This document shows positions 1 through 61,337 of a DNA stretch of 61,337 nucleotides, piece by piece; the first letter of the stretch is position 1, and each line of letters starts with the position of its first letter. Source of the DNA: Myxococcota bacterium. Its GTDB lineage: Bacteria > Myxococcota_C > UBA6777. Position numbers and translations under genes: made by a program. The stretch lies in the NCBI GenBank assembly GCA_023150835.1, contig JAKLKB010000023.1, positions 1-61,337 of the forward strand. Reading direction: 5' to 3'. A model generated the notes under the pieces. That model ran no database searches. It saw nothing but the letters and a program-made list of their open reading frames with translations, and was not told the DNA's origin.

Positions 1-3000
1 TTGGTGAGGTTTTTGCCGTAGACATAGAAGTTGCTGTTGGCACCGGGTCGGATGGTGTTGGTGTAGTAGTGACCTGTGGAAGTGCTTGTGGTGACCATCG
101 TGATGCGGATACCTTCGCCGTTGGTGACGGTGAGGAAGCGGGGGGTACTTTGGGTGCCGCTGGGATTTTTGAGGACAACAGGCACGATGCCGGGTTGGGC
201 GAAGTTGACTTTTTCCAATTCAAAGTAGGTGTAGCCAAGGAAAGAGGTTTCGGTTTTGGAGATCTTGATGGGCTGACCGCCGACCAAGATCTCACCCGCC
301 GCACCGAGTCCACCACCGAGATCAAAGCCCGTTGCGACGACGCGCATCACGCTGTCTTTGCCGATCAGCGGGGCGTTTGCATCGCTGGTGGAAGACGAGC
401 CGTACATGGAGACGATGCCGAGTTCTTCGGTACCCCATTGGCCGGGGCCGATCACGCGCATCTTGATGGTGTTGCTCTTGGTGCCAGCGGTGCTTTGAAG
501 CTGAACAGGCGCAAGACCGGGAGTGAGGGTGTTGAAGTTGCTGTTGCTCCATGAGAACGATTGAAGCTGGTAAGGCGTTTTGCTCGAAGTGCTGAAGTTG
601 AGGTCAGAAGTACCGCTCTTGATGGGATTTCCTGCGCCATCGAGGATCTTGTGGGTGGTGGCGAAGTCGTAGCCCCAAAGATAGAAGGTCAAACTGGTCA
701 GATCGATGGGGATGATCATCGATTCGAGCCAGAGGACGCGGACGCGCTGTTGGGTGTTGATATCGAGGATCGAGGTGTTGGAGCGGCCTTTGTCGTTGGT
801 GACTTCGACAGGAAGTTCAAGACGGGTGTTGGTGCCGAGGGTGATCGGGTAGTCTTTGACGTCGATCACACTGGCGGTTGCGGTGACCGTCACACCTGCA
901 AGCGTCGAGATATCGACGTTGTTGATGTAGACCTTGGTTTTGGTGGTAGAGAAGTTGATGCCGTGGATCTTGAAGGTGATCTTGGCGGGTGGTGTGGCGG
1001 GATTGACCACAAGGGTTGCAGGAGTGACAGGTTGGATGCCCTGAATGGCGGGTGCAAAGGTCGGTTCGGAGGTGGTTGTGCCACCTGCGGGCGCACCGGG
1101 AGCGGGGCTGACAGCCCATGTCCACGTCAATTTGTTCGCAGAGCAGACGGAGGTTCCGCCGAGGGTTCGGCAGGCTTCGACGTCGTAAGTTTGGCCGGCT
1201 GTCAAACCTGCTGGAAGGTCAGAGTCGTCATCATCGAACTGAACGCAGCCTTGGGCCGTTCCGCTGCCGTTGTAGAAGGAAAAGTTATCTTCGTAGTTGA
1301 CGCCGCCGACGAGCGCGCCGTTTTGGTAAAAATTGACGGATGGGTTTTCGGTTGTCGACGAGACGGCGGAGCGGAGGTTTTCGCCGCAGACGTAGATCGT
1401 ATTCCAGCCCGAAGCAGCGAGCATATAGACATGCTCGACTTTGAGCTTGGCGGTTGCTGCGGGGGCTTTGTTGGTCCAAGACACCGCAACCGAGCAGATG
1501 TCGATGCCTCCGACTTTGCGACAGACGCGGACATCGTAGATATCGCCTGCGGTGAGTCCTGTGAAGACGCTACGGGCGGCTTGGACACAACCGCCTGCGA
1601 AGCCGTGTGCGTTGGTGGCCGTTTTTTTGACGATCGAAGTGCCCGACTTCAGGATTTCGATCTCTGGGACTGGATCAGGGCTGATATTTTGGAGGTTGGT
1701 TCCGCAGACGCGCAGATAATATTCTTCGTCGGCGGGGATGGAGTTGATCTTCATAAACTCATCGACTTCAAAAGAGGCTTCGTTAGAAGCCTTTGTGCCG
1801 GGGTTTGTGACGATCACTTTGTAGGTTTTTTTGGTGGTGTAGCTTGTGCCGCTGATGGTGATCAGGCCGCTGTTGACGTAAGTAGGTGTTGCAACGGCGG
1901 TCCCATCGACGGAAACGGTGGCGTTTGGATGGAAGCCTTCGCCGATAATCGAGATTTTCGGAGCAGCGGGAGGAACGGGCGAAGGAGCGATACCCGAGAT
2001 CTTGGGAGTGGGGATCTCGACGGCTTCGATCTCTTGTTTGTTGCTGGCCTTTTTGCAGAGGCCGAGAGCGGTCAGTTCGAGTTTTTTTGTGGCGGTCAGT
2101 GCCGAACCATCGACTTCGACGCTGTAGAGCGTGTCGTTGAGTTTGGTGAGCGTGAGGGGTTTGCCGTCCAAAGAAACGGAAGCGCCTTCGAGATACATGG
2201 CGACGACATAGCCTTGGACTTTGGAGCCGATGAACATCCGACGAGGAGCGATCGAGAGAAGCGCAGGCGTGGAGGTGGTTTCCGTGACAGTAAAGCCGAT
2301 CTCTGCGGGAGTTTTGGTTCCCACGTTGGTGACTTGGAGTTTGTATGCGCCCGCCGCGAGCTTGGTAAAGTCGAATTCAGCGCGAACTTGGGTCATCGAG
2401 AGATAAGTGAGTTTGACGGGAGCAAAGACCTTTGTGGCATCGGTGGCATCGACGAGTTCGACTTTGACACCCGAGAGCATATTGCGCCCGTTGATGACGA
2501 TGGTTTCGCTCGCGCAGTCTTTTCCGATACGGTTGAAGGAGATCCCGTCGATCAGGGCGCTGACGGAAGAGACGCGGAACTTGTAGGCGTCGGAGGCTTT
2601 GCCGTCGGGGTTGGTGACGATCACGTCGTATTCACCGTCGTTGGGGACGGTCAAGACGCCCGAGACTTTTTGATCGGATTCGTACTCGGTTTTGAGGTCT
2701 TTGCCATCGAACTTGATCACGGCACCGCGCACAAAGTTTTTGCCTTGAACGGTGAGGTTGACGATCTGACCTGCGATTACAAGGGCAGGACCGACGTAAG
2801 TGATCTCGGGTTTTTGGCCTTCAACGATATTGAATTCGAGTTCGCTGGTGGCTTTTCCGTCGGGGTTCGTCACTTTGACCTTGGCCTTTTTGGCGGTCTT
2901 TCCGGCAAGATCGATGGTTGCGCGCAAGCGGGTTGCGCTGACGTATTCGACACCCGCGAGATCAGCGCCGTCGAAGTTAACCTTGGCTCCGTAGAGAAAG

Positions 3001-3836
3001 CCCGTTCCGTCAAAGTCGACGGTGAGCTTTGCGCCGATCGCCCCGGAGTTCGGTGTGAGCGTGGTCAATGTGGGGGCAGGGGCTTCTTTGGTCGCGGTGA
3101 TGTAAGCAATCGCGATGCCTTCGCCGCCTTTTCCGTCGGTCACCTTGAGTTCGACGGCGTAGAGTCCGCCTTCGTCGGGTGTAAAGGAGGCTTTGCTTTT
3201 GTCGACATCTTGGAGGGTGGATTTGCTGTTGTCGGGCTTAAAGCGAAAGCTCCAAGCGTAGGTGAGGGTGTCTTTGTCGGCGTCGGTGCTGGTAGAGCCA
3301 TCGAGCGTAACGGCATCGCCCGCTTTGACGGTCGCTTCTGCGGGTGTGATCTTGGCTTCGGGAGGGACGTTGTCTTTGAAGGCTTCGAGCGTCACTTCGA
3401 CAACATCGCCTTGGAGGGTGTCATCGGCGACCTTCAAGGAGATCTTGTAAGGGCCTGCGATATCGGGCTTGATCGTCACTTGAGAAGCCGCAGTATCCGA
3501 AAGACTGGCGGTGCTGCCGTCGGGTTTGGTGGCAAGGCTCCAAGTGTACTTGGGCTTGGGTGAGGTGCTGTAGAAAAGGCTACTTGTTGCGCTAAGGGTG
3601 GCATTTTCGCCGACCTTGGCGCGCAATGCACCCGTGATCTTGCCTTCGGGTTTTTTGCCTTCGGGCTTGACTTCGGCCTTTTGGCATTTCTCTTGGATGC
3701 AAACGAGGGCCTCGACGCAGTCAAAGTTCGTCTTGCAGGCTTCACCTTCGTTTTTCTTGGGGGGATTACAGGCGGCAAGCCATGCGGTGAGCATGACAGT
3801 TGCCGATAGCAGAGACCAGGATTTACGCCACTTCAC
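1..3836 (-). CDS. Giant PKD/TIG-repeat surface lipoprotein (3' end outside window)
   Basis: The frame reads leftwards from a GTG at 3836-3834 for about 1,278 codons with no stop before the window edge, so the C-terminus is missing. An AGAAAGGAG ribosome-binding site sits 7 bases before the GTG. The N-terminus is a lipoprotein signal (basic KWRK start, hydrophobic core, lipobox LAAC with Cys23), followed by a short Cys-containing stretch (Cys34, 40, 46, 51). Next come two PKD-like Ig domains (roughly residues 60-235, with the typical DGSTSTDADKDTLTYAWSF pattern). After these is a long series of IPT/TIG-like beta repeats, recognisable by recurring phrases such as VTNPDGKAS and IVINGRNM. Family knowledge suggests a cell-surface adhesion or binding protein; the ligand is unknown. 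Low-complexity open frames on the opposite strand are artefacts of this gene's codon bias. Confidence 0.88.
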   Translation of the reverse strand, partial: MKWRKSWSLLSATVMLTAWLAACNPPKKNEGEACKTNFDCVEALVCIQEKCQKAEVKPEGKKPEGKITGALRAKVGENATLSATSSLFYSTSPKPKYTWSLATKPDGSTASLSDTAASQVTIKPDIAGPYKISLKVADDTLQGDVVEVTLEAFKDNVPPEAKITPAEATVKAGDAVTLDGSTSTDADKDTLTYAWSFRFKPDNSKSTLQDVDKSKASFTPDEGGLYAVELKVTDGKGGEGIAIAYITATKEAPAPTLTTLTPNSGAIGAKLTVDFDGTGFLYGAKVNFDGADLAGVEYVSATRLRATIDLAGKTAKKAKVKVTNPDGKATSELEFNIVEGQKPEITYVGPALVIAGQIVNLTVQGKNFVRGAVIKFDGKDLKTEYESDQKVSGVLTVPNDGEYDVIVTNPDGKASDAYKFRVSSVSALIDGISFNRIGKDCASETIVINGRNMLSGVKVELVDATDATKVFAPVKLTYLSMTQVRAEFDFTKLAAGAYKLQVTNVGTKTPAEIGFTVTETTSTPALLSIAPRRMFIGSKVQGYVVAMYLEGASVSLDGKPLTLTKLNDTLYSVEVDGSALTATKKLELTALGLCKKASNKQEIEAVEIPTPKISGIAPSPVPPAAPKISIIGEGFHPNATVSVDGTAVATPTYVNSGLITISGTSYTTKKTYKVIVTNPGTKASNEASFEVDEFMKINSIPADEEYYLRVCGTNLQNISPDPVPEIEILKSGTSIVKKTATNAHGFAGGCVQAARSVFTGLTAGDIYDVRVCRKVGGIDICSVAVSWTNKAPAATAKLKVEHVYMLAASGWNTIYVCGENLRSAVSSTTENPSVNFYQNGALVGGVNYEDNFSFYNGSGTAQGCVQFDDDDSDLPAGLTAGQTYDVEACRTLGGTSVCSANKLTWTWAVSPAPGAPAGGTTTSEPTFAPAIQGIQPVTPATLVVNPATPPAKITFKIHGINFSTTKTKVYINNVDISTLAGVTVTATASVIDVKDYPITLGTNTRLELPVEVTNDKGRSNTSILDINTQQRVRVLWLESMIIPIDLTSLTFYLWGYDFATTHKILDGAGNPIKSGTSDLNFSTSSKTPYQLQSFSWSNSNFNTLTPGLAPVQLQSTAGTKSNTIKMRVIGPGQWGTEELGIVSMYGSSSTSDANAPLIGKDSVMRVVATGFDLGGGLGAAGEILVGGQPIKISKTETSFLGYTYFELEKVNFAQPGIVPVVLKNPSGTQSTPRFLTVTNGEGIRITMVTTSTSTGHYYTNTIRPGANSNFYVYGKNLT

Positions 3837-3970
3837 GCGGAAACTCCTTTCTGGCTCAACAACGTTCGTGTCTTTGTCGCGCACTTGATGGGCTTTTTGT
3901 CGGATGACAAAGGCCCGATCGGTCGCAAACAACAAGACGTGGGTGGATATGGAACACTTCGGTGTGCCAT

Positions 3971-3979
3971 CTTATAGCA
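3971..3979 (-). promoter_or_regulatory. Putative extended -10 of the TIG lipoprotein gene
   Basis: On the minus strand the sequence reads TGCTATAAG, an extended -10 (TGnTATAAT-like) with no good -35. A start a few bases downstream would leave a leader of about 125 nt before the GTG at 3836. This rests on motif matching by eye only. Confidence 0.3.
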
Positions 3980-4635
3980 CAAAGAAAGAGTAAGCTGTTG
4001 GACGTTTTTCTGTGGGGAGAGTGATCTTCCCCCAACCAGAGAGAGCGGGGCTGGGATGAATGCAGGCGAGAGAAACAAACCCATGAGTCGACAATCAAAC
4101 CACCAAAAACACATCAACACCGCAATCCCTCAATCTACAAAAGATGCACATACCTTTCAAAAGGCGCGGCGAAACTGCCTCTTTGTGAGGAAGATGGGCC
4201 ATCTTGCAACACCTCGGCCCACAAAGAAAGTTCTTTGCATACCACGCGATCTTTTTGCAAAGCAAGGCCCCTCACGTCACAGAACCGACACTTTTACACC
4301 AGCAGCATTCTTTCCGCTCCGCGCTGGCGGGCAAGAAAGCTCTTCGGGCGAAGGCGTCAAACAAGCGACAGGGACACGAAATGCCCGTCAAGCCGCAACA
4401 GAACCCATAGATGGTCTGCTGGTTTGGGATGCTAGACTTGCTGAGGTGGGAATTGGTCTCACCGTCGTTGAGGGGGCGGTGTTGTGCCGAGCAGAACGCC
4501 GACGAAGGCTGCGGCTTGTGGAGGAGGGCGTGGTTTTTCCCCGTGTCTGGGGTGCTTTGGAAGCGGGGGAGGAGGAGCGTGTTGAGGCATGAGATGACCC
4601 GTTGCGCTTGCAAGGGATCGCTGCTATGCAAGAGG

Positions 4636-4662
4636 GCTTCTTGCGCCTTGGGTGCAAGAAGC
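4636..4662 (+). promoter_or_regulatory. Leader hairpin upstream of gyrA
   Basis: GCTTCTTGC and GCAAGAAGC form a perfect 9-bp stem that can extend inward by three more pairs to leave a 3-nt loop. It lies 31 bases before the gyrA ATG, inside the presumed 5' leader. There is no T-run after it, so a classical terminator is unlikely. A role in mRNA stability or translational control is an inference. Confidence 0.45.
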
Positions 4663-4693
4663 AAGGCACACAGAGAAAGGACCTGTACAGGAC

Positions 4694-7303
4694 ATGAGTG
4701 ATCTTTCTGTCACCCCAATCAATATCGAAGATGAGATGCAGGTTTCGTATCTCGATTACGCGATGAGCGTGATCATCGGGCGGGCGCTGCCCGATATCCG
4801 TGATGGTTTAAAGCCCGTACATCGGCGCGTTTTGTACGCGATGTTTCGGGAAGGGCTGTTGCACAACCGCAAGTACTCGAAGTGTGCGGGTGTGGTCGGC
4901 GAGGTGTTGAAAAAGTACCATCCTCACGGGGATTCCGCCGTCTATGACACCTTGGTCCGAATGGCGCAGCCTTGGAATATGCGTTATCCGCTGGTGGATG
5001 GGCAAGGAAACTTTGGTTCGATCGATGGGGATGCCGCAGCAGCGTACCGCTACACCGAGTCACGGATGACGCGGTTGGCCGAGATGATGCTCCAAGATAT
5101 CGACAAAGAAACAGTAGACTTTACGGAGAACTTCGACGGTTCAACGATGGAGCCGTTGGTGTTGCCGACGCGCTTTCCAACGCTGTTGGTCAATGGCTCC
5201 GATGGGATCGCGGTGGGGATGGCGACCAAGATCCCACCCCACAACCTGCGCGAAGTGATCAACGCTTGCGTTCTTTTGATCGATGAACCCGAGACCACCA
5301 TCGACGAGCTGGTGATGGGACGACCTGCAACGTCGGATAGACCGGCGATGCCGCCGATCTTGCGTGGTCCCGACTTTCCGACAGGGGGGACGATCCACGG
5401 GCAGCGCGATATCCTCAAAGCCTACAAAGAAGGGCGGGGTATCATCCAGATGCGAGCGACGTGCGAGACCGAGGAAGACGAGCGTTCGGGCCGCAGTCGG
5501 ATCGTTGTGAAAGAGATCCCGTACCAAGTCAATAAAGCCCGTCTTGTCGAGAAGATCGCGGAACTGGTTCGGGAACGAAAGATCGAAGGCATCTCGGATC
5601 TGCGGGATGAATCAAACCGTGAAGGCATCCGCGTGGTGATCGAACTCAAGCGCGACGTGATGCCCGAAGTCGTCCTCAACCAGCTCTACAAACACTCTCC
5701 GCTGCAAAGCTCTTTTGGGATCATCTTCCTCTCGATCTTGCAAGGCCAACCACGATGCCTCGATATCAAGGCGATGTTGGAGCAGTTCATCAACCATCGC
5801 CGCGAAGTGACGATCCGCCGTTGTCGTTATGAGTTGCGCAGAGCCAAAGAACGCGCCCACATCCTCGAAGGCTTGAAGAAAGCACTCGATTACATCGATG
5901 AGATCATCAAGACGATCCGTTCCTCAACGAGCACCGACGAAGCACGCGACCGCTTGATGGCGGGCTTTGACTTCTCCCGCCTCCAAGCCCAAGCCATCCT
6001 CGATCTGCGGCTGCAACGCTTAACGGCCCTTGAGCGCGACAAGATCATCGAAGAACTCACGCAGATCAACATGGAGATCGAGCGGCTGACCAACATCCTC
6101 CAAAACGAGGCCCTTCTGAAAGAGCTGATCAAGCGAGAGCTACAAGAAGTCGGAGATGAGTTTGGCGACGAACGCCGCGCACGCATCGCAGGTTCCTTGC
6201 ACCACATCTCCGAAGAAGACTTGATCGCCGAAGAAGAGATGGTCGTTAACATCACCAACTCCGGCTACATCAAGCGCAACTCGCTGACCGAATACCGCGC
6301 ACAACGTCGTGGTGGCCGTGGAATCGTCGGGATGAACACTCGCGAGGAGGACTTTGTCGTGCAGCTTTTCGTCGCGTCCACCCACGCTCACATGCTGATC
6401 TTGACCAATCTGGGCCGTATGTACCAAACCAAAGTGCATGAGATCCCCAAAGCTTCGCGTACTGCGCTCGGACGACCGATCGTCAACTTGGTCGGCCTCG
6501 AAGAAGGCGAGACGCCGCAAGCCGTCCTGCCGATCAAAGAATTCAAAGAAGGTATGTACTTGTTTTTTGCCACCCGTCGCGGCGTTGTCAAAAAGACCGA
6601 GCTGATGGCCTACGCCAACGTCGCCGTCCGAACGGGCGGACTGATCGCCATCCACATGGACGAGGGCGACGAACTGGTGGGAACCTTGCTGACCGACGGA
6701 AACTGCGAAGTGATCTTGTGTTCGCGCAAAGGGCAAGCGGTGCGTTTCCATGAAAGCGATGTCCGTCCCATCGGTCGAAATGCACGTGGCGTCGCAGGAA
6801 TCAAACTGGACGAAGGCGATCAAGTGGTGTCTCTCGTCGCCACCCAAGAAGACAAAAACCTGCTGACGATCACGGAAAACGGTTATGGCAAGCTGACGCC
6901 TGTCTCCGAATACCGCATCACCAAACGCAACGGAAAAGGCGTGATCACGATCAAGTGCAACGAGCGCAACGGCGATGTCGCCGCAACACTCGAAGTTTCC
7001 GATCAAGATCAACTCATGGTCTCGACCGATACAGGCCGAATTATCCGCTTTGCGGCCAAAGAGATCCGCGTCCAAGGGCGCAATACCCAAGGGGTTCGGC
7101 TGTTTCGCGTCGATGAAGGAGAGCGCATCTCTTCCGTTGCGATCGTCGCTGACGCCACCGAAGAGGATGCACTCGAACCAAGCAAAAACAACGACGAGAT
7201 CGGTGCGCCCGATGCTTCCGTCGAGATCGTTGATCAAAGCTCCACCATCGAGCCTGTCCCAACATCCGACGATCACGAGGAGCTCGACGAACCTCAAGAC
7301 TGA
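4694..7303 (+). CDS. gyrA: DNA gyrase subunit A
   Basis: This 869-aa protein is the breakage-reunion subunit of gyrase, which with GyrB introduces negative supercoils using ATP. The winged-helix/tower core is intact. The catalytic tyrosine is Tyr120 in AAYRYTESRM, matching E. coli Tyr122. The quinolone-determining region reads HPHGDSAVYDT with Ser81 and Asp85, the residues of sensitive enzymes. The C-terminal beta-pinwheel carries the GyrA box QRRGGRG (about residues 537-543), which identifies GyrA rather than ParC. The acidic tail (ending HEELDEPQD) is typical of GyrA. The ATG at 4694 gives the canonical MSDLSVTPINIEDEM start; an in-frame GTG 14 codons upstream lies inside the leader hairpin and is less likely. 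gyrB is not in the window. Confidence 0.98.
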   Translation: MSDLSVTPINIEDEMQVSYLDYAMSVIIGRALPDIRDGLKPVHRRVLYAMFREGLLHNRKYSKCAGVVGEVLKKYHPHGDSAVYDTLVRMAQPWNMRYPLVDGQGNFGSIDGDAAAAYRYTESRMTRLAEMMLQDIDKETVDFTENFDGSTMEPLVLPTRFPTLLVNGSDGIAVGMATKIPPHNLREVINACVLLIDEPETTIDELVMGRPATSDRPAMPPILRGPDFPTGGTIHGQRDILKAYKEGRGIIQMRATCETEEDERSGRSRIVVKEIPYQVNKARLVEKIAELVRERKIEGISDLRDESNREGIRVVIELKRDVMPEVVLNQLYKHSPLQSSFGIIFLSILQGQPRCLDIKAMLEQFINHRREVTIRRCRYELRRAKERAHILEGLKKALDYIDEIIKTIRSSTSTDEARDRLMAGFDFSRLQAQAILDLRLQRLTALERDKIIEELTQINMEIERLTNILQNEALLKELIKRELQEVGDEFGDERRARIAGSLHHISEEDLIAEEEMVVNITNSGYIKRNSLTEYRAQRRGGRGIVGMNTREEDFVVQLFVASTHAHMLILTNLGRMYQTKVHEIPKASRTALGRPIVNLVGLEEGETPQAVLPIKEFKEGMYLFFATRRGVVKKTELMAYANVAVRTGGLIAIHMDEGDELVGTLLTDGNCEVILCSRKGQAVRFHESDVRPIGRNARGVAGIKLDEGDQVVSLVATQEDKNLLTITENGYGKLTPVSEYRITKRNGKGVITIKCNERNGDVAATLEVSDQDQLMVSTDTGRIIRFAAKEIRVQGRNTQGVRLFRVDEGERISSVAIVADATEEDALEPSKNNDEIGAPDASVEIVDQSSTIEPVPTSDDHEELDEPQD

Positions 7304-7399
7304 CGTCTTGGGGCGGTGCTTGGTACGATCTCGATCCATCCCATTACAACGGAGAGATCGATCGGTGATGCGCAAATTATCTTGCGAAGCAAAAAATCG

Positions 7400-7428
7400 T
7401 TGACGTGGATGGGGGCCTGTGGTAGAAC
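7400..7428 (+). promoter_or_regulatory. Candidate sigma-70 promoter of the atp cluster
   Basis: TTGACG (7400-7405), a 17-base spacer and TAGAAC (7423-7428) lie about 50 bases before the first possible start of the atpZ-like gene and about 100 bases after the gyrA stop. Spacing is ideal and the -35 is strong. The call is by eye. Confidence 0.5.
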
Positions 7429-7478
7429 GCGACCCCAACGAAGGGTGAGAGATCACAAAAGCGCTTTGGCTTACGCGG

Positions 7479-7793
7479 ATGTTCGCGCTTTTTGAGTCCG
7501 ATCCTGTCCCAACGATGGACGCCCGTATGACCGAAGATCCAAACGAATCAAAAACAACGACCCCACTCTCCAGCAACTCGGCAAGCGAATGGCGACAGGC
7601 GTTGTGGGCGATGGCTGCCGTCCTTGAATTGACGGCAAGCATCCTCGCCTCCGCATGGGTGGGGTTGTGGTTGGATCGCTTCTTTCAAAGCGGCCCGTTT
7701 GGTTTGTTGGGATGTGTCGCGCTCGGAGGCGGCACTGGATTTTGGCTGTTGTGGCGCTTCTCGCGCCCCGCAGATCGCGATCCACGTCCATGA
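7479..7793 (+). CDS. atpZ: AtpZ/AtpI-family F0 assembly protein
   Basis: This small membrane protein (up to 104 aa) has two hydrophobic segments. The second follows the family signature GLWLDRFFQSGPFGLLG, then a Gly-rich turn and helix as in AtpZ/AtpI-type proteins. These help assemble the ATP synthase c-ring or supply Mg2+. The start is uncertain: ATGs at 7479, 7515 and 7527 are all in frame and none has a clear ribosome-binding site; the first 13-17 residues may not be translated. Its stop overlaps the start of the next gene (ATGA at 7790-7793), so the two are probably translationally coupled. Position directly before atpI-atpB-atpE supports the assignment. Confidence 0.8.
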   Translation: MFALFESDPVPTMDARMTEDPNESKTTTPLSSNSASEWRQALWAMAAVLELTASILASAWVGLWLDRFFQSGPFGLLGCVALGGGTGFWLLWRFSRPADRDPRP

Positions 7794-8467
7794 CTCGCCA
7801 CCCCTTGCGTTTCCTCGCTCTGCTCGAATCAAGTGCTTTACTCTTCGGCTTCGTGATGTCTCTCGCCGCCTGGTGGTGGACTCTTCGTTCCGAAGTGGCC
7901 TTGGCGGCCCTTTTGGGTTCGCTGTTTAGCTCTGGAAATCTTCGCCTCTTGATCTGGAACTGGTCTCCCATGCTTGATGCCGCTCCACCCGCACAAGTCG
8001 CCAAAGAGACCCACTCCCAATCTCCGCCAACGCAAAACGCCGATGATTCGGCGCACAACGTGGGTGCCTCGAACCAAGATACCGAATCTTCGGCGCAGAT
8101 CGTGGATGCCTCGAACCAAGATACCGAATCTTCGGCGCAGATCGTGAATGCCTCGAACCAAGATGTCGAATCTTCGGCGCAGATCGTGAATGCCTCGAAC
8201 CAAGATGCCGAACCTTCGGCGCAGATCGTGGGCATCTCGAACCCACAGGCGGATAACGCAGTGCCTCAAAAGGTGCATTCTTTTGCGCCAGTTCAGCGCT
8301 CGCTGCTTTTGACGGGGCGCTTCTTGTTCAAGCATTTGTTTTTGCTTGGCGGTTTGATCCTGTGCTTGTGGGGGCTAAAGCTCCATGTCGCGGGATTTTC
8401 CTTGGGCCTTGGGAACATCGTGATCGCGATCCTCTTTTCTCCCTTGTTGCCGCAATCGACGGAGTGA
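7790..8467 (+). CDS. atpI: ATP synthase subunit I (AtpI-like) carrying a tandem-repeat insertion
   Basis: This 225-aa membrane protein begins MTRHPLRFLALLESSALLFG at an ATG overlapping the upstream stop codon. Two hydrophobic segments (about residues 10-60) and two more near the C-terminus (about 170-222) match the four-helix layout of ATP synthase protein I. The halves are joined by about 100 residues of hydrophilic sequence that the family lacks. That linker holds four copies of a 14-residue unit (consensus NASNQDxESSAQIV), a 42-bp DNA repeat. The last helices end in GLGNIVIAILFSPLL. The protein likely chaperones the c-ring; what the insert does is unknown. The gene is 7 bases from atpB. 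Confidence 0.75.
   Translation: MTRHPLRFLALLESSALLFGFVMSLAAWWWTLRSEVALAALLGSLFSSGNLRLLIWNWSPMLDAAPPAQVAKETHSQSPPTQNADDSAHNVGASNQDTESSAQIVDASNQDTESSAQIVNASNQDVESSAQIVNASNQDAEPSAQIVGISNPQADNAVPQKVHSFAPVQRSLLLTGRFLFKHLFLLGGLILCLWGLKLHVAGFSLGLGNIVIAILFSPLLPQSTE
8060..8245 (+). repeat. In-frame 42-bp minisatellite inside atpI
   Basis: Four near-identical 42-bp units begin at 8060 (GTGGGTGCCTCGAACCAAGA), followed by a decayed fifth. Differences between copies are mostly single bases (Thr/Val/Ala and Ser/Pro changes). The unit length keeps the frame open. A 17-base stretch at 8141-8157 recurs exactly at 28742-28758 in an unrelated gene. Confidence 0.9.
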
Positions 8468-8474
8468 TTTCTCC

Positions 8475-9200
8475 ATGTTCTCTCTTTTTTTGGCTTCCGG
8501 CGAACACTTTTCGCTCTTTTCTTATTTCCTCAAGATGAACCACGGCTACGTTCATGTGGCGATGGCTGCGACGGTGACGCTGTTGATCGTGTGGCTCTCT
8601 CTCTTGATTCACCGCTCATTCAAGCGCGATCAAGAGATCGGGCGCGATCCACTCGTTCCTGACGACAAACTATCTCTTCGCAACATCGTTGAGATCGGCC
8701 TTGAACGCCTCTATCAAATGTTCCAAAACATCCTTGGCCACGACGCGGAAAAGCACTTTGGGTTGCTTGCAAGCATCTTCTTGTACATCCTGATCAGCAA
8801 CTTCATGGGCCTGATCCCCGGCTTTCTCCCGCCCACCGACAACATGAACACCAACCTCGCTATCGGTTTGGTGGTGTTTTTGTACTACAACTACCAAGGA
8901 TTCAAAGAGTCGGGTGCTGCCTACCTCAAACATTTTATGGGGCCTGTTCTTCCTTTGATCCCCTTGATGTTTGTGATTGAACTCGTCAGCCATATCGTTC
9001 GCCCGATCTCCTTGAGCTTGCGCCTCGCTGGAAACATGACAGGCGATCACCAAGTCCTCGGTGTCTTTTCCAACATGACCCCTTTGCTTGTCCCTGTGAT
9101 CTTTATGGCCCTTGGTTTCCTTGTGTGCTTCCTCCAAGCATTCGTGTTCACGCTGCTTTCGAGCGTTTACATCGCAATGGCCGTTTCCCACGATCATTGA
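8475..9200 (+). CDS. atpB: ATP synthase F0 subunit a
   Basis: This 241-aa integral membrane protein forms the proton (or sodium) half-channels against the c-ring. Five to six hydrophobic helices are visible. The essential arginine is Arg183 in SLSLRLAGNMTGDH, equivalent to E. coli Arg210 in LRLFGNM. The N-terminal NHGYVHVAMAAT and the FMGLIPGFLPPTDNMNTN stretch are also typical of subunit a. A GGAG lies 10-15 bases upstream, overlapping the end of atpI. The lack of atpF, atpH, atpA and other F1 genes after atpE means the ATP synthase is encoded at two loci, a common arrangement in deltaproteobacteria. Confidence 0.97.
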   Translation: MFSLFLASGEHFSLFSYFLKMNHGYVHVAMAATVTLLIVWLSLLIHRSFKRDQEIGRDPLVPDDKLSLRNIVEIGLERLYQMFQNILGHDAEKHFGLLASIFLYILISNFMGLIPGFLPPTDNMNTNLAIGLVVFLYYNYQGFKESGAAYLKHFMGPVLPLIPLMFVIELVSHIVRPISLSLRLAGNMTGDHQVLGVFSNMTPLLVPVIFMALGFLVCFLQAFVFTLLSSVYIAMAVSHDH

Positions 9201-9316
9201 TATCCTTGGTGCATCTTGCTCAAGCAATCCGTTTGAGAGAAAGATCGCCATCTAAAGTCGCATCGCGTCCGTTTTTCGAGACGGATCCGCCTTGAAACAC
9301 TACGGAGATTGTTTAG

Positions 9317-9640
9317 ATGAAAAAGTGGCTTGTTTCTATCGTAACGTTCGTTGTTTGCTTCCTTCCGATGGCTTCGGCTTTTGCAGCAGAGACCAGCAAA
9401 GCAGGTTCTAACGCTGCGGGTTGGGCCATCGCGCTGGCCGCTGGTATCGGTCTGGGGATCGCTGCGTTCGGTGGCGCTCTTGGTCAAGGCCGCGCTGCGG
9501 CCTCTGCCCTCGAAGGGATCGCTCGCAACCCCGAAGCATCCGGCAAACTCTTTCTCCCCCTCATCCTTGGCCTTGCTTTGATCGAATCGCTCGTCATCTA
9601 CGCATTCGTCATCGCACTCCAACTCGTCGGCAAACTCTAA
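9317..9640 (+). CDS. atpE: ATP synthase F0 subunit c with cleavable signal peptide
   Basis: This 107-aa protein begins with a signal peptide (MKKWLVSIVTFVVCFLPMASAFA), as in several deltaproteobacterial and planctomycete c subunits. The mature hairpin follows: helix 1 with GIGLGIAAFGGALGQG, polar loop ARNPEA, and helix 2 with the ion-binding Glu90 in LALIESLVIYAF. Gln57, Glu90, Ser91 and Tyr95 occupy positions that bind Na+ in the Ilyobacter c-ring, but the threonine after Ser is Leu here, so coupling-ion specificity cannot be decided. GGAG lies about 10 bases before the ATG. There are 116 bases between atpB and atpE with no other feature seen. Confidence 0.96.
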   Translation: MKKWLVSIVTFVVCFLPMASAFAAETSKAGSNAAGWAIALAAGIGLGIAAFGGALGQGRAAASALEGIARNPEASGKLFLPLILGLALIESLVIYAFVIALQLVGKL

Positions 9641-9652
9641 TCTGCTCCCTCT

Positions 9653-9674
9653 GGGGCAAACGCTGTTTTGCCCC
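9653..9674 (+). terminator. Terminator-like hairpin after atpE
   Basis: GGGGCAAA and TTTGCCCC form a perfect 8-bp stem around a 6-base loop, beginning 12 bases after the atpE stop and followed by a pyrimidine tract (TTCCTTCC). It probably ends the F0 operon. Confidence 0.55.
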
Positions 9675-9788
9675 TTCCTTCCGCCTTATCCCTTCTCTCC
9701 GCCTTATTCGTCCCCCCACAAGATCGCAACCCTCCGTTTCTCGCCAGTCAATCACTTTCTCGTCAAAGCGACACGAGATCCGCCTGTT

Positions 9789-9872
9789 GTGTGATCGTCA
9801 GGACGTAGGGGCAAACCCCCGTGTCTGCCCAATCATAGGACGTTTACGTACTCTCCTTTGTGTACAGATCAC
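9789..9872 (-). repeat. Palindromic dispersed repeat, family 1, copy A
   Basis: This copy is inverted relative to those at 17475-17548 and 33181-33260. Its ends are related inverted repeats (GTGATCGT / ACAGATCAC). The core, read on the minus strand, is GATTGGGCAGACACGGGGG followed by TTGCCCCTAC, which can fold as a hairpin. Confidence 0.75.
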
Positions 9873-9960
9873 TCGGATATCGTATAAGTCCTATGGTAGA
9901 CAAAAATCCCAGCATTCACGCCTTTTCGTTGGTGCGGCTTGGACTTGCGTTAGGGCGAAC

Positions 9961-9989
9961 TTGACACGTCTGGTTGGCGGAAATACAAT
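9961..9989 (+). promoter_or_regulatory. Strong sigma-70 promoter of the PEGA gene
   Basis: TTGACA (9961-9966), a 17-base spacer and TACAAT (9984-9989): a consensus -35 with a 5/6 -10. It lies about 65 bases before the chosen start of the PEGA-domain gene. Confidence 0.6.
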
Positions 9990-10054
9990 CCCCCCTCAAC
10001 TTGGCTGGAGCCTGTGTGTTTGGGGGCACCATGAGCAAAAGGAGAAACAAACGG

Positions 10055-10966
10055 ATGGTGGCTGCTGTCGGTCGGCAAAGGTGGATGGTGTGGATGCTTG
10101 CCTTGGGCGGGGGATGGCTTTTGGGATTCAGCCCTCGTCATGCGTGGGCAAACCAGCCCAACAAACCGCCTGCCAAACAATACGATGTCGCGATCGCCTT
10201 TTATCAGGCTCTCGGAGCAGAAGCACAAATTGACAGTCTGTTTGGCAAGCTTCAACAAGCCATCGAGCGCGATATCGGCCTCAAAGTCATGCCGCTTGCC
10301 GAAACGCAAGCCGCTCTCGGAAAAGATCTCGGATTGCAAGCCCTCGGAAATGATTGTCGAGGCGAGCTGATCTGTATGCTCGACACTTCACGAAAAAAAC
10401 TCCCCGTTTCACAAGTCGTCTTCCTTAGCGTAGGAGTCCTTGGCTCGGCTTTTTTGGTCAGCATCCGCAGCGCCAGCATCAAACAAGAACAACCTCCCCG
10501 CACTCTCGAAGGAAAACGCTACAACGGCATCGCTGCCTTTGAAAAAGAACTCCCCCAACTGGTCTTGACGATCTTCCCCGGGCGGACGCGTTTTGTCGTC
10601 GAAGGTTCCCCCGAAGGGGCCATCGTCAAGATCAACGACAGCCAAGTCGGAACACTGCCCAAAGTCGCCTTGTCTTGGGCCTCTGGCGAGATCACCGTCT
10701 CCGTCTCTTACCCCGGATACCTCGACAATACCAAGCGGCTGACGCTTTTGCCCAACCGCATCATGACCTTGCGTGTCGCTTTGGAAAAAAAACCTGCGGA
10801 ACGCCGCATCGTTCATCGTCCACCGCCTCCACCACCCCAAACCACCCCACTCCATCAACAATGGTGGGTTTGGGTGATCGGTGCAGGTGTTGTTGTAGGC
10901 GTCACCGTAGGCGTTGTGGTGGGCGTCACGCAGTCACAAGTCTATCGGGTTCAAACGGGACTCTAA
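10055..10966 (+). CDS. Secreted PEGA-domain protein with C-terminal membrane anchor
   Basis: This protein of about 303 aa begins at the ATG preceded by AAAAGGAG (spacing 10); an in-frame ATG at 10031 would add eight residues. A signal peptide (MVAAVGRQRWMVW to AWA) leads into a helical domain of unknown type (YDVAIAFYQALGAEAQIDSLF). Next is a PEGA domain (FVVEGSPEGAIVKINDSQVG, then GEITVSVSYPGYLD), a fold linked to surface or kinase-associated proteins. A proline run (PPPPPP) precedes a glycine/valine-rich hydrophobic C-terminus (WWVWVIGAGVVVGVTVGV). The same PEGA-plus-C-terminal-helix design recurs at 20745-21644. It lies directly before zinc-ribbon kinase 1, suggesting a functional link. 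Confidence 0.75.
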   Translation: MVAAVGRQRWMVWMLALGGGWLLGFSPRHAWANQPNKPPAKQYDVAIAFYQALGAEAQIDSLFGKLQQAIERDIGLKVMPLAETQAALGKDLGLQALGNDCRGELICMLDTSRKKLPVSQVVFLSVGVLGSAFLVSIRSASIKQEQPPRTLEGKRYNGIAAFEKELPQLVLTIFPGRTRFVVEGSPEGAIVKINDSQVGTLPKVALSWASGEITVSVSYPGYLDNTKRLTLLPNRIMTLRVALEKKPAERRIVHRPPPPPPQTTPLHQQWWVWVIGAGVVVGVTVGVVVGVTQSQVYRVQTGL

Positions 10967-11125
10967 ATCGCCCGTACTACGGCGGAAACCGCGCCCACTC
11001 TCCATCTCGCCGTCCGCCTTTTTGCAAAATGTTTGCTTGAAGTCCTGCAAGGTCTCATGCTATCCTCTGTTTCTTGTGGGCTTCTTTGGTTTTGGCTCGC
11101 TTTTCAGCTTTGATAGGGTGGCTCC

Positions 11126-13378
11126 GTGAAGGTCTGTCCCAAGTGTACGCACGACAATCCGCCAGAGATGGACACCTGTGAAGAGTGCGGCGCAGATATC
11201 TCGCTTGTCGCTTCTGACGGGCTTGATCCACTCGTCGGCCAAGTTCTTGTCGGAAAATTTCACGTCAAAGAACTGATCGGCCAAGGAGCGATGGGTCGCG
11301 TCTATCGCGCTGTCCAAGCACCCATCAACCGCGAAGTCGCAATCAAGATCCTTCACCAACACCTGATGGAAGATCAACGCGTCGCTCGCCGCTTTCAACG
11401 CGAAGCAGAAGCCGCCAGTCGTTTTACTCACCCCAACTCCATCGCGATCTTTGACTTCGGACAAACCGAAAACAAATCTCTCTACATCGCCATGGAGTAC
11501 ATCGTTGGCCCCGATCTCGCTCATGTCATCTCGGAGGATTCTCCCCTTCCCATCGAGCGAGTAATCAAGATCGGCTCGCAAGTCCTCTCTGCCCTTCACC
11601 TCGCGCACAACAGCAAGATCATCCACCGCGATCTCAAACCCGAAAACATCATGCTCGCCCAAATGCCCGGACAAGACGAACTCGTCAAAGTCTGCGACTT
11701 TGGGATCGCCAAGATCCAACAGCCCGAAACCAACAAAGGCGAATCCGCGCTGACCATGTTCGGGATGATCTGTGGAACTCCTTATTATATGTCCCCAGAA
11801 CAGGCCAAAGGCGAAGAACTGGACGGACGCACCGACCTTTACAGCATGGGCGTGATCCTTTACGAGATGCTCACAGGCGAAGTCCCTTTCCGAGGCAGCA
11901 CGCCTGTAGAAGTCATCGCTCGCCACCTCACCGATCAGGCGGTCCCACCGAGCAAGATCCGAGGTGATGCTCAAATCCCCCGCGCTCTCGAAGATGTCGT
12001 CATGCGCGCCCTGCGCAAAAATCGCAACGAACGCTTCGCTTCCGCCGACGAGTTCCGTGTCGCTCTTGAAAAAGCCCGCGAAGAAACCGCCTTTCATCTC
12101 GAACTTGAGCGTGTTCTTCAAACGTCCGAAGACACCGCACGAAGACCCACTGGGATGTCTATCCCCGTAGCCACGGTCGCTTCCGTTCAGGGCGAAACGG
12201 TTGTCCGACCTTCTTCGGCCATCGCGGGCGCGCCTTCTCTTGCGCCCTCCTCATCCTCGACTTCGGTTCCTCAGATCGCCATCGCACGTGGCCGCCCTCT
12301 TCAATCCACCCCTCATCCCATGCCTGCCGCCACTCCTGCACCTCCTTCTGGACCCACGCGGGTTGGACCCGCTCCCACCCCCCCTCCTTCTGGACCCACG
12401 CGGGTTGGACCTGCTCCCACCCCTCCCGTTGCTTCTCCTCAATTCAATAACTCCATCAGCGCCATCACCCAATCCCGCGCTCCCTCGCCCTCTGCACCAC
12501 CCACCCAATTGCGCTCCCATGTTGTCCCTGCCACTCCCCCACCTCCTTCTTCGATCCTCCCTCCCGAGCGTGAGCCTCTTCCCTTCTCCAACGCTGCGCC
12601 TGCTCTCTCGGGGATCCGACCCGCTCCTGTCTTGCCCCACCACGCCAAACACAACTTTGACGAAGTCAGCGAACCCGTCGTCCAGCGCAAAGGCAGCGGA
12701 GGCTGGATCTTCTTGTTGTTGCTGCTCTTTGCCGGCGGGATCGGCGGTTATTACCTTTACACGCGCTTTGCTGCTCAAACCGATCCTCAAAACACCCTTC
12801 CTGACGTCGAAGAGCGACCTCTGCCCCACGTCCCACGACCCCAACCCAAACCCCCCACCACTCCGCCACGCCCTCAACCCGATCCTCGCATCGAAAAAAC
12901 CACCCCTCCACCACGCCCTTGGAAGCGGCGGGCTGTTGCTCGCGCCTCTTCTTCCCATCAGTCGGCCCGAAAGAACCAACTTCAAGATCTCGCGCAACAG
13001 CACAAATCGATCGTGCTGTGGATGCGCCATCACGGGATCCGCAAAGAATACCTCGAACCTTCCTCATGGAAAGATTACATCCGCTCCAGCCAAGCCCTCA
13101 GACAAAAAAACGTGCGCAAGCTTCGCGAGTACATCGAACGCCTCTCCAACCAAAAGATCGGCCAAGAAGATTATATCGATACTCAAATCCTCAAAAGGAA
13201 ATACAAATTTCTCAATAACTTGTACAAAGAAAAAAAGCGTAAAAAACGCCTCTCTATCGTGCAAGACCGCCGATGTGACGAGATCCTTACGCAGATCTTT
13301 ATCCACGATATCATGCTCCAAAAACCCCTCAAAGCCAGCAAGATGCTCAACGAAGTCCAGTCCATCCTCCTCCGCTAA
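11126..13378 (+). CDS. Zinc-ribbon transmembrane Ser/Thr kinase 1
   Basis: This 750-aa Hanks-type kinase starts at GTG 11126 with AGGGTGG upstream. Residues 1-25 form a zinc ribbon (Cys4, Cys7, Cys18, Cys21). The kinase domain spans about 43-320: P-loop GQGAMGRV, Lys74 in VAIK, HRDLKPEN with Asp169, DFG at 191-193, and the MSPEQ activation-segment end, all intact. About 200 residues rich in Pro/Ser/Thr follow, including a near-exact duplicated SGPTRVGPAPTPP unit. There is one transmembrane helix (GGWIFLLLLLFAGGIGGYYLY, about 527-547), then a Pro-rich stretch and a basic helical extracytoplasmic tail of about 150 residues with no known domain. The layout (cytosolic kinase, single span, external tail) suggests sensing through the tail. 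Substrates are unknown. Confidence 0.93.
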   Translation: MKVCPKCTHDNPPEMDTCEECGADISLVASDGLDPLVGQVLVGKFHVKELIGQGAMGRVYRAVQAPINREVAIKILHQHLMEDQRVARRFQREAEAASRFTHPNSIAIFDFGQTENKSLYIAMEYIVGPDLAHVISEDSPLPIERVIKIGSQVLSALHLAHNSKIIHRDLKPENIMLAQMPGQDELVKVCDFGIAKIQQPETNKGESALTMFGMICGTPYYMSPEQAKGEELDGRTDLYSMGVILYEMLTGEVPFRGSTPVEVIARHLTDQAVPPSKIRGDAQIPRALEDVVMRALRKNRNERFASADEFRVALEKAREETAFHLELERVLQTSEDTARRPTGMSIPVATVASVQGETVVRPSSAIAGAPSLAPSSSSTSVPQIAIARGRPLQSTPHPMPAATPAPPSGPTRVGPAPTPPPSGPTRVGPAPTPPVASPQFNNSISAITQSRAPSPSAPPTQLRSHVVPATPPPPSSILPPEREPLPFSNAAPALSGIRPAPVLPHHAKHNFDEVSEPVVQRKGSGGWIFLLLLLFAGGIGGYYLYTRFAAQTDPQNTLPDVEERPLPHVPRPQPKPPTTPPRPQPDPRIEKTTPPPRPWKRRAVARASSSHQSARKNQLQDLAQQHKSIVLWMRHHGIRKEYLEPSSWKDYIRSSQALRQKNVRKLREYIERLSNQKIGQEDYIDTQILKRKYKFLNNLYKEKKRKKRLSIVQDRRCDEILTQIFIHDIMLQKPLKASKMLNEVQSILLR

Positions 13379-13435
13379 CCCACACAAGCCCTTTGCCCTC
13401 CCCTCTACTTGGCGCGATCTGCGCGTTCGATAGGC

Positions 13436-13464
13436 TTGACCGTGTTCTCTAAAACGTATATGTT
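13436..13464 (+). promoter_or_regulatory. Candidate promoter of the sensor-like gene
   Basis: TTGACC (13436-13441), a 17-base spacer and TATGTT (13459-13464), about 180 bases before the chosen ATG. The call is by eye. Confidence 0.45.
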
Positions 13465-13645
13465 AGGCAGAACTTCGCGGTGAAACGGCTTTCTCACCGC
13501 CATTTTCTTGTTCGTCATCCTGCGTGTTTTCGTTGTCATCCTGTGTGTTTTCGGTATCTTCGGGGGGCGGCTTTGGTTCGGCTACACCCCGCAACACGCG
13601 ATGCTTCGCGATCACTCCTCCTTTTCAACGCAAAGAGGCTGCTCG

Positions 13646-15223
13646 ATGTTTCACGTCAAAGTCTGGTTGGGTGTAATCTTCTTTTCTATCGTCACCCTGC
13701 AGATCTGGATCATGCAACCCCTGCTGATCTACAAGGTCGCAGAGGAGCAAGATCGCTTGCGCCCGATCTTGGTTGGGCAGCGCTTTGAGCGCGGCCTCTT
13801 CCGCTTTTATGAAAAACTCAAAGTCAACGCTACCAAAATGGCCGAAGAAACAGGCCTGCGCGAAGCCGTCTCCTCCATCAATTACGAAGCCGATGACGAT
13901 CTCTCTAAGCTCGAAACTTACGAAGAATCGCGCCGAAAGGTCCAACGCGGTTTTCAAGCCTACCAAAAACTAGACGCCAAAGTCGAACGACTGTACGTGG
14001 TTTCCCGCGAAGGCATCGTCCTCTTGCGCTCCGATCAACCCGGCGCAACCTTCCGCTACAAAAAAGATCGCCTCCCCAACATCCCCCACCTCAACGACGC
14101 CCTCAAAGACAACCCACGCACCGGGATCTGGCCGATCGAAGGCACCAATAGCTTCGTTGCTGCCGTCCCGATCCACGACACCTCTGAGAAAAAAACCGTT
14201 AAAGCCGCCCTCTTGTACGTCAAAGCCTTCAACGCCGAACTCTTTCGCGAACACAAAGAACTCCTCCCCCAAGACAACAATATCCCGGGCGCAAAAGACA
14301 CCAAGTTGATCCTCTTCACCGCAACCACCGCTGCTTCGGGCGATATGGATCTCGGCCCCATCGCCTACAACCTCGGCGAAAAACTCATCCCATTCTTTCG
14401 CGGATGGTTCAAGCAAAAAGCCTATGACGTCGTGGTCGATAAATACGCCAACGGTATGAACCGTGACCTGCTCAAAGCCGATATCCAACTACAGCCCTAT
14501 TCTTATATGGTCGGTCGGTTTCCTGCGGACCTCAGCCCCGGCAACATCGGCTATGTTCTGATGGTTCCTGTTCCCAATCGCTTTGTCGAAGTCAAAAAAG
14601 AAAAGTTCTATGAAAGCGGCGGGCCGCGCATCTTGGCCACCGTTCTCTTGGTCTTGGCCTTCTTCTTGGCGCTTTGGCTCTCGGGCGCGGAGATCTTTTA
14701 CTTTCGCCGTGTCGTTCCACGCCTCCAAACAGCCCCCCAAGAAGGCTTTCCCGACGTCCCATTGAACGGATTGAGCGGGCCTTGGAAAGGTCTGGCACGC
14801 TCGATCAACAAGATCTTTTCGATGATCCGCGAACGTGGTCTCGGCGAAGCCGATATGAAGCCCGGAACCACCATCGCCACCGTTGACGAACTTGACTCCC
14901 GAGAACGCGGTGGCGGCGCTCTCGACTTCCTCGCCTCGCAAAGTCGTGAAGTGGACGCGATCTCTCCCGACCTTCTGATCAACAACAACGTCAACGAAAA
15001 TGCCGCCTCGCTGCTTGGATCGGCCCCATCACCCGCTCAAAGCGGGTTTCCTGCTCAAGCTTTCCCCCCACAACAAGGCGGCTACCCACAACAAGGCGGC
15101 TACCCACAACAAGGCGGCTACCCGCAACAAGGCGGCTACCCACAACAAGGAGGTTATCCACAACAAGGAGGTTATCCACAACAAGGAGGCTACCCGCACG
15201 GAGATCCTTATAAAAAGTCTTGA
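13646..15223 (+). CDS. Two-pass sensor-like membrane protein with GGYPQQ-repeat tail
   Basis: This 525-aa protein starts at the ATG preceded by AAAGAGG (spacing 7), which places the first helix ([18 protein letters not shown]) at the N-terminus. An extracytoplasmic domain of about 300 residues follows. Its parts ([41 protein letters not shown]) resemble Cache/PAS-like sensor domains, though this is not certain. The second helix ([19 protein letters not shown]) is near 328-350. The cytosolic part has no kinase, HAMP or methyl-accepting domain that I recognise; it ends in seven perfect PQQGGY hexapeptides (475-516). The gene follows kinase 1 with its own promoter, so it may feed that kinase, but this is inference. 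Confidence 0.75.
15068..15193 (+). repeat. Seven 18-bp units encoding PQQGGY
   Basis: Seven tandem 18-bp units (CCACAACAAGGCGGCTAC and synonymous variants) encode an invariant hexapeptide. Synonymous changes between early and late units suggest selection on the peptide. Confidence 0.9.
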
Positions 15224-15248
15224 TTGTTTTCGCTTGTGCTGGTACACC
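15220..15248 (+). promoter_or_regulatory. Weak candidate promoter of ilvE
   Basis: TTGATT (15220-15225), a 17-base spacer and TACACC (15243-15248). It overlaps the end of the upstream gene. The -10 is poor. Confidence 0.3.
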
Positions 15249-15312
15249 GACCGCGCCTTGACCATGTATACGGACGCACGGCGATCTACGCTGCACAAGC
15301 TTGGAGGAAGAG

Positions 15313-16386
15313 ATGGATATCAAGATCACACTTGCTGGCCCAGAACAAAGAAAGCCCATTCCTCGCGATGGCAACACGCTCGGATTTGGCCGCCATTTCT
15401 CGGACCATTTTTTCTTGATGGATTATGCCCCCGAACGCGGCTGGTTTGATCCGCGTGTCGAGCCTTATCACAAACTCTCCTTGGACCCTGCGACGATGGT
15501 GTTGCACTACGGCCAGCAAGTCTTCGAGGGGATGAAAGCCTATCGCGGCGCTGATGGCGGGGTGTATCTCTTCCGTCACCGAAAAAACTTTGAACGCCTC
15601 AACCGTTCTTGTCGCCGTCTCGTCATCCCCGAACTGGATATCGATGTCCTCGAACAAGGACTCCGTGAACTCATCCGCGTCGATCAAGAGTGGATCCCCA
15701 CCAGCGAAGGATGCGCCCTGTACATCCGACCCACCGTCATCGCAACCGACCCTGTTTTGGGGGTTCGTCCCTCCGATACCTATCTGTTCTACATCATCGC
15801 CGGCCCCGTCGGAGCTTATTATCCCGAAGGCTTTAACCCCATCTCGATCTACGTCAGCGACAAATATGTTCGCGCTGTCTCGGGGGGCATCGGCGAAGCC
15901 AAAACCGCCGGAAACTACGCCGCAAGCCTCGCTGCACAACAAGAAGCCCGCAAAAAAGGTTATTCCCAAGTCCTCTGGCTTGATGCCAAAGAACGCAGTT
16001 TTGTCGAAGAAGTCGGAACCATGAACATCTTTTTCCGCATCAACGACGAACTGATCACCAGCCCTCTCACAGGCAGCATCTTGCCCGGTGTCACCCGCGA
16101 CTCCGTGATCCAGATCGCCCGCTCTTGGGGCGTCAAAGTCTCCGAACGTATGCTCGCTGTCGATGAAGTCTTCGATGCCGCACAAAAAGGCTCGCTCAAA
16201 GAAGTCTTTGGGGCCGGAACTGCCGCTGTGATCGCCCCCGTTAAAAAATTCCACTACAAAGACCGCGATATCCAAGTCGGCGACGGACGCAGCGGTGAAC
16301 TCTCCCAACGTCTCTACAAATACATCCTCGACCTTCAATACGGACGCATCGAAGATCCCTTTGGTTGGCGCACCCGCATCCTCTAA
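15313..16386 (+). CDS. ilvE: Branched-chain amino-acid aminotransferase
   Basis: This 357-aa PLP enzyme of fold type IV transfers amino groups between Leu/Ile/Val and 2-oxoglutarate, the last step of branched-chain amino-acid synthesis. It belongs to the longer BCAT group (eukaryotic/Actinobacteria-like). Visible family signatures are LHYGQQVFEGMKAYRGADG, the PLP-binding Lys197 in GEAKTAGNYAASL, EEVGTMNIFF, and SILPGVTRDSVI. The ATG at 15313 has GGAGG five bases upstream; an in-frame TTG at 15301 would disrupt this spacing. The gene stands alone among signalling genes; no other ilv gene is present. Confidence 0.96.
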   Translation: MDIKITLAGPEQRKPIPRDGNTLGFGRHFSDHFFLMDYAPERGWFDPRVEPYHKLSLDPATMVLHYGQQVFEGMKAYRGADGGVYLFRHRKNFERLNRSCRRLVIPELDIDVLEQGLRELIRVDQEWIPTSEGCALYIRPTVIATDPVLGVRPSDTYLFYIIAGPVGAYYPEGFNPISIYVSDKYVRAVSGGIGEAKTAGNYAASLAAQQEARKKGYSQVLWLDAKERSFVEEVGTMNIFFRINDELITSPLTGSILPGVTRDSVIQIARSWGVKVSERMLAVDEVFDAAQKGSLKEVFGAGTAAVIAPVKKFHYKDRDIQVGDGRSGELSQRLYKYILDLQYGRIEDPFGWRTRIL

Positions 16387-16399
16387 GCTGTCGCACCTT

Positions 16400-16463
16400 G
16401 CGGATGCTGTGGGGGGATCACTCGGTGGTGGATTCTGGCGGATGTTGTGGGGGGATCACTCGG
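16400..16463. repeat. Two-copy 26-bp direct repeat, period 38
   Basis: The 26-base segments at 16400-16425 and 16438-16463 differ at one position. The second copy overlaps the last codons of the SPOR gene on the minus strand, so the duplication may have set the present stop context. Confidence 0.8.
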
Positions 16464-17301
16464 CGGGAGATGAGTCACGCGGAGGTTGGACGGATCTCGT
16501 CAGTTTGTGCAGCGTCGTCTTTGTGCCTTCTGCTTGTTGAAACAAGCGCATATAGTGTTGTGCTTGCTGGGGTGTGCGAAAAGAGCCGATCGTTAGGCGA
16601 AAATAACGCTTCTGGCGAAACACCTCACGGGTGAGCGTTGCGGAGGAGTAGCCTTTTTTGAGCAAGCGCTGATGGATGCGTTGCAGAGTCGAAAGATCGC
16701 TCGAAAAGCGAAGCTGGAGTGTGTATTGTGCGCGACTCGACGGGACCATCGCGATCTTTTTGATCTGGCGTTGCAAGGCGTGTTGCTTTTTTGCTTCTTC
16801 TTGGGTTTTTGCAGCCTCGGCGGCTTTGGAGGCCGTGGGTGGGGGAGTTCGGCGCGATGCTTGGGCGGTCTCTTGTGGCAAACGTCGAGCAGGAGGAGCT
16901 GTGCGAGAGCGAGGCGCGGGAGCCGCAGGGGCTGCGGTATCCTCGTTGTCCTCGTTGTCTTCGCTGGGTTCGGTGTCTCTTGTGGGAGGCGGGATGCGAG
17001 ATGCCGTAGCAGCACGAGAGGGCTGATTTTGCGGCTTTTGGGGCGAAGTGGCCACTCGCAAACCAGAGGCCGGGACACGTTGAGAAGCGGAAAGCGTCGC
17101 AAATGCCGGATCTTCGGGGCGTTGTTGATCGAGCCAGCCGAGCAATCGGAGCTTTTGTTCGATCGGGCGCTTTTTGCTTTCGGCGATCGTCCACATACCG
17201 AGGAAAAAGACCAAGAAGGTCCAAAGGATCGCACCCATCCCAAGAAACAGCAGATGGCGTCGATCAACACGAAACTCCACTTGGTTGCCGAATTGAAACA
17301 T
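16456..17301 (-). CDS. SPOR-domain membrane protein
   Basis: This 281-aa protein starts at the ATG 17301-17299 with AAGGAG seven bases upstream. A short cytosolic N-terminus (MFQFGNQVEFRVDRRHL) precedes one transmembrane helix (FLGMGAILWTFLVFFLGMW). A long periplasmic linker rich in Pro/Ala/Arg/Glu follows, then a short basic helical segment (AKTQEEAKKQHALQRQIKK). The C-terminal 70-75 residues are a SPOR domain (YTLQLRFSSDLSTLQRIHQR, YFRLTIGSFRTPQQAQHYM). SPOR domains bind denuded peptidoglycan at the septum, so a cell-division or envelope role is likely, like FtsN or DedD. The architecture is typical and nothing is missing. Confidence 0.85.
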   Translation of the reverse strand: MFQFGNQVEFRVDRRHLLFLGMGAILWTFLVFFLGMWTIAESKKRPIEQKLRLLGWLDQQRPEDPAFATLSASQRVPASGLRVATSPQKPQNQPSRAATASRIPPPTRDTEPSEDNEDNEDTAAPAAPAPRSRTAPPARRLPQETAQASRRTPPPTASKAAEAAKTQEEAKKQHALQRQIKKIAMVPSSRAQYTLQLRFSSDLSTLQRIHQRLLKKGYSSATLTREVFRQKRYFRLTIGSFRTPQQAQHYMRLFQQAEGTKTTLHKLTRSVQPPRDSSPAE

Positions 17302-17474
17302 CGCGGCGCTCCTTGTGTTTGGCGTCGTAGAGGGGGTGGCTTGGATGGCCTGCGGCGAGAACGTCTGGGCGTTTCTCGTGCGCCGATTGTAGCGAGGTCC
17401 AGACGGCAGCGCAAAATTTCTCGTGCACGAAGCCTCCTTGGGTTCATCGGACTCATACGGTATCCGCAAGATGT

Positions 17475-17548
17475 GTGATCGAAGGATCGTGTGTAGATGC
17501 CCTACGGTTGGGCAGCCACACCTGTCTGCCCCTACGTTTTACGATCAC
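17475..17548 (+). repeat. Palindromic dispersed repeat, family 1, copy B
   Basis: Bounded by perfect 7-bp inverted repeats GTGATCG / CGATCAC. The core is GTTGGGCAGCCACACCTGTC then TGCCCCTACG, matching the copies at 33181-33260 (same strand) and 9789-9872 (inverted). Confidence 0.75.
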
Positions 17549-17688
17549 GCGCCCTGCGGAACTCGTATCGGTACACGGGGAGATCCTCTACGACCCGAAC
17601 TACAGCGGTTTTTCAAGACCGCTCGCAAGCCCGTCGGGTCTTGGCTTCGCACCGAGTGCGTGATGCGTTCTTGCATTTTCCACCCGTT

Positions 17689-17713
17689 GTTGCGTAACAT
17701 ACCGATACGCAAC
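17689..17713 (+). promoter_or_regulatory. 8-bp inverted repeat upstream of kinase 2
   Basis: GTTGCGTA and TACGCAAC are perfect inverted repeats with a 9-base spacer, ending 23 bases before the kinase 2 ATG. It could be an operator or a leader hairpin; there is no T-tract. Confidence 0.4.
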
Positions 17714-17736
17714 CTTTAGCAACGATTGAGAGATCC

Positions 17737-20730
17737 ATGTGGAAGTGTATCGAGTGCGGTTTTCAAGAAAATGAAGCAGGAAGCGAGCTTTGTTCGCGCT
17801 GTCAAGCACCACGCGATCCCAAAACGTTCGAGGGAGAACAGATCGGCCAGTGGCGACTTGAAAAACCCCTTGGGGAGGGCGGGATGGCGGTGGTCTTTCT
17901 CGCTCGCCACGTCATGCTCGGCTCCAAGGTCGCCATCAAGCTTTTGCGATCCGATCTCACCAACAAACGCGAAGTGATCGAACGCTTTCGCACAGAAGCC
18001 CTCGCAGCAAGTCATCTCCGACACGAAAACGTCATCCAAGTGATGGACTTTGGATTCCAAAAAGGCATCGGCTTTTACATGGTCTTGGAGTTCTTGGAGG
18101 GAAACGACCTCGAAGCCTACCTGACGGGACAGCCCATGCCTCCGCGTTTTGTCAAAGAGATCGCCAAGCAGATCGCACGTGGACTCCAAGCCGCCCATGA
18201 ATCCGGCATTATCCACCGAGACCTCAAACCCTCGAACATCTTTCTCGTCCCACGCGAAGGCTCCGATATCCCCCAAGTCAAGATCCTCGACTTTGGCATC
18301 GCAAAGATCCAAGAGTCCGAGCTTTTGGACGAGGAAAACCAAAAACTCACCCGCACAGGTACTGTCTTGGGGACGCCGTTTTATCTCTCTCCTGAACAAC
18401 TCACCCGACGCCAAGGTGTCGAACTCGGCGCAAGTGTCGATATCTATGCCTTTGGCGTTATCTTGTTCCAACTCCTCGCAGGAAAATTGCCGATCGAAGA
18501 ACCCAGTATCGCCGAGCAGATGGTCGCGATCCTCACACGAAAAGCACCGATGCTCGGCGAAGTCTTGCCCCCCTTTTCCAACTCTGCCCTCGAACTCTTT
18601 TTGCAACGCGCCTTGTCCAAATCCCCACAGTCTCGTCCTGCCACCGTCGCCGCTTTCTGGGAAGAACTTGACCAAGCCATGGGCGTTTTGGAGGATGCCC
18701 AAGAAAATACCGCCCTGCGCCAAGTCTGGGAAAAGACCTACAAAGATATCCTTGAAAAAGAGCAACCCCCTTCGCTCTTCTATCGGCTGCGCTGGGTGTT
18801 TGCGCTTCTGGCCTTGCTTGTGGTGGGCGGTGGAAGCTGGTGGCTGGCCTCGATCTTCCAGACTCCTCCGCCCCCTCCGCCTCCCCCGCGTTTGACGGGT
18901 ATCCCCCAATTCAAAGAACTCGGGATCCAAGATTTTCAAGCAGGCAAGTTCGCAAGCGCCCTCCAACGCTTCGATCAGATCGTCAGCAGCAAGCGTTGGA
19001 CAAGCTCCTCCAAAGACTTTGACCCCAAAGTCTACCGCTTGATGGCGACCGCACTTTTTGAAGCCGAAAAAGATCCGTCCAAAAAGCCCGCCTTTGCGGC
19101 TTTACAGTTTTTTCAACTCTACCTTAAACAAGCCAAGTCCTTTGATGCGGGCGAAAAAGAAGCCCTTGAAAAGAACGTGCAGCGTCTCGAACAGCGCGTT
19201 GCCGCAAGCGAGAGCGCCACCAAAGAGCTGTTGCGCGCCCTTGGAAAACACCTTAAATCGGGCGATGACAACGCAACGCTGGGCGTCTTGGATACCGCCT
19301 TTGCTTTGCAAAAAAAGGAAGCCCTCGGGCGATTGGATTATGGCCCCGATGTCTCGCTCAGCAGCGCCTACACACGCACCGCTGAGCTTCTCCAACAACG
19401 CTTCCCCGGCCTTTCCTTGGCTTTGTTGAAAAAAGCCTCGCAGATCCGACTCCCTCCCAAACAACAACGCAAACTCGTCTTGCGCTACGAAGAAATGAAA
19501 CGTGCCATCCAAAAACGCCAAGACGACGGCCTCAAAGAACTCCAAACGGCTCTTCAATCCAACGACCGCAAACAAACACAAGCCTCTCTTCGCCGCCTCT
19601 TGAGCGAAAACACCGACGATCCCTCGATCTATCGGCGCATCCGCTCGCTGTTGCTTCGCGACTATTATCAAAACCCCCAAGCCTCGCTTGTTCTGTTGCG
19701 CTTGTACCGTGACGAGATCAAGCTGACCTTGCGCCCCGATGCACAAGCTTGGTATCGCCGCCTTGTTGGAAAAGAACTCCCTTCCGTCCCCTCTCTTGAC
19801 CAAACCATCAAAGCCGGACAGTTCGGCATCAAAGGAGTTGTTGCACACAAACGCGCTCGGGCTTTCCTCGAAAAGGGCGAGATCAAAAAAGCCACCCCGA
19901 TCTTTTCCTCTGTCCCCAAGCTACTCAAACGATCGATCGAAACGCCTGAAAGCCTCTTGACACCGCTGTTTCAGCGTTTGATCCATGAAGCCAACAACGC
20001 TCAATCCAGCCTCCAACAAGCCGATGAAACGTGGAAAAAGATCGCGGCCATGGCCGAATCGGGCGATCTGCTCGGAGCGCGCAAAAGCGGCGATGCCTTG
20101 CTCGCTACGCTCAAAGACAACCCCGCTGCCGTGGCCTTGTACAAAAAACGCCTCGAAGACCAAAAGGCCGAATACTCCCAGCGTTGCGAGCGGCTCGCAC
20201 AATCTGCGCAGCGCTCTCTTGGGCGTGGTGGACTTCGTGATGCCGAGAAATACTACGAAAAAGGCGTGTCTTGTTGGAAACAGCTTGCTGCCGCTGAACC
20301 CGAACAAGCCAAACGACACGAAGGGCGCGTCGCCTCTTCTCTGCAATGGCAAGAACGCCTCCAAAAAGCAGCCCCGCTGCTCGACCAGCTACGCAAAGAT
20401 CGTGAGGCCCTTCGCAATACCTCCGCCAACCAAGGCTTTGATGCGGTGATGCCGCTGCTCGATGGAAGCCCCGCCAAACGCGTCCTCAAACAAGAGCATC
20501 TCGCTTGGGGACAACAGCGGCTACGTTATATGCGCTTCCGCCAAAAAGGCGATCAATACGCCCAAAACGAGCGCTGGGAACAAGCCGTCTACGAATACAA
20601 ACAAGCACAAAAACTCTTTCCTCGCGCCCATGATGCCCGAAATTTTCAACGGCGCATCCTTGAATGTGAATGCAATAGCGGTGTAACGTGGGAGATCTGT
20701 AAGCAGTTCAAGCGCGCAAAGCCGCGTTAA
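17737..20730 (+). CDS. Zinc-ribbon transmembrane Ser/Thr kinase 2 with long helical tail
   Basis: This 997-aa Hanks-type kinase has an N-terminal zinc ribbon (Cys4, 7, 19, 22) and a kinase domain at about 38-320. The P-loop is GEGGMAVV; Lys68 sits in VAIK, Asp162 in HRDLKPSN, and DFG is at 185-187, so it should be active. One transmembrane helix (WVFALLALLVVGGGSWWLA) lies near 353-372, followed by PPPPPPPP. The extracytoplasmic part of about 610 residues is helical and TPR-like (for example FQAGKFASALQRFDQIV and YAQNERWEQAVYEYKQAQ), rich in Lys, Gln and Leu. GAGAG lies a few bases before the ATG. Fourteen bases separate it from the PEGA-like gene, so the three-gene operon 17737-23713 likely acts together. 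Confidence 0.93.
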   Translation: MWKCIECGFQENEAGSELCSRCQAPRDPKTFEGEQIGQWRLEKPLGEGGMAVVFLARHVMLGSKVAIKLLRSDLTNKREVIERFRTEALAASHLRHENVIQVMDFGFQKGIGFYMVLEFLEGNDLEAYLTGQPMPPRFVKEIAKQIARGLQAAHESGIIHRDLKPSNIFLVPREGSDIPQVKILDFGIAKIQESELLDEENQKLTRTGTVLGTPFYLSPEQLTRRQGVELGASVDIYAFGVILFQLLAGKLPIEEPSIAEQMVAILTRKAPMLGEVLPPFSNSALELFLQRALSKSPQSRPATVAAFWEELDQAMGVLEDAQENTALRQVWEKTYKDILEKEQPPSLFYRLRWVFALLALLVVGGGSWWLASIFQTPPPPPPPPRLTGIPQFKELGIQDFQAGKFASALQRFDQIVSSKRWTSSSKDFDPKVYRLMATALFEAEKDPSKKPAFAALQFFQLYLKQAKSFDAGEKEALEKNVQRLEQRVAASESATKELLRALGKHLKSGDDNATLGVLDTAFALQKKEALGRLDYGPDVSLSSAYTRTAELLQQRFPGLSLALLKKASQIRLPPKQQRKLVLRYEEMKRAIQKRQDDGLKELQTALQSNDRKQTQASLRRLLSENTDDPSIYRRIRSLLLRDYYQNPQASLVLLRLYRDEIKLTLRPDAQAWYRRLVGKELPSVPSLDQTIKAGQFGIKGVVAHKRARAFLEKGEIKKATPIFSSVPKLLKRSIETPESLLTPLFQRLIHEANNAQSSLQQADETWKKIAAMAESGDLLGARKSGDALLATLKDNPAAVALYKKRLEDQKAEYSQRCERLAQSAQRSLGRGGLRDAEKYYEKGVSCWKQLAAAEPEQAKRHEGRVASSLQWQERLQKAAPLLDQLRKDREALRNTSANQGFDAVMPLLDGSPAKRVLKQEHLAWGQQRLRYMRFRQKGDQYAQNERWEQAVYEYKQAQKLFPRAHDARNFQRRILECECNSGVTWEICKQFKRAKPR

Positions 20731-20744
20731 TGTAGGTTTGAGTC

Positions 20745-21644
20745 ATGTCTATCTCTTTGTCTTTGTTTTTGTTTTTGTGGTCCGCTGCTCCGATCTCCCC
20801 TGAGATCGCTGCAAAAGACAAGTATCTGCTCGCAAGACGCGCCTTCCTCAACCAAAACTGGAAAGAAGCCAAACAGCTTTTCCAAGAAACCCTTGAGCTT
20901 CTTTCCCAAGTCAAGGGCCAAACCGAGCGACAACGCCACCTTTTTATCATCGGCCGTAGCGATGTCCGTTTCCATCTCGCCCAGATCGCCGATCAACAAA
21001 AAGAGATCTTCCCTGCTTGCCGACTCTACAAAAAGATCCGCGATCGCGTCGACAAACTCCCCACAGGATGGGAAAGTTGGCCCATCAATACCAAACTCCC
21101 CGAACGCTTCGCCCTCTCCAAACGCCGACTCGACGAATGCAACCTTGTCCCTTCCGTCGTCTCGTGGGCGCTGACGCCTCCTGATGCCGTCGTTGAAACG
21201 CTCTCTCCCGCCCCTGCGCCTACACCCACCGCTCCCTCCACCACCCCAACACCCGCTCCGTCTCCTTCCACCACAACGCCACCCTCGCCGACCAAACCCA
21301 CGACTGTTGCACCGTCTTGGATGCCTGTCCAATCCCCGATCCAACGCCTCCCCGGTCTGCTTCGTTTGCGCATCCGCGCCGCAGGATTCTTGCCCCAAGA
21401 AAAAGATATCCAAGTCCTCGCTTGGGAAGAGATGCGCCTCGTCTTTTCCCTAAAGCCCCAACCCCGCAAACGCGATGTGGCCGTCGTGATCCGCCGCCCC
21501 GTCAAACCTGTTGCCCCCCCCCCCACTCCTACATGGGTTTGGATTACGGTGGCCGCAGGTGTTGTCGTCGTCGGAGGGGCCGTTGCCATCGGTGTTTATG
21601 CTGCCACTCGACCTCTTGAAAAAGTGACTGTCTCTTTCCGATAA
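20745..21644 (+). CDS. Secreted PEGA-like protein with C-terminal membrane helix
   Basis: This 299-aa protein has a signal peptide (MSISLSLFLFLWSAAPI) and a TPR-like helical domain (KYLLARRAFLNQNWKEAKQL). A Thr/Pro/Ser linker of about 50 residues follows, then a PEGA-like beta segment (LLRLRIRAAGFLPQEKDIQV, then EEMRLVFSLKP). The C-terminus is a hydrophobic helix (WVWITVAAGVVVVGGAVAIGV). The architecture parallels the PEGA protein at 10055-10966, which also stands beside a zinc-ribbon kinase. It is the middle gene of the kinase 2 operon. The helical domain shared in style with the kinase tail suggests envelope contact between the two, as inference. Confidence 0.7.
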   Translation: MSISLSLFLFLWSAAPISPEIAAKDKYLLARRAFLNQNWKEAKQLFQETLELLSQVKGQTERQRHLFIIGRSDVRFHLAQIADQQKEIFPACRLYKKIRDRVDKLPTGWESWPINTKLPERFALSKRRLDECNLVPSVVSWALTPPDAVVETLSPAPAPTPTAPSTTPTPAPSPSTTTPPSPTKPTTVAPSWMPVQSPIQRLPGLLRLRIRAAGFLPQEKDIQVLAWEEMRLVFSLKPQPRKRDVAVVIRRPVKPVAPPPTPTWVWITVAAGVVVVGGAVAIGVYAATRPLEKVTVSFR

Positions 21645-21676
21645 TCCCGCTGTTTCGAGACTTGGAGGTCTTCATC

Positions 21677-23713
21677 ATGGTCTTTTCCTCTCTCGGCTCC
21701 GCAGTCTTTCGGCAGGGGGGTTGGCTTGCCCTGTTGCTTTTGCTTTTCTCCGCTTGCGGCTCTGAACTCACCCTCGAACTGACTGTTCCTCCCGAACTCT
21801 CAGGCGCTTTTTCTATCCCCCGCGAAAACGCAGCGCCAGCCCAAGGCGCCCTCGGATACTTTGATGGCAAGGCCTTCAGCGGCAGCGATAGCCTCGGCAA
21901 TCGCGAAGTTTCGTGCAAAGAGTCTTTCGGTCTTTTTCCTCCGTCCATCAACGAACAATCCCCGCTGTTTCGCCCCTACGATCAGCTTCCTTATACGCTC
22001 GTGGAGTCGTGCTTCAGCGGAAACAACACCTCTTTCCTTGCTGCCGCTCGTTTGACCGATTCGTGGTTTTGCCAACACAAAAAACACGGATCCACGCCTT
22101 CTCGCGTCGCGCTCTATCCTTCCGAAACATGGAGCGCCATCACCACAACCAATACCCCACCTGCTTCTCTCACCACACCTCGCTTTGGACACCGCGTCAC
22201 CGCGCTTCCCGATGGGCGCGTGGTGATCTCTGGCGGCATCTCTGGAAAAACCGACCTCTTGGCACAACCCCTCGACCAACTCGGCAAACAGATCGTCGCC
22301 GCAACAGCCTTCTCTTCGGAGATTCTTCTCCTCGATCCGCACGCCACCGACGACGCCCTGCGCTTCCAAGTCCTCGGCACCACTTCTCGCGCTTATCACC
22401 AAGCCTTTTGGAATGGCGCAAAGCTCGTCCTATCAGGCGGTTTCACCGCAGACGGCACCAGTGCCGCTGAAACGTGGGAGATCCCTCCCGCCGGACAAAC
22501 CAAACCGCTCTCTCAAACCGCTGTTGCCGGCGGAAATGAACCGATGCGCCGTGCTTTTGGAACAGCCTTTGCCCTCGAACGCAGCGGAAAAGTCTTTGCC
22601 GAGCAAGTCGGTGGACTCCCCACCGCCTGCCTTCAAACCAAGCTTGACAGTTCTTGTGACGTAGCCAAACTCCTCCCCCAAGAATGTATCGCACAACAAA
22701 CTCCAGCCAATTTCGATACGATCTGTGCCGGCATCGAAGATGCGATCTTCCTCCACCAAACCACTTTTCTCCCACAACCCGCCCAAGGAGAGGCCCACCT
22801 CTTGCTCTCAGGCGGCTTTGTTTTGCTCAAATCAGGCACTCCATCCGACGCATGCACCGACCTCAAAAATGGCGCGACCCTTTGCCCCAACCCCTACCTC
22901 GTCTTCTTGCACATCAACGCATCGGGCGCTCGCAACGCCCATCTCACCCACCTCTCCCGCTACTCCGAAAAAAACAAACCCTACACACTCTCTTCTCTCT
23001 TTGCGCACCAAGCCCTCTATCTCGGCAAACACAACCTCCAACTGAGCGGAAACACCGCCCTTGATACCCTCTTGATCGTCGGCGGCTGGAGTCCTTTCGG
23101 CCACACCAAAGGCCCATATCCCGATCTGAAAATTTTCGGCAGCAGCGCGTTCAACTTTTCCCACCAAGCCTTTTTGTTGCAGATCACCGATCGCAAACAA
23201 GCCCCCATCCTTTTGCCTTTCGACTTCAAAAATACCGCTGGCAAGGCCGTTTTGCTGCTTCGCAGTTTTGCTTCTGCTGCGGCGTTTCCCACCGCCAACG
23301 ATTCCGATATGCTTTTTGGTGTCTTTGCAGGGGGTGTCGCTCAAGATATCACCGCAATCGAAAACTCCAAAAGCCCCTTCATTCGAGTGGATATCAGCCG
23401 TGAACCTTTCGATTCAAAAAACCGAGAACCCGAACTGACTTTTCCAATCGGCGACGCTGTGATCCGTTTGCGCGTCTCCGAGGTCCTCTCTCCCACCCTC
23501 GCGCAACGATCTTCCGCACCTTGGCGCTCTTGGGGCGGCGCGGAAGGTGTGCGCACCGCCACAGGAGCTTTTGTCTGGTTTGGTGGCGTCTTCCAATCCC
23601 CTTCGGGCACCTCCACCTCAACATTCCCCAATATCTTTCTGTTTCAGCCCGGTCGCCTCGGCTCCAAAGCCATCGCAAAAACCCCTTGTGCGCTCTTTCC
23701 TTCGCGTCCATAA
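21677..23713 (+). CDS. Kelch-like repeat lipoprotein
   Basis: This 678-aa lipoprotein starts at the ATG with GGAGG eight bases upstream; the signal ends in lipobox LFSAC (Cys27). The body holds several Kelch/galactose-oxidase-like beta blades: TTPRFGHRVTALPDGRVVIS followed by GG, NGAKLVLSGGF, EAHLLLSGGF, LDTLLIVGGW, GAFVWFGGVF. These suggest a propeller of six or seven blades. Several cysteines are present (CKES, VESCFSG, WFCQHK, CLQTKLDSSCDV, ECIAQQ, ICAG), compatible with disulphides after export. The gene is 32 bases downstream of the PEGA-like gene and converges with clpB. A ligand-binding role at the surface, perhaps feeding kinase 2, is an inference. Confidence 0.78.
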   Translation: MVFSSLGSAVFRQGGWLALLLLLFSACGSELTLELTVPPELSGAFSIPRENAAPAQGALGYFDGKAFSGSDSLGNREVSCKESFGLFPPSINEQSPLFRPYDQLPYTLVESCFSGNNTSFLAAARLTDSWFCQHKKHGSTPSRVALYPSETWSAITTTNTPPASLTTPRFGHRVTALPDGRVVISGGISGKTDLLAQPLDQLGKQIVAATAFSSEILLLDPHATDDALRFQVLGTTSRAYHQAFWNGAKLVLSGGFTADGTSAAETWEIPPAGQTKPLSQTAVAGGNEPMRRAFGTAFALERSGKVFAEQVGGLPTACLQTKLDSSCDVAKLLPQECIAQQTPANFDTICAGIEDAIFLHQTTFLPQPAQGEAHLLLSGGFVLLKSGTPSDACTDLKNGATLCPNPYLVFLHINASGARNAHLTHLSRYSEKNKPYTLSSLFAHQALYLGKHNLQLSGNTALDTLLIVGGWSPFGHTKGPYPDLKIFGSSAFNFSHQAFLLQITDRKQAPILLPFDFKNTAGKAVLLLRSFASAAAFPTANDSDMLFGVFAGGVAQDITAIENSKSPFIRVDISREPFDSKNREPELTFPIGDAVIRLRVSEVLSPTLAQRSSAPWRSWGGAEGVRTATGAFVWFGGVFQSPSGTSTSTFPNIFLFQPGRLGSKAIAKTPCALFPSRP

Positions 23714-23745
23714 CTACGCAAACGCTCTATCTATCGCACGGAGAG

Positions 23746-26334
23746 TTAGGCTTCGAGGATCTGGGGGGTCGTAAAGAGGATCTCGCCGTCTTTTGCGTCG
23801 ATCTCGACGGTCGAACCGGGGGGATATTCCCCTACAAGGACTTTTTTGGCGAGCGGGGATTCGAGCAGGCGTTGGATCGTGCGCTTGAGCGGGCGCGCAC
23901 CAAACACGGGATCGTAACCTTCTTCGCTCAACAGATCTTTCGCTTCTTCGGTGATCGTCAGATGTAGCTGGCGGCGTTGTAGGCGCTTGCTGAATAGCTG
24001 AAGCTGGATCTCGATGATTCGGCGCAGATGCTCTCGGCCAAGCGCACGAAAGATCACCGTTTCATCCAATCGGTTGAGAAACTCGGGGCGAAACTGCGCT
24101 TGCAAGGCCGTCTCGATGATCTGTCTCATACGTGCGGGATCTCGTTCGTTTTGGATGGCTTCGCTGCCGAGGTTCGAGGTCATGATCACGATGGTGTTGC
24201 GAAAGTCCACAGTTCGGCCTTGTCCATCGGTGAGACGACCATCGTCAAGCAGTTGCAACAACACGTTGAACACCTCGGGATGGGCTTTTTCCACTTCGTC
24301 AAACAACACCACCGAATAGGGGCGTCTGCGCACGCGCTCCGTCAACTGGCCGCCTTCATCGTATCCAACATAGCCGGGAGGCGCACCGATCAATCGACTG
24401 ACAGCGTGACGCTCCATGTATTCGGACATATCGATGCGCACGATATTGTCTTCGTCGTCAAACAAGAACTCTGCAAGGCTGCGTGCCAACTCTGTCTTGC
24501 CAACCCCCGTGGGACCGAGGAAAAGGAACGATCCCAACGGGCGGCGATCATCTTTGAGGTCGGCGCGGGCGCGGCGGATACAATCGGCGACTTTTTCGAG
24601 GGCTTCTTCTTGCCCGACCACCCGCAAGCGCAATCGATCTTCCATCTGCAACAGCTTTTGTTGTTCGCTTTCGAGCATCTTCGACACAGGGATACCTGTC
24701 CAACGCGACACCACCTGCGCGATATCTTCTTCCGAGACTTCTTCGCGCAAGAACGATCCTCCCACTTGCAGATCACGCAAGCTCAACTCGGCCAACTGAA
24801 GCCGCTTTTCAAGGTCCGGCAAGATCCCGTACTTGATCTCTGCCGCTTTCTCGTAGTCATTGCGGCGTTCGGTCAACCCCAACTCGGTGCGCGTCTTTTC
24901 CAAATCTTCCTTCAATCGGCGGATATCGCGGATCGCCACCAACTCTTTGTCCCAACGCGCTTTTTCTTTCTCAAACTGCCCTTGCGTCTCTTTGATCGCC
25001 GCTTCAAGCTCTTTCAGCCGCTCTTTGGAGGCAGGATCTTTTTCCTTGCGCAAGGCTTGGCGTTCGATCTCCATGTTGGTCAGCTTGCGTTGGTATTGCT
25101 CCAACTCCGCAGGAAGGCTGTCACTTTCAAGGCGGATACGGCTCGCCGCTTCGTCCACCAAGTCGATCGCTTTGTCTGGCAAGAAACGGTCGTTGATGTA
25201 GCGGTCGCTCAGTTGGGCCGCTGCAACCAACGCTGCATCGCGGATCCGAATCCCATGATGCACTTCGTATTTTTCTTTCAGCCCCCGCAAGATCTGCACG
25301 GTGTCCTCGACCGTCGGTTCGCCTACATATACGGGCTGAAAGCGCCGCGCCAAGGCCGCATCTTTTTCTACATGCTTGCGGTATTCGTCCAACGTCGTCG
25401 CCCCGATGGTATGCAACTCGCCTCGCGCCAACGCTGGTTTCAGCATATTGGACGCATCCATCGCCCCTTCCGCTGCTCCCGCACCAACCAAGGTGTGCAT
25501 CTCGTCGATAAACAACACGATCTTTCCGTTCGATTCGGTGATCTCTTTCAATACCGACTTGAGCCGATCCTCAAATTCTCCCCGATACTTCGCACCCGCG
25601 ATCAATGCCCCCAGATCCAACTGCAACACCATCAACTCTTTCATCCCCGAAGGCACATCCCCTCGGGCGATCCGCAGCGCTATCCCTTCCACGATCGCCG
25701 TCTTCCCAACCCCGGGATCTCCGATCAATACAGGGTTGTTTTTCGTCCGACGTGCCAACACTTCCAACACGCGCCGCACTTCGTCGTCACGACCCACCAC
25801 AGGATCGAGCTTTCCCGTCTGTGCAAGCTGCGTCAAGTTCCGACAGTAGCGCTCCAACACCTGAAAACGACCTTCCGCTTCTGCATCCATCACGCGTTGA
25901 CTCCCTCGAATCTCGACCAGCGCCTTGAGTGCGCGGTCATAAGTGAATCGCAATGCCTCAAACGTCGAACGCAACTCCGACGACTTCTGCAACATCGCCA
26001 AAAACAAGGTATCTTGGCTGATAAACTCGTCTTTTAATTGCTCGGCTTCCCGAAAAGACTGCTCTAACACTTGCTGGAGATCCCGCGATATCGGGCGATC
26101 TGTATCTCCGCTCACTCGCGGCATCTTCTTGAGCAACCCTTCGACCTTTTGCTTGGCCTCCCCAATGTCGGACTCTAAACGACCTAAGATCCCCACTATC
26201 GGACCTTTTGTGTCCTCTAGCAGCGCCAAAAACAAGTGCGCACTCGTCACTTCTGCATGCTCTCGCTTTGCGCTCAGGATCTGCGCTTCCCCTAAACTCT
26301 CGCGACTTTTGTTCGTGAATTTCTGAAAGTCCAT
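23746..26334 (-). CDS. clpB: ATP-dependent disaggregase ClpB
   Basis: This 862-aa AAA+ chaperone extracts polypeptides from aggregates together with DnaK. The N-domain has two Clp-N repeats ([29 protein letters not shown]). NBD1 has Walker A GDPGVGKT and Walker [11 protein letters not shown]. The coiled-coil M-domain of about 120 residues (Glu/Lys/Arg rich) distinguishes ClpB from ClpA and ClpC. NBD2 has [20 protein letters not shown] and the pore loop [13 protein letters not shown]. The ATG at 26334 has GGGGGAG upstream with 6-base spacing; a GTG immediately before it is also in frame. It converges with the Kelch gene. No CIRCE element was seen, but a TTGACA promoter lies about 150 bases upstream. 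Confidence 0.97.
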
Positions 26335-26457
26335 CACGCTCTCCCCCGATCTTCTCGGTGTTTCGGACTTTTACAGCCCTCTGCGTTTCAGTCCACCTCA
26401 CGCACACAAACCAGTATGCCTTCTTTTCCCAAATGAAAATCGATGCTTCGTTGATCT

Positions 26458-26772
26458 TTGTGCTGTTTTTTCTCCGCCTCCCAAGTGATAAGCCCGACAC
26501 TTCCCTTGTCAAGTATCCACCCCCACTTCTCCCATTCAGACAACGCTTATCAGCCAAGCGATCAGTGGTTGCCAGAAAGCTGCACCGCGTATCGTCATCC
26601 CGAATCGGGCTACCAGCCGCAAAAAAACAACGGCACCTGCTCGATCAAACCGCCCAATGCACCGAAGAAATACAAGGCGTATTGCGATCAGAAGTATGAC
26701 GAGGGCGGGTTTCTCAGTTTGGGGGAGGGCGAGGGCAAGACTTTTCGCACCGCGCCATCGCGGGTTGCGTAG
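26458..26772 (+). pseudogene. Possible remnant or small Cys-containing protein
   Basis: An open frame of 104 codons with only a TTG start and no ribosome-binding site. From about residue 28 on, the translation looks protein-like: SDQWLPESCTAYRHPESGYQ, then NNGTCSIKPPNAPKKYKAYC, ending at a TAG. The codon choice resembles real genes here. It could be the 3' remnant of a secreted protein that lost its 5' end when the clpB promoter region formed, or a chance open frame. I do not recognise a family. Confidence 0.3.
26485..26512 (-). promoter_or_regulatory. Candidate clpB promoter
   Basis: On the minus strand: CTTGACA, a 16-base spacer and TATCAC, about 150 bases before the clpB start. The CTTGA opening also resembles the heat-shock sigma -35, but the CCCCAT -10 is absent. 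Confidence 0.4.
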
Positions 26773-26804
26773 GGGGTGAGACGTCTGTGGAAGAGTCGCG
26801 TGGG

Positions 26805-26833
26805 TTGACGCATACGGTCTTCGGTTCTATTCC
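26805..26833 (+). promoter_or_regulatory. Candidate miaB promoter
   Basis: TTGACG (26805-26810), a 17-base spacer and TATTCC (26828-26833), about 90 bases before the miaB ATG. Confidence 0.45.
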
Positions 26834-26923
26834 GTTGTGGAATGGATCGAATGTACGCCTTCCAGAGAAAACGATCCGATCTGTTTGCCTCCTACAAAGG
26901 CTCAGTTGACAACGAGAGAAACC

Positions 26924-28273
26924 ATGCAAGAAGACAAAAATCCCACCGAAAAACCGGGGGTGTATGTACATACTTTTGGCTGCCAGATGAACGTCCATGA
27001 CTCCCAAAAGATCCTGACGCTGCTTTCGGAAAAGGGCTACCAAGCCGTCGAAACGCCCGAAGAAGCAAAAGTGATCTTGTTAAATACATGCAGTGTGCGC
27101 GAAAAGCCCGAACAGAAGGTCTTGAGCGCGGTGGGGCGCTACCGCGAATTAAAGGAGCAAAGCCCCGATCTGATCATCGGTGTCGGGGGGTGCTTTGCGC
27201 GGCAAGAAGGTGAAGATCTGCTGCGCCGCGCCCCTGCTTTGGATCTGGTGTTTGGACCTGACAATATCCCCGAACTGCCGAAGATGTTGCAAACGATCCG
27301 CGACGAACATCAGCCCCAAGTCGAAACCGATTTTGATACGCCCACCGACGTGCGGTTTTTGGATATCGCTCCCCAAGTCCTCGATTCCAAGTTTTCCGCG
27401 ATGGTGACGATCATGAAGGGCTGTGACAAGTACTGCTCTTTTTGTATCGTGCCGTATGTACGGGGGCGTGAGCGTTATCGCGATCCTGCCGAGATCCAAG
27501 AAGAGGTGCGCCGTATGTGTACCCAAGGAGTGCGTGAGATCATGCTGCTTGGTCAAAGCGTCACTTCTTACAAGTGGAAAGAGGGAGCGGATGTGTGGGA
27601 TCTTGCGCGGTTGATCCGCTCGCTCGATGGTGTGGAAGGGCTGAAGCGTTTGCGCTTTACGTCGCCGTATCCTCGGGACTTTCACCCAGAATTGATCGAT
27701 TGCTTTGCAGAAGTACCGATCTTGTGCAATCATGTCCATCTGCCGTTTCAATCGGGTTCGGATCGCATCTTGTATCGCATGAATCGGCGACATACACGCG
27801 ATCAATACTTCGGTTGGGTCGAGGCTTTGCGGGCGCGCTGTCCGTCCATTGCGATCACCGCCGATGTGATCGTCGGATTCCCGGGCGAAGAAGAGCAGGA
27901 CTTTGAACAGACGATGGATCTAGTCGAGCGCGTGCGCTTTGATAACTTGTTTGCTTACAAATATTCGCCACGCCCCAAAACGCCCGCTGCACGGAACACA
28001 CAACAGGTCTCCGAAGAAGACAAACAACGACGCCTTGCGATCTTGTTGGAGCGCCAATTGCAGATCTCTTTGGAGAGACACCAAGCCCTCAACGGCCAGA
28101 CGCTCGAAGTCCTCGTCGAAGGCTCCTCTCGCCGCAATGCCGATCGTTTGTCAGGCCGAACCACGACAAACAAGATCGTCAACTTTGTCGGACCTGATTC
28201 GCTGATCGGTGAGATCGTTCCTGTTCGGATCGCCGAAGCCCACGCAACCGCACTTTGGGGTGAACTCCTCTGA
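26924..28273 (+). CDS. miaB: tRNA-2-methylthio-N6-dimethylallyladenosine synthase MiaB
   Basis: This 449-aa radical-SAM methylthiotransferase adds the 2-methylthio group to i6A37 in tRNAs. The N-terminal MTTase domain has the three auxiliary-cluster cysteines Cys20 (FGCQMN), Cys56 (LNTCSVRE) and Cys90 (GGCFARQ). The radical-SAM cluster is Cys167, Cys171 and Cys174 (GCDKYCSFCIVPYVRG). A C-terminal TRAM domain (LNGQTLEVLVEG to EIVPVRI) completes the protein. FGCQMNVHDS and the IVPYVRGRERYR motif favour MiaB over MtaB or RimO. The ATG at 26924 gives the usual N-terminus; upstream in-frame sequence is not conserved-looking. It probably heads an operon with the next two genes (39-base gap, then an ATGA overlap). 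Confidence 0.96.
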   Translation: MQEDKNPTEKPGVYVHTFGCQMNVHDSQKILTLLSEKGYQAVETPEEAKVILLNTCSVREKPEQKVLSAVGRYRELKEQSPDLIIGVGGCFARQEGEDLLRRAPALDLVFGPDNIPELPKMLQTIRDEHQPQVETDFDTPTDVRFLDIAPQVLDSKFSAMVTIMKGCDKYCSFCIVPYVRGRERYRDPAEIQEEVRRMCTQGVREIMLLGQSVTSYKWKEGADVWDLARLIRSLDGVEGLKRLRFTSPYPRDFHPELIDCFAEVPILCNHVHLPFQSGSDRILYRMNRRHTRDQYFGWVEALRARCPSIAITADVIVGFPGEEEQDFEQTMDLVERVRFDNLFAYKYSPRPKTPAARNTQQVSEEDKQRRLAILLERQLQISLERHQALNGQTLEVLVEGSSRRNADRLSGRTTTNKIVNFVGPDSLIGEIVPVRIAEAHATALWGELL

Positions 28274-28312
28274 CCCTCGCTTCCAAAGACGTCGGACCCT
28301 TGGAGAAGATGG

Positions 28313-29620
28313 ATGTCTGCCAACGACAGAAGAGAAGACGAACTTGTCCCCATGCGCATCATTGGCCTTGCGATGGACCCCTTCAACAACTCACCCATCG
28401 TCTTGTTGCGAGACAAACGTCCGCTCTTCGAGATCATCGCGGCGATGCGCAAAAAACGCGCTGCAACACAGCCCTCCCCACCCCAACAAGACGATATCCT
28501 CAGCCAAGACAACCTCAATTTGTACAGGATCAACCCTTCCTTCGATCTCAGCAGCATCGAGATCCTCGACGAGGATCCCTCGTCGGAGGATGATCTTTAC
28601 ATCGAAGAGGTCGATGCGTCCGAACAGATCGCGGATGCCTCCGAAGAGGTCGATGCGCTCAAAAATTCTATCGACTCTGAAGATGTCGATGTATCCGAAG
28701 ATATCGCAGCTTTATCACAAAATCCTTCGTTCTCTAAAGAAATCGTGAATGCCTCGAAAAAGGCCGATACATCGGAAGAGATCGCGGTGGTAGGAACAAT
28801 CGGGGCGTCCGAAGACGCGGACGAAGCGCAAGCGGATGACGTTGAGGAGAGTCGGACGTTTGACGATCTTGCGGAAGTGTCAGCGCAGCAAACAAGCGAA
28901 AGCTCCGAGGTATCGGCTTCAACAGCAAAAACGCCGAAGAGGCGAGCCTTACGAGCCGAAGATGTCGAGCGGATGTTGGCTGCAATGCAGGGCGGCCCCC
29001 AAGTACGCATCCCTCACCCGTCCTCTCAAGGACAACAAGATCAACAAGAACAAACAACGGAGACAGCGGAGCCTTCCGAGGTTGCGATGCGTTCGAAAAG
29101 ATCGACGGACTCGGAGGATTCGATCGATTCATCGGATCAAAAATCGCCACGTGCTGTCGAACGCGATAGGGAAGGGGAAGAGGACGACGAGCGGCGCGCC
29201 TTGTTGCCGATCTGGATCGGCGAGGCCGAAGCCAACGCCATCGCAACAGAATTGCTTGGGATCGCAACGCCTCGCCCGATGACACACGATCTGCTGAAAC
29301 AAGCGATCGCTGCAATGGGTGGAGCGGTGGCTCGTGTGATCGTGACGGACATCCGAGAGAATACATTCTACGCCGCGATCGAAGTTCGTCGATCTGCCGA
29401 AGAAGTGATCTCGCTAGATGCCCGTCCCTCCGATGCTTTGGCTTTGGCTCTTCGCTTTGGCGCAGATATCTTTGTTCACGACCGCGTTCTTGAAAAGACG
29501 CAACAGCGCGAGAAGTCACCGGCCAAAGAGATCAAAGAGCTGGACGAAGTACAAGAAGAACGTTGGAAAGACTCGTTGCAGCGCCGCAACGAAGATTCCC
29601 TCGACAAATACAAACAATGA
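28313..29620 (+). CDS. Bifunctional nuclease (DUF151)-family protein split by a 255-residue acidic insertion
   Basis: This 435-aa protein has both halves of a BFN/DUF151 domain. Residues about 12-35 read MRIIGLAMDPFNNSPIVLL, the first strands. The rest of the domain resumes at about 291 with ALLPIWIGEAEANAIATEL, then TPRPMTHDLL, DIRENTFYAAI and DARPSDALALALRFGADIFV. In normal members only a few residues separate the halves. Here about 255 residues intervene, rich in Asp, Glu, Ser and Ala with DASE-like motifs, predicted disordered. BFN proteins are wound-inducible nucleases in plants and conserved proteins of unclear role in bacteria. Codon usage continues smoothly through the insert and there is no frameshift. 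GGAGAAG precedes the ATG closely. Confidence 0.88.
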   Translation: MSANDRREDELVPMRIIGLAMDPFNNSPIVLLRDKRPLFEIIAAMRKKRAATQPSPPQQDDILSQDNLNLYRINPSFDLSSIEILDEDPSSEDDLYIEEVDASEQIADASEEVDALKNSIDSEDVDVSEDIAALSQNPSFSKEIVNASKKADTSEEIAVVGTIGASEDADEAQADDVEESRTFDDLAEVSAQQTSESSEVSASTAKTPKRRALRAEDVERMLAAMQGGPQVRIPHPSSQGQQDQQEQTTETAEPSEVAMRSKRSTDSEDSIDSSDQKSPRAVERDREGEEDDERRALLPIWIGEAEANAIATELLGIATPRPMTHDLLKQAIAAMGGAVARVIVTDIRENTFYAAIEVRRSAEEVISLDARPSDALALALRFGADIFVHDRVLEKTQQREKSPAKEIKELDEVQEERWKDSLQRRNEDSLDKYKQ

Positions 29621-30252
29621 GATCCATGTCCAAAACAAAACAGACGACCACGACAAAACAGACGACCACGACAAAACAGACGACCACGACAAAACAGACA
29701 CCCACCGCAAAACAGACGACCACGACAAAACAGACACCCACCGCAAAACAAGCGCCATCAAAGCAGACATCCTCAACGAAAGTTTCCAAATCCCTCCCAA
29801 CGCCACGATCTTCTGCGCTATCTGTGGTCGCGCAAGAGGCGGCAACACGGCCTCTTTCGCAGGGATGGAACTGGCCGATGGGAGCGGCGCTGTTGTTTAT
29901 GGCGGCGATCTTTTGGGCATCGTCTCGCACGAGCCTACCTTCGGTGATGTTTCCGACGGTGGGGATGGACAAACTGTATCACGGCATCGCGTATGCGTTG
30001 CTGGGGTGGTTGTTGGCGAGTGGTTTTTCGTTTTGGTTGCGGTCGGCGTATTGGGTGGTGTGGAGCGCGACTGTTGTGGGGGCGTTGTATGGCTTTAGCG
30101 ACGAGTTGCACCAGAGCTTTGTTCCGGGGCGTGATGCTTCGGGTGGGGATGTGATCGCGGATGTGATCGGCGCGTTTGTGGGGGCGATGCTTTGGTGGGC
30201 GGGATGGCGATGGCGGCAACGGCGCGCAATGGATGGAGAGGCGGCTGGGTAG
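29617..30252 (+). CDS. VanZ-like membrane protein with KQTTTT repeat N-terminus
   Basis: This 211-aa protein starts at an ATG overlapping the previous stop (ATGA); an ATG three codons later is an alternative. About 55 residues of Lys/Thr-rich repeats (KQTTTT and KQTPTA hexapeptides, 18-bp DNA units) form a basic cytosolic tail. Four hydrophobic helices follow with the VanZ signature: DKLYHGIAYALLGW, then YGFSDELHQSFVPGRDASGG and DVIADVIGAFVGA. VanZ-like proteins include the teicoplanin-resistance protein, but most chromosomal members have unknown envelope functions, so resistance should not be assumed. The repeat tail is unusual for the family. Confidence 0.82.
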   Translation: MRSMSKTKQTTTTKQTTTTKQTTTTKQTPTAKQTTTTKQTPTAKQAPSKQTSSTKVSKSLPTPRSSALSVVAQEAATRPLSQGWNWPMGAALLFMAAIFWASSRTSLPSVMFPTVGMDKLYHGIAYALLGWLLASGFSFWLRSAYWVVWSATVVGALYGFSDELHQSFVPGRDASGGDVIADVIGAFVGAMLWWAGWRWRQRRAMDGEAAG

Positions 30253-30475
30253 GTTTGGTGGGGCGCGAAGGGGTTGTCCGCAAGCGACATCGAAAAGGAT
30301 GGGGAGGCGGTTGAGATTTTGACGGCTCGGCCTGATCATGCGACAAGGCAACAACCCAAGCTTAGAGGTTTGGGCTTCATGGAAAATCCGTGAAGCGCCC
30401 GTTCGACGGGGCTTTGTGGAAAAAGAGACGGCTTCGTCGGATGGAACGGTGCATGGTATCGTATGGGGAAAGAAG

Positions 30476-33070
30476 ATGCGTTCATTTGTGCGATGGTTGG
30501 GTCCGTTGGGGCTGGGGATGTGCGTTGTTGTAGGCTGTAAGACACGGGGAACGCGAGAAGATGCCTCGTCTTCGCGGCCCGTTGTCACCCGTCAAGTGAC
30601 ACCTCCGCTGTCGCGTGGGACGGCGCACACGCCCTCTGCAAGTCATTCTTCTGCAAAGATATCCTCCAATCAAACGTCCGTCGTTGCGCGCCCTGCGGCC
30701 TCTTCGCAAACGGCTACGGCAGGATGGACGTTAGAGCCTTATCTGAATAACGCTGAAACAGCGGTGATTCGGCGGTATCTGGCGCAGGACGATTGTCAAA
30801 ATACCGCAGACACCGTGAAGGGCAAGAATTATTCGCCTGTCCAACAACGTGCTGTGATGTTGATGTTGGGGCGTTGTTGGTTCAAGAAGCAGTCGTGGGG
30901 TGAAGCGCGAGCGGTCTTTGAAAAGATCAAAGCAGAAGGGGACTTGTTGGAAGACTACTTGTTTTTCTGGTTGGGTCGAACGTGGCAAGAAGAAAAAGTC
31001 TTGGACAAAGCGATCGAGGCGTATTTAAAGATCCCGCGTGAATCGAAGCTTTACAAGATGGCGCGATTGCAAGCAGCGGAGTTTTTGCTTGGAGAGAAGC
31101 AATATAGCCGTGTCTTGGACGTTTTAGAAGGTGAGGCACTCGACAAGGATCCGACGGCGTGGTGGTTGGGAGCGCGAGCGCGTTGGGCGACTGGAAAGAA
31201 AGCCCAACGTCGCGAAGCATTGGGGACATTGCGACGCTTGCTTGTCGAGCGCCCTTCTTCGTGGCAAAGCAAACTTGCGACCCAATGGCTCACCACCCAC
31301 GCGATCCCGTTGGAGTTGAGTCCCGAAGACAAGATCCGCCAAGCTTACCGACTCAACGGCGTGTTTGCGTATCGCCTCTCGTTGGATATCTTGGGGGGGG
31401 TTCAACTGACCGCCAAGTCTCCACGCACTTTGCGTTGTCGATTCCATTATGCACGGGGCTTTGCGTGGTTTCGGCTGCGCAAATACAGAGACGCCTTGCG
31501 CGATCTTGTCCCTGCTGCGGCTCTTTGCAAAGGGATGGAACACGAAGAAGTGCGCGTCTTGTATCGACTTGGCCAGTCGTATCGGCGTCTTGGAAAAGTC
31601 TCTCCATCGATCTTGTGGATGCGTCGCCTTGCGGCTCGTTATCCCAAGCATACTCTCGCCGATGATGCGGTATTTGCGGTCGCCGAACTGTTGGAGCGCA
31701 GCAAACAAGAAGAAGCCGCAAAGACCACCTATGCGCGACTGTTGCGAGAGTTTCCCAAGGGCGATATGGCGTTGTATGCGCGATGGCGCTTGGCTTATCA
31801 AGCGTATCGGGCAGGGCGGTGGGATGAGGCGCAAAAATCGTTTGGCGCGATGTATACGCGCTTTCAAAAAGAGCAGTATGCCCCGGGGGCGTTGTATTTC
31901 GCCGCACGTACCGCACAAAATGCCTCGGGAAAGCTGGATGATCCCAAGGCCGAAAAGCTGTACTTGCAACTGGTGGAGCGGCATCCCTTGCATTATTACA
32001 GCTTTCTTGCGGTCGAGCGCCTTGTGCAGCTACGAAAACGCCCGTGGCGCGTCCCCGAATTGCCGATCGCAGCGCTGTTGCGCCAAAGCGCCATCGCAAA
32101 CGATATCCTCACGGTCGAGCCACCTGCGGAGCCCGTGCAACTTCCGTCACTTCCGTGGGGACCGCGCTGGACACAAGCCCCCATCCCTCAAGATATCATG
32201 TCGGCTTTTGCAGACAAACCACGACCGGCTTTTACAGAACACCCCGCGTATCGGAAGGGGGTTGAACTCTATCGTTTGGATATGGAAGATCTCGCAGCTT
32301 CCGAATGGTTGCGCTTGATCAATTGCGATCACTTTGCTGCACCCGCCAACAAGCCCAATGGATGGCGTTGTGCGCTGCATCCCGATCCCGGCGCAGACTT
32401 TCTCGCGATGCACTTTCGCATGGCTGGCCAATACCACCTCGCGGATCGCTTCTTTCGGCGGCGCGGAGCCGTCGCTGGGAACCTCGAATTCTCCGCAAAA
32501 ACCGCTCACAATTGGTATCTCGCTTATCCGCTGGCCTACTGGGATCACGTCAAGGTGCAAGCCAAAAAGAACAAGATGGATCCCGCGATGGTCTATGGCG
32601 TGATGCGCGAAGAAAGCACCTTTAATCCCCGCACACAGTCCTTTTCCAATGCCTATGGCTTGATGCAGCTGATCATGCCCACCGCCAAACAAGTCGCCCG
32701 TCAAGTCTTCCCCCGCCAGTCCATGGATCCCGAAACCCTCTATCGCCCCGAGATCAATATCGCCCTTGGAACGCGCTATTTGCGGATGTTGGTCAAGCAA
32801 TTCCAACGCGAACCTGTCGCCATCCCCGGATACAACGCAGGCCCCTTGTGGGTCAAACGCTGGCTCCAACGCAACCCCCAACTCCCCTTCGATGAGTGGG
32901 TCGAAGCCATCTCCATCCAACAAACCCGCCGCTACGCCCGTTATGTCCTCCAGTCTTATGCCACCTATCGCTTTCTTTACGGCCACCTCATGGAACCCCG
33001 CCGCACCATGCTTTCGATCCAACCTTGGTGGCAACCCGGCTCTTTGCTCCAACGCGAAAAGCAGGACTGA
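30476..33070 (+). CDS. slt: Soluble-lytic-transglycosylase-like lipoprotein
   Basis: This 864-aa lipoprotein starts at the ATG behind GGGGAAAGAAG. The lipobox is VVGC (Cys21), then a Ser/Thr-rich linker. The middle is a long superhelix of TPR-like helices as in Slt70 (FKKQSWGEARAVFEKI, YRLGQSYRRLGKVSPSILWM). The C-terminal SLT domain spans about 695-835. It has catalytic Glu713 in MREESTFNP, SNAYGLMQLIMPTA, LGTRYLRML, IPGYNAGP and the ARYVLQSYATYRFLYG end. The enzyme cleaves glycan strands of peptidoglycan to 1,6-anhydromuropeptides. A 20-base gap to a hairpin (33090-33117) suggests the transcript ends here. Confidence 0.92.
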   Translation: MRSFVRWLGPLGLGMCVVVGCKTRGTREDASSSRPVVTRQVTPPLSRGTAHTPSASHSSAKISSNQTSVVARPAASSQTATAGWTLEPYLNNAETAVIRRYLAQDDCQNTADTVKGKNYSPVQQRAVMLMLGRCWFKKQSWGEARAVFEKIKAEGDLLEDYLFFWLGRTWQEEKVLDKAIEAYLKIPRESKLYKMARLQAAEFLLGEKQYSRVLDVLEGEALDKDPTAWWLGARARWATGKKAQRREALGTLRRLLVERPSSWQSKLATQWLTTHAIPLELSPEDKIRQAYRLNGVFAYRLSLDILGGVQLTAKSPRTLRCRFHYARGFAWFRLRKYRDALRDLVPAAALCKGMEHEEVRVLYRLGQSYRRLGKVSPSILWMRRLAARYPKHTLADDAVFAVAELLERSKQEEAAKTTYARLLREFPKGDMALYARWRLAYQAYRAGRWDEAQKSFGAMYTRFQKEQYAPGALYFAARTAQNASGKLDDPKAEKLYLQLVERHPLHYYSFLAVERLVQLRKRPWRVPELPIAALLRQSAIANDILTVEPPAEPVQLPSLPWGPRWTQAPIPQDIMSAFADKPRPAFTEHPAYRKGVELYRLDMEDLAASEWLRLINCDHFAAPANKPNGWRCALHPDPGADFLAMHFRMAGQYHLADRFFRRRGAVAGNLEFSAKTAHNWYLAYPLAYWDHVKVQAKKNKMDPAMVYGVMREESTFNPRTQSFSNAYGLMQLIMPTAKQVARQVFPRQSMDPETLYRPEINIALGTRYLRMLVKQFQREPVAIPGYNAGPLWVKRWLQRNPQLPFDEWVEAISIQQTRRYARYVLQSYATYRFLYGHLMEPRRTMLSIQPWWQPGSLLQREKQD

Positions 33071-33089
33071 TGTCTTCCCTTCGATCGAC

Positions 33090-33117
33090 TGAGTTCGAGC
33101 TAAATAGCCCGAACTCA
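33090..33117 (+). terminator. Hairpin after the transglycosylase gene
   Basis: TGAGTTCG and CGAACTCA form a perfect 8-bp stem around 12 bases, 20 bases after the stop codon. There is no U-tract, so if it terminates it may need a factor. Confidence 0.4.
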
Positions 33118-33180
33118 CGTTAAGATGCCTTTGAGTCCGCGTGCATGGCATGGTTGGGCCTCTGACACCATTCACCCAAA

Positions 33181-33260
33181 TGTGTACACGAAGGGTCGTG
33201 CGTAGACGCCCTATTCTTGGGCAGCCACGGGGGGCTGCCCCTACGTCTTCCGTGTACACA
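33181..33260 (+). repeat. Palindromic dispersed repeat, family 1, copy C (best preserved)
   Basis: Perfect 10-bp terminal inverted repeats TGTGTACACG / CGTGTACACA bound an 80-bp element. The core hairpin GGGCAGCC / GGCTGCCC has a 5-6 base loop and is followed by CCTACGT. Confidence 0.85.
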
Positions 33261-33361
33261 ATTTTGTTGGTGAGACTCCACGGGATAAATCCCTTGGCGT
33301 CTCAGGCCACGCCAATTTAGCTGTCGCCAAAAGAGCGCCCAACGATATCACGACCCAGCAG

Positions 33362-33464
33362 GCTTGCGTGATCAGATCCGTCGGTTTGAAAAATCTCTAT
33401 TCACCCCGCCAATACTGGGTCAATGGAGCCGCGCTCTCGTGGGGCGTGGCGTGACACCCCACAA
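33362..33464 (+). repeat. MITE-like dispersed repeat, family 2, partial copy
   Basis: Shares with the other copies the blocks GTCGGTTTGAAAAA, TCACCCCGCCAA, GGGTCAA, GGAGCCGCGCTC and TGGGGCGTGGCGTGACACCCC. The 5' end is diverged. Confidence 0.65.
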
Positions 33465-33547
33465 AACCCATTCAACAAGCCAGCCCCAACACAGAAAGAT
33501 CCTTCAAAGCAGGCATCCGTTGGAACCCTTTGCGCGGCGGTGGTGTC

Positions 33548-33576
33548 TTGCGTCAAGCGACCGTGTCGCCTAGCTT
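33548..33576 (+). promoter_or_regulatory. Weak candidate promoter of the GQQ-repeat gene
   Basis: TTGCGT (33548-33553), a 17-base spacer and TAGCTT (33571-33576), 45 bases before the chosen ATG. Confidence 0.3.
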
Positions 33577-33620
33577 GTGTGGAATCCGTTGGTGGATTCG
33601 TGGTGAAGGAGTGTTTTTTG

Positions 33621-35816
33621 ATGAGCGAACAACAAAAGATCGAACGTGTGATCCGTTTTGTGGAAGCGCGATTGCGCCTGCAACGCGTTGCGCAAGGGAT
33701 GTTGTGGATGGCCGTCCCTGCGAGTTTTTTGGTCTTGATCGCGCTGTTGTTGGGGCGATTGGATATCCAGACAGCATGGGCCTCCGTATGTTGGGGCGCA
33801 GCGATCGCGATGTTGGTTTCGGCTGTGATCGTCGGATGGATCTGGCCTGTTGATACTTTGCGCGTCGCTCATTTGATCGACAAACAAGCCGGACTCTCCG
33901 ACCGATTCACCGCCGCCCTTCAACTGCTCGCACAAGGGCAGCGCTCGCGCTTTGCCCTCGCCGCCATCGAAGATGCCGCACGCCGCGCCAACGATGTCGA
34001 TCCCAAACAAGTCTCGCCTTGGCGACGACCCCACGGCCTCTATGAACTCGTCTCGATGACGGTTGCGTTCGCGATCGTTCCTTTTGTTCGCCCGCCCGCT
34101 CCCCCCGATTCCCCCGCAGCCAAACCCCCCACCGCATCGGAAAAAAAGCTCCAGATCGATCAAGAAGAGATGGCGCTTCAACGCACCGAAGAGGAAAAGC
34201 GCGAACAAGAAAAAGCCCTCGAAAAAATTACCGATCCCGAACTCAAGCAGATCTATAAAGAGATCCAAAAGATGTGGAAGGCCCTCGAAGAAGGCTCCAT
34301 GACCCGCCGCGCTTTCTACCAAAAGCTGGCCGAACTCGAACAGCGCCTCGAAAAAAATGCACAAACCCCACAAGCCAAAAAAGACGGCGAAGCCTCCAAA
34401 GCTCTCCAAGATCTCATGCGCTCCATGCGCGATAACAAAAACCCCTATATGAAAGCCTTTGAAAAAGCCCTCCAATCCCGCGATCAAAAAGCCATCTCCG
34501 ACGCCATGAAAAAATTGGCCGAAGACCTCGCGAAAAAAATGTCACCCCAACAACTTCAACAATTCGCGAAAATGATGGAAAAAATGCTCAAGCATCTCCC
34601 CAAAGAAATGCAAGACCAGATCCGAAAAGCTGCTCAACAACTTGGGCGCTCCAAAGCTTCACAACAACAAGGCGCTCGCCAGCAAGCCCAACAATCCATG
34701 CAGTCCGCACAAAAATCCGTCTCCAAAATGGCCCAAGGAGCCGGCCAACAAGACGCACGCGGTGCCGCCAAACAACAAATCCAACAAATGAAGCAAGCTG
34801 TCCAAGAGCAATCTCTCAGCAACCAACAGCGTCAACAACAGCTCCAACGCTTCATGCAAAAAGCCAGCGGTAAAAAAGGCCAACAAGGCCAACAAGGTCA
34901 ACAAGGCCAGCAAGGCCAGCAAGGCCAACAAGGTCAACAAGGCCAGCAAGGCCAACAAGGCCAACAGCAGGGGCAAAAAGGCCAACAAGGCCAGCAGGGC
35001 CAACAGCAGGGGCAAAAAGGCCAACAAGGCCAACAAGGCCAACAGCAGGGGCAACAAGGCCAACAAGGCCAGCAGGGCCAACAAGGTCAGCAGCAGGGGC
35101 AAAAAGGCCAAAAAGGCCAGCAGCAGGGGCAACAAGGCCAGCAGGGCCAAAAAGGCCAACAAGGCCAGCAGGGCCAGCAGGGCCAACAAGGACAACAGGG
35201 CCAACAAGGACAACAGGGCCAACAAGGACAACAGGGTCAACAGGGTCAACAGGGTCAACAGGGTCAACAGGGTCAACAGGGTCAGCAAGGTCAGCAAGGA
35301 CAACAAGGACAACAAGGACAACAAGGACAACAAGGACAACAAGGTCAACAAGGTCAACAAGGTCAACAAGGTCAACAAGGTCAACAAGGTCAACAAGGTC
35401 AACAAGGTCAACAAGGTCAACAAGGTCAACAAGGTCAACAAGGTCAACAAGGCCAGCAAGGTCAACAAGGTCAACAAGGTCAACAAGGTCAAGATGGACA
35501 GGGGAAGGGCGGAAAAGGCCAGAAGAAGGGAAAAGGAGCGGGAAGTTCGGGGGATGGTTTTGCGCTGTCGGATCGTGAGGCCCAAGATGTGGGGAAAGAT
35601 TACAAAGAGGAGAGTTTGACGGGGAAGAAGCGCGGTGGGCCGACGCGTAGCACCGTGATCCGTGAAGCGAGCGCAGAAGGATTTGCAAGCAGTAGTTACA
35701 AAAAAGTGTACGCCGATTATTCACGTATCACGGAAGAAGTTCTCTCCGAGAAGCGAGTTCCCGCAAACGCCCGTCGTATGGTCAAACGCTACTTTCAGAT
35801 GATCCGCCCTCGCTGA
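33621..35816 (+). CDS. Membrane protein with coiled coil and long Gly-Gln-Gln repeat
   Basis: This 731-aa protein starts at the ATG preceded by AAGGAG (spacing 9). Two hydrophobic helices near the N-terminus (MLWMAVPASFLVLIALLLG, ASVCWGAAIAMLVSAVIVGW) lead into LRVAHLIDKQAGLSDRFTAA, resembling the start of DUF4175-type proteins, and a third helix near residue 150. A long charged helical region follows (about 185-420, Glu/Lys/Gln/Met rich, coiled-coil-like). Then come about 200 residues of nearly pure GQQ triplets with occasional GQK and GQQQ. The tail (ALSDREAQDVGKDY, then SSYKKVYADYSRITEEVL) looks folded and conserved. I do not recognise a function. Leu-rich open frames on the opposite strand are artefacts of the 9-bp repeat. 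Confidence 0.85.
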   Translation: MSEQQKIERVIRFVEARLRLQRVAQGMLWMAVPASFLVLIALLLGRLDIQTAWASVCWGAAIAMLVSAVIVGWIWPVDTLRVAHLIDKQAGLSDRFTAALQLLAQGQRSRFALAAIEDAARRANDVDPKQVSPWRRPHGLYELVSMTVAFAIVPFVRPPAPPDSPAAKPPTASEKKLQIDQEEMALQRTEEEKREQEKALEKITDPELKQIYKEIQKMWKALEEGSMTRRAFYQKLAELEQRLEKNAQTPQAKKDGEASKALQDLMRSMRDNKNPYMKAFEKALQSRDQKAISDAMKKLAEDLAKKMSPQQLQQFAKMMEKMLKHLPKEMQDQIRKAAQQLGRSKASQQQGARQQAQQSMQSAQKSVSKMAQGAGQQDARGAAKQQIQQMKQAVQEQSLSNQQRQQQLQRFMQKASGKKGQQGQQGQQGQQGQQGQQGQQGQQGQQGQQQGQKGQQGQQGQQQGQKGQQGQQGQQQGQQGQQGQQGQQGQQQGQKGQKGQQQGQQGQQGQKGQQGQQGQQGQQGQQGQQGQQGQQGQQGQQGQQGQQGQQGQQGQQGQQGQQGQQGQQGQQGQQGQQGQQGQQGQQGQQGQQGQQGQQGQQGQQGQQGQQGQQGQQGQQGQQGQDGQGKGGKGQKKGKGAGSSGDGFALSDREAQDVGKDYKEESLTGKKRGGPTRSTVIREASAEGFASSSYKKVYADYSRITEEVLSEKRVPANARRMVKRYFQMIRPR
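34877..35495 (+). repeat. About 620-bp tract of 9-bp units encoding Gly-Gln-Gln
   Basis: Units are CAACAAGGT, CAACAAGGC, CAACAGGGT and CAGCAAGGC variants arranged in homogeneous blocks, indicating local expansion. The first third contains interruptions encoding GQK and an extra Gln; the last two thirds are almost uniform. The repeat keeps several frames open on both strands. Confidence 0.95.
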
Positions 35817-36051
35817 TATCGTGCGTGGTTTGCGTGCAGTTCGTGTGTTGGGGGTGGATGTTGAAAGGGTTTTCTGTGTCGCGCAGCGTCCGCCCTTTGA
35901 GGCGTGGAGTTTGTGTTTTTGGGGTGGTGGAGGCTTGTGAGGCTTGCGCCTTGTACGGTTCGAAAGGTGCGCATTGACAGGGGGGTGGTAAGCGGCGATA
36001 TATCGAGGCTGTGGGTGTCCGATGCTTTTAAGAAGACAGGAGTTCAATGGA

Positions 36052-36558
36052 ATGGGCGCACGTGTTTACAATGGCCGATGTTGGGCGGGTTTGTGGATGA
36101 TGGTGTGGATGGTGGTTGTGCTGTCGGGTTGTTCGGGGCAAGTGATCAAGAACGAGTCATTGTGGTATCAAGTGACAGTGCCGAAAGAATGGGGCATCAA
36201 GAACGATATGATCGACAGCGGGCAGGGTGATCTGATTAAGATTACGCGATTGCCGGATGATGGGGATATCGAGAACTTGGTGAAGGGGACGCGAAACTCC
36301 GTTCAGATCGAGATGACGGGTTTTGTGACGGAGAGTGAGGATTGGTTATCGGTGCGCGGTCATCGAACATGGCGGATGGTCGGGACGTTTCGTCCGAGAA
36401 AAAATGGCCCCGAAGTGACGTTAATCAAAGTGATCATCGACGCGGGAAAGTATAAGTATGTGATGGATATCCGCACACCTTCGGAGCAATACAAAGATCG
36501 TCAAAAAACCTTCGAGGCGATGCTGCAATCTTTTACGTTCGAGATCCCAAAATACTAA
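36052..36558 (+). CDS. Small lipoprotein of unknown function
   Basis: This 168-aa protein starts at an ATG nine bases after AGGAG; an earlier in-frame ATG at 36022 lacks such a site. The signal has an unusually Trp/Met-rich core (GLWMMVWMVVVLSGC, lipobox with Cys27). The mature part of about 140 residues begins with LWYQVTVPKEWGIKND, a pattern seen in small PsbP/Mog1-fold lipoproteins, then a mixed alpha/beta domain ending FEAMLQSFTFEIPKY. That resemblance is weak. The 235 bases before it contain nothing recognisable; the gene converges with the outer-membrane protein across a family 2 repeat. Confidence 0.75.
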   Translation: MGARVYNGRCWAGLWMMVWMVVVLSGCSGQVIKNESLWYQVTVPKEWGIKNDMIDSGQGDLIKITRLPDDGDIENLVKGTRNSVQIEMTGFVTESEDWLSVRGHRTWRMVGTFRPRKNGPEVTLIKVIIDAGKYKYVMDIRTPSEQYKDRQKTFEAMLQSFTFEIPKY

Positions 36559-36582
36559 AGATGCCAAAGGCATCAAAAAACT

Positions 36583-36702
36583 CCCGTGTTCGGGGCAGTT
36601 CAAGCGAGAGAGTCGTCGGTTTGAAAAAACAACGATCGGCTCGCCGATACGGGGTCAAGGGAGCCGCGCTCCCTTGCGGGGTGCGGGGTGGAACCCCGCA
36701 AG
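36583..36702 (+). repeat. MITE-like dispersed repeat, family 2
   Basis: Runs from CCCGTGTTCG through GTCGTCGGTTTGAAAAAACA, CGATACGGGGTCAAGGGAGC and CTCCCTTGCGGGGTGCGG to ACCCCGCAAG. It is homologous over its whole length to the element at 43909-44076 (inverted) and fills the gap between two convergent genes. Confidence 0.8.
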
Positions 36703-36722
36703 AAAACAAGAAAAAAGCAAGA

Positions 36723-37577
36723 TCAAAAGAAGACGTGCATGGCGAGACTCCACCAAAAGAGCTTGGGTGCGCCGACGCCGCCCATGACACGGACGTCGAA
36801 GCGCTCGTGGATAGGGAAGCTAAAGCCGAGGACGAGATCGAGGATCGGGAGGACGGGAGGGACGCGCCCTTCGCGACGCCCACCATCGTCGATGTTTTTG
36901 TTGTCGGGCATGGATGTATTGAGTTTGCAGCCAGCGGGGCAACGGATGGCGGGGACGGGGTTGTTCACGGGGTCTTTTTTCCAGTTTTCGTAGGAGGCTC
37001 CGGTGGGGAGGGTGTCGGTGCGGGTGATCTGCCCGAGGGTGATGCCAAGGCCGATGCCACCGCCCAAAAAGAAACTGACATGGCGATGAAACGGAAAGTG
37101 CTTGATAAAGCGCACATCAAGGGCGATGTAAGATAGGCTGTTTTCTACGATCTCTCGCTCGCTGGGGCTGTCGCCTTTGTTGAGAAAGATGTGGGGGATG
37201 GGGCTTCCTTTGCTGTCGGTTCCGTTGGCGAAGGTGAGATTGTGCCAACCCGCCCCAAAAGCGTACTCGAAATCACCCGCTGAGCGTAAGATGAATTCGA
37301 CTTGGAAGCCGCCGTTGACCACACCCGATGATTCGGAGAAAAACAACCCGTTGAGGAAAAATTCAGGGACAAACAGCATCCCGCCACGTATGCCGATCCC
37401 GTATTTGAAATAGTCGATGCTACCGAGGAAGTTCGCTTTAGGAGTGACGTTGGCTTTGATAGGTGTAGAAGGGGGCGGTGTCGGCGCAGGGACAGCATCA
37501 AGAGAACGGGCATGGGCGGTAGAAAGAGAAAAAGTCAGACTTATGGCAAGCAAAAAGAGAAGGAATGTTCGTCGCAT
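36723..37577 (-). CDS. Predicted outer-membrane beta-barrel protein
   Basis: This 284-aa protein starts with a signal peptide (MRRTFLLFLLAISLTFSLSTAHA). After a Pro-rich linker, the body alternates aromatic and glycine-rich strands: YFKYGIGIRGGMLFVPEFF, VVNGGFQVEFILRSAGDFEY, VSFFLGGGIGLGITLG, FDVRVMGGVGAPKLFWWSL, ending in VFF, a C-terminal Phe as expected for barrels inserted by BamA. One Cys pair (CPAGC) sits in a loop. The start overlaps the end of the upstream same-strand gene by 37 bases, suggesting coupling; only a weak ribosome-binding site is visible. No specific family recognised. Confidence 0.78.
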   Translation of the reverse strand: MRRTFLLFLLAISLTFSLSTAHARSLDAVPAPTPPPSTPIKANVTPKANFLGSIDYFKYGIGIRGGMLFVPEFFLNGLFFSESSGVVNGGFQVEFILRSAGDFEYAFGAGWHNLTFANGTDSKGSPIPHIFLNKGDSPSEREIVENSLSYIALDVRFIKHFPFHRHVSFFLGGGIGLGITLGQITRTDTLPTGASYENWKKDPVNNPVPAIRCPAGCKLNTSMPDNKNIDDGGRREGRVPPVLPILDLVLGFSFPIHERFDVRVMGGVGAPKLFWWSLAMHVFF

Positions 37578-40396
37578 ATCTGTTTTACCGTGTATTGTGA
37601 GGAGTGAATGGCCGCAGGCATGGACCTGAGACCCGAAGTGTTGGTGCGCAGGAAAGACCACCCTGACCGCGTTGTTCGATGCAAATGAAGCCTGATATCC
37701 GAAGTATTGGTGCGCAGAAGCGTTGTTTTGCGCAAGGGTTTTTGGGAGGGAGGAGTTGAGAGAGCAGGAGGCGGGAGGGCAGGGCGGTGGGAGGTGGCTT
37801 GCATGGGACGCCAAGGAGTGTGAGTGAGATCGCAGGGGGGCGGAGCAGAAGACCGCTGTTGGGGTGAACACAGACGCAAGAGATGTTGGTGGTGTTGTTC
37901 TGCGAAGGAAGGGCGCTGTTTGTGTTGGATCTGGTCGTGCAAGATGGCAGCGCGCAGCGAGACGTTAGGGAGGGGAGGGGAGACTTGTTTTGACCAGAGG
38001 GCGAGGGCGTTTTGGGAGAGCAGGGGTTGAAAAGAGGCGGGTTGGATGGTGTGGAGGGCTTGGAGGATCGGGGGGAGAGGGGAGGGGAGGGGTGATCTTT
38101 TGGGGAAGGCAGCGATGCGTTGGGCTTGGCGAGAAGCGACGAGCGCAACAAGTGGAGCGTGTGGGTTCCAGTCGGCGACAAAGAGTTGTGTGTGTTGAAA
38201 GGTCCGAAGGAAGGGGGGAAGTAACGAGGCGAGAAGGTTTGGAGAGAGGCGGTGAAGAGGGAGCCAAGAGATGTAGAGGCCGTCGGGTTGAAGGCGCTGT
38301 TGGACGGCGGAGAGGTAAGGGAGAGAAAACCGCTGGTCATCTAAATGGGCGGAAGGACGGAAAAGATCGTCGATGATCAGGTCAAAGGAGCGATTGGAGC
38401 GTTGAAGGAAGCGGAGCTTGTTTTGGTGAAGGATGCGGATGCGAGGGTTTTTCCAAACGGAGAGGTTGGCGTGGTGGAAGAGAGGGGCGATGGACGAGAG
38501 GAGTGGGTGTTCTTCGACGCATTGGATATGGGGGGAGGGGTGTTGGGCGAGTGCTGCGAGCGTACTGCCGTTGGAAAGCCCCAAGAGAAGGACGTTTTGT
38601 GCTTTTGGGGACAGCGCATAGGAAAAGTGTCCGAGCAGGTATTGTCGTTGGAGGTCGTGGGGATGGGTTGAGGTGGTGTCGTCGTCGTTGTTGATGGCGA
38701 GGCTGCGGTGAGGTGGTGCGTTTGAAGATGTGGCGGTCTCGTAGACGGCGAGCGTGAGGGCGGTAGCGTCTTTGTAGAACAACAAGCGTTTGTGGGGCTG
38801 ATGCTTGGCGGGATTGATTTGTGGACAGCGGTCTTGTTGCCAAACCCAAAGAGCGAGGGCCAAGCCAGAAGCGAGCGACAAACGCACAAAAGAGGTCGAG
38901 GGCAGCCAACAAAGGAGGGCCAGCGCCATCGACCCATAAGCGGCGGCGATCAACCACAGACTTTCGGCGATGCCGAAGGTGGGCATCCACCAAAAGGCGA
39001 CGGCAAGGCTTCCGAGGATGCTTCCGACGGTGTTGACGGCGTAGAGACGACCTGCGGTGCTTCCTGTTTGGCGGCGATCTTGGGTGGCGAGGCCGATCAA
39101 GATCGGCAGGGCAATTCCCATCAAAAAAGTGACAGGAAACATCAGTACAAAGGCAAAAAAGTTGTCGAAAAAAAGAGTTGTGTTCCAAGAGGCCGTTCCA
39201 TACGCAGCAAGCAAGGTGCTTCTCCACGCGGGGATGCGTGGGAAACACAGCACAGGCAACAAGGATGCTGCGGCGATGGCGAGATAAGCGCGCCAAAGTG
39301 TGCTTGCAGAAGGGGGGCGCGCACGAGCGCAACGTCCGATCCAAAGGGAACCAGCGCCCACACCGAGAAGATAGGCGGACATGACCAACCCAAAGTCCGC
39401 CACCGAGGTTGGCAAGACCAACGAAAGCGAGCGCGTCCACAAGACTTCGAGGCTGATCGAAAGCAGGCCGCTCGCCGCAGCAAGCAACAAAAAAAGCATG
39501 AACGGCAAAGTAGGCGTTGTTCGCTCGGAAGGATGGGCGTCTGTGTGCGGGTGTGTGGTATCCTCGGAAGGATGGGCGTCTGCGTGCGGGTGTGTGGTAT
39601 CCTCGGAAGGATGGGCGTCTGTGTGCGGGTGTGTGGTATCCTCGGAAGGATGGGCGTCTGTGTGCGGATGTGTGGTGATCGCGGAGGGATGGGCGTCTGT
39701 GTGCGGATGTGTGGTATCCTCGGAGGGATGGGCGTCTGTGTGCGGATGTGTGGTGATCACGGAGGGATGGGCGATATCGGTAGCGATGGAGGGGCTGTGA
39801 GGGCTGGGTGTTGGGAGTCGGAGGGTGCGCAACCAGAGAGCGATCGCGAGATTCAGCAGAGCCATGCTCCAAGTGGTTGCGGCTTGCCCAGCGTAGGGAA
39901 GCCACCAAAAGGCGACGACAAAGCATCCGATCACCGCGCCAAGGGTGTTGAATCCATAGAAATAGCCAGTGGCGTGGGTGGGGTTGGGAAGATGGCGGAC
40001 GACGGCGGCCATCGCTGGAAAGACGGCCCCGATCAAGGTGGCGGGGAGGCAAAGGATGGCGGTGCTAAGAGCGAGAAGCAGGGCGGTATTTTCGTGTTGG
40101 CTCGGTAAGTAGGCGAGAAGGGCGTCAGCAGCTTGGAAGAGAAAGGGGACGGTGGAGGCGCTGATGGCGATCAAGAGTTCGAGGCGGGCGTAGAGACGGA
40201 GCGGATCGGGGTGGCGGTCGAAAAAGCGCCCGCCCCAAACGGCTCCAAGGGCCATCCCTGCGAAGAAGATGGAGACGGTCACGGAGACCGCAGGAGTGGA
40301 AGCGCCGAGCAGTTGGTGGAGATAGCGCATCCACGTAATCTCGTAGGCCAGCCCTGCGATCCCCGAAAGAAAGAATGCGATCCATAAGATAACCAC
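37541..40396 (-). CDS. Membrane protein fused to a spermidine-synthase-like domain, with His-rich repeat loop
   Basis: This protein of about 951 aa is read from the GTG at 40396 (GAGG eight bases upstream); an in-frame GTG at 40579 would add a non-hydrophobic leader. The N-terminal half has two bundles of about six helices each. The first begins WIAFFLSGIAGLAYEITWM and the second FMLFLLLAAASGLLSISLEV, a typical pair in fused spermidine synthases. Between them are about 80 residues of TTHPHTDAHPSED repeats. The C-terminal domain keeps the Rossmann features (VLLLGLSNGSTLAAL, CVEEHPLL, FDLIIDDLF), but the glycine motif is degenerate and true aminopropyltransferase activity is doubtful. The tail of about 130 residues is Pro/Ser/Thr-rich with a duplicated LRTNTS segment. 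Confidence 0.82.
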   Translation of the reverse strand: MVILWIAFFLSGIAGLAYEITWMRYLHQLLGASTPAVSVTVSIFFAGMALGAVWGGRFFDRHPDPLRLYARLELLIAISASTVPFLFQAADALLAYLPSQHENTALLLALSTAILCLPATLIGAVFPAMAAVVRHLPNPTHATGYFYGFNTLGAVIGCFVVAFWWLPYAGQAATTWSMALLNLAIALWLRTLRLPTPSPHSPSIATDIAHPSVITTHPHTDAHPSEDTTHPHTDAHPSAITTHPHTDAHPSEDTTHPHTDAHPSEDTTHPHADAHPSEDTTHPHTDAHPSERTTPTLPFMLFLLLAAASGLLSISLEVLWTRSLSLVLPTSVADFGLVMSAYLLGVGAGSLWIGRCARARPPSASTLWRAYLAIAAASLLPVLCFPRIPAWRSTLLAAYGTASWNTTLFFDNFFAFVLMFPVTFLMGIALPILIGLATQDRRQTGSTAGRLYAVNTVGSILGSLAVAFWWMPTFGIAESLWLIAAAYGSMALALLCWLPSTSFVRLSLASGLALALWVWQQDRCPQINPAKHQPHKRLLFYKDATALTLAVYETATSSNAPPHRSLAINNDDDTTSTHPHDLQRQYLLGHFSYALSPKAQNVLLLGLSNGSTLAALAQHPSPHIQCVEEHPLLSSIAPLFHHANLSVWKNPRIRILHQNKLRFLQRSNRSFDLIIDDLFRPSAHLDDQRFSLPYLSAVQQRLQPDGLYISWLPLHRLSPNLLASLLPPFLRTFQHTQLFVADWNPHAPLVALVASRQAQRIAAFPKRSPLPSPLPPILQALHTIQPASFQPLLSQNALALWSKQVSPPLPNVSLRAAILHDQIQHKQRPSFAEQHHQHLLRLCSPQQRSSAPPPCDLTHTPWRPMQATSHRPALPPPALSTPPSQKPLRKTTLLRTNTSDIRLHLHRTTRSGWSFLRTNTSGLRSMPAAIHSSQYTVKQICDEHSFSFCLP
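39523..39780 (-). repeat. 39-bp minisatellite encoding a His-rich 13-residue unit
   Basis: Six full units (TTHPHTDAHPSED with AI or ER variants and one THPHADAHPS) plus a decayed half unit. Each unit contributes three histidines, giving at least 18 His in a loop between membrane bundles. Confidence 0.9.
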
Positions 40397-40491
40397 GCGA
40401 CGATCCTCGTAGCAAAGCGCCTCAACGCGGAGTGTCTTTGACCAGAGTTCTTTGAGCGTTTGCGATCGGACGGGAAAAGCGGAGTGGCGGG

Positions 40492-40540
40492 GCGGTTTGC
40501 GTACCGCCAAGATCAAGGCGTCCGAGTGTGTGCAAACCGC
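40492..40540 (-). promoter_or_regulatory. Mutually exclusive hairpins upstream of the spermidine-synthase-like gene
   Basis: GCGGTTTGC (40492-40500) pairs perfectly with GCAAACCGC (40532-40540), while GGCGGT (40491-40496) can instead pair with ACCGCC (40503-40508). Both lie in the 222-base gap upstream of the gene. An attenuation-like switch is possible but speculative. Confidence 0.3.
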
Positions 40541-40618
40541 TCTAGATAGGCGGAAGATCGAGGAAAAAGCAAGAGGCACAGGGTGAAAAATCGGTGAAAT
40601 CTGTTGGGCCGAAGCGGT

Positions 40619-42763
40619 TTACTTTCCACGTTGTTTGGCGAAACCCTTGATCTCAAAGTCTTTGAAGTCGCAGTGCGCGTTACGGCAGAAAACACCCGCA
40701 TTGAATTCTGTGATGGCTTGTGCGGGGAGTTGAAGTTGCTGGATGCTTTTGTCTTGGATAAAGGCGGAAACAAGGCCACGTTGGACGATCAGTTTGAGAT
40801 GGAGGTGTTGGCGCGTGTGGAAGGTTTCGTTGTAGGTGCCGGTGTGTTCGATCGGTGCGGTGGATGCGTTGCGTGCGGGATGGTAGTGGAGTTGGTAGCT
40901 CCATGTCCCAGCTACGGGGCGCATCCGCAAACTGATCTCGCTGCCGTCAAGTCCACGAAGCCCAAGGCCCAAGGTGGTTTGGCGCTTGTTGGCGGATTGG
41001 GTGTTTCCAAGTCCGCGCTGGAGGTGGCGCAGATAACTTTGAAGAGGGGTGTGGTTTTGGCCTTCTTTGACGATCGCGGGGAGGAAAGCGGCGCGGGTTT
41101 GAACTTCGAGGTCATCGGCTTGAAGAAGGTGGCCTTTGTAGAGAGCCCAACGCAGATCGACGTTGTGGTTGAAACCTTTGTGGTAGGTGTCTTGTTGGAG
41201 ATTTTGATCGAGGGGCTGCCAGAAGCCTTTGTTGTGCCACTGTGTGCGGGGATGGCCGCCCCAAGCGTCGGTTGCGGGTCGTGCGCGGAGATCAAAAAAC
41301 AAGCGTTGTCGGCCATCTTGGAGGGTTGTGGTTTGGGCGTATTGTTTTTCCCAAGGGATCATCACGGGCGAACCGTTGAGGTCGCGAAGGTGCGGAGGCT
41401 TGGGAGAAAACAGAAAGAACAGCCCAACGGCAAGGGCGAGGGCCAACAAAACAAGACTGGTGATGATCAACTGGCGGAGTTTGTGCGGTTCCCAATCTTC
41501 GTGGAGGTCGGAGGTTTCGGGATCTTCGGCTTCGCTGCGTCGGCTGAGCGAGGCTTTGAGGCGGCTTGGCCAAAGAGTGAGGCGTTGGCGCAAAGAGCCT
41601 TGAGAGCGTTCGGGAGCCTCGGTGAGTGCGTGAGCGGCTTCGTGATCGACGACCGTATCGCGGGGGGCGGGGACAGGCGAATGGGAGGGGATAGCGTCTT
41701 GCAGGTCCTTCCACAATTGGTCGGTCGAATCGAAGCGTTTGAGAGGCGAAGTGGCGAGACAGCGTCGGATGATCTGATCGACTTTGGGGTGTTCGGGGAC
41801 GATGATGGTGTCGGGGCCGGGGAGTCGGGGAAAGGGGAGTTGTCCTGTGACCAGTTCAAACAGGATCACGCCCATGCTGTAGATGTCAGCGCGGTGATCG
41901 ACATTCTTTGCATCGCGCCGTTGTTCGGGGGCCATATAACACTCGGTTCCCATCGAGACAAAGCTTTTGGTGAGTTTGCGGATGTGCGTGGTTTCGTGGG
42001 TGACGCCCGCGAGGCCGAAGTCTGCGACTTTGAGCGTGCCGTCTGCCGTAAAGAGCAAGTTTTCGGGTTTCAAGTCGCGGTGGATCACGCCCTTGCTATG
42101 GGCATAAGCCATCGTCTTGGTCAGATCGAGCATGATACGGACGGCTTCTTGAGCAGGAAATGCCCCGTCTTGCATGAGTTCGCGCAGAGAAGGCCCATCA
42201 ATAAACTCCATCACAAAGTAATGGCGGTGGCGATTGGCTCCTCGGTCGATGACGTACACGATGTTGGGATGATGCAACTGGGCCATCGCAGCGGCTTCTT
42301 TGGTGAAGCGCATGATCGAGGCGTTGTTTCGGGCCAGTTGGGTATCGAGTGTTTTGATCGCGACGATCCGTCCGAGGGATTTTTGAACTGCGCGATAGAC
42401 TTGGCCCATGCCACCGCGCCCGAGGCAATCTTGGATATCGTAGCCATCGATGGCAAAGCTGGGTTTTCGAGCGTTATCGCGGGGTGTAGGCAGAGGGCGA
42501 TGGCGGACGCCGTGTGCAAAGGCAGCGGGTTCTTGTGGGGAGGGCTGGGCCTCTTGGGCTTGCCCATTGAGTAGCTCCATCTCTGGCAGGCCCACTTCGG
42601 TGGGGTCGTTGTAAGCGAGGGCAAGGTTGCCGTCGGCGGCGACCGCACGCAAGAGGGCGACACGAAAGTAAGCACGACATTTGACGCAGCGGGTATGCTC
42701 GCCGTGTTTGAGTTGGCTGACGTCTTGTTCGGCTTGGCAGTGTGGACAGGCTTGCAAGTTCAT
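40619..42763 (-). CDS. Zinc-ribbon transmembrane Ser/Thr kinase 3
   Basis: This 714-aa Hanks-type kinase starts at ATG 42763 behind GGAGAGAAAG. The N-terminal zinc ribbon has Cys6, 9, 26 and 29. After a linker, the kinase domain (about 105-370) has P-loop GRGGMGQV, VAIK lysine, HRDLKPEN, ADFGLA and MAPEQ, all intact. A basic linker leads to one membrane helix (LIITSLVLLALALAVGLFFLF). The extracytoplasmic C-terminus of about 230 residues is beta-rich (LGLGLRGLDGSEISLRM, WSYQLHYHPA, HLHLKLIVQRGLVSAFI), resembling a concanavalin/LamG or DUF1080-type jelly roll. It could bind a sugar or peptide ligand. A 222-base gap separates it from the downstream same-strand gene. Confidence 0.92.
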   Translation of the reverse strand: MNLQACPHCQAEQDVSQLKHGEHTRCVKCRAYFRVALLRAVAADGNLALAYNDPTEVGLPEMELLNGQAQEAQPSPQEPAAFAHGVRHRPLPTPRDNARKPSFAIDGYDIQDCLGRGGMGQVYRAVQKSLGRIVAIKTLDTQLARNNASIMRFTKEAAAMAQLHHPNIVYVIDRGANRHRHYFVMEFIDGPSLRELMQDGAFPAQEAVRIMLDLTKTMAYAHSKGVIHRDLKPENLLFTADGTLKVADFGLAGVTHETTHIRKLTKSFVSMGTECYMAPEQRRDAKNVDHRADIYSMGVILFELVTGQLPFPRLPGPDTIIVPEHPKVDQIIRRCLATSPLKRFDSTDQLWKDLQDAIPSHSPVPAPRDTVVDHEAAHALTEAPERSQGSLRQRLTLWPSRLKASLSRRSEAEDPETSDLHEDWEPHKLRQLIITSLVLLALALAVGLFFLFSPKPPHLRDLNGSPVMIPWEKQYAQTTTLQDGRQRLFFDLRARPATDAWGGHPRTQWHNKGFWQPLDQNLQQDTYHKGFNHNVDLRWALYKGHLLQADDLEVQTRAAFLPAIVKEGQNHTPLQSYLRHLQRGLGNTQSANKRQTTLGLGLRGLDGSEISLRMRPVAGTWSYQLHYHPARNASTAPIEHTGTYNETFHTRQHLHLKLIVQRGLVSAFIQDKSIQQLQLPAQAITEFNAGVFCRNAHCDFKDFEIKGFAKQRGK

Positions 42764-42850
42764 ACTTTCTTTCTCTCCAAAACAGACCATGGGCGATCTT
42801 GCCCTTGCAGTGGGTTTATACGCCTGTTGTGGCACGCGATCAGAGAAAGA

Positions 42851-43867
42851 TCAATTTTTTGGCTTGGTTTGGTGGGAGGAGCGAAGAAGGTCGATCAGTT
42901 GTTGGAGGTCGGGCGGGAGGGGAGAGTCAAAGCAGAGAGGCTCTTGGGTGACGGGATGGGTAAAGGCGAGACGCGCAGCGTGGAGGGCTTGGCGAGGGAA
43001 GTTGCGCAAGAAGTTCGGCCAGTTGTGGGGAGCCGTACCGCCATAAAGAGCATCCCCGATCAGCGGGCGTCCACGATCCGCAAGATGGACGCGGATCTGG
43101 TGCGTTCGCCCCGTATGAAGGCGCAATTGAACCAACGTCGCCAACGCATAACGCTCCACCACCACGAGATCTGTGATGGCGCGGCGTTCGCTTTCCACCA
43201 ACGAGCTAAAGCGCAAACGCTGCGTAGGATGCCGTCCATAGGGCGTATCGATGTGGAGGCTGTCTTCTTGGAAATGGCCGCGTGCGATCGCGAGATAACG
43301 GCGATCAAGGTGTTCTTTGGGGCGCAATCGAAACAGATCCGAGAGACCCCGATGGGACTGATCGTGTTTGGCAACCACCAACAAGCCCGAAGTATCGCGG
43401 TCTAAGCGGTGGACGATCCCGGGACGCAACGCGCCGCCGATCCCCGAAAGATCGCGGCAACGGTGTAACAACGCATTGACGAGCGTTCCGCTTGAATGTC
43501 CCGGGGCTGGATGGACGACCATCCCGACGGCTTTATCGACAACGATCAAGTGTTCGTCTTCAAAAACGATCTGGAGCGGCAGATCTTCGGGGATGGCGGT
43601 GATCGGCTCGGGCGGGGGAGGGATGATCTCGATGGTATCGCCCGAATGGATGCGATCTGCTGGGCGTGCAGGGCGATGGTTGCGGAAAATATGGCCTTCT
43701 TGAATCCAACGCTTGAGTTGAGATCGGCTGTAAGGCAAGCTATCGAGAGCCGCGAGAAAGCGATCAAGCCGTTGTTGGGCGTCTTGGGGGGAAACTTGAA
43801 GGACCAGTGCAGCGGATTCGGCTGAGGCTTCTTCGCTATCTTCCGTTAATTCGATATCTTCGTCCAC
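42851..43867 (-). CDS. rluD: RluA/RluD-family 23S rRNA pseudouridine synthase
   Basis: This 338-aa enzyme isomerises uridines to pseudouridine in large-subunit rRNA. An acidic N-terminal extension (about 25 residues) precedes an S4 RNA-binding domain (QQRLDRFLAALDSLPYSRSQ). The catalytic domain follows, with the catalytic Asp156 in HRLDRDTSGLLVVAK. Other family motifs are VDKAVGMVVHPAPGH, LHTGRTHQIRVHLA and PLIGDALYGG. The S4 domain and length favour RluD or RluC over RluA. The start is GTG at 43867 with AAAAAGG upstream. A family 2 repeat lies directly upstream, within about 40 bases. Confidence 0.93.
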   Translation of the reverse strand: MDEDIELTEDSEEASAESAALVLQVSPQDAQQRLDRFLAALDSLPYSRSQLKRWIQEGHIFRNHRPARPADRIHSGDTIEIIPPPPEPITAIPEDLPLQIVFEDEHLIVVDKAVGMVVHPAPGHSSGTLVNALLHRCRDLSGIGGALRPGIVHRLDRDTSGLLVVAKHDQSHRGLSDLFRLRPKEHLDRRYLAIARGHFQEDSLHIDTPYGRHPTQRLRFSSLVESERRAITDLVVVERYALATLVQLRLHTGRTHQIRVHLADRGRPLIGDALYGGTAPHNWPNFLRNFPRQALHAARLAFTHPVTQEPLCFDSPLPPDLQQLIDLLRSSHQTKPKN

Positions 43868-43908
43868 GTAGTCGGCCTTTTTCCGAGGGCGTTCTTCTCT
43901 CCCAAAAG

Positions 43909-44076
43909 AGGAGTGACGCAGTTGGACTTCGTCTTGTGGGGTGTCACCCCACGCCCCACAAGGGACTGTCGCCCCTTGACCCCGTATTGGCGAACAGATC
44001 GCTGGTTTTTCACGCCAACGACCCTGTCGCTTGGGCGTTCGCGAACACGGGTTTTTTTGCCAACAACGTCACTCCT
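43909..44076 (-). repeat. MITE-like dispersed repeat, family 2, full copy with terminal inverted repeats
   Basis: The 168-bp element is bounded by 17-bp inverted repeats (AGGAGTGACGCAGTTGG at left, complement of AGGAGTGACGTTGTTGG at right, 15 of 17 matching). CCAAAA occurs close to both ends, a possible target duplication. The interior is homologous in inverse orientation to 36583-36702 and 60221-60339 and contains GC-rich hairpins (GTGGGGTGTCACCCCAC). No open frame is inside. Confidence 0.85.
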
Positions 44077-44096
44077 TCCAAAAATAAAGGGGGATC

Positions 44097-44366
44097 TCAG
44101 TCCCAGATATGGGATTCGAGGTTTTTTTTGCGGTAGAGGATCACGTCGACCACTGCGCGTTCAAAGTAGTTGGTGGTGGCGAGGATCTCGGGCTTGACTT
44201 GGGCTTCGTATTGTTCTTTGCCTTCGGAGAAGAAGTTTTGCAGATCTTCAAAGAAAGAGTCTTTCATCACGCTTTCTTCGACTTTCTTTTTGTTGTACAT
44301 CTCGATGTCTTGGACAATATAGCGTGCGTAGCGCATCGCTTTTTCGGGAGTGTCTTTGCTCGCCAT
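44097..44366 (-). CDS. Small helical protein of unknown function
   Basis: This 89-aa soluble protein starts at ATG 44366 behind GAGGTGA. It is charged and helical: MASKDTPEKAMRYARYIVQD, then KKKVEESVMKDSFFEDLQNF, then EILATTNYFERAVVDVILYR, with no signal or membrane segment. Codon choice and the strong ribosome-binding site support a real gene. I do not recognise a family. It is divergent from the pseudokinase gene. Confidence 0.75.
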   Translation of the reverse strand: MASKDTPEKAMRYARYIVQDIEMYNKKKVEESVMKDSFFEDLQNFFSEGKEQYEAQVKPEILATTNYFERAVVDVILYRKKNLESHIWD

Positions 44367-44491
44367 CGTCGTCACCTCGCGTTGGATTGGTCTTTTGAGT
44401 TTGCACACAACGCCCGCAGCAAAACATGAAGCGATGCGCGTTGTCAAGATTGTGTTGGAGTTTGCGTGGGGGGTTGCGCTGGACAAAATAT

Positions 44492-44521
44492 TTGTCAAAG
44501 TGGAGCGATGTCGGCTACGAT
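44492..44521 (+). promoter_or_regulatory. Candidate promoter of the pseudokinase gene
   Basis: TTGTCA (44492-44497), an 18-base spacer and TACGAT (44516-44521), about 120 bases before the chosen ATG. Confidence 0.35.
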
Positions 44522-44641
44522 CGGGCGGACTCTTGTGGCACGCCATATAGAGACCAAAGCGAGACACCCCTTAGAACAAAGGAGAACCCGACAAAAACGC
44601 ACGATGTTTTCGGTGTGTTTTTCTCGGGTGCTTGTCGGAAG

Positions 44642-47600
44642 ATGACAGAAAAGAAGAAGTCACCCGAGGAAGAAAAGCTGTCCCTTGATGTTCCCGACGC
44701 GTCGTTGTTCCCAGCACTCCAAGAAGACGGAGCCAAGAGAGCGAGCGCTTCTTCCCCGGAAAAACGCAGCCCAGCCAAAGATACCTTTACAAGGGGATTA
44801 AAGGGTCTTGTGGACCCCAAGTCTTTGTTGGAGGCCGACAGTTCGGCTTCTTCTTCAAATGTCGAAAAAGGCCCGTTGTTGCCGAATCCACCCCCCACCC
44901 ATCTCTTGCGTTTGGGGTTCGATGGCCCGATGCCAACCCAAGGCGATCTGAATGCGGTGAGTGCGTCCTTGACGGAGATCGCCCCCGAACCGTTGACGCC
45001 TTTTTCTGCTTTGTCGGGCAGTTGGGAGCGTTGGGGGGGGGCCGCTTTTTTGGACCCTCGCCGTGTTGAACCGCCTCCCCATACCTCGCCTATCTCGGCA
45101 CAGCCCACTCAAAAAGTCTCTTCTTCGGGAAACGCCCCCAATCGGCCAGCCTCGGCACAGCCCACTCAAAAAGTCTCTTCTTCGGGAAACTACCAAACCT
45201 TTTCGGAGGTTGTGCGTGAGCAATCCCGATCGCTTTGGGAACAACCCCAAGAACCCGCCCCGTCACCACAGCCCGCACCCTCTTCTTCACAAATACAGCC
45301 CGATCCATCGCTCGCACAGCCCGCACCCTCTTCTTCACAAATACAGCCCGATCCATCGCTCGCACAGCCCGCACCCTCTTCTTCACAAATACAGCCCGAC
45401 CCATCGCTCGCACAGCCCGCACCCTCTTCTTTGCAAATGCAGCCCGATCCATCGCTTGCCGCACAAGATCCTTTGACGCCGATTGCAGCGGTGGCCTCGT
45501 TGTCTTTGCAGGAAGGGCAGGGCGCGGCCCCCAAAGGCCCATTTAATGCGGGTACGAGTCCATCTTCCACAATGTGGCCGGCCTCTGAACCCAGTTCACC
45601 GCACGAAGACGGGAGTTTTTCTGCGGCTTTTTGGGCCATCGTCGAAGATGCTCCCACTTCTCCCGATGACGATCTGCCGCCCCCTGCCTCGCACGTCCAA
45701 GCAAGTCCTTATCAGCCGTCTCCTCGCCCGTTGGTGGATCCGCTCAAACCTCCGAGTCCGCCTTCCACCCAGTCTCACTTCGATCGCGCCTCTGCCCCCT
45801 TCGACCCGCGCAGGAACCCTGCACTTGATGACGCCGAGGGTCATTCCCCTGCACCGACTTTCCATCCGTATGCTTTGGCCGACTCTCGGGACTTTGGGAA
45901 GCGATCGCCTTCGGGTGGATACGCGATCATGGAGCAGGACGAAACGCAGCTCGAAGATCTCAGCAAGCCCGCCATGCCTGCCGAATCCAAAAGTGCTTGG
46001 GATACTTCCACCCGCAATAAAGCAAAAAGTGTAGAGCTTTCCGCCCCGCCTACACGGACCTCTTCAACAAAGATCGAGACGAACATCCAAGAGGCCACTC
46101 AAGCCTCGCCGACGCGGACTTCTTCATCAAAGATCGAGACGAACATCCAAGAGGCCACTCAAGCCTCGCCGACACGGACTTCTTCATCAAAGATCGAGAC
46201 GAACATCCAAGAGGCCGCACAATCCTCCCGATCGCTCGCCGCCAAAGAGCGCGAAGTGCAGCTTTTGCGTGCGGCCCAACCCACCGACGAGATGCCCACG
46301 TTTACGCTATGGCCCGAAACAGAGGAACCCAAGCCCCACCGCACAAACCCTGCTTCTGCGGTGTGGCCTTCTTTGAATGAATCCGCTGCGCCTCCTGTTC
46401 ATGCCTCCAGCGCGGCGTTTTGGTCGCTCGCCGAACCTGAACCCGCCACCTCGCAGAAAACCACCTTGCCTTCGGTGAAAGCGCCTTCTGATCCTTCCCT
46501 CGCGCAGATCGTGCTAACCGATGCCTCCGACCTGTTGGAGCTGTCCGATTTTTCTGATGTCTCTGAACTGCCTGATCCCTCGAATGACCCGCAATTTTTG
46601 CACTTGGCAAACCCATCTGCGATCTCTGACGTTCCGAATCCATCGAGGCATCCGAACTTGTCCGAGATGTCGGATGCGATGAGGTTTGCAGATTCGTCGG
46701 ATCTCTCGGATGTTATGGAATTTTCGGACGCATCGGATCTCTCGGACGTTATGGGATTTGCGGACGTGTCGAGTCGCAACGATGCACCTGCCTTGAGACG
46801 CGATGCGTCTGTTTTGAAACACTGGCAACAGCCATCTGAAATGGCTCAAGCGATGGCGATGTGGGGAGAAGCGCCTCATGCGCCCGCTGCTTTGCCTGTC
46901 GTGGACAGCCCTCCAACACAACGGCCCTCTTCTCACCGCCGCGAAGTGCGTCAAAGCGCCGGAGATACGCTCGAAGAACCGACCGTAAGCGAGACCCGCT
47001 CCTCGAAGAAGCCCACCCCGCAGGAGGCCAAGAGAAAAGCCATGATCGATCACCCCCACGATCCGACCGATCCATCGCTACAGGATGGATCACGAAAACG
47101 CCGTTCGACTCCATCTTACGCAGATCTTGATGTGGTGCGAAAACTTCAATCGATGTGGATGTTGCCGCCTGAACTGCAAGCCTACGAGCGCGAAGATCGC
47201 GTTGCCATCGGCGACACGGGGATTCATCCTGTTGTGGGTCAACGCGGCACAAACCCGATGGTACCTCCGTTGGCAAAAGCTGCGCGTGGCGAGAGCGGCC
47301 CCCTTCCTTCGGCAGATCTCTCTCAGAAGATCGATCTCTCGAAAAGCACCGAAGCCCCGAACGATACAGAACAAGCCGAGATCGCTTTGGTGGTTTCGAT
47401 TGCACAACAAAAACTGCCGAAGCCGCCTGCTGCTGAGATCCGGCGTACAGTGCTTCCCGAGTACAAACAGCGGGCTGCTGGGGATGCGATCTTGCGGCGT
47501 GTGCAGGCGCGCTACGAAAGCATCCAAGTCATGTCCGAAGATGCGATGTGGCAGATCGAACTCGTTCGCGATCTGGATCTGAAACGCACCGTCGCGATCA

Positions 47601-48583
47601 AACGCTTGAAGCCTGAAATGCACATCCCCCACGCTGTGCTGCGGATGGCCGAAGAAGTTCAGATCATGGCGGGTCTCGCGCATCCCAACATCCCCGAGAT
47701 CCACGATGTTGGCGTCGATGAACAAGGCCGCTATTACTTTGTGATGGAACACCTCAAAGGCGAAACCATGCGTTCCATCCTCAAGAAACTCGCAAGCGGG
47801 GACGTTCGCTATCAAAAGCGATTCCCTCTCCAAACGCGATTGTTGATCTTTCGAGAGGTGCTTCGCGCTGTCGAATATGCCCATCGTAAGGGCATCTTGC
47901 ATCGAAACCTCAATCCTGCGCATGTGGTGGTTGGCGCACGCGACGAAGTCAAGCTCTTGGGTTGGGAGTTGGCTTACAAGTTTCACTCGATGGGCCAAGA
48001 CCCCGAACCGATGGGCGCAGAAGCGATGGATGCGATCTTTGCACCGATGGCTCCGATCCCCGGCCTTGTCACCTCCGAAGTCTTTCGGACACGCGATGGC
48101 CGCATCCAAGGCAGTCCCGCTTACATGGCCCCCGAACAGATCCGAAACCTCTCTTTGTTGATCGACGAACGCAGCGATGTGTACGGCTTGGCGACGCTAT
48201 TCTACGAATGGATCGGATTGCGCTATTATCTGGGACCCAAAAAGACGCTTGATGATCTTAGCGAAGGGATCGTTCGCGAAGAACCTGTTCCTTTGCATCT
48301 GCTTCGTTCCAATGCGCAGCCCGATCTTCCTTGGTCTGTCAGCCAGTTTGCAACACGCGCTTTGCAAAAAGATCCCAACCAACGTTTTGGATCGGCTGCG
48401 GAGATGCGTGCAGCTTTGGAGGCCGTGATCGTGGGAGGAGGCATCACACACAACGGAACACTCCCGCGTGCCTTGCGTTTTTTGGAAGAAAGACCAATTT
48501 GGGCGGGGTCTCTTTTGATCTTGTTTGTTTGTACGTTGATCCTCAGCGGGGTTCAGATCGCAACGTGGTTGCGGGCTTTTTGA
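44642..48583 (+). CDS. Giant membrane-anchored pseudokinase
   Basis: This 1,313-aa protein starts at an ATG just after GGAAG. About 960 residues of Pro/Ser/Ala/Asp-rich, apparently disordered sequence come first, with several tandem repeats. The kinase-like domain is about 965-1270. It keeps the VAIK lysine (VAIKRLKPEM, about 984-987) and the regulatory-lobe motif GSPAYMAPEQ. But the P-loop is lost (MSEDAMWQI where the neighbour has LGEGAVGEV), HRDLKPSN has become HRNLNPAH, and DFG has become LGW. It therefore lacks the catalytic base and the metal-binding Asp and Asn, and should not phosphorylate in the usual way. A C-terminal helix (WAGSLLILFVCTLILSGVQI) anchors it. Its closest visible relative is the next gene, an intact kinase of identical layout. 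Confidence 0.88.
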   Translation: MTEKKKSPEEEKLSLDVPDASLFPALQEDGAKRASASSPEKRSPAKDTFTRGLKGLVDPKSLLEADSSASSSNVEKGPLLPNPPPTHLLRLGFDGPMPTQGDLNAVSASLTEIAPEPLTPFSALSGSWERWGGAAFLDPRRVEPPPHTSPISAQPTQKVSSSGNAPNRPASAQPTQKVSSSGNYQTFSEVVREQSRSLWEQPQEPAPSPQPAPSSSQIQPDPSLAQPAPSSSQIQPDPSLAQPAPSSSQIQPDPSLAQPAPSSLQMQPDPSLAAQDPLTPIAAVASLSLQEGQGAAPKGPFNAGTSPSSTMWPASEPSSPHEDGSFSAAFWAIVEDAPTSPDDDLPPPASHVQASPYQPSPRPLVDPLKPPSPPSTQSHFDRASAPFDPRRNPALDDAEGHSPAPTFHPYALADSRDFGKRSPSGGYAIMEQDETQLEDLSKPAMPAESKSAWDTSTRNKAKSVELSAPPTRTSSTKIETNIQEATQASPTRTSSSKIETNIQEATQASPTRTSSSKIETNIQEAAQSSRSLAAKEREVQLLRAAQPTDEMPTFTLWPETEEPKPHRTNPASAVWPSLNESAAPPVHASSAAFWSLAEPEPATSQKTTLPSVKAPSDPSLAQIVLTDASDLLELSDFSDVSELPDPSNDPQFLHLANPSAISDVPNPSRHPNLSEMSDAMRFADSSDLSDVMEFSDASDLSDVMGFADVSSRNDAPALRRDASVLKHWQQPSEMAQAMAMWGEAPHAPAALPVVDSPPTQRPSSHRREVRQSAGDTLEEPTVSETRSSKKPTPQEAKRKAMIDHPHDPTDPSLQDGSRKRRSTPSYADLDVVRKLQSMWMLPPELQAYEREDRVAIGDTGIHPVVGQRGTNPMVPPLAKAARGESGPLPSADLSQKIDLSKSTEAPNDTEQAEIALVVSIAQQKLPKPPAAEIRRTVLPEYKQRAAGDAILRRVQARYESIQVMSEDAMWQIELVRDLDLKRTVAIKRLKPEMHIPHAVLRMAEEVQIMAGLAHPNIPEIHDVGVDEQGRYYFVMEHLKGETMRSILKKLASGDVRYQKRFPLQTRLLIFREVLRAVEYAHRKGILHRNLNPAHVVVGARDEVKLLGWELAYKFHSMGQDPEPMGAEAMDAIFAPMAPIPGLVTSEVFRTRDGRIQGSPAYMAPEQIRNLSLLIDERSDVYGLATLFYEWIGLRYYLGPKKTLDDLSEGIVREEPVPLHLLRSNAQPDLPWSVSQFATRALQKDPNQRFGSAAEMRAALEAVIVGGGITHNGTLPRALRFLEERPIWAGSLLILFVCTLILSGVQIATWLRAF
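45269..45460 (+). repeat. Four 48-bp units in the pseudokinase linker
   Basis: Four tandem units encode QPAPSSSQIQPDPSLA. The first three are nearly identical and the fourth is diverged (SSLQMQ). Confidence 0.9.
46052..46231 (+). repeat. Three 60-bp units in the pseudokinase linker
   Basis: Three tandem units encode TRTSSSKIETNIQEATQASP with few changes, a second independent expansion in the same disordered region. Confidence 0.9.
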
Positions 48584-48626
48584 TACTGTCTCCCCGTTGG
48601 TCCGAAAACAAAGGAACTTTTTTCGC

Positions 48627-51600
48627 ATGACCAAGGGAAAGTCTTTTCCTCCTTCGTCCAGTATCTCTGTCTTTCCCAAAGAAAAAGTTGACGATGCGCG
48701 GCGCGTGACCCAAGACAAAGTTCTTGGAATCGTTGATCCGTTGCTTTTGATGGAAACCCCCGCTGCTGCGCCCAAAGCCTCCAAAAAAAGTAGCGCCTTG
48801 GACGCCATGATGTCGACGGACGATGCGCGCATCGATGATATCTTTGATAGCCTCTTTTTCTCCGAAAACCCCCCTGTCATCGAAGAAGATCTGCTTCGTC
48901 GAAAAAATACCTCCATCGAATCCGCAGTCCAACTTGCAGCCCTCGAAGCTGCCGAGGTGTTCGGCATAAAAACCACCGAACACCTCGCTGCACCACACGA
49001 CTCTTCGGCTCCGCACACCTTCCATCCCTCGCTCGATGCCGTTGCCGCCGCGACACCCTCCCCAACGGGAAACCTCCCCTCGTCTTCGACTTTTTCCGAT
49101 GCGGATGTGGTTGCTTCGCCTCCTTCTTCGGGGGCTTTGCAGCGGCTGCAACATGCCCGAACAGACGGTGATCTGTCGGTGGCCTCCCATGCCCGAACTG
49201 GCGGCGATTTGTCGATGACCCCCAATCCACGAGCGACACAGTTTTCGACGCCTGCCTTGCCTGTGGATCTCAGTACCCTTCAGTTCTCTGCGCCACTTGC
49301 GCAACACGCGATCGTCGAACCCTCTGCGTTGATCCCTCCCGAATCCAAAGGAGATATCTCTTTTCCGATCCCTCTGCCCTCTACAGATCCCAAAAAAGCC
49401 GTCACTTCGCCCTCTACCATCCCATCGGCTTTTCCTTTGGTGGGTGTGCAGCGCTCCCCTTTTCATCTGGCGGCCGATACCTCGTCGAGCCTATCGAAAG
49501 GGCCTGCTGCGGTGCCTTCTTCCGCTCCTTCAAAAACGCCCGATATATCGGCTTCTTTGCAAGATGGGTCATTGAATCCACACGCGACACGGGTTGGATT
49601 ATCGCTTGGGCAATTGATCAATCCGATGGAACTGGGCGTGGAGCTTGTGCAACTTAGCGAAGCCGATCTCAAGGGATCTTTTGGCGATTTTTCCGCCCCC
49701 ACCGCAACCTCCGAAGATTGGGCGGCTCCAAGCACTGCTTCGTCGTCGCTCAACGATCTCCACGAATCTTTCGATGATATCGCACGCGAACCCTTTGGAG
49801 AGGCGTCCCGCGAATCCTTCGACGATATCGCACGTGATGAGTGGACCCCGCCTCCCGACGAAGCCGCCCCCTTGCGGGGCGACACGATCAACCCACTTCA
49901 AACGGCGATGTTTCGTTCTGCTGTCGAGCCTTCACCCCTCGCGCCTGTCTCCATCGAACACCTTTTGCCCAACGAACCCGCCGCAAGCCCACCCACCGCT
50001 CAACCACCCAACGTCGCGCCTTCTCTCTTTCCCGCAACGCGCTTTTCTGAAACGCTTCCGCTCGCCCGCCCGACAGCTTCACAAGGCGCTGCCCTCGGTC
50101 TCTTCGAAGGAACCCCTCTGCGCCACCCCTTGCCACCGCCACAATCAACATCTTCACAGGGCGCTGTCCTCGATATCTTAGAAGGAACCCCTCTTCGCCA
50201 CCCCTTGCCACCGCCACTCGCGGAAACTTCACGGGGCGCTGCCCTTGAGATCTTGGAAGGAACCCCCGCCCATGAAACGACGTTGCCGATGCAACGTCCC
50301 CATCTTTCGACGATCCCGACAAATGAGACGGGTCATACCCCAAGACCTCCAACGCCTCCGCCTCCTAGCCTAAACAAACCTGTTCGGGGCCTTACGCCTC
50401 CGCCTCCTTCTGCGGTCGCAGCGACCCTACAGGACACACCGCGCCCATCGCTCGGTGGCTCGGGGCTTTCTGTCGGAGCCACCTTGCAGGACACGCCCCG
50501 CGCTTCTTTGGCAAATCCGCCTTCTTTGGGGGCCACCTTGCAAGATCAACCGCTCGCCACTCCGAACAAGCCCAACCCCAAGACGCGCACCACCATCTCC
50601 AAAGAAGAAGTCGACTCAGGCGTCTTGTGGAGCGCCGTCCCTGCGCCTTCTTCTCGATCAAATGAAGAAGATCACGCCCCCGAAGAAACCGTCCTCGAAG
50701 CCGAAGTCTCCACCGCCATGAAGGCGATGTCGATGGATCTGTTGAACCCCAAGTCCTCGTATCCATCGGAACGATCGAATCCTAAATCCTCGCATCCCTC
50801 GGAACTGCCGAATCCCAAGTCTTCTTCGCCATCCGCCTCACCTGCTCCCACCGCTACGGCCCCGCAAAGCCCAGACAGCGGCCTCGATCAGACATGGCTT
50901 GCCCATCCTCCACAAGGAACCCATGCGGCTTCCTCGCTGCCTTCGGCTCCCAACAGCGCGATCGCCGGAAATTCCCGAAACACCACGATCCTCCCAAAAG
51001 TCCGTATGACGGGCAAAGTACACGAACTGATCAACGAGATGCGCGAACGCTACGAGGTGGTCCGCAAGCTTGGCGAAGGAGCCGTCGGAGAAGTCAGCCT
51101 CGCCAAAGACAACGATATCCAACGCCTTGTCGCGATCAAACGCCTCAAAGAACCCACCCCCCAAACAGGCTCTTTGGCCCGATTTGTCGAAGAGATCCAA
51201 ACCAACGGACAACTCGAACACCCCAATATCGCGCCTGTGCATGACGTCGGGATCGATGCAGAAGGCCGATACTTCTTTGTGATGAAGTATGTTCGTGGCG
51301 AAAACCTCGAAGAGATCCTCGAAAAACTGCGCAAAGCCGATGCCGAAACCCACCGCCTCTATACACCACATTATCGGGCTCAGATCGCTTTGGAGATCTT
51401 GCGCGCTGTCCAATTTGCCCATGAACAGGGCGTGATCCATCGTGACCTCAAGCCGTCCAACGTGATCGTCGGACCACACGGCGAAGTCATGGTCATGGAC
51501 TGGGGCATCGCCAAGACCTTGCGCACGTCCTCTTCTACCCCTCCGATGGCGTTGCCAGAGGCCCATCCATCGCTGTTTTCGGGCGATATCCTCCAAAAAG

Positions 51601-52136
51601 AAGAACGTGTCTTTGAAACGAGCGTCGGCACCTTGATCGGGACACCTGCGTATATGTCCCCCGAACAAGCGCTGGGATTGAATGACCGTATCGATCAGCG
51701 TAGCGATATCTACAGCTTGTGCGCCATGTTGTACGAATTCTTTAGCCTGCAACATTACATGGGCCACAAAACCGATATCAAGTCCATGCTGATGGGTATC
51801 CTCACCGAAGAACCTGTGCGCATGGATTTTGTTCGCCATCCCCATCAAGATCCCCCGTCGCGTATCCTCGCCGCGCTCTTGCAAAAAGGACTCTCCAAAG
51901 AACCCGCGCAACGTTATGCTTCTGTTCAAGAACTCAGTCACGCCATCCAACACGACTACCTCGAAGGCCAAAATGCGGTCGCTTGTTCGTACTCCCTCAC
52001 GCGCCGAACTGGAAACGAACTCTTGCGCTATCTCGACCGACATCCGAGCCTTGCGCCGATGTTGGCCGTCACGTTGGTCTCCTTTGCCTTGTTTGGCGGG
52101 GCGGCTGCGGTGTATTTTCTGGTTCGGTTGTTTTAG
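48627..52136 (+). CDS. Giant C-terminally anchored Ser/Thr kinase
   Basis: This 1,169-aa protein starts at the ATG 11 bases after AAGGA. About 810 residues are disordered (Pro/Ser/Thr/Ala), with internal repeats such as three EGTPLRHPLPPP-type units and NPKSSYPSE repeats. The kinase domain (about 815-1110) has P-loop LGEGAVGEV, VAIK lysine near 835, HRDLKPSN near 937, DWG in place of DFG (common in this kinase group, Asp retained) and GTPAYMSPEQ, so it should be active. A C-terminal helix (MLAVTLVSFALFGGAAAVYF) anchors it with almost nothing outside. Sequence and layout match the pseudokinase 43 bases upstream (VHDVGIDAEGRYFFVM versus IHDVGVDEQGRYYFVM), so they arose by tandem duplication and are probably co-transcribed. 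Confidence 0.92.
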   Translation: MTKGKSFPPSSSISVFPKEKVDDARRVTQDKVLGIVDPLLLMETPAAAPKASKKSSALDAMMSTDDARIDDIFDSLFFSENPPVIEEDLLRRKNTSIESAVQLAALEAAEVFGIKTTEHLAAPHDSSAPHTFHPSLDAVAAATPSPTGNLPSSSTFSDADVVASPPSSGALQRLQHARTDGDLSVASHARTGGDLSMTPNPRATQFSTPALPVDLSTLQFSAPLAQHAIVEPSALIPPESKGDISFPIPLPSTDPKKAVTSPSTIPSAFPLVGVQRSPFHLAADTSSSLSKGPAAVPSSAPSKTPDISASLQDGSLNPHATRVGLSLGQLINPMELGVELVQLSEADLKGSFGDFSAPTATSEDWAAPSTASSSLNDLHESFDDIAREPFGEASRESFDDIARDEWTPPPDEAAPLRGDTINPLQTAMFRSAVEPSPLAPVSIEHLLPNEPAASPPTAQPPNVAPSLFPATRFSETLPLARPTASQGAALGLFEGTPLRHPLPPPQSTSSQGAVLDILEGTPLRHPLPPPLAETSRGAALEILEGTPAHETTLPMQRPHLSTIPTNETGHTPRPPTPPPPSLNKPVRGLTPPPPSAVAATLQDTPRPSLGGSGLSVGATLQDTPRASLANPPSLGATLQDQPLATPNKPNPKTRTTISKEEVDSGVLWSAVPAPSSRSNEEDHAPEETVLEAEVSTAMKAMSMDLLNPKSSYPSERSNPKSSHPSELPNPKSSSPSASPAPTATAPQSPDSGLDQTWLAHPPQGTHAASSLPSAPNSAIAGNSRNTTILPKVRMTGKVHELINEMRERYEVVRKLGEGAVGEVSLAKDNDIQRLVAIKRLKEPTPQTGSLARFVEEIQTNGQLEHPNIAPVHDVGIDAEGRYFFVMKYVRGENLEEILEKLRKADAETHRLYTPHYRAQIALEILRAVQFAHEQGVIHRDLKPSNVIVGPHGEVMVMDWGIAKTLRTSSSTPPMALPEAHPSLFSGDILQKEERVFETSVGTLIGTPAYMSPEQALGLNDRIDQRSDIYSLCAMLYEFFSLQHYMGHKTDIKSMLMGILTEEPVRMDFVRHPHQDPPSRILAALLQKGLSKEPAQRYASVQELSHAIQHDYLEGQNAVACSYSLTRRTGNELLRYLDRHPSLAPMLAVTLVSFALFGGAAAVYFLVRLF

Positions 52137-52174
52137 ACGGATAGCCGATCGGTTGTTTTAGACGGATAGCCGAT
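52125..52174 (+). repeat. Perfect 25-bp tandem duplication at the kinase stop codon
   Basis: Two identical 25-bp units (52125-52149 and 52150-52174) cover the TAG stop of the kinase, followed by a partial third. Each contains the palindrome CCGATCGG across the junction. It sits between convergent genes. Confidence 0.9.
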
Positions 52175-52191
52175 CGGTTTTCCTGTTCGGT

Positions 52192-53088
52192 CTAGGCGCG
52201 GGGGTGGCAACGGTTGTAGACATCGCGTATGCGGGAGCGATTGATGTGGGTGTAGATCTGTGTGGTGACGATCTCGGTGTGTCCAAGAAGGCTTTGAACA
52301 GCCCGCAGATCGGCTCCGTGTTCGAGAAGATGGGTGGCGAAAGAGTGGCGGATCTTGTGGGGGCAGATCGGGCGTTCGATCCCGGCACATCGGGCGTAAT
52401 GGCGGATATTTTTCCAGAAAGCTTGGCGGGTGAGTGCGCCGCCGCGTGTGGTGACAAACAGGTAATCGCTTTGGTGATCTTTGAGCAGTTTGGCGCGTGC
52501 GGATTCGAGATAGCGGGCGGTGCGTTCTTGGGCGGCTTGGCCGATGGGGACGATGCGCTCTTTTCGCCCTTTGCCGAACACGACGATGTATCCGACTTCA
52601 AAGTCGATATCGGCGAGGCGTAGCGAGCAAAGCTCGGTGACGCGGACGCCTGTGGCATACAGCAGTTCGAGCATCGCAGCGTCGCGGATCTGTGTGGCCG
52701 ATGGGGAGGGGCTTGACGAAGGTTGCGCAAGCAACTTTTCTACTTCGTCTTGGGTGAGATAGTCGGGCAGTTTGCGGCCATGACGGGGGATCTCGACGGT
52801 CGCGCAAGGATTGCGCATCAGGATATCTTCTGCGACGAGAAACTTAAAAAATCCGCGCAACGAGATCAAAAAACGCGCTTGGCTGCGGGGTTTGATGCCT
52901 TCTTCGGTGACGTGCAACAGATAATCCAATAGCGTGGTGGGGGTGACTTCTTTGAGATCGCTGATCTGTTGGCCTTGGAGAAAGCGAAAGAATTTACGGA
53001 TGTCGCGTTGGTAGGAGTCGATGCTGTGGGGGGTCAGTCCTTTTTCAACGCGGATATAGTGGAGATAAAGTTGAAGAACCTGCTCCAT
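52192..53088 (-). CDS. xerD: Site-specific tyrosine recombinase XerD
   Basis: This 298-aa tyrosine recombinase resolves chromosome dimers at dif with XerC and the FtsK translocase. The N-terminal SAM-like core-binding domain begins MEQVLQLYLHYIRVEKGLTP. The catalytic residues are all present: Arg149 (ATGVRVTEL), Lys173 (GKGRKERIVPIG), His244 and Arg247 (HKIRHSFATHLLEHGADLR), His270 (LLGHTEI) and Tyr279 (TTQIYTHI). GAGG lies eight bases before the ATG at 53088. Length and the GADLRAVQSLLGH sequence are housekeeping-type; no phage or integron genes are nearby. Frames extending upstream of this ATG are low-complexity and belong to the antisense of the next gene. Confidence 0.95.
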   Translation of the reverse strand: MEQVLQLYLHYIRVEKGLTPHSIDSYQRDIRKFFRFLQGQQISDLKEVTPTTLLDYLLHVTEEGIKPRSQARFLISLRGFFKFLVAEDILMRNPCATVEIPRHGRKLPDYLTQDEVEKLLAQPSSSPSPSATQIRDAAMLELLYATGVRVTELCSLRLADIDFEVGYIVVFGKGRKERIVPIGQAAQERTARYLESARAKLLKDHQSDYLFVTTRGGALTRQAFWKNIRHYARCAGIERPICPHKIRHSFATHLLEHGADLRAVQSLLGHTEIVTTQIYTHINRSRIRDVYNRCHPRA

Positions 53089-53225
53089 CGGGTTTCCTCG
53101 TTTCTTCTCGGGTTGCTTCTGTGCAGTGGATCGTGTGAAGTCGGCCTCTTGGGAAATGGACCCACCAAGAACACAAGCATTGTGGGGTGTTTGGCTCGAA
53201 ATGTCAAAGTTTTCGAGCGCAGAGA

Positions 53226-54455
53226 TCAACGCCGAGGATATGCAGCCGAGCGATCGGATGGGGAGATGGGTTTGTGTTCTCGCTCTGGAGAAGTCCGACG
53301 CATCGGGGCCGAGGAAGGGGGGGGAGGGGGCCGACGCATCGGGGCCGAGGCGGGGTCTGGAGGAGTTCGGCGTATCGGGGCCGAGGAGGAGGGGAGAGAG
53401 CGCGGAGCAAAGCAAGACAACAGCACCGCGTAATGAGGGATCTTTTGGAGGGGAGCGAAGTCGCTGTCTTTGCAGGCGAGTTTGCGGTAGGCAGGTTGTA
53501 GGAGCAGCGGCTTTAAAAGCGCGATGGCTTGTTCCAACCGACCGAGCAGACTGTAGGTGCAAGCGAGGTTGTAGCGTGCGTCCGAAAATTGCGGATCGAG
53601 CAGGGCTGCGCGGGAAAAGTCTTGGGCGGCTTGTGGGTAGCGTTTTTGATCGTGGGCGCGGTAGCCTCGGGCATGAAAGAGTTGTGCGAGATGTGTATCG
53701 AGCGCCCAAAGATAGCGTTGGGTGATCCAATGCCCGCCTTGATGGAGTCCGTAATCGATCTCGATCCAACACCACCGCTGATGACAAGACAGTCGCCGAA
53801 TATGCGCTTGTTCGGGGGCTGCGAGCGCAGGGGTGAGTGAGCGGTGATACTCGTCGAACAGAGTCAGCGCAAGGTGCGGTTCCTCGTTTTGTTGAGCGCG
53901 AAAAGACACAAAAAGGCGGGTGGATGGGGGCCAATGAGCGCGCACTAAGGGGAGAGTTGTGAGAAGCGCGCTGGGGTCGAGCGCAAGCCCCAAGCCCCGA
54001 AGAGGGATGGAACGTGACGGAGGAGAAAGCCATCGCCAGCGCGGTGCGCCTTTGGGAGAAGGCCAGCGGCGTCTCGCGATCTGTTGGGCGAGCGCCCACA
54101 GCGCCGCTTCGATGGCTTTGGGAGCAGAGGGCGAGCGCGTTGCAAACAACGCAAACAGCGGGTGTTGTGGAGACAACGTTGCGGGAGGGCGCAGCGTCTC
54201 TTGGTGGCGCTCCACGAGGGTCTCGGGCGCTTGGTAGCGTGTAAAGAACAGGGTCGGTGTTTGTTGATCTCCGCGTAAGAATTCGACTTCGAGCCGTTCT
54301 GCGGTTTGCGGATCCCAAGCGAGTACGCGACGGATATGCACGATCGGCGGGGGATTGCAGTGGTGGCCTGCAAGCAACACGCTCCAACCCGCCCACCAGA
54401 AAAGGCACGCGAAAACCTTTCTTTCTGTGCATGGGTTTGTTATCTTGAGGCGCAT
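53226..54455 (-). CDS. Exported TPR protein with SAPMRR repeat tail
   Basis: This 409-aa protein starts at ATG 54455, giving a signal-like N-terminus (KVFACLFWWAGWSVLLAG). The middle (about 30-280) is an Arg/Leu/Pro-rich domain that I do not recognise (GLGLALDPSALLTTLPLVRA, CWIEIDYGLHQGGHWI). Two TPR motifs follow (ARGYRAHDQKRYPQAAQDFS, then DARYNLACTYSLLGRLEQAI). The C-terminal 60 residues are basic Pro/Ser repeats (SAPIRRTPP, SAPMRRPPP, SAPMRRTSP). The gene is divergent from the TPR lipoprotein 52 bases away and lies upstream of xerD. The shared TPR theme with its divergent neighbour suggests related roles. Confidence 0.72.
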   Translation of the reverse strand: MRLKITNPCTERKVFACLFWWAGWSVLLAGHHCNPPPIVHIRRVLAWDPQTAERLEVEFLRGDQQTPTLFFTRYQAPETLVERHQETLRPPATLSPQHPLFALFATRSPSAPKAIEAALWALAQQIARRRWPSPKGAPRWRWLSPPSRSIPLRGLGLALDPSALLTTLPLVRAHWPPSTRLFVSFRAQQNEEPHLALTLFDEYHRSLTPALAAPEQAHIRRLSCHQRWCWIEIDYGLHQGGHWITQRYLWALDTHLAQLFHARGYRAHDQKRYPQAAQDFSRAALLDPQFSDARYNLACTYSLLGRLEQAIALLKPLLLQPAYRKLACKDSDFAPLQKIPHYAVLLSCFAPRSLPSSSAPIRRTPPDPASAPMRRPPPPPSSAPMRRTSPEREHKPISPSDRSAAYPRR

Positions 54456-54507
54456 GGGGCTTTGATGTCTCAAGTTCAACGTTTTGTTTGCGAGAAGGCG
54501 GCTGTCG

Positions 54508-56544
54508 ATGTTGGACCGCAACACGTTTTCACCATACACCAAAAAAATCCGCACACACCAACTTTTTCGGCGACCACGACGCTTGCTTTCGTGGGCATGG
54601 CTTGTGGGCTGCGCTCCCGCACCTGTACAGCCCGCATCCGCAAGTTTTTTGCTTTTGTGGGCATGGGTGGTGGGGGTTGGGCTGCTGTTGGCTGGATGTC
54701 AAACTACACAACACAACCTTCAAGGCTACGAGTCTTTGTGGGGTAGCAAAACACCCTTGCCATCGCCGATTCGTCATGATCCTCCGCGACCTCACAAACC
54801 CAATCCCCGCTATCTTGGGAGCGCACAAGCCTACACCGCTTATCTTCGTGGGCGACTGTTGGCCCAAGATCAACACCACCACCACGCGATCAAATCCTTC
54901 AAGATCGCACTTGTTCACGACGCCAACTCCGCTTTTTTGCACTACACCATCGCCCAACAATACACGCAACTTGGCGAATGGGTGCAAGCTGTGTTTTGGG
55001 CGAGACGAGCCGTCGAACAACAAAAGAATTATGCCCCTGCGCATCATCTCTTGGGTCGCATCTATTGGATTCAGCGCAATCAGGCCCTTGCCATCGCCTC
55101 TTACAAACAAGCCATCCAGTCCGACCCCCGCTATCTCGATGCTTATCTCGATCTCGAACAACTTTTGTCGAAGGCCGAACAACCCCAACCACGCAAGATC
55201 CTTCTCGAATCCTTGATCCGCCGCCGCCCAGATGCCCACCAAGGCTATTTTCTCCTCGCCAAGATCCACCAAGCCGCCGGTGATATCGAGCGCGCTTTGC
55301 AACTCTTCCAAGAAGCCGTCAATCGCCAACCTTCGCACATCGAAGCCCTGTATCACATGGCGCAGATCTACGAAAAGCAAAAGAACACCGACGCTGCCGT
55401 CCGCTGTTATCTGTTGTTGCTGGACTACCAGCCCGAAGCTTGGCAAGCCCGCATGGAACTCGCCGCTCGTTGGTTGCAACGACGTGCTGCTTTTGATACG
55501 CAGCGCGCCGCTTACCAACTGCGCTACATCATGCGCGAAGCCACACAGATGGAGTCCTACGAGCGAGCTTTTCGGATCGGTTCCACCTTGTACGAAAAAC
55601 AGCTTTTTGCCGATGCCATCGTTTGGTTGCGACGGGCTTTGCGCCTTCATCGCCAAGACTTCGTTGGTGGGATGTCTGCGCCCCAAGACAAGCTTTATCG
55701 TGCACACGCCCAGAATATCCGCTTTTACTTGGGCATGGCTTGGCGTGCCGATGGGCAGCCCCAAAAAGCCCTCCTGACTTTTCGACGCCTCCGCCCCGTC
55801 TCCAAAAATATCCGCCTTGAAACACAAGCCTACCAGATCGAATTGCTCGCTGAGTTGGGCCGTTATCGCGAATCTCGCGAATCGCTCAAACGCTTTCGAC
55901 CTCCCAAAAGCTCGATGCGTCGGTGGATTCGCCTCTCTCAAGCCTTTGCCGAACGCGCTTCTCTCGAAGATCTCGACGCCGAGATCCGCGATCTTCAAGA
56001 ACGCATGAAAGAAGCGCCTGCTCCCGAAGAAGGGCTGATGCACCTCAGTTATCTGCTGTTTAAGCAAGGCCGTTATGTCCCTTGTGAACAAGAGTTGAAA
56101 AAAATCCTCGCCAAAAATCCCCGACACGCCGGCGCTTTAAACTTTCTTGGATACTTGCTCGCCGAACAGGGTATCCGTCTGCCCGAAGCTGAAAAGCTCG
56201 TCGCAACGGCGCTTCAGATCGAAGCCGACAATCCTTCTTATCTCGATAGCCTTGGGTGGGTTTATGTGCAGATGAGGCAGTGGGTCAAAGCCGAAGAAGC
56301 TCTCCACAAAGCCAGCGAGCGCCTTCCCCGTGATCCTGCCGTCTTGGCGCACCTTGCCACGCTTTATCAACGCACAGGCCGTTGGCAAAAAGCCCTTGGG
56401 GCCTTTCGCCGCGCTCGCGCTCTACGCCCCGAACCATCGCTCCAGCGCAAGATCGAATCCAACATCCAAGCCCTGCGGCGACGACTCCCCAAAGTCGATA
56501 TCTCCCGATCTTCCCGACGCTCCCAGCATCCCTCATCTCCTTGA
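54508..56544 (+). CDS. TPR-repeat lipoprotein
   Basis: This 678-aa protein starts at an ATG nine bases after GAAGG; a TTG eight codons earlier is also in frame. There are two possible lipoboxes: WLVGC (Cys35) after RRPRRLLSWA, and LLAGC (Cys64) after a second hydrophobic run (FLLLWAWVVGVG). The mature protein is a solenoid of at least ten TPR-like units: AIKSFKIALVHDANSAFLHY, APAHHLLGRIYWIQRNQALA, HIEALYHMAQIYEKQKNTDA, GALNFLGYLLAEQGIRLPEA and YLDSLGWVYVQMRQWVKAEE. The last two match the TPR lipoproteins usually encoded beside LolB-like genes, and the next gene is LolB/DUF4292-like. An outer-membrane assembly or lipid-transport role is likely but unproven. Confidence 0.87.
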   Translation: MLDRNTFSPYTKKIRTHQLFRRPRRLLSWAWLVGCAPAPVQPASASFLLLWAWVVGVGLLLAGCQTTQHNLQGYESLWGSKTPLPSPIRHDPPRPHKPNPRYLGSAQAYTAYLRGRLLAQDQHHHHAIKSFKIALVHDANSAFLHYTIAQQYTQLGEWVQAVFWARRAVEQQKNYAPAHHLLGRIYWIQRNQALAIASYKQAIQSDPRYLDAYLDLEQLLSKAEQPQPRKILLESLIRRRPDAHQGYFLLAKIHQAAGDIERALQLFQEAVNRQPSHIEALYHMAQIYEKQKNTDAAVRCYLLLLDYQPEAWQARMELAARWLQRRAAFDTQRAAYQLRYIMREATQMESYERAFRIGSTLYEKQLFADAIVWLRRALRLHRQDFVGGMSAPQDKLYRAHAQNIRFYLGMAWRADGQPQKALLTFRRLRPVSKNIRLETQAYQIELLAELGRYRESRESLKRFRPPKSSMRRWIRLSQAFAERASLEDLDAEIRDLQERMKEAPAPEEGLMHLSYLLFKQGRYVPCEQELKKILAKNPRHAGALNFLGYLLAEQGIRLPEAEKLVATALQIEADNPSYLDSLGWVYVQMRQWVKAEEALHKASERLPRDPAVLAHLATLYQRTGRWQKALGAFRRARALRPEPSLQRKIESNIQALRRRLPKVDISRSSRRSQHPSSP

Positions 56545-56582
56545 TATCGATCTCTTCCTATCCGATCTGGAGGTTGCCTTTG

Positions 56583-57362
56583 TTGCGTGTTGTTATGTTG
56601 TGCCTTTCGTTGTTGTTTCTGACTGCTTGCCCAAACAAGCACACGCTCCGCCCGTCGACATCGGATGATGCTGCTCGCGAAGCCCTGCTTCAGCAGATCC
56701 TTTTGCAACGTGCCTCGCTGCTTTCTCTCGAAGGCAGCGCCAAACTGCGCATCTCCGAATCAGGAAAAAAACGCCGCATCTTCCGCCTTTTTTACATGAT
56801 GAAACGCCCCAATCAGCTTTATCTTGAGATCACCGCCGCACTTCAACAGCCCGGAGCGATCATCACCAGCGACGGAAAGCGTTTTGCTCTACACAACCTG
56901 CTCCAAAAAGAATTCTTACAAGGCCCTGCCGAACGTCTCCCCAGCCTCCTCGAATCGTACCTACCCGCCACCCTGCCGCTCGATCAACTGATCCTCGCTT
57001 TGCTCGGTGATCCTCCCATCCTTCCGGCAAAACAGCGGCGATGGTCCAAAGAAAAAAACCTGTGGCTGCTCTCTCTCCAAGGCGATGCACACAAACAAAC
57101 GCTCTGGATCGACGAACAAGCCCGACAGATCGTGCGTGTCGTCTTTGATTGGGACAAAAAACCTGCGCTCACGCTCGAATACGACGGCTTTCGTGGGATC
57201 CCTGCCCTCCCTCGAACCGTCGCTTTTGCCCTGCGTTCGCGTGGATTGAAGGCCGATTGGGTCTTCTTAGAACAAAAACGCAACACCCAGCTTCCCGAGA
57301 AGAACTTCCAGCAAAAAGTCCCCGCAGATGTTCCTGTTCGTGAACTCGCCGTCGTGCGTTGA
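56583..57362 (+). CDS. LolB/DUF4292-like outer-membrane lipoprotein
   Basis: This protein of about 259 aa starts at TTG 56583, nine bases after GGAGG; the ATG at 56595 is too far from that site. The signal ends in LFLTAC (Cys17). The mature domain follows the LolA/LolB superfamily pattern: SLEGSAKLRISESGKKRRIF, then LYLEITAALQQPGAIITSDG, ALHNLLQKEFLQGP, LWIDEQARQIVRVVFDW and an LTLEYDGFR strand. This is the incomplete beta-barrel that binds lipoprotein acyl chains. It may receive lipoproteins at the outer membrane. It follows the TPR lipoprotein by 38 bases, an arrangement common in deltaproteobacteria. Confidence 0.78.
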   Translation: MRVVMLCLSLLFLTACPNKHTLRPSTSDDAAREALLQQILLQRASLLSLEGSAKLRISESGKKRRIFRLFYMMKRPNQLYLEITAALQQPGAIITSDGKRFALHNLLQKEFLQGPAERLPSLLESYLPATLPLDQLILALLGDPPILPAKQRRWSKEKNLWLLSLQGDAHKQTLWIDEQARQIVRVVFDWDKKPALTLEYDGFRGIPALPRTVAFALRSRGLKADWVFLEQKRNTQLPEKNFQQKVPADVPVRELAVVR

Positions 57363-57406
57363 CCCTCTCTTAAACCACCCCACGCGACGAAAAGGAAGTG
57401 GATACG

Positions 57407-58729
57407 ATGCTTCGGTTCTTTCGTTTGATCTTTGACTTGCCTCGGCTCTCGTTCCTTGTCTTGGGCATCTTGGGTGGAGTCGCCGCTGTTGCGCTTGCTC
57501 ATCCGCCCACCCCACGCCCTTTTTCCCTGCCCACCCCACGCCCTTTTTCCCCGCCCTCCACACGTCCCCTCTCGGCAAATCCGCAAACGGCACAGCAGAA
57601 GCGCATCGCGGATGAAAAAGCGCGGCGTGCCAAAGACCCCTTGGTTCGGCGCATCCAGCTTATCGGTGGTTCTCTGGCGTCTTCGTTGATCCAGCATGGC
57701 CTTGATCCCGATAATCCTTGGATGTTGGCGCACATGCTGTTGGCTTTTGGCAAGGATCTGCGTATGCCCGATGGCAAGCCTGTGATCGAACGCATCGTCG
57801 AATCCGCTTTGCAGTTTCGCGAGGTCAAGGGCCAAAAGATCCCGTATTTTCCGAAGGGAGATGACAGCCATCGCATCGAACCCCACCCCTTTATGCACAC
57901 CAAGATCATGCTCGCTCTCGGTGTGCCGTGGGATTATCGCTTCAAAGTACACGGCCAAAGCGTCACGCTTGGGCAACTTCATCACGGGCTTGTGCAGTCG
58001 TTTCCTGCGGTGCTGAACGAGTACCAGATCCCGGAGTTTGCGTGGGCTTTTGAAGCCATGTACGGTCGCCTGCCCAACCATGCTTGGGAATGGATCAACG
58101 CCGAAGGGCAAAAAGTCTCTTTTCTGCCGTTGTTGCGCAGCGCCTTGTTGCAACTGGAAGCCGATACGCGCTTTTTACGCGAACTCAAAAAACAAGGCGT
58201 CTCCGTGATCCAAAAAAATCGTCAAGGCGTACACGCCCATGCTTGCGGCGGGATGCACTTTATCCAAGCGATGATCCGATGGTCTGCGTTTCCCGGTTTC
58301 CAAGGCCGCTTGCAGCCCTATCTCGCCAACCAGATCGATCTCGTCTTTTATCGGATGCAAGGCGAAGTTGCGCTTTACCAAGGGATGCTCAAACAATACG
58401 CCCCGTCCGATTCCAAAGACCCCAACGCCAACTACTACCGCTTTTTGCTCAATCTTCAACAAATGAAGTTCCTTGGTCATGCGCTCGAAACGTTGATGCT
58501 TGCCTATCGATGGGGGGTATGGCGTCCGACCACTCCACAACGACAGGCCACCCGCGAAGGAGTGATCCAGCTACTTAACGCCATCGAAACACTCCAGTCT
58601 CTCGGCTTTTACAGTAACCCCCAGCCGATCAAACAAAAAGCCTACCAGTTTTATCTCGATCTGATCGGCGATGCGGGACACGCTGTCCACGCTCTCCGCC
58701 TCATGCCTTACGCCATGTTCGAACCCTGA
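57407..58729 (+). CDS. Secreted helical protein of unknown function
   Basis: This 440-aa protein starts at an ATG 10 bases after AAAGGA. A signal peptide (LSFLVLGILGGVAAVALA) precedes a Pro-rich linker with repeated PTPRPFS units. The remaining 370 residues are helical with many conserved-looking His, Trp, Asp and Glu: GLDPDNPWMLAHMLLAFGKD, DDSHRIEPHPFMHTKIMLAL, QIPEFAWAFEAMYGRLPNHA, GVHAHACGGMHFIQAMIRW. The clustered histidines could bind metal. I do not recognise a family and would not assign a reaction. It follows the LolB-like gene by 44 bases, so it probably shares that transcript. Confidence 0.78.
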   Translation: MLRFFRLIFDLPRLSFLVLGILGGVAAVALAHPPTPRPFSLPTPRPFSPPSTRPLSANPQTAQQKRIADEKARRAKDPLVRRIQLIGGSLASSLIQHGLDPDNPWMLAHMLLAFGKDLRMPDGKPVIERIVESALQFREVKGQKIPYFPKGDDSHRIEPHPFMHTKIMLALGVPWDYRFKVHGQSVTLGQLHHGLVQSFPAVLNEYQIPEFAWAFEAMYGRLPNHAWEWINAEGQKVSFLPLLRSALLQLEADTRFLRELKKQGVSVIQKNRQGVHAHACGGMHFIQAMIRWSAFPGFQGRLQPYLANQIDLVFYRMQGEVALYQGMLKQYAPSDSKDPNANYYRFLLNLQQMKFLGHALETLMLAYRWGVWRPTTPQRQATREGVIQLLNAIETLQSLGFYSNPQPIKQKAYQFYLDLIGDAGHAVHALRLMPYAMFEP

Positions 58730-58748
58730 TCCGAAAACCTGCATCCGA

Positions 58749-59345
58749 TCAAGTCTGCTCAATCTCCATCAGTTTGAGGATGGAAGAGGCACCTTGGTAA
58801 GCGCCGAGGGCTTCGAGCAGATCGTCAGGTTGGGCGGCGGAGACGATCAATCGGCGATGATCGGCGTGGACAAAGCCCTCTGCGATCGCGTGATCGATGA
58901 ATTGCAACAAGGCATCGAAGTATCCTTCGACATTCAAAAGACCGATGGGTTTTTGGTGGATGCCGATCTGTGCCCATGTAATCACCTCGAACAGCTCTTC
59001 AAAAGTCCCGTATCCACCCGGCATCGCGATAAAAGCGTCGGACATCGTCGCCATCTTGGCTTTGCGTGTGTGCATGGTGTCGACGATGTGCATCTCTTGT
59101 GCACCTTGGTGGACGATCTCTTTGTGAGCGAGCTTTTCGGGGATCACTCCCACGACATAACCGCCTTCTTCGAGTACGGCATCTGCGATCTTGCCCATCA
59201 ATCCGATGCTTCCGCCCCCATAGACCAAGCAGATGTTTCGCTGTACAAGCAACCTTCCCAAGTGTTGCGCTTCTTTCACATAACGGGGGCGTTTCCCTTC
59301 GCGTGAGCCGCAAAAAACACAGATGCTTTCCAATCGCTTTTCCAT
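58749..59345 (-). CDS. LOG-family cytokinin-riboside-monophosphate phosphoribohydrolase
   Basis: This 198-aa protein belongs to the LOG/TIGR00730 group, which cleaves nucleoside 5'-monophosphates, including cytokinin precursors, to the free base and ribose phosphate. The Rossmann fold shows [31 protein letters not shown] and the hallmark [13 protein letters not shown] (residues 108-120), with MHTRKAKM supplying the active-site Arg and Lys. AAAGGAGAG lies before the ATG at 59345. In bacteria without cytokinin signalling the physiological role is probably nucleotide salvage or housecleaning. It is divergent from the GDSL lipoprotein, with 45 bases between starts. Confidence 0.93.
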
Positions 59346-59390
59346 GCGTTTCTCTCCTTTGTACTCTTGCTTTTCTGGGAGGATCTGACG

Positions 59391-60107
59391 ATGCCTTTGG
59401 TTGTTTTGATGCGTTGGCCGCTTTGGCTGGCCCTCTGGATCGGTATCTTGTCTGCCTGTAAGAAGCAACCTGATCCACCGCCCACATCACCCCAAACCAC
59501 GACAGCCACAAACAAACCCGCCACCACCGAACCCGCACCCGCCCAACACACCGCGCCTCATGTGGTGTTGTTTCTTGGGGACTCCTTGACTGCGGGCTTT
59601 CAACTGGATCGTGCGGAGGCTTTTCCTGCGCTGGTGGAAGCCGCATGGATCAAGGCAGGCAAGCCGTGGCGCTCACGAAACAGCGGGATCAGCGGCGATA
59701 CGACTGCGGGTGTGTGGAGTCGGCTCACATGGGTACTCAAACCCGACGTCCACACGGTCTTTCTGGCGATCGGTGGAAACGACGGACTGCGCGGGATGGA
59801 TCTTGCAGCGTCTCGTGAGAATCTCGACAAGATCATCCGACGCTGTAAAGAAGCCAAAAAACAAGTCGTGATGGCAGGAATTCAATTGCCCACGAACTAC
59901 GGGCCTGATTATCGCAAACGCTTCGCAGAGATGTACACCCAACTCGCCCAACAACACAAACTTCCGCTGATGCCGTTTTTGCTCAAAGATGTCGGCGGCG
60001 TCTCGGCCCTCAATCTCCCCGATGGCATCCATCCCAACCCCAAAGGCCACCAGATCATCGCACGCAATCTCCTCCATTTCTTTCAAAAACAACACCTTTT
60101 GCCCTGA
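59391..60107 (+). CDS. TesA-like GDSL esterase lipoprotein
   Basis: This 238-aa lipoprotein starts at the ATG nine bases after GGAGG; lipobox ILSAC (Cys23), then a Thr/Pro linker. The SGNH hydrolase blocks are intact: GDSLTAG with nucleophile Ser65, [11 protein letters not shown] with the oxyanion Gly, GGNDGLRG with Asn, and [11 protein letters not shown] with the catalytic Asp and His. This matches arylesterase/lysophospholipase L1 (TesA), an envelope enzyme acting on acyl esters. In many proteobacteria tesA neighbours the ABC genes ybbA and ybbP, and here a YbbA-like ATPase follows. Confidence 0.92.
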
Positions 60108-60220
60108 ACAACATACTTTTTTAACATCCCACCGCTACTTGTTGCTTGCGTGATGAATCCAACGCATCGCCCTTCGGTCGCGTCATCTCGTTTGGAGCGG
60201 TGTCGCTTGTGGACAAAAAA

Positions 60221-60339
60221 GCCGTGCTCGCGGCCCATCAAGCGGAGCCGTTGTTGTTTTGAAAAACCTCTGCTCACCCCGTCAACATGGGGTCAAAGGG
60301 GCAAAGCTCCCTTGTGGGGTGTGGGCAAAGCCCCACAAA
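60221..60339 (+). repeat. MITE-like dispersed repeat, family 2
   Basis: Homologous to the element at 43909-44076 (inverted) from GCCGTGCTCGCGGCCCATCA through TTTTGAAAAACC and ATGGGGTCAAAGGGGCAAAG to CAAAGCCCCACAA. It separates the esterase from the ABC gene. Confidence 0.75.
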
Positions 60340-60382
60340 CACCGTACCAACATCGAAGTTCTATCCAAAAAGGAGTGTAGTT

Positions 60383-61132
60383 GTGCAGATCACCGATTCT
60401 TCCGTATCTTCCGAGCCTATTTCTACAACAAAAGAAGTCCTTCTCGAAGTGATCGATCTTCACAAGTCCTATCTTTCGGGGGGACGGCCATTGGAGATAT
60501 TGAAAGGCGTATCGTTATCGATTCATCGGGGCGAAAGCATCGCTTTGACGGGGTCGAGCGGCAGCGGCAAGTCGACGTTGTTGAGCCTTCTGGCGGGGTT
60601 GGATCGTTTGACAAAAGGGCAGATCCGTTTGCGTGGACAAGCAACGCAGGACTGGGATGAAGATCAGCTTGCGCGTTGGCGGCGAGAAGAAGTGGGGTTT
60701 GTCTTCCAAGACTTTCGTTTGATCAAGAGTTTTACGGCGTTTGAAAATGTCTCCTTGCCGCTGGAGATCCTCGGGTGGGACGGCCAGAAAGCACGAGAAC
60801 GCGCCGAACAGCTTCTTGAGCAACTCAAGATCCGCGAACGAGCAGAGCATTTCCCGCATCAACTTTCGGGAGGAGAGCAACAGCGTGTGGCGATCGCACG
60901 AGCTTATGCGCATCGACCGCTGTTGATCTTTGCCGATGAACCGACGGGAAACCTCGATCCCGAAACCTCGCAACAAGTCCTCGATAGCTTCCTCCAACTC
61001 AACGATGAAGAAGGAACCACCTTGATCATGGTGACGCATGACATGAGCATCGCACAGCGGATGCAGCGGCATCTTCCTTTGCGTGCGGGCCGCATCGATG
61101 AGACATCATCCTCCCCGTCGCTGCGCGTTTAA
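60383..61132 (+). CDS. ABC transporter ATPase of the LolD/YbbA/MacB group
   Basis: This 249-aa ATPase starts at GTG 60383, seven bases after AGGAG. It has Walker A GSSGSGKS (57-64), Q-loop VFQDFRLI, signature LSGGEQQRVAIARA, Walker B LLIFADEPTGNLD and the H-loop MVTHDMS. EPTGNLDPETS is typical of the type VII (MacB/LolD/FtsE/YbbA) ATPases that pair with FtsX-like permeases for lipoprotein or lipid extraction. The tesA-like gene upstream favours YbbA. No permease follows within the 200 bases left, only repeats, so it may lie just beyond the edge or elsewhere. Confidence 0.93.
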   Translation: MQITDSSVSSEPISTTKEVLLEVIDLHKSYLSGGRPLEILKGVSLSIHRGESIALTGSSGSGKSTLLSLLAGLDRLTKGQIRLRGQATQDWDEDQLARWRREEVGFVFQDFRLIKSFTAFENVSLPLEILGWDGQKARERAEQLLEQLKIRERAEHFPHQLSGGEQQRVAIARAYAHRPLLIFADEPTGNLDPETSQQVLDSFLQLNDEEGTTLIMVTHDMSIAQRMQRHLPLRAGRIDETSSSPSLRV

Positions 61133-61337
61133 TGGGGAGCGTCTTTTTCGATAGGATAGAATTGGCCGGTTGTTTTGTTTTTGTGGGGTGCCACCCCATA
61201 AGTCAGTATCGCTTGATTTTTGTAACTTTGGTGCTTGAGCAGCAAGGTTCTTCGGGGTCCGTTCAAACCAACGCCATGAGAGAGGTATCAAGATGCAACA
61301 CATTTCAGCCAGGGCAACCACAGGGGGTTGCCCCTAC
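61133..61337 (+). repeat. Truncated copies of both dispersed repeat families at the window edge
   Basis: About 61182-61205 carries the TTGTGGGGTGCCACCCCATA hairpin typical of the family 2 end. The last 30 bases (GCCAGGGCAACCACAGGGGG, then TTGCCCCTAC) match the core of family 1. No coding potential is seen here. Confidence 0.55.

Follow-up and report, generated by a model that had tools for sequence, protein, structure and literature searches.

Pseudokinases are common among myxobacterial kinases, making up 11 of the 99 Ser/Thr kinases of M. xanthus (PMC6791715), and a catalogue of bacterial pseudokinase families exists (PMC12599244), so that an earlier note on the DNA described here went too far in calling dead kinases that control an active partner rare in bacteria. 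Among the closest described systems is MviN/MurJ of M. tuberculosis (family ActPs3), a membrane protein with a dead Ser/Thr kinase domain that forms a back-to-back N-lobe dimer, has L750 and D793 as dimer residues, and is controlled by the active kinase PknB (PMC12599244). The active kinases PknD and PknB are themselves allosterically activated by N-lobe dimerisation (PMC3601408), and in S. aureus PknB the dimer residues are Arg9, Tyr10, Leu32 and Asp75 (PMC3372466).

Here we describe two adjacent genes, P1 and P2, on contig JAKLKB010000023.1 of a Myxococcota bacterium, of which the whole 61,337-nucleotide stretch analysed is referred to as the window. P1 and P2 share with PknB, PknD and StkP a kinase fold, a predicted cytosolic kinase with a single membrane helix after it, and N-lobe dimer residues, but they have no PASTA or other outside sensor, they carry a long disordered cytosolic tail, and P1 is dead by sequence. 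Whole-protein scores against the PASTA kinase equivalog NF033483 were 183.7 bits for P2 and 134 bits for P1, where the cut-off is 450. As in MviN, a dead Ser/Thr kinase domain is found in a membrane protein and the dimer Leu and Asp have equivalents in P1 (L980 and D1022). Unlike P1, MviN has lost both VAIK and HRD and bears an activation-loop deletion, whereas P1 has VAIK and a full-length activation segment; the MviN domain also lies within a peptidoglycan-synthesis membrane protein with no adjacent homologous kinase, whereas P1 has a tail and an adjacent active homologue. Like the M. xanthus pseudokinases, P1 belongs to a minority of dead kinases in a myxobacterial-type kinome (PMC6791715). 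In the open-access literature that we searched we found no operon of a pseudokinase and an active homologue, which is weak evidence of novelty.

Layout of the gene pair

The features of the locus are collected in Table 1; the gene lengths, coordinates and 43-base gap given in the earlier note proved exact on re-checking. That the two proteins are homologous is borne out by their kinase domains, which are 33% identical over 409 aa (E 2e-69), and the layout ascribed to both (a long disordered N-terminus, a kinase fold and a single C-terminal membrane helix) is indeed present in each. Hydrophobic 19-residue windows occur at the C-terminus only in both proteins, and the C-terminal helix is common to aligned members of the subfamily. 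As there is no other hydrophobic segment, P1 and P2 are best read as tail-anchored proteins whose kinase domain and tail both lie in the cytosol. To call this architecture inverted from the usual is an overstatement, kinase then membrane helix being the usual bacterial order; the departure lies in the absence of an extracytoplasmic sensor and the addition of a cytosolic disordered tail.

Table 1. Features of the P1/P2 locus, in window positions.
Feature	Position	Strand	Basis
P1, pseudokinase gene, 1,313 aa	44642..48583	+	ORF, Pfam, subfamily alignment
P1 N-terminal tail (residues 1-954), of low complexity and rich in S/P/A; 8 or more islands conserved in both species; dN/dS 0.28	44642..47503	+	
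P1 residues 780-904, conserved segment N-terminal to kinase domain; genus only; model mostly low-confidence	46979..47353	+	
P1 pseudokinase domain, about residues 955-1263: HRN, GWE, VAIK kept, G-loop without glycines	47504..48430	+	
P1 C-terminal membrane helix, about residues 1285-1310	48494..48571	+	
Intergenic gap P1/P2, 43 bp, same letters in second species; Shine-Dalgarno-like AAAGGAA before P2	48584..48626	+	
P2, active kinase gene, 1,169 aa	48627..52136	+	ORF, Pfam, subfamily alignment
P2 N-terminal disordered tail, with islands of conservation and repeats of [ST]LQD; residues 1-795 have dN/dS 0.25	48627..51044	+	
P2 kinase domain, about residues 807-1118: LGEGAVGEV, VAIK, HRDLKPSN, DWG	51045..51980	+	
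P2 C-terminal membrane helix, about residues 1141-1166	52047..52124	+	
Inverted repeats of terminator-like form that overlap the P2 stop and continue past it, toward the convergent XerC/D gene	52124..52179	+	consensus match only

A strong terminator is absent between P1 and P2, and terminator-like repeats follow P2; the arrangement is thus operon-like, as judged from the DNA. The stop of a 13-codon ORF (ATG...TGA, 44604-44645) and the start of P1 overlap in ATGA, and the ORF keeps its frame and length in a second species of the genus; it may be translationally coupled to P1, or the overlap may be due to chance. The window also contains three more Ser/Thr kinases (11117-13375 and 17698-20727 on the + strand, 40622-42850 on the - strand).

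The tails (954 residues in P1, about 806 in P2) hold no Pfam domains, the kinase being the only Pfam domain of P1, and both are S/P/A-rich with in-frame tandem repeats. The repeats lie at 45267-45456, 46043-46231 and 50073-50266, with units of 48, 60 and 75 bp, and these stretches differ in the second species. The tails have evolved by substitution and change in repeat copy number around conserved islands, including P1 780-904, for which no match was found outside the genus. The two tails have 5 5-mers in common, against a shuffle mean of 2.9 and maximum of 7, and so show no excess. The motif [ST]LQ[DE], chosen after looking, occurs 2 and 4 times in the P1 and P2 tails, against 0.1 and 0.0 expected, and is mostly conserved in the second species.

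Catalytic motifs and predicted fold

The Pfam Pkinase profile gives E 3.9e-42 for P2 and E 1.9e-23 for P1, and in P1 the match begins past the G-loop. Motifs were placed in an alignment of P1 and P2 with 21 family members, which upheld the earlier account of motifs kept in P2 and lost in P1, with VAIK and the APE region retained in the latter. P2 has all catalytic motifs (K838, HRD938-940, K942, N945, D958-W-G960) and, by its sequence motifs, is a Hanks-type Ser/Thr kinase with G-loop, VAIK, HRDxKxxN, DxG and an APE-type motif. In P1 the G-loop reads MSEDAMWQI in place of LGEGAVGEV, all three glycines being replaced (S, D, W); the catalytic loop has N1089 for the HRD Asp, N1091 for Lys (K168) and H1094 for Asn (N171); and the DWG position is occupied by G1107-W-E1109. 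The loss of this last motif had been reported as LGW, which was correct as to the loss and out of register, the in-register change being GWE for DWG. Retained are VAIK K987, αC E1005, APE1163-1165, the αF Asp D1179 and R1248, and the activation segment is full-length with a short insert only, its region still reading GSPAYMAPEQ.

Among 76 positions near-invariant in active members, P1 is changed at 9 of the 12 nucleotide or catalytic positions and at 14 of the 64 others (Fisher p = 7e-4); by this alignment the loss is concentrated in catalytic positions. With the HRD Asp and DFG Asp both gone, the VAIK Lys present and the kinase fold kept, P1 has the hallmarks of a pseudokinase from its sequence and predicted fold; it is without the residues for phosphate, metal and proton handling, and is in that sense dead by sequence.

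An AlphaFold2 model of P1 (residues 790-1313, 34 sequences) gave a confident kinase fold with a core pLDDT mostly of 80-98, followed by the terminal helix; confidence was low for the activation-segment insert and for the residues N-terminal to the kinase. P2 was likewise modelled as a kinase fold with a terminal helix. The top Foldseek match of P1 in the PDB was M. tuberculosis PknB (1mru), with a TM of 0.85 on the target. The equivalents of the PknB dimer residues are R957, Y958, L980 and D1022 in P1 and R808, Y809, I831 and D873 in P2; in this mapping the catalytic positions of the PknB sequence are in register. L980 and D1022 also correspond to the back-to-back dimer residues of MviN. P1 could easily have retained these residues by chance, because they are conserved subfamily-wide and so few of the non-catalytic near-invariant positions have changed.

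Comparison with described pseudokinase families gave partial matches at best. ActPs2 has Arg for the β3 Lys, HRN for HRD, a DFG deletion and a 250-residue activation-loop extension (PMC12599244); P1 shares the HRN and a C-terminal helix, but its Lys is kept, its GWE is undeleted and its activation-loop insert is short. The three-motif loss and activation-loop deletion of ActPs3/MviN are not seen, P1 having VAIK and no deletion, and the GLW pseudokinases have GLW for HRD and Leu or Trp for the β3 Lys where P1 has HRN and VAIK. The CP1 pseudokinases have no membrane helix and a linked COG3899 domain, whereas in P1 the helix is present and the kinase stands alone; the DYD pseudokinases have Arg for the β3 Lys and have lost the αC Glu, both of which P1 keeps. 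Going by the published definitions, P1 falls outside the catalogued families compared.

Selection, relatives and origin of the pair

The window's phylum code comprises five genomes, some of them incomplete (G000, the window's own, and G001-G004), and what we say of co-occurrence rests on these. The second species of the genus (G001; Myxococcota bacterium KLAP109) has the same two genes in the same order, with every residue lost from P1 conserved as lost, so that the adjacent pair recurs in a relative as the earlier note had asked; inside the genus we found neither a P1 orthologue with HRD and DFG nor a failure of the two genes to co-occur. Between the species the P1 kinase domain and helix are 98% identical, with dS 0.25 and dN/dS 0.043 over 368 codons (Nei-Gojobori), close to the 0.032 of the P2 kinase domain and helix; the tail values of Table 1 come from the same method. 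The 43-bp gap is letter-identical in both species, the dS of flanking coding sequence being about 0.25. An assembly error or decay was rejected as the source of P1, given the same pair in the independent assembly of the second species and the strong purifying selection. Since P1 is nearly unchanged since the species split, with its fold kept, it should have a non-catalytic function, and its status as a real, selected pseudokinase is well supported at the sequence level.

Beyond the genus the picture changes. In G003, a member of another genus of the same family, synteny across the locus is complete (kinase, RluD-type pseudouridine synthase, small ORF, long-tailed active kinase, XerC, TPR protein), the long-tailed active kinase is 48% identical to P2, and P1 is absent from it. 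A different gene lies beside XerC in G002, and the XerC gene was not found in G004. G003 does have a pseudokinase of the same subfamily (G003:C95; L055 8467-10698, - strand) at an unrelated location, with its own tail and no kinase neighbour; it has lost the G-loop, the β3 Lys and DWG (also to GWE) and has kept HRD. A pseudokinase with the DWG-to-GWE change is thus present in each of the three genomes having a P2 orthologue. The pairing cannot be taken as general or ancestral, given a sister genus with a syntenic P2 without P1 and an unpaired pseudokinase elsewhere; from these genomes it is young or lineage-limited.

P1 and G003:C95 group at 94/89 in the tree; both are long branches, and dropping one leaves the other without a firm place. 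Firm orthology of the two was not accepted on account of these long branches, of D-to-G and G-to-E each being one-base transitions, and of C95 scoring better against active paralogues than against P1. The GWE lineage may predate the genus; alternatively, the change to GWE may have occurred twice. A simple tandem duplication of P2 is no more than a candidate origin of P1: the best tree sets P1 apart from P2, closer to G000:C123 and G004:C1 and with the G003 pseudokinase at its side, though the AU test does not reject a P1+P2 clade (p 0.11). P1 is too divergent to be placed beside P2 in the tree.

In a search of 195 Myxococcota genomes, 95 had a match, almost always one per genome in the best-scoring cluster, and the subfamily there usually consists of one gene, about 430 aa long. 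HRD was intact in 30 of 30 loci read; DWG was printed for 28, a simple motif search having caught another site in two. Within the window's phylum code the subfamily has expanded, with several copies in each of four genomes out of the five, several of them long-tailed. The window's own genome has 153 Pkinase matches. Of 20 kinases read there for their low scores or poor G-loops, just one more had clearly lost a catalytic Asp, with HGY for HRD (L070; G000:C206, about 42325-43056), and another kinase (L069; G000:C138) has HRD intact and DPG for DFG.

Possible roles of P1

Our best explanation, at a probability of roughly 0.45, is an operon of tail-anchored P2 and a dead allosteric partner, P1, that pair through their N-lobes. 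P1 would be a membrane tail-anchored, catalytically dead homologue and partner of active P2, both lying on the cytoplasmic side of the inner membrane and meeting through the back-to-back N-lobe interface of PknB, PknD and the MviN pseudokinase. As an allosteric partner P1 would most likely activate P2 by stabilising its active form, and the long tails, with their short conserved islands, would serve for docking and as substrates of P2. What has stood of the kinase/pseudokinase pair first proposed is a selected P1 in an operon-like unit with an active homologue; the contact between the two we infer from sequence and analogy, and the two known P1/P2 pairs are near-identical and too few for coevolution. 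A more demanding version, an obligate tail-anchored heterodimer from a genus-level operon with P1 switching on P2 through the N-lobe and both tails acting as scaffolds, as a counterpart of KSR-RAF or STRAD-LKB1, seems to us doubtful.

The chief alternative is that P1 is a scaffold, much as phosphorylated MviN is, in which case the P1 tail would be phosphorylated by P2 or another of the more than 150 kinases and recruit effectors, no allostery being needed. Such a non-catalytic phospho-platform has an experimental precedent in the recruitment of FhaA by PknB-phosphorylated MviN (PMC12599244), and agrees both with the many conserved islands of a P1 tail that otherwise drifts and with the sister-genus GWE pseudokinase that has its own tail and no kinase neighbour; yet it leaves unexplained why the kinase domain is the most conserved part, and we hold it possible, if somewhat improbable. 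The same conserved interface and membrane anchoring would serve a negative regulator, a dominant-negative decoy that occupies the P2 dimer interface or substrate site and blocks homodimer activation, and the preserved P+1 region would suit it too; the evidence does not favour inhibition over activation, the preference for activation coming from analogy with known N-lobe dimers, and we think a negative role unlikely. The VAIK lysine and αC glutamate would be explained if P1 retained nucleotide binding or had a different activity, as SelO and SidJ do, but the equivalents of metal-binding D184 and of N171 are G and H, and a G-loop stripped of its glycines, one of them replaced by Trp, makes this very improbable. 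As for a functionless decaying duplicate, the long P1 branch in trees is in its favour, but with a frame of about 1,300 codons intact in two species it is barely credible, and for the genus the dN/dS of P1 refutes it.

Although pseudokinases themselves are already known in bacteria, P1/P2 is a real, selected and lineage-restricted pair. As in STRAD-LKB1, KSR-RAF and the TYK2/JAK JH2-JH1 domains, the activity of a live kinase domain is proposed to be governed by a dead one; unlike in these eukaryotic pairs, the partners are separate tail-anchored bacterial proteins of recent, unrelated origin, and their interaction is putative. Experiments on bacterial Ser/Thr pseudokinases are sparse, and an operon of a dead and a live kinase offers an explicit, testable partner, with the sister-genus locus without P1 as a natural before-and-after comparison. 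The P1/P2 operon could reveal whether bacteria, too, have evolved the allosteric control of kinases by pseudokinases that eukaryotes have.
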